18,788 nt of DNA. Source: an uncultured Eubacteriales bacterium. Its GTDB lineage: Bacteria > Bacillota > Clostridia > Christensenellales > QALW01. Below the pieces are notes generated by a model. That model saw only the letters and a list, made by a program, of their open reading frames with translations. It made no database searches and was not told the origin of the DNA. Made by a program: the position numbers and the translations under genes. Where the stretch lies: assembly GCA_900552055.1 (NCBI GenBank), contig URYI01000024.1, positions 1-18,788 on the forward strand, in the 5' to 3' direction. Each line of letters opens with the position of its first letter. Positions within the stretch are counted from its first letter, which is position 1. Below are positions 1 through 18,788 of this stretch, in pieces.

Positions 1-93
1 GCCCGCCAAGCGGCCGGCGGCATTGCTTTATTTTTTCCGCGCGGAGAAAGGCCTGGTTTTTAAAGCTCAAAAAGCTTCTTAAATACGTTGTCC

Positions 94-122
94 TTGCTTA
101 TTTTTGTATTATACATTATAAT
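94..122 (+). promoter_or_regulatory. Predicted sigma-A promoter of prfB
   Basis: A -35 box TTGCTT (94-99) and a perfect -10 box TATAAT (117-122) are separated by exactly 17 nt. This would start transcription near 129 and leave a leader of about 105 nt before the prfB start at 234. The surrounding stretch 61-200 is AT-rich and has no convincing reading frame. This is a sequence match only; no leader structure such as a riboswitch was seen. Confidence 0.6.
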
Positions 123-233
123 AATTCTATACTGCGTTATTTAAGTCAGCAGGCATATAACTGCCGTTGATGCGGCATTATAGCTGTATATAAGGATGTA
201 GTGCCGGTATTATATTTTAAGGAGATGATATTA

Positions 234-1335
234 ATGGTGCAGTTTGATATTTTCAAGCAGAGGCTTGCCAAGCTCAACGCCAAGATTAGACAGGTAGGTG
301 AATCCCTTTGACCTGGACCATATGAAGGAAAGGGTCATGGAGCTGAACGAGGAGATGGCCGATCCCGAATACTGGTCCAATCCCGATAAGGCTCAGGTTA
401 AGAATAAGGAGTTAAAGCAGCTGGAGGACGGTATAAAGGAATATGAAAGCATGCTCTCTTCGGCTGAAGATATAGACGCTTTAATTTCTCTGGGTATGGA
501 ACTGGAGGATGAGAGCACGGGCGAGGAAATAGAGCGTGAACTCTCCGCTCTGGAACAGAAGGCTGAGCAGATGCATTTAGCTACGCTGCTCACGGGCAAA
601 TATGACAAGAACAATGCAATTTTGTCCCTGCATGCGGGTGCGGGCGGCACTGAGGCCCAGGACTGGACTCAAATGCTCTACCGTATGTACCGCCGCTGGT
701 GCGAAAAGCACGGCTATGCCGTCACTGAACTGGACTATCTGGACGGGGACGAAGCAGGGATAAAAAGCGTAACCATGCGTGTAGAGGGTCTTAACGCCTA
801 TGGTTATCTTAAGGCTGAAAAGGGGGTGCACCGCTTAGTGCGCATTTCTCCTTTTGATGCCAACAGCCGGCGGCATACCTCCTTTGCGGCGCTGGAAGTT
901 ATGCCTGAAATTATAGATGACGAGGAGATAAAAATTCCTGCTGAAGATATAAGGGTGGAAACCCACCGCTCTACAGGCGCTGGCGGTCAGCATATTAATA
1001 AGACTGAATCAGCCGTAAGGATTATCCATATTCCCACGGGGATAGTGGTGCAGTGCCAGAGCGAGCGCAGCCAAATTCAGAACAGGGAAACTGCTATGAG
1101 CATGCTGCGTTCCCGGCTTATAGAATTGCGCGAGCGGGAGCGGGAAGAGCGGGATGCCGAATTAAAGGGAGATATAAAGAAGATAGAATGGGGCAGTCAG
1201 ATACGCTCCTATGTTTTCCATCCCTATAATATGGTTAAGGATCACCGAACGGGAACCGAGACGGCCAATATCCAGGCTGTAATGGACGGAGATTTGGATA
1301 TGTTCATAAACAGCTATTTGAGCAAGATGGAATAA
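234..1335 (+). CDS. prfB: Peptide chain release factor 2 (RF2), expressed by programmed +1 frameshift
   Basis: RF2 reads UGA and UAA stop codons on the ribosome and triggers release of the finished protein. Translation starts at ATG 234, seven nt after AAGGAGAT (219-226). Frame 0 runs 25 codons to CTT TGA C at 306-312, where the ribosome must shift +1; the rest is read from GAC 310 to the stop at 1335. The joined product is 366 residues, against 365 for E. coli RF2. In joined numbering the stop-recognition tripeptide SPF is at 205-207 and the catalytic GGQ is at 250-252, the same numbers as in E. coli RF2. SPF (not PxT) separates it from RF1. A caller that ignores the shift would begin at GTG 298 and lose the N-terminus. 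The DUF1461-like gene follows after 145 nt. RF2 controls its own level by this shift: scarce RF2 leaves the TGA unread and favours shifting. Confidence 0.95.
294..312 (+). promoter_or_regulatory. Programmed +1 frameshift site of prfB
   Basis: The slippery sequence CTT TGA C (306-312) is the canonical RF2 shift site: peptidyl-tRNA on CTT slips onto TTT while TGA waits for RF2. A Shine-Dalgarno-like stimulator GTAGGTGA (294-301) lies just upstream; AGGTGA can pair fully with the 16S 3' end. The spacing to CTT is a few nt longer than the E. coli arrangement (AGGGGG, then 3 nt). The two frames on either side both continue RF2-like sequence, so this is not a sequencing error. Confidence 0.93.
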
Positions 1336-1480
1336 TGGCGAGGCAAGACAGATTTCATAAAAGTACCGCGCTGTTAAGCCATAAATGAGTTTATGAGCAT
1401 ATGAAGAATTAAAATAATGCCGGCGGCTTAAGCCGGGCTTTGCGCCTGCTTAGATGCCGATGATAGTAATTTAATGGCCG

Positions 1481-2221
1481 ATGGCCGGAAAGGTTTTTTA
1501 TACAGGCATGAGTGAGAATAGAGAGGATATTGCGCCCAGGAGCAGCCGGCTGTATATTTTGCTTGGTATAGCATTTGCAGTATTAGCAATGTTCTTTGTA
1601 ACAGTAGTAGCGCTGGAATCTGTTTTGTTCAGCCCCAGCTATTATCTAAAGCTGGAGGACAACTTTGATATGTCCGGACAGATGAATTTGACTCCGGACG
1701 GATATATCCGGTACTATAACTGCTATATGACGTATATTTCCGAAGGAGAAGAAAGCGCCTTGGAAGCGCGGGCGGGAATAAGTGATAACCGGCCGCTGTT
1801 TTCTCAGGCGGATAAGGAGAGCCTTGCATATTTTCGCGGAGTATATGCTTTTTTGGGTGTAGCCAAATGGGTGGCTCTGGCGCTTTGCGCAGGTATTTTA
1901 ATAATAGTATTTTTCCGTGCGACTAAAGCGGAGGTGCGCCTTATAGGCGGGACAAGCTGCGTAGCCGTGCCGTTGCTGGCGGCTATATTATATGCGGTAT
2001 ATTTGTTTATAGCTAGGTCTCTGCCTCCCATTATACCTGATATCGCGCAGAACGGCCTGCTGTATATTTTTATGAACACGCAGGTGATGGATAAATTCTA
2101 TCAGAGCTGGATTACTATGTGCCTGGTATTTGCTGTTGCGCCTTTTGCGGTAAGCCTGTTCTTTGCCAGGGCGGGCAAGCGTAAGCATGAGGACCTTACC
2201 GATGATTATATGTACCAGTAA
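1481..2221 (+). CDS. Four-helix integral membrane protein, DUF1461/TIGR01906-like
   Basis: The product is 246 residues with four predicted membrane helices at about 23-46, 121-146, 154-179 and 206-230. A loop of about 70 residues follows helix 1 and is rich in Tyr and acidic residues. This layout, with a single helix, a large outside loop containing a segment ending FSQADKE, then three helices, resembles the DUF1461/TIGR01906 family of Firmicutes. That assignment is by architecture and remembered pattern, not by alignment. The family has no known reaction. The start is uncertain: ATG 1481 lacks a good ribosome binding site, and ATG 1508 (residue 10) is the other choice, preceded by GGAAAGG at a long distance. 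It lies between prfB and tsaD on the same strand, with no clear terminator before it. Confidence 0.72.
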   Translation: MAGKVFYTGMSENREDIAPRSSRLYILLGIAFAVLAMFFVTVVALESVLFSPSYYLKLEDNFDMSGQMNLTPDGYIRYYNCYMTYISEGEESALEARAGISDNRPLFSQADKESLAYFRGVYAFLGVAKWVALALCAGILIIVFFRATKAEVRLIGGTSCVAVPLLAAILYAVYLFIARSLPPIIPDIAQNGLLYIFMNTQVMDKFYQSWITMCLVFAVAPFAVSLFFARAGKRKHEDLTDDYMYQ

Positions 2222-2300
2222 GGCGGTTTGAGCTTTTATTTGTTGGGAAAAGTTATATCATGATTATGATTGAGGCGGCGTTGAATTGTATTTCGAGGAA

Positions 2301-3344
2301 ATGAAAAAACGGGTCAGTACCCTGAAAAGGAAAAAAGATGTAATAATGCTTGCTGCGGAGACCTCCTGCGACGAAACCTCCTGCGCCGTGGTAAAAAACG
2401 GGCGGGAGGTATTGTCCAATGTCATCTCTTCGCAGGTGGATATACATAGAAAATATAAAGGGGTTGTGCCTGAAATCGCTTCAAGATGCCATACACAGTG
2501 CATAAGCGCTGTGGCCGCCCAGGCCATGGAGGAAGCGGGACTGGATTTTAAACAGCTGGATGCCGTAGCGGTAACTGCTGGGCCTGGGCTTATAGGGGGA
2601 TTGCTGGTGGGCGTAGCCTATGCTAAAGGTTTGGCGTATGCCTTAAAAAAGCCTTTGATACCCGTGCATCATATAGAAGGTCATATATGCGCCAATTTTA
2701 TTACCCATCCGCAGCTTGAGCCGCCTTTTATGGCTTTGATAGCTTCGGGCGGGCATAGCCATATAGTATATTGTTCTGATTACTGCACCTATGAACTGCT
2801 GGGCCGCACAAGGGATGACGCGGCGGGCGAGGCTTTTGACAAGGCGGCAAGGGTGCTGGGCCTGCCTTATCCGGGCGGCGCGCCTATTGGGGAATTGGCC
2901 CTTAAAGGGAACGACCAGGCTTTTAAATTTCATTCTTCCCTTGCAAAAGAGGATAATTATGATTTCAGCTTCAGCGGGATTAAGACTGCGGTAATAAATA
3001 TTGCCCACGGCTATGAGCAAAGGGGAGAGCCTTTGCCATCGGCTGATATAGCCGCATCATTTCAAAGGTTTATGGTGGATACTCTCTGTGATAAGGCTTT
3101 GCGTGCCGCGCAGGACAGAGGTGCGAAGAAACTGCTCCTGGCCGGCGGAGTGGCGGCAAACAGCCTTTTGCGCAAAACTCTTTTTGAACGTGCGCAGCGG
3201 CGGAGAATAGAAGTATATTTTCCTGATTTGATTTTATGCACTGATAATGCGGCCATGATTGGCGCGGCGGGGTATTTAAGGCTGAAAAGAGGAGAGATTG
3301 CGCCCTTATCCCTTAATGCCCAGGCTAATATGCCGCTGTTTTAA
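2301..3344 (+). CDS. tsaD: tRNA N6-adenosine threonylcarbamoyltransferase TsaD
   Basis: TsaD transfers the threonylcarbamoyl group from threonylcarbamoyl-AMP to A37 of ANN-reading tRNAs, working with TsaB and TsaE in the cytoplasm. The ASKHA fold motifs are all present: the N-terminal AETSCDET, the metal-binding HIEGH, GGHSH, the loop AGEAFDKAARVLGLPYPGG, FSFSGIKTA, LAGGVAANS, and the C-terminal CTDNAAMIGAAGY. Counted from ATG 2346 the metal Asp is residue 300, the same number as in E. coli. Three starts are possible: TTG 2286, ATG 2301 and ATG 2346. I chose 2301 (347 residues, GAGG at 2295-2298 but very close) because 2346 would cut into the first beta strand, and TTG 2286 would add a longer tail. 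tsaB, tsaE and rimI are not in the window. Cloverleaf repeat A begins 31 nt after the stop. Confidence 0.93.
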   Translation: MKKRVSTLKRKKDVIMLAAETSCDETSCAVVKNGREVLSNVISSQVDIHRKYKGVVPEIASRCHTQCISAVAAQAMEEAGLDFKQLDAVAVTAGPGLIGGLLVGVAYAKGLAYALKKPLIPVHHIEGHICANFITHPQLEPPFMALIASGGHSHIVYCSDYCTYELLGRTRDDAAGEAFDKAARVLGLPYPGGAPIGELALKGNDQAFKFHSSLAKEDNYDFSFSGIKTAVINIAHGYEQRGEPLPSADIAASFQRFMVDTLCDKALRAAQDRGAKKLLLAGGVAANSLLRKTLFERAQRRRIEVYFPDLILCTDNAAMIGAAGYLRLKRGEIAPLSLNAQANMPLF

Positions 3345-3375
3345 TGTTAAGCATGTTTTCCCGGTATGCTCGCGT

Positions 3376-3503
3376 AAGCGCCTCGACCACATAAGGGGGC
3401 GGCGTTTGCGGCCCTTCGGGCCGCCGGGCTGCGCTGAAAGCGCAGCCCGGAGCAGGCGCGTAGCGCCTGCCAAACGCCGCCCTTTTATGCGGCCGGGACG
3501 CTT
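3376..3503. repeat. Cloverleaf palindromic repeat, copy A
   Basis: This 128-nt GC-rich element folds as a four-way junction. The outer stem pairs 3376-3408 with 3471-3503 (33 positions, six mismatched, all of the transition type, about half forming G-U). Inside are three perfect hairpins: 3409-3423 (6 bp, loop TTC), 3424-3450 (12 bp, loop GAA) and 3452-3470 (8 bp, loop GTA). Only A3451 is unpaired at the junction. The inner part of the outer stem, GGCGGCGTTTG, and the end GCCTGCCAAACGCCGCCC recur in copy B. The right arm is followed by TTTT, so it could work as a terminator for tsaD. It fills most of the 355-nt gap before the glycyl radical enzyme gene. I do not recognise the family. Confidence 0.85.
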
Positions 3504-3629
3504 TTAATCCGGCTCCCGCGGAATTCTGCCATTTACGCCTTCTTTATTGTTTACCGCCGGCAGTATTGCAGTTTTATTTTGTCATTCCATGCATCATTAA
3601 AAATACTAGTTAAAAATATAAATTGGGTA

Positions 3630-3658
3630 TTTACTTTCCTTTTTTCACATGCTAAAAT
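3630..3658 (+). promoter_or_regulatory. Predicted promoter of the glycyl radical enzyme operon
   Basis: TTTACT (3630-3635) and TAAAAT (3653-3658) are separated by 17 nt in an AT-rich stretch. A start near 3665 would leave a 35-nt leader that contains the strong site AAGGAGGG (3686-3693), six nt before ATG 3700. No operator such as a clear inverted repeat was seen between the promoter and the gene. Confidence 0.5.
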
Positions 3659-3699
3659 ACTCTCCGAAAAAGACCTTGCCGTTTTAAGGAGGGAAAAGA

Positions 3700-5910
3700 A
3701 TGGAGTTTTATTCAGTTAAGGGCAAGCGGCCCGTAAGGCTAAAGGAGAGCACCCGCGCTTTGGCTGCGCGCGCCCTTTCGGGGGAATTTGGGCAGGAGGC
3801 CTTCCATACTCCATTTGTTGAAATAACAAATCCGGAATATGAAAATATGTCCTCGGAAGAACAGTATATCTGCATGCTGAATACCATAGTAACCAAAGCT
3901 CCCTTGCGTATTGTTCCGGGCGAACCTTTTGTTGGTTCTGCAACATTGGGAGACGCAATTTTTGCACAGGTCCCTGCGCGTTATAATGGCCAAAACGTAT
4001 TCTGCGGGATAAATCATATAACCGTGGGCTTTGATAATGTGCTGTATATTGGCCTTAACGGCCTTCGTGCCCAGATCAGGGGCAGAAGCCAATGCCAGAA
4101 GGATGAAAAGAAGCAAAATTATTATGGCTGCCTTGAAAAATGCATAGACGCAATAGAACTTTGGCATAAGCGTTATCTGGACGAATTATTGAGCTTAATA
4201 GCGCAGCATCCGGGCGAGGGTTATGAAGAAGTTTATGAAAATCTTAAGGACGTGCCTCTTAATCCTCCGAAAAATTTCAGGCAGGCACTGCAGTCCCTGT
4301 GGTTCCTCTTTGCTTTTACCCGGCTTATAGGCATATGGTCGGGCATTGGCCGGATAGATAAAATGCTGGGCGGATTTTTGGAGGACGACCTTGCAAAGGG
4401 CGCCATAAGCATAGAAGAAGCGCGCGAATTGACGGCCCATTTCTGGATAAAAGGCTGTGAATGGTGCAAGGGGGATTTAGTAAAGGGCAGCGGAGACGCC
4501 CAGCATTATCAGAATATCCTGCTGGGCGGCCGGGATATCACGGGCAAAGATATAACCAATACTCTTTCCTATCTGGTATTGGATGTAGTGGAGGAACTGG
4601 GGATAAGCGATTTTCCCATAGCCATACGCGCTCATAAGGATATGCCTGAGAGCTTTCTCAGGCGGGCGGCGGAGGTAGTGCAGTACGGCGCGGGCATTAT
4701 AGCTTTTTATGACGAACAGAGCGTTATAGAGACATTGATGAATTACGGCTATCCTTACAGCGACGCGGTAAATTTTACAAACGACGGCTGCTGGGAGGTT
4801 CTTATTCCCGGCAAGACACGCTTCAGCTATTGCCCGATGGATATGCTTCATTATTTGCAGACAGACGTGCTGGGAGTAAATAAAGCTATAGAACATGACG
4901 GCAGTTTTGTGGGCATGTATATGTCTCTTCAAACAGCTTCCCCTGCTGAAAGCGACGCACCCATACCTGAATATGCAGATTTTGACGAATTGTATGAGGC
5001 TCTGTTAAAGGGAATAGAAAAAGCGGTAGCCTGGGTGCATTCGGATTTGGACAGCAGAGCGTATTACCGAACGGAGGAAGCTCCTGCTACGGCCCTTGTT
5101 ATGTCGCTGTTTGTAGAAGGCTGCATTGAACGGGGCGTGGATTTTTCCAAGGGCGGTTCTTATTACGATGTCCAGGCCATACATATGGGCGGGGTTCAAG
5201 ACTGCGCCAACAGCCTGCTGGCTATTAAAAAGATGGTCTATGAGGAAAAATTACTGACTCTTTCGGAGCTTATAACCCTTCTGCGGAATGATTGGGAGGG
5301 CAGAGAGGATTTAAGACTGTATGCGCTGAACAAACTGCCTCATTTTGGAAATGACAATGCCCAAAGCAATGAAATGACAGTGCGCCTTTTAAATGACTAT
5401 ATAAACATTGTGCGCGCTTATGACCATAGGGCGGACGGCATTAAATGCCCGCCGGGAGTTTCCACTTTCGGCCGGGAGGGTGAATGGAGGTACGCCAGGG
5501 GCGCTACGGCGGACGGCCATAAGCGAGGGGATATACTTTCGCCCAATCTCAGCCCTGCGCCGGGAGCAGATAAGCATGGGGCTACGGCGGCTATACAGGC
5601 GTATTGCTCTCTTCCCTTAAAACAGCTGCCGGGCTCATGTGCGCTGGATATCAAACTGGGGCCGTTCATGGCCCGCGGGGAAGAGAATGTAGACGCTGTC
5701 ATGGGGCTTATAAAGGGCTTTTGTACCCTGGGCGGCTATTTTATGCAGATGGATATAGTGGATGATGCGATTTTGAAGGATGCGCAGCTGCATCCCGAAA
5801 AGCATCCCGAATTGGCTGTTCGTGTATCGGGCTGGTCGGCTCGTTTTGTTACCTTGGACGCACAGTGGCAGGAGATGGTTATAAAACGGGCGTCAGCCGG
5901 CGGGATTTGA
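3700..5910 (+). CDS. Glycyl radical enzyme of the PFL2/dehydratase-lyase type, substrate unknown
   Basis: This 736-residue protein is a glycyl radical enzyme. The radical site is in the C-terminal motif RVSGWSARF, with Gly711 as the radical carrier. The thiyl Cys364 lies in NDGCWE (361-366), followed two residues later by Glu366, the usual general base of the Gly-Cys-x-Glu group. That group includes diol dehydratases, choline lyase, hydroxyproline dehydratase and arylacetate decarboxylases. True pyruvate formate-lyase has two adjacent cysteines instead, so a simple formate-lyase call would be wrong. Two positions are unusual: Trp after Cys364 (mostly Val or Ile in known members) and Trp712 after the radical Gly (mostly Tyr or Phe). 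The protein is shorter than the 780-850 residues common in the family. Start ATG 3700 has AAGGAGGG six nt upstream. Its activase follows after 53 nt. The reaction cannot be told from sequence alone. Confidence 0.9.
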   Translation: MEFYSVKGKRPVRLKESTRALAARALSGEFGQEAFHTPFVEITNPEYENMSSEEQYICMLNTIVTKAPLRIVPGEPFVGSATLGDAIFAQVPARYNGQNVFCGINHITVGFDNVLYIGLNGLRAQIRGRSQCQKDEKKQNYYGCLEKCIDAIELWHKRYLDELLSLIAQHPGEGYEEVYENLKDVPLNPPKNFRQALQSLWFLFAFTRLIGIWSGIGRIDKMLGGFLEDDLAKGAISIEEARELTAHFWIKGCEWCKGDLVKGSGDAQHYQNILLGGRDITGKDITNTLSYLVLDVVEELGISDFPIAIRAHKDMPESFLRRAAEVVQYGAGIIAFYDEQSVIETLMNYGYPYSDAVNFTNDGCWEVLIPGKTRFSYCPMDMLHYLQTDVLGVNKAIEHDGSFVGMYMSLQTASPAESDAPIPEYADFDELYEALLKGIEKAVAWVHSDLDSRAYYRTEEAPATALVMSLFVEGCIERGVDFSKGGSYYDVQAIHMGGVQDCANSLLAIKKMVYEEKLLTLSELITLLRNDWEGREDLRLYALNKLPHFGNDNAQSNEMTVRLLNDYINIVRAYDHRADGIKCPPGVSTFGREGEWRYARGATADGHKRGDILSPNLSPAPGADKHGATAAIQAYCSLPLKQLPGSCALDIKLGPFMARGEENVDAVMGLIKGFCTLGGYFMQMDIVDDAILKDAQLHPEKHPELAVRVSGWSARFVTLDAQWQEMVIKRASAGGI

Positions 5911-5963
5911 TTTTTTAGTCGGAGGAAGTACGGCGGGGGAGCTCTGCCGTATTAAAAAATATA

Positions 5964-6860
5964 ATGAGAGTAAGCAATATACAGCGGTTTTGCGTTCATG
6001 ACGGGCCGGGCATACGCACGACTGTATTTTTTAAGGGCTGCCCTTTAAGGTGCAAGTGGTGCCATAATCCTGAAAGCATGCTGCTTGAGCCGCGCGTATT
6101 CTTTAACAGCAATTATTGTATAATGTGCGGGGCCTGTCAGGCAGTATGTCCTGCCGGGGCGCATATTTTAACTGAACAGGGGCATGAATATGACGGGAAT
6201 AAGTGCGTAAGCTGCGGAAAATGCGCGCAGGTTTGTCCTACCGGTGCGCTCGAGGCGGACAGCCGCGAATATGGCGAGGAGGAGCTGGTTAAGGAACTGC
6301 TGCGGGACAGGGCTTTTTACGGCGAACAGGGCGGCGTTACCCTTTCGGGCGGTGAACCTATGATACAGGGGACGTCTCTGGTTAAACTTATGCGGCTTCT
6401 CAAAAAAGAGGGAATTAATATTTATATTGAGACTTCGGGGTTTGCGCCCAGGGAGAATTTTGAGGCAGTCAGGGAACTGGCGGACGGCTTTCTTTATGAT
6501 GTTAAGGATACGGATAATTCCAGGCATAAGGATAATACCGGACAGTTTTTTGATCTATCCCGTTCCAATTTAAAGCTGGCGGATACCTTTGGGGCAAAGA
6601 TAGTGCTGAGACTCATTATGCTCAGGGGGATTAATATTACGCCGGAGCATGCGCGCGCCGCCGCTGAAATATATAATGGACTGAAAAATGCGGCCGGGCT
6701 TGAGCTGCTGCCCTGCCACGGCATGGGTGTAAGCAAATATAAAAGATTGGGCCTGCCCTATGAAAATGTGGATTCTCTGGCGCCTGAACAGGAGGAACTG
6801 GAGCAATTTAAACAAATGCTTGTTTCATACGGCGTTCCTGCTATTGTAAGAAAATGGTGA
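5964..6860 (+). CDS. Glycyl radical enzyme activating enzyme, radical SAM with two ferredoxin-type clusters
   Basis: The activase uses S-adenosylmethionine and a [4Fe-4S] cluster to abstract hydrogen from Gly711 of the partner enzyme. The radical SAM cluster cysteines are C26, C30 and C33 (CPLRCKWC), preceded by HDGPGIRTTVFFKG. Two extra [4Fe-4S] sites of the CxxCxxCxxxC type are at C52/55/58/62 and C81/84/87/91, as in activases of non-PFL glycyl radical enzymes. The SAM-contact motif SGGEP is at 128-132. At 298 residues the length is normal for this type. ATG 5964 is fixed by the conserved N-terminus NIQRF at residue 5; no other start codon exists between it and the preceding gene. There is no close ribosome binding site: GGAGG (5921-5925) is 38 nt upstream with a hairpin between. 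The gene ends the operon; cloverleaf B starts 55 nt after the stop and a terminator follows at 7125-7155. Confidence 0.95.
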   Translation: MRVSNIQRFCVHDGPGIRTTVFFKGCPLRCKWCHNPESMLLEPRVFFNSNYCIMCGACQAVCPAGAHILTEQGHEYDGNKCVSCGKCAQVCPTGALEADSREYGEEELVKELLRDRAFYGEQGGVTLSGGEPMIQGTSLVKLMRLLKKEGINIYIETSGFAPRENFEAVRELADGFLYDVKDTDNSRHKDNTGQFFDLSRSNLKLADTFGAKIVLRLIMLRGINITPEHARAAAEIYNGLKNAAGLELLPCHGMGVSKYKRLGLPYENVDSLAPEQEELEQFKQMLVSYGVPAIVRKW

Positions 6861-6915
6861 AATTTTTTGTCGGTTAATTACTGGCTCTAGTATGTATGCG
6901 GATATGTGCATTCCA

Positions 6916-7062
6916 GTCAACTAGCGCGCAGAAAAGCAGCAAAGGGGGCGGCGTTTGCGGCGCTGCCGCGCCGCCTGGCCGGGGGGACCCCGGCCAGGGC
7001 AGGCCGCAAGGCCTGCCAAACGCCGCCCCCCTTTTGCTGCTTTCCTGCGCGTTAGTTTTGAC
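6916..7062. repeat. Cloverleaf palindromic repeat, copy B
   Basis: This 147-nt element is a second copy of the family seen at 3376-3503. The outer stem pairs 6916-6957 with 7017-7062: 40 of 42 left-arm bases match, with four bulged bases on the right. Three perfect hairpins fill the inside with no unpaired base between them: 6958-6973 (6 bp, loop TGCC), 6974-6998 (11 bp, loop GGA) and 6999-7016 (7 bp, loop GCAA). The core GGGGGCGGCGTTTGCGGC and GCCTGCCAAACGCCGCCC is shared with copy A and has the same orientation. The distal arms (from CTAGCGCGC) are unrelated to those of copy A, yet pair with each other. It sits 55 nt after the activase stop. Confidence 0.88.
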
Positions 7063-7124
7063 GATTGATAAGCCGGAACCGGCATTCTGAGCCTTCAGCC
7101 GGGCTTTTAACTGCATTGTAATTT

Positions 7125-7155
7125 AAAGCAGCGTCTAAAAGAACGCTGTTTTTTA
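7125..7155 (+). terminator. Rho-independent terminator after the glycyl radical enzyme operon
   Basis: CAGCGT (7129-7134) pairs with ACGCTG (7143-7148) across an 8-nt loop, and is followed directly by TTTTTT (7149-7154). Three A residues before the stem can extend the pairing into the T run, so it may also act weakly on the opposite strand. It lies between cloverleaf B and the htrA promoter. Confidence 0.8.
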
Positions 7156-7235
7156 GTTTATATTTCTTAACAATTAGTTTAAATAAAATAAATACTCTTT
7201 GCTGTTTTTTTCACCTAGTTTTCAATTATGCTGAC

Positions 7236-7241
7236 TATAAT
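7236..7241 (+). promoter_or_regulatory. Candidate -10 box of the htrA-type gene
   Basis: A perfect TATAAT (7236-7241) lies 81 nt before the start codon. No good -35 box stands at 16-18 nt upstream, so either an activator or another sigma factor is used, or the match is by chance in this AT-rich stretch. The gene's ribosome binding site AAAGGAAG is at 7308-7315. Confidence 0.4.
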
Positions 7242-7322
7242 ATAACCGTAAGATAAAAGAAAAGGAATTCTGGCGGCCGCGGCGCAGCACAAAATATCAC
7301 CGCGGAGAAAGGAAGTTTAATT

Positions 7323-8612
7323 ATGAATAACGATTTTCTCAGACAGTCAGACAGTGAACAGCAGCCCAACAATGGGTTTACCCAGCAATCGGACGGCGAA
7401 CAGCAGTTTAACAGTTATTTTAATGAGCTTCAATATCAGCAGGCCCCGCATAAAACGCCGAAAAAAGGCGGCGGTAAAAAGGCGCTGGCAGTTTTAAGTA
7501 CGGTGCTTGTTATGGCGGTTTGTACGGTCTGCGGATATTTCGGAGGCGTTTATGCCAACAGCCAAGCTCAGCAGAATAGCGCAGACGATAACTCAAACGG
7601 TTCAGCCGGCAATTCCAATGTAGTTTATATGAGCAGCAATACTTCGCCTGTGAGCGAGGACGAAAGCGATGCTCTTTCGGTAAGCGAAATAGCGGCAATG
7701 GCGGCGGATTCGGTGGTGGAAATAGTAGTTCAGAGCACTTCTGATTCAGGCTATATCGGCCAGACTATCCTCACGGGAGCCGGCAGCGGCGTTATCCTCA
7801 CTCAGAGCGGCTATATAATTACTAACAACCATGTCGTGGAGGATGCAGACAGTATTAAAGTAAGGCTGCGCAACGGCGAGGAGTATGACGCCGAGCTTAT
7901 AGGCGCGGATTCCAAGAGCGACATAGCGGTAATAAAAATAGATGCGGAAAATCTTACCGTTGCGGTGGTAGGAGATTCTTCCCTGCTCCAGGTGGGGGAA
8001 CTGGCCGTTGCTATAGGCAACCCGCTGGGTGAATTGGGCGGCACTGTGACCGATGGCATTATAAGCGCTCTGGACAGGGAAATAACTATAGACGGAGAGA
8101 ATATGACCCTGCTTCAGACAAACGCTGCAATCAACCCCGGCAATTCGGGCGGCGGATTGTTTAACGGCCGCGGAGAACTTATAGGCATAGTCAATGCTAA
8201 AAGCTCAGGTACGGATATAGAAGGCTTGGGATTTGCAATTCCTATTAATGATGCTATGGAGGTATTTAATGACCTTGTGGAATACGGCTATGTGCGCGGC
8301 CGTGTGGACACAGGCATGCAGATGCTGGAAATAAACGATACTCAAACTGCGTACATGTACAGAGTGAGCCAGCTGGGACTTTATGTGTACGAAGTGGAAA
8401 ATGGCTCTTCGGCTCAGAGTGCCGGCCTTCAGTCAGGAGATTATATTCTCAGCGTAGACGGAACGGAGATTTCCTCTCTGGCTGATTTCAACAGCGCTAT
8501 AGATGCGCACAGCGTAGGCGACCAGGTGGAGATAAGCGTACTCAGAGGGAGAACGGTACATGATTTTACCATTACTCTTACCGAGTATATCCCTGATTCC
8601 GCTGTTGTCTGA
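7323..8612 (+). CDS. Membrane-anchored HtrA/DegP-type serine protease with one PDZ domain
   Basis: HtrA proteases degrade or refold damaged proteins at the outer face of the membrane. The 429 residues contain, in order, a polar N-terminal tail (1-50), one membrane helix (about 53-77), a Ser/Asn-rich linker (78-115), a trypsin-like domain and one PDZ domain (about 340-420). The catalytic triad is visible: His170 in ITNNHVVEDAD, Asp200 in SDIAVIKID and Ser275 in NPGNSGGGLF. The cytoplasmic tail carries an imperfect duplication: RQSDSEQQPNNGF (7-19) and QQSDGEQQFNSYF (21-33). Start ATG 7323 has AAAGGAAG about 8 nt upstream. The gene stands alone between the terminator at 7125-7155 and a long gene-free stretch. 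Which of the several Firmicutes HtrA paralogues it matches cannot be decided, so no symbol is given. Confidence 0.95.
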   Translation: MNNDFLRQSDSEQQPNNGFTQQSDGEQQFNSYFNELQYQQAPHKTPKKGGGKKALAVLSTVLVMAVCTVCGYFGGVYANSQAQQNSADDNSNGSAGNSNVVYMSSNTSPVSEDESDALSVSEIAAMAADSVVEIVVQSTSDSGYIGQTILTGAGSGVILTQSGYIITNNHVVEDADSIKVRLRNGEEYDAELIGADSKSDIAVIKIDAENLTVAVVGDSSLLQVGELAVAIGNPLGELGGTVTDGIISALDREITIDGENMTLLQTNAAINPGNSGGGLFNGRGELIGIVNAKSSGTDIEGLGFAIPINDAMEVFNDLVEYGYVRGRVDTGMQMLEINDTQTAYMYRVSQLGLYVYEVENGSSAQSAGLQSGDYILSVDGTEISSLADFNSAIDAHSVGDQVEISVLRGRTVHDFTITLTEYIPDSAVV

Positions 8613-8851
8613 TATGCTTTAGGCTTAAGCCTCTCCTCTCTCTGTGCATGTGGATACGAGCTTTTCGGACGGATGCATAGGAAGGTTAATTAAAACTGAA
8701 AGAATGGATATTAGTATAAATAAATATGTTTTTCTGAACGGCCATAAGGCCGCGGATACCGAACGGCTAAGGCGGCAGAAGGTTTGAGAGAGGGGATAAA
8801 AGGGTATAAAGGCCAGGGAATTCCGGCTGATTTTAAATAAATATTATCTGC

Positions 8852-8898
8852 TTTTAGACCCATTTGGCTGGTTGTAAACCAGCCAAATGGGTCTAAAA
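8852..8898. repeat. Perfect 22-bp inverted repeat with 3-nt loop
   Basis: Arms 8852-8873 and 8877-8898 are exact reverse complements, with loop GTA. The arm begins TTTTAGACCC and closes with GGGTCTAAAA. Because the T run is at the left foot and the A run at the right foot, this is the reverse of a terminator layout on both strands. No gene overlaps it. Confidence 0.85.
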
Positions 8899-9049
8899 TA
8901 TATAAGCATATAAGCATATTATCATTTTGAAGCGCCCTGCCGCCTGGAAGTGGCTGGGCTGTTTGGGGTTAGTGGGGTTTGATTAAATTATTTGTCTCAG
9001 TGCGTGCGCGTGTATTCTGGAAGTGTTTTGATTTAGTTCAAAAGGCGAT

Positions 9050-9326
9050 TACTCTAAATTGACAAGGGCATATACGGTCAGGACAGGGCTGTTTCCGCGT
9101 TCTGCTGTGTTGCTTTTCCCTCCGTGTACGTCCGGTACACGTCGTTCAAGCGCCTTGCAGGGCAGGGAAGCGGCCGCTTGTCTGGCTCTTCAGCCTCCAG
9201 CAGGTTTGATTCCGGCGTTTCAGGGAAGCGGAATGAGGCGTAATGAACGTACACCCATTGCCGATGACGCAGAAAATGCCGAAATCATACCGCCGGAGGC
9301 GTGTATCCCCTTGTCAATTTAGGGTA
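9050..9326. mobile_element. MITE-like element with 27-nt terminal inverted repeats and TA ends
   Basis: The ends 9050-9076 and 9300-9326 are inverted repeats with 24 of 27 positions identical; the uninterrupted part is CTAAATTGACAAGGG. Both ends are bounded by TA, which fits the TA target duplication of the IS630/Tc1-mariner group. The 277-bp element has no transposase gene. An 87-codon frame spans it (9059-9322) but shows no family features. Inside lies a small hairpin, CGTGTAC (9123-9129) with GTACACG (9135-9141). Assignment to IS630 is inferred from the TA ends only. Confidence 0.6.
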
Positions 9327-9694
9327 TATATTTGAAATTATCAGTTTGCAATGGATAATAAGACTCAGTTCTGTAATTCGCCTGCGGTCTGCGTTATTTT
9401 CAATCGGTGCGGAGACTGGCGCGTCTTTTTTCTCTGCCATGACTAGACGGCGAAGCTTTCTAAGGCGGAGAAGTTAAAAATGCTGTTTTACACTTCTGCA
9501 AGTTACCTAGCGTTATATGCCGGGCGTGCCTACAGTGGAAGCGGCGCATCGGGGAGACAAATTTAGCTTTGGAATACTGCATTACCCATCATGCACTAAC
9601 GCTGGCAATATTAAGCATACTGAGACCGGCCCGCTTGATAATGAGCAAAATTATTTTGGGCAGAGGGTAGACGCAGGAAAAGAAAAAGCCCCTT

Positions 9695-9789
9695 TTAGGG
9701 CGTCCTTCCATCAGGAAGGGCGCCCTAAGCTGTATCCGTTCCTTGGCGGAACGGGTGTGCCTGCGGTATGTTATCGCCCTGCGAGCGAT
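9695..9789. other. Three consecutive stem-loops, possible structured RNA
   Basis: Stem 1 pairs 9695-9709 with 9714-9728: 15 pairs including one G-T, loop ATCA. Stem 2 pairs CCGTTCC (9736-9742) with GGAACGG (9748-9754), loop TTGGC. Stem 3 pairs ATCGC (9773-9777) with GCGAT (9785-9789), loop of 7. They lie in a stretch without a gene. No clear promoter or T run fixes a strand, and I do not recognise a known RNA family. Confidence 0.45.
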
Positions 9790-10004
9790 GATATTATATT
9801 TATGGCATATGAAGGAGCGGATATTCTATCATGTTTTTCACGAAGCGGAAATATATAATACGGTCCAAGCCATATATCATATCTCGCCGGAGGTATATCA
9901 TTATTTGCTTGCCGATAAAAACGGTTCCCCGCCAGATGTCTGGACCAATCTCAGTATGGAACCCACTATGGAACTTTGCATCCCTGAAAGGGTCAATTTC
10001 TGTT

Positions 10005-10046
10005 TATAAAGAAACCGGAGACGACTTCTTTAAAAATCGTCTCCGG
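10005..10046 (-). terminator. Rho-independent terminator of the zinc-ribbon gene
   Basis: Read on the - strand, CCGGAGACGA (10046-10037) pairs with TCGTCTCCGG (10024-10015) across a 12-nt loop, and the stem is followed by TTTCTTT (10014-10008). It lies about 40 nt after the stop codon of the - strand gene. Confidence 0.75.
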
Positions 10047-10084
10047 CTGCGGATCATTTACAATTATTATTATATTCTGAATTT

Positions 10085-10825
10085 TTAGGCAATAGAACCT
10101 AATCCGGCATCCAATCCAAGACGGCCGCTTGCATCGGTAAGATACCAGCCTCCGTCTATTTTAACAATATACGCTGAAGTTTCAGAGGTCATCTCATCAT
10201 CATCGCCCTTTACGGTTATATCCGCGTCTATATCGTAGCCTTCGGTAACTGATTTACGGGCCAGCTCGTATCTGTCGTTAACTCCCTCGCGTATCTCGTT
10301 TAATTCGCTGTCAGTAAGCTTATCCTCTTTTGTAACCTTATAAGATACCCTTACGTTGTCGCCGTATTCGTCTTCAAGCAAATCTATAACAGTATCCACC
10401 ACGTCTTCGGCGTCCCTTTCCAGGTCGTCAATGTCCATGTCATAAGTATCTTCGTAATAATCCCAGTATGCCTGAGGCGCCAGCTTATCAAGCTTATTTA
10501 CCTGTCCCTTTATCATTACGTCGATATAGTTGTTTATGGCGCTCTTGTATCCGCCTCCCGCGGTAAGAGCCACTATAAGCACGACAATTACAACAACAGC
10601 TGCTGCGGCGATAATTGCTATATTCCTGGTGCTGAGCTTTTTAGGAGCGGGCGGGTTAGGATTGGCGTTTTCACCATTCTCAGCGCCGGGCGCGTCAGCT
10701 TGAGCCTGAGCGTCAGCAGGCTGCTGAACAGTTTCTTCTGCCGGCTTGATTTCTGTACCGCAGGCCTCGCACTTAACGGCGTCATCCTCCAGCTGAGCTC
10801 CGCATTGTCTGCAAAACTTACTCAT
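10085..10825 (-). CDS. Zinc-ribbon, single-helix membrane protein with acidic outer domain
   Basis: The 246-residue product starts with a zinc ribbon (Cys5, Cys8, Cys19, Cys22; FCRQCG and CEACG), followed by a Pro/Ala/Glu-rich linker (27-65), a single membrane helix (about 69-89, rich in Ala, Ile and Val) and a C-terminal domain of about 155 residues rich in Asp and Glu. With the usual orientation the ribbon is cytoplasmic and the acidic domain outside. This layout is common in Clostridia among zinc-ribbon proteins of unknown role; the C-terminal part has the look of an NTF2/DUF4878-like fold (helical start, then strands ending IDGGWYLTD), which is a guess. Start ATG (10825-10823) has only a GGGGG run as a possible ribosome site. 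It has its own promoter and terminator, so it is a single-gene unit, divergent from the giant activase gene. Confidence 0.85.
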   Translation of the reverse strand: MSKFCRQCGAQLEDDAVKCEACGTEIKPAEETVQQPADAQAQADAPGAENGENANPNPPAPKKLSTRNIAIIAAAAVVVIVVLIVALTAGGGYKSAINNYIDVMIKGQVNKLDKLAPQAYWDYYEDTYDMDIDDLERDAEDVVDTVIDLLEDEYGDNVRVSYKVTKEDKLTDSELNEIREGVNDRYELARKSVTEGYDIDADITVKGDDDEMTSETSAYIVKIDGGWYLTDASGRLGLDAGLGSIA

Positions 10826-10862
10826 AATTTATAAACCCCCAATATCAATATTTATTACTGTT

Positions 10863-10891
10863 ATATTAGCATAAGTATGGCCAATATGCAA
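10863..10891 (-). promoter_or_regulatory. Promoter of the zinc-ribbon gene
   Basis: On the - strand, TTGCAT (10891-10886) and TAATAT (10868-10863) are separated by 17 nt, and the -10 box is preceded by TGC, an extended -10 element. A start near 10856 gives a leader of about 30 nt. Confidence 0.65.
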
Positions 10892-11019
10892 GAAAAATTT
10901 TAATTTTTTTTAAACATTATGAGGAAAATTAATGAAAACAGGGCTTGTCTGTCAGGTTTTAACCGCCAAAAAGCCCATGACTCCGCACTTTTTAAGTATT
11001 CAAATCCTAATGGCGCGCT

Positions 11020-11047
11020 TTGCTTTTTATCAATTTTGCGTTATAAT
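11020..11047 (+). promoter_or_regulatory. Promoter of the giant activase gene
   Basis: TTGCTT (11020-11025) and a perfect TATAAT (11042-11047) are separated by 16 nt. The -35 hexamer is the same as the one before prfB. A start near 11054 leaves a leader of about 158 nt. The leader shows only a weak 5-bp hairpin (TAACC with GGTTA near 11120-11140) before a T-rich run. The 386-nt gap 10826-11211 thus holds two divergent promoters and no convincing gene. Confidence 0.55.
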
Positions 11048-11211
11048 ATTACGAAAGCAAAAATGCGTAATGCAGCTTGGAATTTAGCGAGATTGAAAAA
11101 CGGCATTGGATTTTCAGGCTAACCATTCTTAAAGCGGTTATCTTTTGTTTTTGTGCGGTGTTTTGGTGCTGTTTAGGACAAAGCGCCGTTTGATTTCAGG
11201 AGGTTGATTTT

Positions 11212-14200
11212 TTGTTAAAAGCATATCGTGCGGGTATAGACGTTGGTTCTACAACGGTAAAACTGGTGCTGCTGGATGAGGCAAACCGCATAATATACGG
11301 GGAATACCGCCGCCACTGTGCGCACATACAGGAGGCTCTGCTCTCTCTGCTTAGGGAAGCGCGGGCTGCGGTGGGAGAATGTGAGCTTTACGCCGGCGTT
11401 ACCGGCTCCGGTTCAATTAATCTGGGCAAGGCTCTGGGGATAGGCTTTGTTCAGGAAGTTGTGGCCGTGGCTTCCGCGCTTAAATTAACTGCGCCCCAAA
11501 CGGACGTAGCCATAGAGCTGGGTGGAGAGGACGCCAAGATAATATACTTTAAGGACGGCCTGGACGAGCGGATGAACGGCGTATGCGCAGGGGGGACGGG
11601 TTCGTTTATTGACCAGATGGCCGCCCTGCTGCAAACGGACGCCCAGGGGCTTAATTCCTATGCTGAAAACTATAAGGAAATTTATCCCATAGCCGCGCGG
11701 TGCGGCGTTTTTGCTAAATCGGATATCCAGCCCCTTATAAACGAAGGAGCAACCAAGCCCGATTTGGCCGCTTCTATTTTTCAGGCAGTGGTAAATCAGA
11801 CCATTTCGGGTCTGGCCTGCGGCAAGCCCATACGGGGCTGCGTCGCTTTTTTAGGGGGTCCGCTGCATTTCCTGCCCGAGTTGCGCAAAGCTTTTATACG
11901 CACTCTTCGCCTTACGCCTGAAAATGTAGTGCATCCGGACAATTCCCATTTGTTTGCGGCAATGGGCGCTGCGCTGGAGGTTTTGCCGGACGGGGCCGTG
12001 GAGCTGGATAAGCTTATTAATAATCTTGAGCAGGGGGTTAAATTGCGCTTTGAGCTTAAGCGCCTGCCCCCTCTCTTTGAAAACCAGGAGGAATACGATG
12101 CCTTCTGCCGCCGCCATGAGAGGGCAGTGGTGCAGAAGGGGGATTTGGCGTCCTACAGCGGAAACTGCTTTTTAGGCATAGACGCGGGCAGTACTACTAC
12201 CAAGCTCGCGCTGATAGGCGAACAGGGACAGCTGCTTTTCTCCTATTATACCAATAATTCTGAAGGCCCCGTAAAGGCCGCCGTAAATGCAATGGATATG
12301 CTCAGAGAGCAGCTCCCTGAGGGAGCGCGCATTTGCCGCAGCTGTTCCACCGGCTACGGCGAATCCCTGCTCAAAAGCGCGTTCAGCCTAGACGAGGGCG
12401 AGGTAGAGACTATTGCGCACTGTACTGCCGCCGCGTTTTTTGAGCCGGAGGTGGACTGCGTGCTGGATATAGGCGGCCAGGATATGAAATGCATACGCCT
12501 GCATAACGGTTCTGTGGACAATGTGCTTCTGAATGAGGCGTGTTCTTCAGGCTGCGGTTCTTTCTTAGAGAGCTTTGCCAATTCTCTGGGCTATACCGCC
12601 TCGGATTTTGCCCAGAAGGCAGTCTTTGCCAAGCATCCCGTGGATTTGGGAACCCGCTGCACGGTGTTTATGAATTCCAACGTCAAGCAGGCCCAGAAGG
12701 AGGGCGCTTCGGTAAGCGATATTTCGGCCGGACTGGCCTATTCGGTTATAAAGAATGCGCTGTATAAAGTAATAAAGCTGACTGACGCAAAGGATCTGGG
12801 CAAGCATATAGTGGTTCAGGGAGGTACGTTCTATAACCGCGCCGTATTGCGCGCATTTGAAAAAGTTTCGGGCGGCGAAGCGGTGTGCCCGGACATTTCG
12901 GGTATAATGGGCGCTTTCGGCGCCGCGCTTATAGCGCGGGACAGATATAAAGGCCAAAAGAGCACTATGCTGCCCATGGAGGAGATTTCACGCCTTACCT
13001 TTACCACTTCCACACTGCGCTGCGGCAAATGCCCCAATAACTGCATGCTGACTGTCAGCCGCTTTTCAAACGGCAGCCGGCATATTACGGGCAACCGCTG
13101 TGAAAAAGGAGCCGGGGGAATCTCAAAAATAAAAGCGGCTCCCAATATGTTTGAATATAAGAGCAGAAGGATGTTTGACTATCAGCCATTGGAGCCGGCC
13201 AGCGCCCCTAGGGGAGTGCTGGGCATTCCCCGTGTGCTGAATATATATGAAAATTATCCTTTTTGGGCGGTATTCTTTAAACAGCTGGGCTTCAGCCTGC
13301 TGCTCTCGCCCTTTTCCGACCGCAAGCTCTATGAGCTGGGCATGGATTCCATTCCCTCCGAATCAGAATGCTATCCGGCCAAATTGGCGCACGGGCATGT
13401 CCAGTGGCTGGTTAATCAGGGAGTAAAGGCTATTTTCCATCCCTGCGTCTTTTATGAGCATAAGGAGCGCGCTGACGCCCAGAATCATTTTAACTGCCCC
13501 ATAGTCGTGTCCTATCCGGAAAATCTTAAGAATAACGTGGAGGCTATAGCGGACGGAGGAGTTAAATATATACGGCCCTTTATAGCGTTTACAGATTTAA
13601 AGACCGCATCTGAAAGATTAGAGAGGCTCTGCCGGGAGGAATGGGGCATACCTGAAAAGGAAACGCGGCTTGCCGCGGCCATGGCCTGGGATGAGCAGAT
13701 GCGCGCAAAAGAGGATGTGCGCCGGGAAGGGGCGCGCCTGCTGGCACTTATGGAAAAGGAAGGCGGGCGCGGCATTGTGCTGGCCGGCCGGCCGTATCAT
13801 GTAGATCCGGAAATCAATCACGGCATACCTGAATTGATAGCTTCCTATGGCCTGACTGTATTTACCGAAGACAGCCTGCCCGTGGATAATTGCGAAAAAC
13901 GCCAGCTGAGAGTGGTTGACCAATGGGTCTTTCATTCGCGCATGTATTCGGCGGCCCAATTTGTCAGCCGGCGGGACGATTTGGAGCTGATTCAGCTTAA
14001 TTCCTTCGGCTGCGGCCTGGATGCTGTTACAACCGACCAGATGTCTGAAATTATGGAGAACAGCAACAAGCTTTATACCGTGCTTAAGATTGACGAGGTA
14101 AACAATCTGGGCGCTGCCAGGATACGCATCCGCAGCCTTATCGCGGCTATGAACATGCGCCGGGACAAGGGCATAAAGGCGGATTATAAGCCCATGCAGT

Positions 14201-15540
14201 ACCAGCGCGCGCAGTTTACCGATAAAATGCGCGAGGAAAGGTACACTATCCTTGCGCCCCAGATGAGCCCCATACATTTCGACATACTGGAGCCGATATT
14301 TGAAAAGCACGGCTATAATATAAAAATTCTGGATAACGATAACCGCACTGCTATAGATACCGGCCTCAAATACGTCAACAACGATGCCTGCTTCCCTTCC
14401 ATAACAGTTGTAGGCCAGATTATGGAGGCCATTCTTTCGGGCAGGTATGATAATAATAAACTAGCGGTTATTATGACGCAGACGGGAGGCTGCTGCCGGG
14501 CCAGCAATTATGTAGGCTTTATAAGGCGTGCTTTGGATAAGGCCGGGCTTTCGCATATCCCTGTAATTTCCCTTAACGCCACAGGTATGGAAAAAAATCC
14601 GGGCTTTAAATTAAGCGCTCCGCTGCTGCTCGCAACCATGAGAGGCATTGTCTGCGGCGATTTAATTATGAAGTGCCTTTATCGAACCCGTCCGTACGAG
14701 CTTATATCCGGTTCAGCTGAAAAGCTGCACGAAAAATGGCGGGATATAAGCATAAAAACGCTGACAGGCGGAGACAGCGGCTATAATTATAAGGAGCTTT
14801 GCGCAGCGCTGGTAAAGGATTTTGACTCCCTGCCCCTGAATGAAAGCCTTAAGAAGCCGCGCGTGGGTATAGTGGGGGAGATTCTGGTTAAATATATGCC
14901 TCTGGCCAACAATCACCTGGTAGAATTGCTGGAAAAAGAAGGAGCCGAGGCGGTTGTACCCGATTTGATGGATTTTATGAATTACTGCCTGTATAACACG
15001 CTGTATAAGCGGGAATATTTAGGCGCTTCCTGGGCCTCGGCCGCTGCGTCAAAAGCGGGGCTGAAGATAATAGAAACGGTGCGCCGGCCCGCCGTTGAAG
15101 CTTTAAAGAACAGCCGCCGCTTTGAGCCCAGCATGCCCATAGATGAAATAGGGCAGCTGGCCGCGCCTCTTTTGTCTCTGGGCAATCAGTACGGCGAGGG
15201 ATGGTTCCTTGCCGGTGAAATGGTTGAACTGCTGAAAACGGGCGTGCCTAATATAGTCTGCATTCAGCCTTTTGCCTGTCTGCCTAATCATGTTGTGGGT
15301 AAGGGGGTTATAAAGCAGCTTAAAAAGAGTTATCCTCAGGCCAACATCGCTGCTGTGGATTATGATCCGGGTGCGAGCGAGGTTAACCAGCTGAACCGTA
15401 TAAAGCTTATGCTGTCTGCGGCTAAAAGCGCGCTTGAGGAGGATAAAAGCAAGTCAGAGACTGCCGGGGAGGAGCATTTAATTAAAGAAAATGAAATTTC
15501 TGCGGGGCTTGCTCTTGCCGATGAAAAGGCCTGCAGTTAG
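11212..15540 (+). CDS. Giant 2-hydroxyacyl-CoA dehydratase activase-like ASKHA ATPase with fused dehydratase-like domains
   Basis: The 1442 residues hold two BadF/BcrA-type ASKHA ATPase domains (about 5-255 and 318-575) with nucleotide-binding motifs GIDVGSTTVK (8-17) and GIDAGSTTTK (322-331). Cluster cysteines are C125 and C164 in the first domain, and C444/C448 and C483 in the second. A four-Cys motif follows (C604, C607, C611, C630), then a DUF2229-like region (about 665-880) and a C-terminal region resembling the HgdB/HgdC partner subunits. In the known system the dimeric activase uses ATP hydrolysis to push one electron into 2-hydroxyacyl-CoA dehydratase. Very large fused forms are widespread in Clostridia and have no established client. 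No HgdA/HgdB genes are nearby. The start is TTG 11212 with AGGAGG 8 nt upstream. The tail from about 1408 is charged and low in complexity. The ABC gene begins 26 nt after the stop. Confidence 0.92.
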   Translation: MLKAYRAGIDVGSTTVKLVLLDEANRIIYGEYRRHCAHIQEALLSLLREARAAVGECELYAGVTGSGSINLGKALGIGFVQEVVAVASALKLTAPQTDVAIELGGEDAKIIYFKDGLDERMNGVCAGGTGSFIDQMAALLQTDAQGLNSYAENYKEIYPIAARCGVFAKSDIQPLINEGATKPDLAASIFQAVVNQTISGLACGKPIRGCVAFLGGPLHFLPELRKAFIRTLRLTPENVVHPDNSHLFAAMGAALEVLPDGAVELDKLINNLEQGVKLRFELKRLPPLFENQEEYDAFCRRHERAVVQKGDLASYSGNCFLGIDAGSTTTKLALIGEQGQLLFSYYTNNSEGPVKAAVNAMDMLREQLPEGARICRSCSTGYGESLLKSAFSLDEGEVETIAHCTAAAFFEPEVDCVLDIGGQDMKCIRLHNGSVDNVLLNEACSSGCGSFLESFANSLGYTASDFAQKAVFAKHPVDLGTRCTVFMNSNVKQAQKEGASVSDISAGLAYSVIKNALYKVIKLTDAKDLGKHIVVQGGTFYNRAVLRAFEKVSGGEAVCPDISGIMGAFGAALIARDRYKGQKSTMLPMEEISRLTFTTSTLRCGKCPNNCMLTVSRFSNGSRHITGNRCEKGAGGISKIKAAPNMFEYKSRRMFDYQPLEPASAPRGVLGIPRVLNIYENYPFWAVFFKQLGFSLLLSPFSDRKLYELGMDSIPSESECYPAKLAHGHVQWLVNQGVKAIFHPCVFYEHKERADAQNHFNCPIVVSYPENLKNNVEAIADGGVKYIRPFIAFTDLKTASERLERLCREEWGIPEKETRLAAAMAWDEQMRAKEDVRREGARLLALMEKEGGRGIVLAGRPYHVDPEINHGIPELIASYGLTVFTEDSLPVDNCEKRQLRVVDQWVFHSRMYSAAQFVSRRDDLELIQLNSFGCGLDAVTTDQMSEIMENSNKLYTVLKIDEVNNLGAARIRIRSLIAAMNMRRDKGIKADYKPMQYQRAQFTDKMREERYTILAPQMSPIHFDILEPIFEKHGYNIKILDNDNRTAIDTGLKYVNNDACFPSITVVGQIMEAILSGRYDNNKLAVIMTQTGGCCRASNYVGFIRRALDKAGLSHIPVISLNATGMEKNPGFKLSAPLLLATMRGIVCGDLIMKCLYRTRPYELISGSAEKLHEKWRDISIKTLTGGDSGYNYKELCAALVKDFDSLPLNESLKKPRVGIVGEILVKYMPLANNHLVELLEKEGAEAVVPDLMDFMNYCLYNTLYKREYLGASWASAAASKAGLKIIETVRRPAVEALKNSRRFEPSMPIDEIGQLAAPLLSLGNQYGEGWFLAGEMVELLKTGVPNIVCIQPFACLPNHVVGKGVIKQLKKSYPQANIAAVDYDPGASEVNQLNRIKLMLSAAKSALEEDKSKSETAGEEHLIKENEISAGLALADEKACS

Positions 15541-15566
15541 TAATAAAGACCGAAAGGGTGAAGCCA

Positions 15567-18503
15567 ATGCTTGAATTAAAGAATATAAAAAAAGACTATC
15601 CCGGAGGCGGGGAGACTGTCCAGGCTTTAAAGGGAATAAGCCTGCAGTTCCGCAAGAGTGAGTTTGTGTCCATTCTCGGCCCGTCTGGCTGCGGAAAGAC
15701 CACTATGCTCAATATCATAGGCGGTCTGGACCAATATACCGAGGGCGACCTTGTTATAAACGGCAAATCCACCAAGGATTTTAAGGATAGGGATTGGGAC
15801 GCGTACCGTAACCATTCTGTCGGATTTGTTTTCCAGAGCTATAATCTGATACCCCATCAGACGGTGCTGCAGAATGTCGAACTTGCCCTTACCCTTTCGG
15901 GCGTAGGCAAATCAGAGCGCCGCAGCCGGGCTAAAAAGGCTCTGGAACAGGTAGGGCTGGGTTCCCAGCTTAAGAAAAAGCCAAGCGAGATGTCGGGCGG
16001 GCAGATGCAGCGCGTTGCCATAGCCCGCGCTATTGTAAATAACCCGGATATAGTGCTGGCTGACGAGCCCACGGGTGCGCTGGATACTGAAACCAGTCTG
16101 CAGGTTATGGAGATATTAAAGGAAATATCCAAGGATAGGCTGGTTATTATGGTAACGCACAACCCCAATCTAGCCGAAAAATATTCCACGCGCATAGTGC
16201 GCATGCTGGATGGGCTGATAACAGATGATTCTGCTCCTCTTTCGGAGGAAGAAATAAAAAAAGAGCAGGAGGAGGATAAAGTTAAGACGGAGCGCGAGAA
16301 AAAGGTCAAAAAGCCTTCCATGTCTCTAAGTACCTCCTTTGGGCTGTCCCTTAAGAATTTAATTACAAAAAAAGGCAGAACGGCGCTTACTTCCTTTGCA
16401 GGAAGCATAGGAATAATAGGTATAGCTCTCATTTTTGCTGTATCTCAGGGCACCACTGCTTATATAAACGCGCTCCAGGAGGATACTCTTTCCTCCTATC
16501 CCATTACTCTGGAAGCGCATTCCATGAATCTGGGCGCGCTTATGGAGGCGTTTATAGGCACGGCGCATTCTCAGGAGGAGCACGATAATGACGCTGTATA
16601 CCAAAAGCCTATGGTGTATGATTTGGTTAATGCCCTGAGTTCTGCTGAGACTATAGATAACGATTTGGCGGCGTTTAAGGCTTATATTGAGGAGCGGCGT
16701 GCCGATACAAGCGATGAGAATGGGCTTAATGAGGCTATAAGCGGAATACAATATACCTACGATACTGAATTTTTGGTTTATACCGAAAATGTTGATGGTA
16801 CCATAATCCGCTCGGATTCCCAGGAGCTGATGCAGGAACTGCTCATAGAGTATTTTGGACTGGATATGTCCTCAATGATGGATTTAGGCGAGGAGTACGG
16901 CCTTATGGACAGTATGGGTTCCATGTTTTCTATGGGCTCCTCCATGGTGCTGTGGCAGGAGATGCTGAGCGGGGATAACGGAAAATTGGTGAGCCCGCTG
17001 CTTGAGAGCCAGTATGACGTGATATACGGTTCATGGCCTACTGAATATAATGAGATAGTCCTGGTGGTGGATGAAAATAACGAGATAGACGATATGGCTC
17101 TTTATGCACTGGGACTTAAATCAAAGGAGGAAATAGACGCCGTAATGCAGGCGGCTATGAATCAAACCGCGATTGAAGTGGAGCAGCAGAAATGGAGCTA
17201 TGAGGAAATATGCGATATGGAGTTCCGCGTTATTCTTAATTCAAGCTGCTATACTTTAGATGAAAACACGGGACTTTATGCTGATTTGCGCGAATCTAAC
17301 GCAGGATTAAAATATCTTTACGATAACGGTTTGTCTTTAAAGGTTTCAGGTATCATCCGGCCCAGCGAGGATGCGGTTTCATCCATGCTTACCGGTTCAA
17401 TAGGATATACCAGTGAATTGACTGAGTATATAATAGAGCAGTCTAAAAATTCTGCTGCTGTAACCGCACAGCTTAATAATCCGTCCACTGATATTTTTAC
17501 CGGCCTTCCCTTTAAGGAGAGCACCGGGGATTTAACCGATGAGCAAAAAGAAGCTGATTTTAGGGAATATATTTCAGGCTTGGATGAACAGGGCAAGGCG
17601 AACGCATATATAACCATTATGAGTATTCCCTCCCAGGAACAGATAGACGCGGCAGTTTCCCAGACTATGGATAGTATGACGCGTGAGGAAATGGAGGAAA
17701 TGCTTAATGAGGCTCTGGCTCAGCAGACTGGAGTGAACACCGAAGAACTGGCCGACTATATTTCTTCCATGACGGATGAAGAATTCAACAGCATGTTTAC
17801 GCAGATAATAGCCGAGCAGTTTACTTTGCAATATGCTCAGCAGGTACAAGAACAGATGGGGCAGATGAACGCGCAGGAGCTTGCGGCGGCTCTGGATATG
17901 GCTCTGCCATCCTATACTACTGAACAGTGCGCTGAGTATTATGAGCAGGTGCTTTCTTTCTCTGAATCAAGCTATGAGGATAATATGCTTGAATTGGGAT
18001 ATGTGGATTTAGATGACCCTGCTACAATAAATCTTTATGCTTCGTCCTTTGAAAATAAAGAGCTGATTGAACAGGCGATAGAGGATTATAATTCTACGGT
18101 AAGCGAGTTGGAACAGATTGAATATACGGACTATGTAGGCCTTATGATGTCTTCTGTTACCTCCATAATAAACGCAGTTACTTATGTGCTTATAGCTTTC
18201 GTAGCTGTTTCTCTGATAGTTTCTTCCATAATGATAGGAGTAATTACTTTGATATCAGTTCAGGAGAGGACAAAGGAAATAGGCATTCTGCGGGCAATAG
18301 GAGCTTCAAAGAGAAATGTTTCCAGCATGTTTAATGCCGAGACGGTAATAATAGGCTTTACTTCGGGTGCTTTAGGCGTGATTATTACCTATATCCTGTG
18401 CATACCAATAAATTTAATACTTCATCATTTGACGGGAATTAATACGCTGAGCGCTTATCTCCCTGTGCCAGTGGCTGTAATACTTGTTTTAATATTGCGG
18501 TAA
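15567..18503 (+). CDS. ABC transporter: ATPase fused to FtsX/MacB-type permease, C-terminus truncated
   Basis: The first 225 residues form a MacB/LolD-type ATPase: Walker A GPSGCGKTT (38-46), Q-loop Gln90, signature MSGGQ (142-146), Walker B ending in ADEP (Asp166, Glu167), and H-loop His198. A charged linker (about 226-253) leads to the permease: helix 1 (about 276-295), an outer domain of about 570 residues rich in Glu, Gln, Met and Ser, helix 2 (about 880-906) with the FtsX-domain motif GILRAIGASKRNV, helix 3 (about 936-960), and the start of helix 4. ATG 15567 has AAAGGG (15553-15558) 8 nt upstream; GTG 15558 overlaps that site and is less likely. The protein stops inside helix 4, where relatives continue for 35-40 residues to a tail such as KKDPVxALR, so it is cut short. 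Substrate unknown; relatives include peptide-efflux and cell-wall-stress transporters. Confidence 0.9.
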   Translation: MLELKNIKKDYPGGGETVQALKGISLQFRKSEFVSILGPSGCGKTTMLNIIGGLDQYTEGDLVINGKSTKDFKDRDWDAYRNHSVGFVFQSYNLIPHQTVLQNVELALTLSGVGKSERRSRAKKALEQVGLGSQLKKKPSEMSGGQMQRVAIARAIVNNPDIVLADEPTGALDTETSLQVMEILKEISKDRLVIMVTHNPNLAEKYSTRIVRMLDGLITDDSAPLSEEEIKKEQEEDKVKTEREKKVKKPSMSLSTSFGLSLKNLITKKGRTALTSFAGSIGIIGIALIFAVSQGTTAYINALQEDTLSSYPITLEAHSMNLGALMEAFIGTAHSQEEHDNDAVYQKPMVYDLVNALSSAETIDNDLAAFKAYIEERRADTSDENGLNEAISGIQYTYDTEFLVYTENVDGTIIRSDSQELMQELLIEYFGLDMSSMMDLGEEYGLMDSMGSMFSMGSSMVLWQEMLSGDNGKLVSPLLESQYDVIYGSWPTEYNEIVLVVDENNEIDDMALYALGLKSKEEIDAVMQAAMNQTAIEVEQQKWSYEEICDMEFRVILNSSCYTLDENTGLYADLRESNAGLKYLYDNGLSLKVSGIIRPSEDAVSSMLTGSIGYTSELTEYIIEQSKNSAAVTAQLNNPSTDIFTGLPFKESTGDLTDEQKEADFREYISGLDEQGKANAYITIMSIPSQEQIDAAVSQTMDSMTREEMEEMLNEALAQQTGVNTEELADYISSMTDEEFNSMFTQIIAEQFTLQYAQQVQEQMGQMNAQELAAALDMALPSYTTEQCAEYYEQVLSFSESSYEDNMLELGYVDLDDPATINLYASSFENKELIEQAIEDYNSTVSELEQIEYTDYVGLMMSSVTSIINAVTYVLIAFVAVSLIVSSIMIGVITLISVQERTKEIGILRAIGASKRNVSSMFNAETVIIGFTSGALGVIITYILCIPINLILHHLTGINTLSAYLPVPVAVILVLILR

Positions 18504-18753
18504 GTATCAGAAATAAAACATGTACCAGAACTGCTGCTGCACATGCCAGAAGCAATCCTTTTTTTACATCTGCTGTATAGTCCACCTGAAATGCGTCGAT
18601 AATCACGCATGGAATAACCAGATAAACCATGACTACAGATATGCTTTTACTCTCCGATGACTTCATAAGTCCAGCTTTTACAACCGCATATCCCATAAGC
18701 ATGATCGCAAAAAGCTTTGCAATTTCTTCCATTAGTAATAAACTGATCTGCAT
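18439..18753 (-). CDS. AEC-family (auxin efflux carrier-like) transporter, N-terminal fragment
   Basis: From ATG 18753 (AAGGGAC five nt upstream) the product reads as the first three membrane helices of an AEC transporter, at about 5-26, 36-56 and 66-90: a Leu/Met-rich first helix with GYAVVKAGLM, then VMVYLVIPCVIIDAFQ. Members carry organic acids or amino acids and are about 300-320 residues. Here only about 90 residues belong to the family; near 18490 the frame passes into the reverse strand of the ABC permease and stops at 18439. Codon choice differs from the rest of the window (more ATC, GCA and GGA, fewer ATA and GCG). It is a broken gene or the product of a false join. Confidence 0.6.
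   Translation of the reverse strand: MQISLLLMEEIAKLFAIMLMGYAVVKAGLMKSSESKSISVVMVYLVIPCVIIDAFQVDYTADVKKGLLLACAAAVLVHVLFLILTAILKQVLQPLAQGDKRSAY
18485..18500. other. Junction between the ABC permease and the AEC fragment
   Basis: The ABC permease loses its family pattern after the residues VILVLI, and the AEC transporter read from the other side loses its pattern at about the same place. Two genes that should each run on are cut at one point, tail to tail. This marks a deletion or rearrangement, or an assembly chimera; the exact base cannot be fixed because both sides are hydrophobic coding sequence. Confidence 0.5.
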
Positions 18754-18788
18754 ATTTTGTCCCTTCTTTTCTGATGTATACTGTCAGT

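Follow-up and report, generated by a model that had tools for sequence, protein, structure and literature searches.

Two intergenic cloverleaf palindromes in a Clostridia contig and a three-arm DNA repeat of similar shape in another genus

The window analysed here is the whole of an 18,788-nucleotide stretch of DNA from an uncultured Eubacteriales bacterium of the class Clostridia (assembly GCA_900552055.1, contig URYI01000024.1). Two elements of unusual shape, A and B, lie in intergenic gaps of the window, A downstream of tsaD and upstream of a gene for a glycyl radical enzyme, and B between the gene for the corresponding type of activating protein and that for an HtrA/Do-type serine protease (Table 1). 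The flanking genes are co-directional at both gaps, and each element consists of an outer stem around three abutting GC-rich hairpins.

Table 1. Elements A and B, their parts and the neighbouring genes, in positions of the window.
Feature	Position	Strand	Remarks
tsaD	2286..3344	+	gene preceding A; stop 31 nt before A
Element A	3376..3503		
A left outer arm	3376..3408		core GGGGGCGGCGTTTG at inner end; 82% complementary to right arm (over 33 nt)
A hairpin 1	3409..3423		6 bp, loop TTC
A hairpin 2 (middle, longest)	3424..3450		12 bp, loop GAA
A hairpin 3	3452..3470		8 bp, loop GTA; preceded by a single unpaired A at 3451
A right outer arm	3471..3503		from computed fold and inverted repeat
Glycyl radical enzyme, PFL/glycerol dehydratase group	3700..5910	+	below curated cut-offs; between A and B
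Glycyl-radical-enzyme activating protein	5964..6860	+	stop 55 nt before B
Element B	6916..7062		
B left outer arm	6919..6957 (about)		90% complementary over 6919-6948 (30 nt)
B hairpin 1	6958..6973		6 bp (7 in computed fold), loop TGCC
B hairpin 2 (middle, longest)	6974..6998		11 bp (10 in computed fold), loop GGA
B hairpin 3	6999..7016		7 bp (8 in computed fold), loop GCAA
B right outer arm	7017..7057 (about)		carries 2-nt bulge
HtrA/Do-type serine protease	7323..8612	+	gene following B

A and B are real structures that fold on both strands, far beyond chance. Minimum energies range from -102.4 to -122.2 kcal/mol over the two elements and both strands, with z-scores of -8.2 to -12.4; the real energy was reached by none of 200 shuffles in each of the four cases, and fold strength is about equal on either strand. 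A shape finder that requires at least 5 perfect pairs per hairpin and at least 6 in the outer stem, and that allows from 2 to 6 hairpins, returned only A and B within the 18.8-kb window, and 200 dinucleotide shuffles of the window yielded no three-hairpin cloverleaf. When the two gaps were shuffled 2000 times each, the best results were 17 and 15 bp, as against 45 and 38 bp in the real A and B gaps. The two cloverleafs stand where a preliminary description of this DNA had placed them, as does the anatomy given there, with hairpins of 6/12/8 and 6/11/7 bp, loops of 3-4 nt, and a four-way junction with one unpaired base in A and none in B, except that RNAfold renders B as 7/10/8 bp, with one pair slid at each hairpin base. 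The enclosing outer stem is likewise present in both elements; it is imperfect, with mismatches in A and a bulge in B, and the arms of A are unlike those of B outside a common core (GGGGGCGGCGTTTG / CAAACGCCGCCC), while within each element the arms pair. All four triloops, three in A and one in B, belong to the GNA/TNC class, and the other two loops of B are tetraloops.

A T-rich stretch follows the right outer arm in both A and B. A terminator scan limited to loops of 3-8 found none at A or B, and placed a terminator-like hairpin, one on each strand, at 7125-7152, ~70 nt past B, so that the end of a transcript need not be B. Three further features of the window can be recorded. A 277-bp segment at 9050-9326, in a gene-poor stretch, carries 27-nt inverted repeats at its ends (89% complementary) and looks like a MITE, and a perfect 22-bp hairpin with a 3-nt loop lies at 8852-8898. 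The prfB frame (298-1335) starts at profile position 15, as presumably would follow from a candidate programmed frameshift upstream.

Genomes and loci other than the window are designated here by G and L numbers. The exact stem shared by A and B, GGCGGCGTTTG..CAAACGCCGCC, was found at 7 loci in GTDB 220 contigs, with no cloverleaf at any of them, and was absent from IMG/VR, in which a loosened stem gave two loci, both folding otherwise. Among 197 genomes of the family of G555 the loosened stem occurred in 7, and the finder saw no cloverleaf at those loci; distant blastn searches of plasmids with A and of phages with B returned nothing. A short repeat bearing GGCGGCGTTTG/CAAACGCCGCC on an Oscillospiraceae contig (L007:3580-3770) is not a cloverleaf. 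Because scans for the exact stem yielded no cloverleaf, the search was switched to shape.

In loci from other genomes, 666 kb in all, the finder detected five three-hairpin cloverleafs, each of them in G570 or G555 and with a stem sequence that differs from that of A and B. With more stretches added, G570 contributed 9 cloverleafs over 659 kb, and G555 contributed four distinct copies over 271 kb, together with one AT-rich three-hairpin find (L105) that was set aside. No three-hairpin cloverleaf was found in 164 kb of G414 or in 124 kb of G370, and no cloverleaf in 200 kb of E. coli K-12; eleven other relatives (377 kb) gave one weak three-hairpin find (G404), under the score cut. Clusters of strong hairpins comprised 326 singles, 9 open pairs and 8 closed triples in G570, and 195 singles, 8 open pairs, 4 closed triples and 2 closed pairs in G555.

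Covariance models extended these finds. The first model, R1, is 84 nt long and was built from a single copy of G570, which belongs to a different Oscillospirales genus, and it was trained without A and B. In 20 sources chosen as copy-bearing (277 kb), R1 regained 17 of the 20 copies known from the finder, its training copy included, and matched A with 43.2 bits (E 1.4e-5) and B with 27.2 bits (E 0.017); in a wider search of 75 sources (1.04 Mb), B stood at E 0.065 and A was not among the matches listed. The second model, R2, was built from 37 rows, taken from both strands and with A and B included, and one R2 search listed A and not B, though both were in the training set. Over the 31 genomes of the G570 genus, R2 found a match at E<=0.1 in 17 and none in 14. 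Fifteen of the 17 are rich in cloverleafs, with 7 to at least 145 R2 matches each when both strands are counted. A search of 391 genomes of the class gave no R2 match, a result that is uninformative because the filters were strict and no known positive was among the genomes. Furthermore, the shape answers to no named family, as the preliminary description had supposed: Rfam gave no match in the window and only 2 tmRNA and 5 tRNA matches on six cloverleaf-bearing loci, and no description of a three-arm cloverleaf repeat was found in the open-access literature searched.

The anatomy of the genus-wide copies was drawn from stretches of eight genus genomes picked for their R2 matches and totalling 748 kb; base totals given here are slightly high because some loci overlap by a few kb. 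They hold 267 R2 matches on both strands, or by our count about 135 places. A curated set of 153 copies comprises 123 of these places and 30 more chosen copies, A and B among the latter, and leaves out the AT-rich G555 find and 12 places in G791 with an insert in the middle hairpin. In the 748 kb, the strict finder returned 105 cloverleafs, of which 99 have exactly three hairpins and 6 have another number, with 2 to 6 allowed. A three-branch fold was obtained for 151 of the 153 curated copies on the plus strand and for 152 on the minus strand, counts that are partly circular because a three-arm model or finder had served to select the copies; the strict finder recognised 120 of the 153 real copies and none of 3060 shuffled ones. 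The junction has 0 or 1 unpaired bases in 83 of 151 copies, and the middle hairpin is usually the longest, as it is in A and B. In an alignment of copies, 98.0% of cells are paired as compared with 62.6% after shuffling, and 36 of 37 pairs show double changes, values biased upward because the alignment was fitted to the model and both strands of copies were counted.

The outer stem varies more. In the genus it is commonly GGCGAAGCC../..GGCTTCGCC, of about 10-13 bp, and even there it is not universal; A and B are without it and have GGCGGCGTTTG instead, in arms of 33-40 bp with mismatches. Pairing of the distal outer arms exceeded the 95% level for swapped arms (8.0) in 8 of the 153 copies, with a score of 16.0 for B, 12.5-13 for three G792 copies and a borderline 8.0 for A; as a general feature it was rejected, being no better than in swapped arms over the 153-copy set. 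A conserved tail, CAAGGCGCA, was also rejected as the end of the element, since it is present at some copies only.

Several genomes carry the cloverleaf in a modified or larger setting. The 12 insert-bearing cloverleafs of G791 (e.g. L200:3017-3166 and L208:2736-2934) have about 65 nt or more at the tip of the middle hairpin; every one of the 12 folds still closes with the outer stem, and three arms are still present in 11. In G797, a tandem array (L145:176-1210) repeats a 355-bp unit 2.9 times, each unit with a cloverleaf, and the loop of the middle hairpin reads TTC, GAA and TTC in consecutive units. In G792 a cloverleaf lies within a dispersed unit of about 335 nt, and G555 has another, second dispersed repeat, which consists of two hairpins (CCAAAGGGCAGCGCCCTTTGG, TCGCGACCGCAGTCGCGA; e.g. 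L054:7344-7382 and L105:5296-5334).

A and B probably belong to the repeat kind of this genus or are close analogues of it. They have its three arms, its loop class and its order of arm lengths, and they match a model trained without them. Because they share shape and not sequence with the genus, convergence must be weighed, in which A and B would be unrelated to the genus repeat and could have arisen, for example, from an older hairpin whose loop came to hold a GC-rich palindrome. The different stem sequence and the long paired outer arms, clear in B, agree with such an origin, as does the TsaD identity: the TsaD of the window is 55-56% identical to those of G555 and G570, and 47-56% identical in 18 of the 19 genomes with a match. 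The best TsaD score among 291 genomes of the class is in G004, at 58% identity, with the highest identity (60%) in other genomes and a best value of 59% over 30 genomes of the order of G004. Set against convergence are the likeness in the number and length order of the arms, in the junction and in the loop class and the R1 match to A at 43 bits, and we regard it as rather unlikely; its odds overlap those of the other readings, so that the odds do not add to one. The genes themselves give conflicting signals, since the CoA-activase of the window (1442 aa, 11212-15540) has its best score among 295 genomes in G555, at 75% identity as opposed to about 55% for TsaD, and perhaps, as far as such sequence comparisons go, this reflects horizontal transfer.

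Orthologous sites indicate how the copies change. The gap between phoU and the gene for a PhoB-type regulator has kept the element in five genomes, in four of which hairpin 1 reads GACGGTCGC-TTC-GCGACCGTC; in the fifth, the loop is GAA and the stem is unchanged, which amounts to an inversion of the tip. Template switching is described as homogenising the arms of palindromes and inverting their spacers, in the available portions of two accounts (PMC8604942, PMC8794818). Among 422 similar, non-independent pairs of copies, the 1266 loop comparisons comprise 98 exact reverse complements and 548 identical loops, the rest being other changes, and at a site common to G796 and G799 two of the three arms are wholly different. 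The preliminary description had noted compensated changes between A and B and had argued from them for selection on structure. Covariation is indeed present, but the argument is weaker than it was put, because the tip inversion points to a template-switch-like process that would itself keep arms complementary.

The same observations suit an account in which palindromes arise in GC-rich gaps and become perfect through template switching, and the product has neither function nor mobility, since the tip inversion at the phoU-phoB site, the reverse-complement loops and the replaced arms of the G796/G799 orthologs would all follow. Such an account gives no reason to expect three arms in 99 of 105 finds, a middle arm that is usually the longest, or restriction to part of one genus. 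Furthermore, no three-hairpin cloverleaf was found in the GC-richer relatives G370 (124 kb), G453 (60 kb) and G408 (40 kb), though R2 matches near E 1 occurred in G408 and G370. Pure mutation leaves the constant number of arms unexplained, and we think it distinctly unlikely to be the whole story.

Presence and absence also differ between species. The rimI-tsaD gap is filled in G570, G555, G790 and G792 and empty in several other genomes, and by our own count, which covers fetched stretches only, 12 sites show a filled/empty pair between species; these pairs are unpolarised, so that some may be losses. With this qualification, the mobile palindromic element and the protein-binding cruciform have become the better of the guesses first made about A and B.

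Whether the shape is read as DNA or as RNA bears on the remaining alternatives. Loops of the GNA or TNC type make up 331 of 458 (327 of 452 without A and B), and the available portion of one account describes exceptionally stable DNA mini-hairpins formed by GNA loops (PMC4686876). Complementary loops occur in near-equal numbers (TTC 98 and GAA 96, GCA 28 and TGC 27, AAA 12 and TTT 11), with less balance for TCC and GGA (46 and 30) and for CAAG and CTTG (15 and 10). G-U pairs account for 46 of 5693 pairs on the plus strand (0.8%) and 37 of 5683 on the minus strand (0.65%) in the curated copies, a rarity to which the covariance model may itself contribute by disfavouring G-U-rich copies. In the 59 copies that lie between co-directional genes, the sense strand carries 69 GNA and 60 TNC loops, 14 GGA and 8 TCC, and 4 AAA and 8 TTT, and G-U pairs number 11 on the sense and 13 on the antisense strand. 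Several signs thus point to DNA more than to RNA, namely the rare G-U pairs, the near strand symmetry of the loops, the lack of a clear sense bias and the tip inversion, and it is the near symmetry that favours the DNA reading on balance.

Gene context, taken from a simple gene caller of our own, is less one-sided. The 153 copies comprise 59 between co-directional genes, 31 in divergent and 30 in convergent gaps, 20 within called ORFs that were not individually confirmed, and 13 at edges; background gaps of at least 60 nt number 259 co-directional, 80 divergent and 64 convergent. Of the divergent copies, 26 are in G797 and G791, genomes with arrays. The 80 isolated copies divide into 45 in co-directional, 12 in convergent and 7 in divergent gaps, with 11 in ORFs and 5 at edges. 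They are mildly fewer in divergent gaps than expected from the background counts, a shortage that would follow from a 3' role or from the avoidance of promoters. None of the 18 copies of G570 and G555 is in a divergent gap.

These last counts belong to the case for an RNA element, in which the cloverleaf would be transcribed and would stabilise the mRNA of the gene before it, end transcription or adjust the expression of the gene after it. The positions of A and B, 31 and 55 nt past stop codons and between co-directional genes, fit that account, as do several copies in short co-directional gaps such as rimI-tsaD and phoU-phoB-type regulator. Yet neither loops nor G-U pairs, the latter below 1%, show a clear preference for the sense strand, 31 of the 153 copies stand in divergent gaps even if most of these are in array-bearing genomes, and the terminator scan, with loops of 3-8, picked out the hairpins at 7125-7152 on each strand rather than A or B. 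We consider an RNA element unlikely. The guess of a 3' mRNA stabiliser, raised when A and B were first described, is accordingly weakened by the missing strand preference and the divergent copies, while the somewhat lower number of isolated copies in divergent gaps still speaks for it.

The reading we prefer, at a probability of about 0.55, is that A and B are two copies of an intergenic palindromic element that is non-autonomous and conserved in shape, and that template switching is what keeps its arms paired. The conserved property would be a DNA shape, consisting of an outer stem and exactly three abutting hairpins around a nearly gap-free four-way junction, and readable on either strand. 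Such an element may extrude or fold at replication or in single-stranded DNA, whereupon template switching between arms would keep the hairpins perfect and flip their tips, and copies would reach new intergenic sites by a process that needs the three-arm shape. As a first guess, the mover would be a putative enzyme that recognises a four-way junction, whether single-stranded or cruciform. A stronger form of this proposal is possible but tentative: the family may be defined by DNA shape alone, with a junction-reading enzyme or a repair process copying the cloverleaf as such, template switching rewriting arms that are nonetheless kept perfect, and room for inserts at the tip of the middle arm.

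A known type of mover was also considered, in which the cloverleafs would be REP/BIME-type repeats mobilised by an IS200/IS605-type tyrosine transposase (RAYT). High copy number, intergenic position, palindromic form and filled/empty sites are all compatible with this, and matches to the Y1 transposase (Y1_Tnp, PF01797), some of them fragments, occur in 8 of the 31 genomes, 7 of the 8 being cloverleaf-rich. Eight of the 15 rich genomes (G570, G555, G776, G789, G793, G795, G796 and G798), which may be incomplete, gave no Y1 match, and these eight carry 13 to 86 cloverleaf matches; Y1 is therefore unlikely as the general mover. At the stem foot, the tags GTAG and CGTC occur in 3 and 5 of 612 stretches, against a background of 4 and 12 of 600, and thus show no enrichment, and within 10 nt outside A and B neither stands as a stem-foot tag, the right flank of B being TTGACGATTG, whose complement holds CGTC. 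REPs are, moreover, single hairpins in the available portions of their descriptions. Mobilisation of this type appears improbable; the likeness to REPs as GC-rich intergenic palindromes holds, while the tag and the single hairpin do not carry over.

If the preferred reading of a shape-conserved DNA element is right, cloverleaf families would tend to be missed both by repeat finders based on sequence and by RNA finders based on covariation of one strand. Cloverleaf repeats would offer a natural system for how palindromes arise, stay perfect and spread, and they carry a caution, in that template switching at the DNA level can yield covariation that need not reflect selection on RNA. Should a junction-reading enzyme exist, it would represent a new way of moving DNA.

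Among known systems, REP and BIME sequences are close in being short, GC-rich intergenic palindromes that occur in tens to hundreds per genome and are patchy between species, according to the available portions of PMC3733652 and PMC2817692. There they take the form of single hairpins or of mosaics whose sequence is conserved, and the REP super-families described carry a GTAG or CGTC tag, whereas cloverleafs place an outer stem over three hairpins, are nearly free in sequence and are not enriched for either tag. A REP is a single imperfect palindrome of 20-40 bp, and A and B are four-helix junctions. MITEs resemble cloverleafs in being small, non-autonomous and intergenic and in having filled and empty sites; in contrast, cloverleafs have no established conserved terminal inverted repeat, common insertion boundary or target duplication, and their stems vary copy by copy. 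The stem-loop repeats Efa-1 and Pae-1 (PMC2267715) are similarly multi-hairpin, intergenic and foldable on both strands, but as presented in the available portion of that account they have two hairpins and are defined by sequence, with no mention there of a four-way junction. Lastly, the GNA-triloop mini-hairpins of the d(GCGAAGC) type, in the available portion of PMC4686876 a property of short synthetic hairpins and not a repeat family, have their counterpart in the loops of the cloverleaf arms, which are mostly GNA or its complement.
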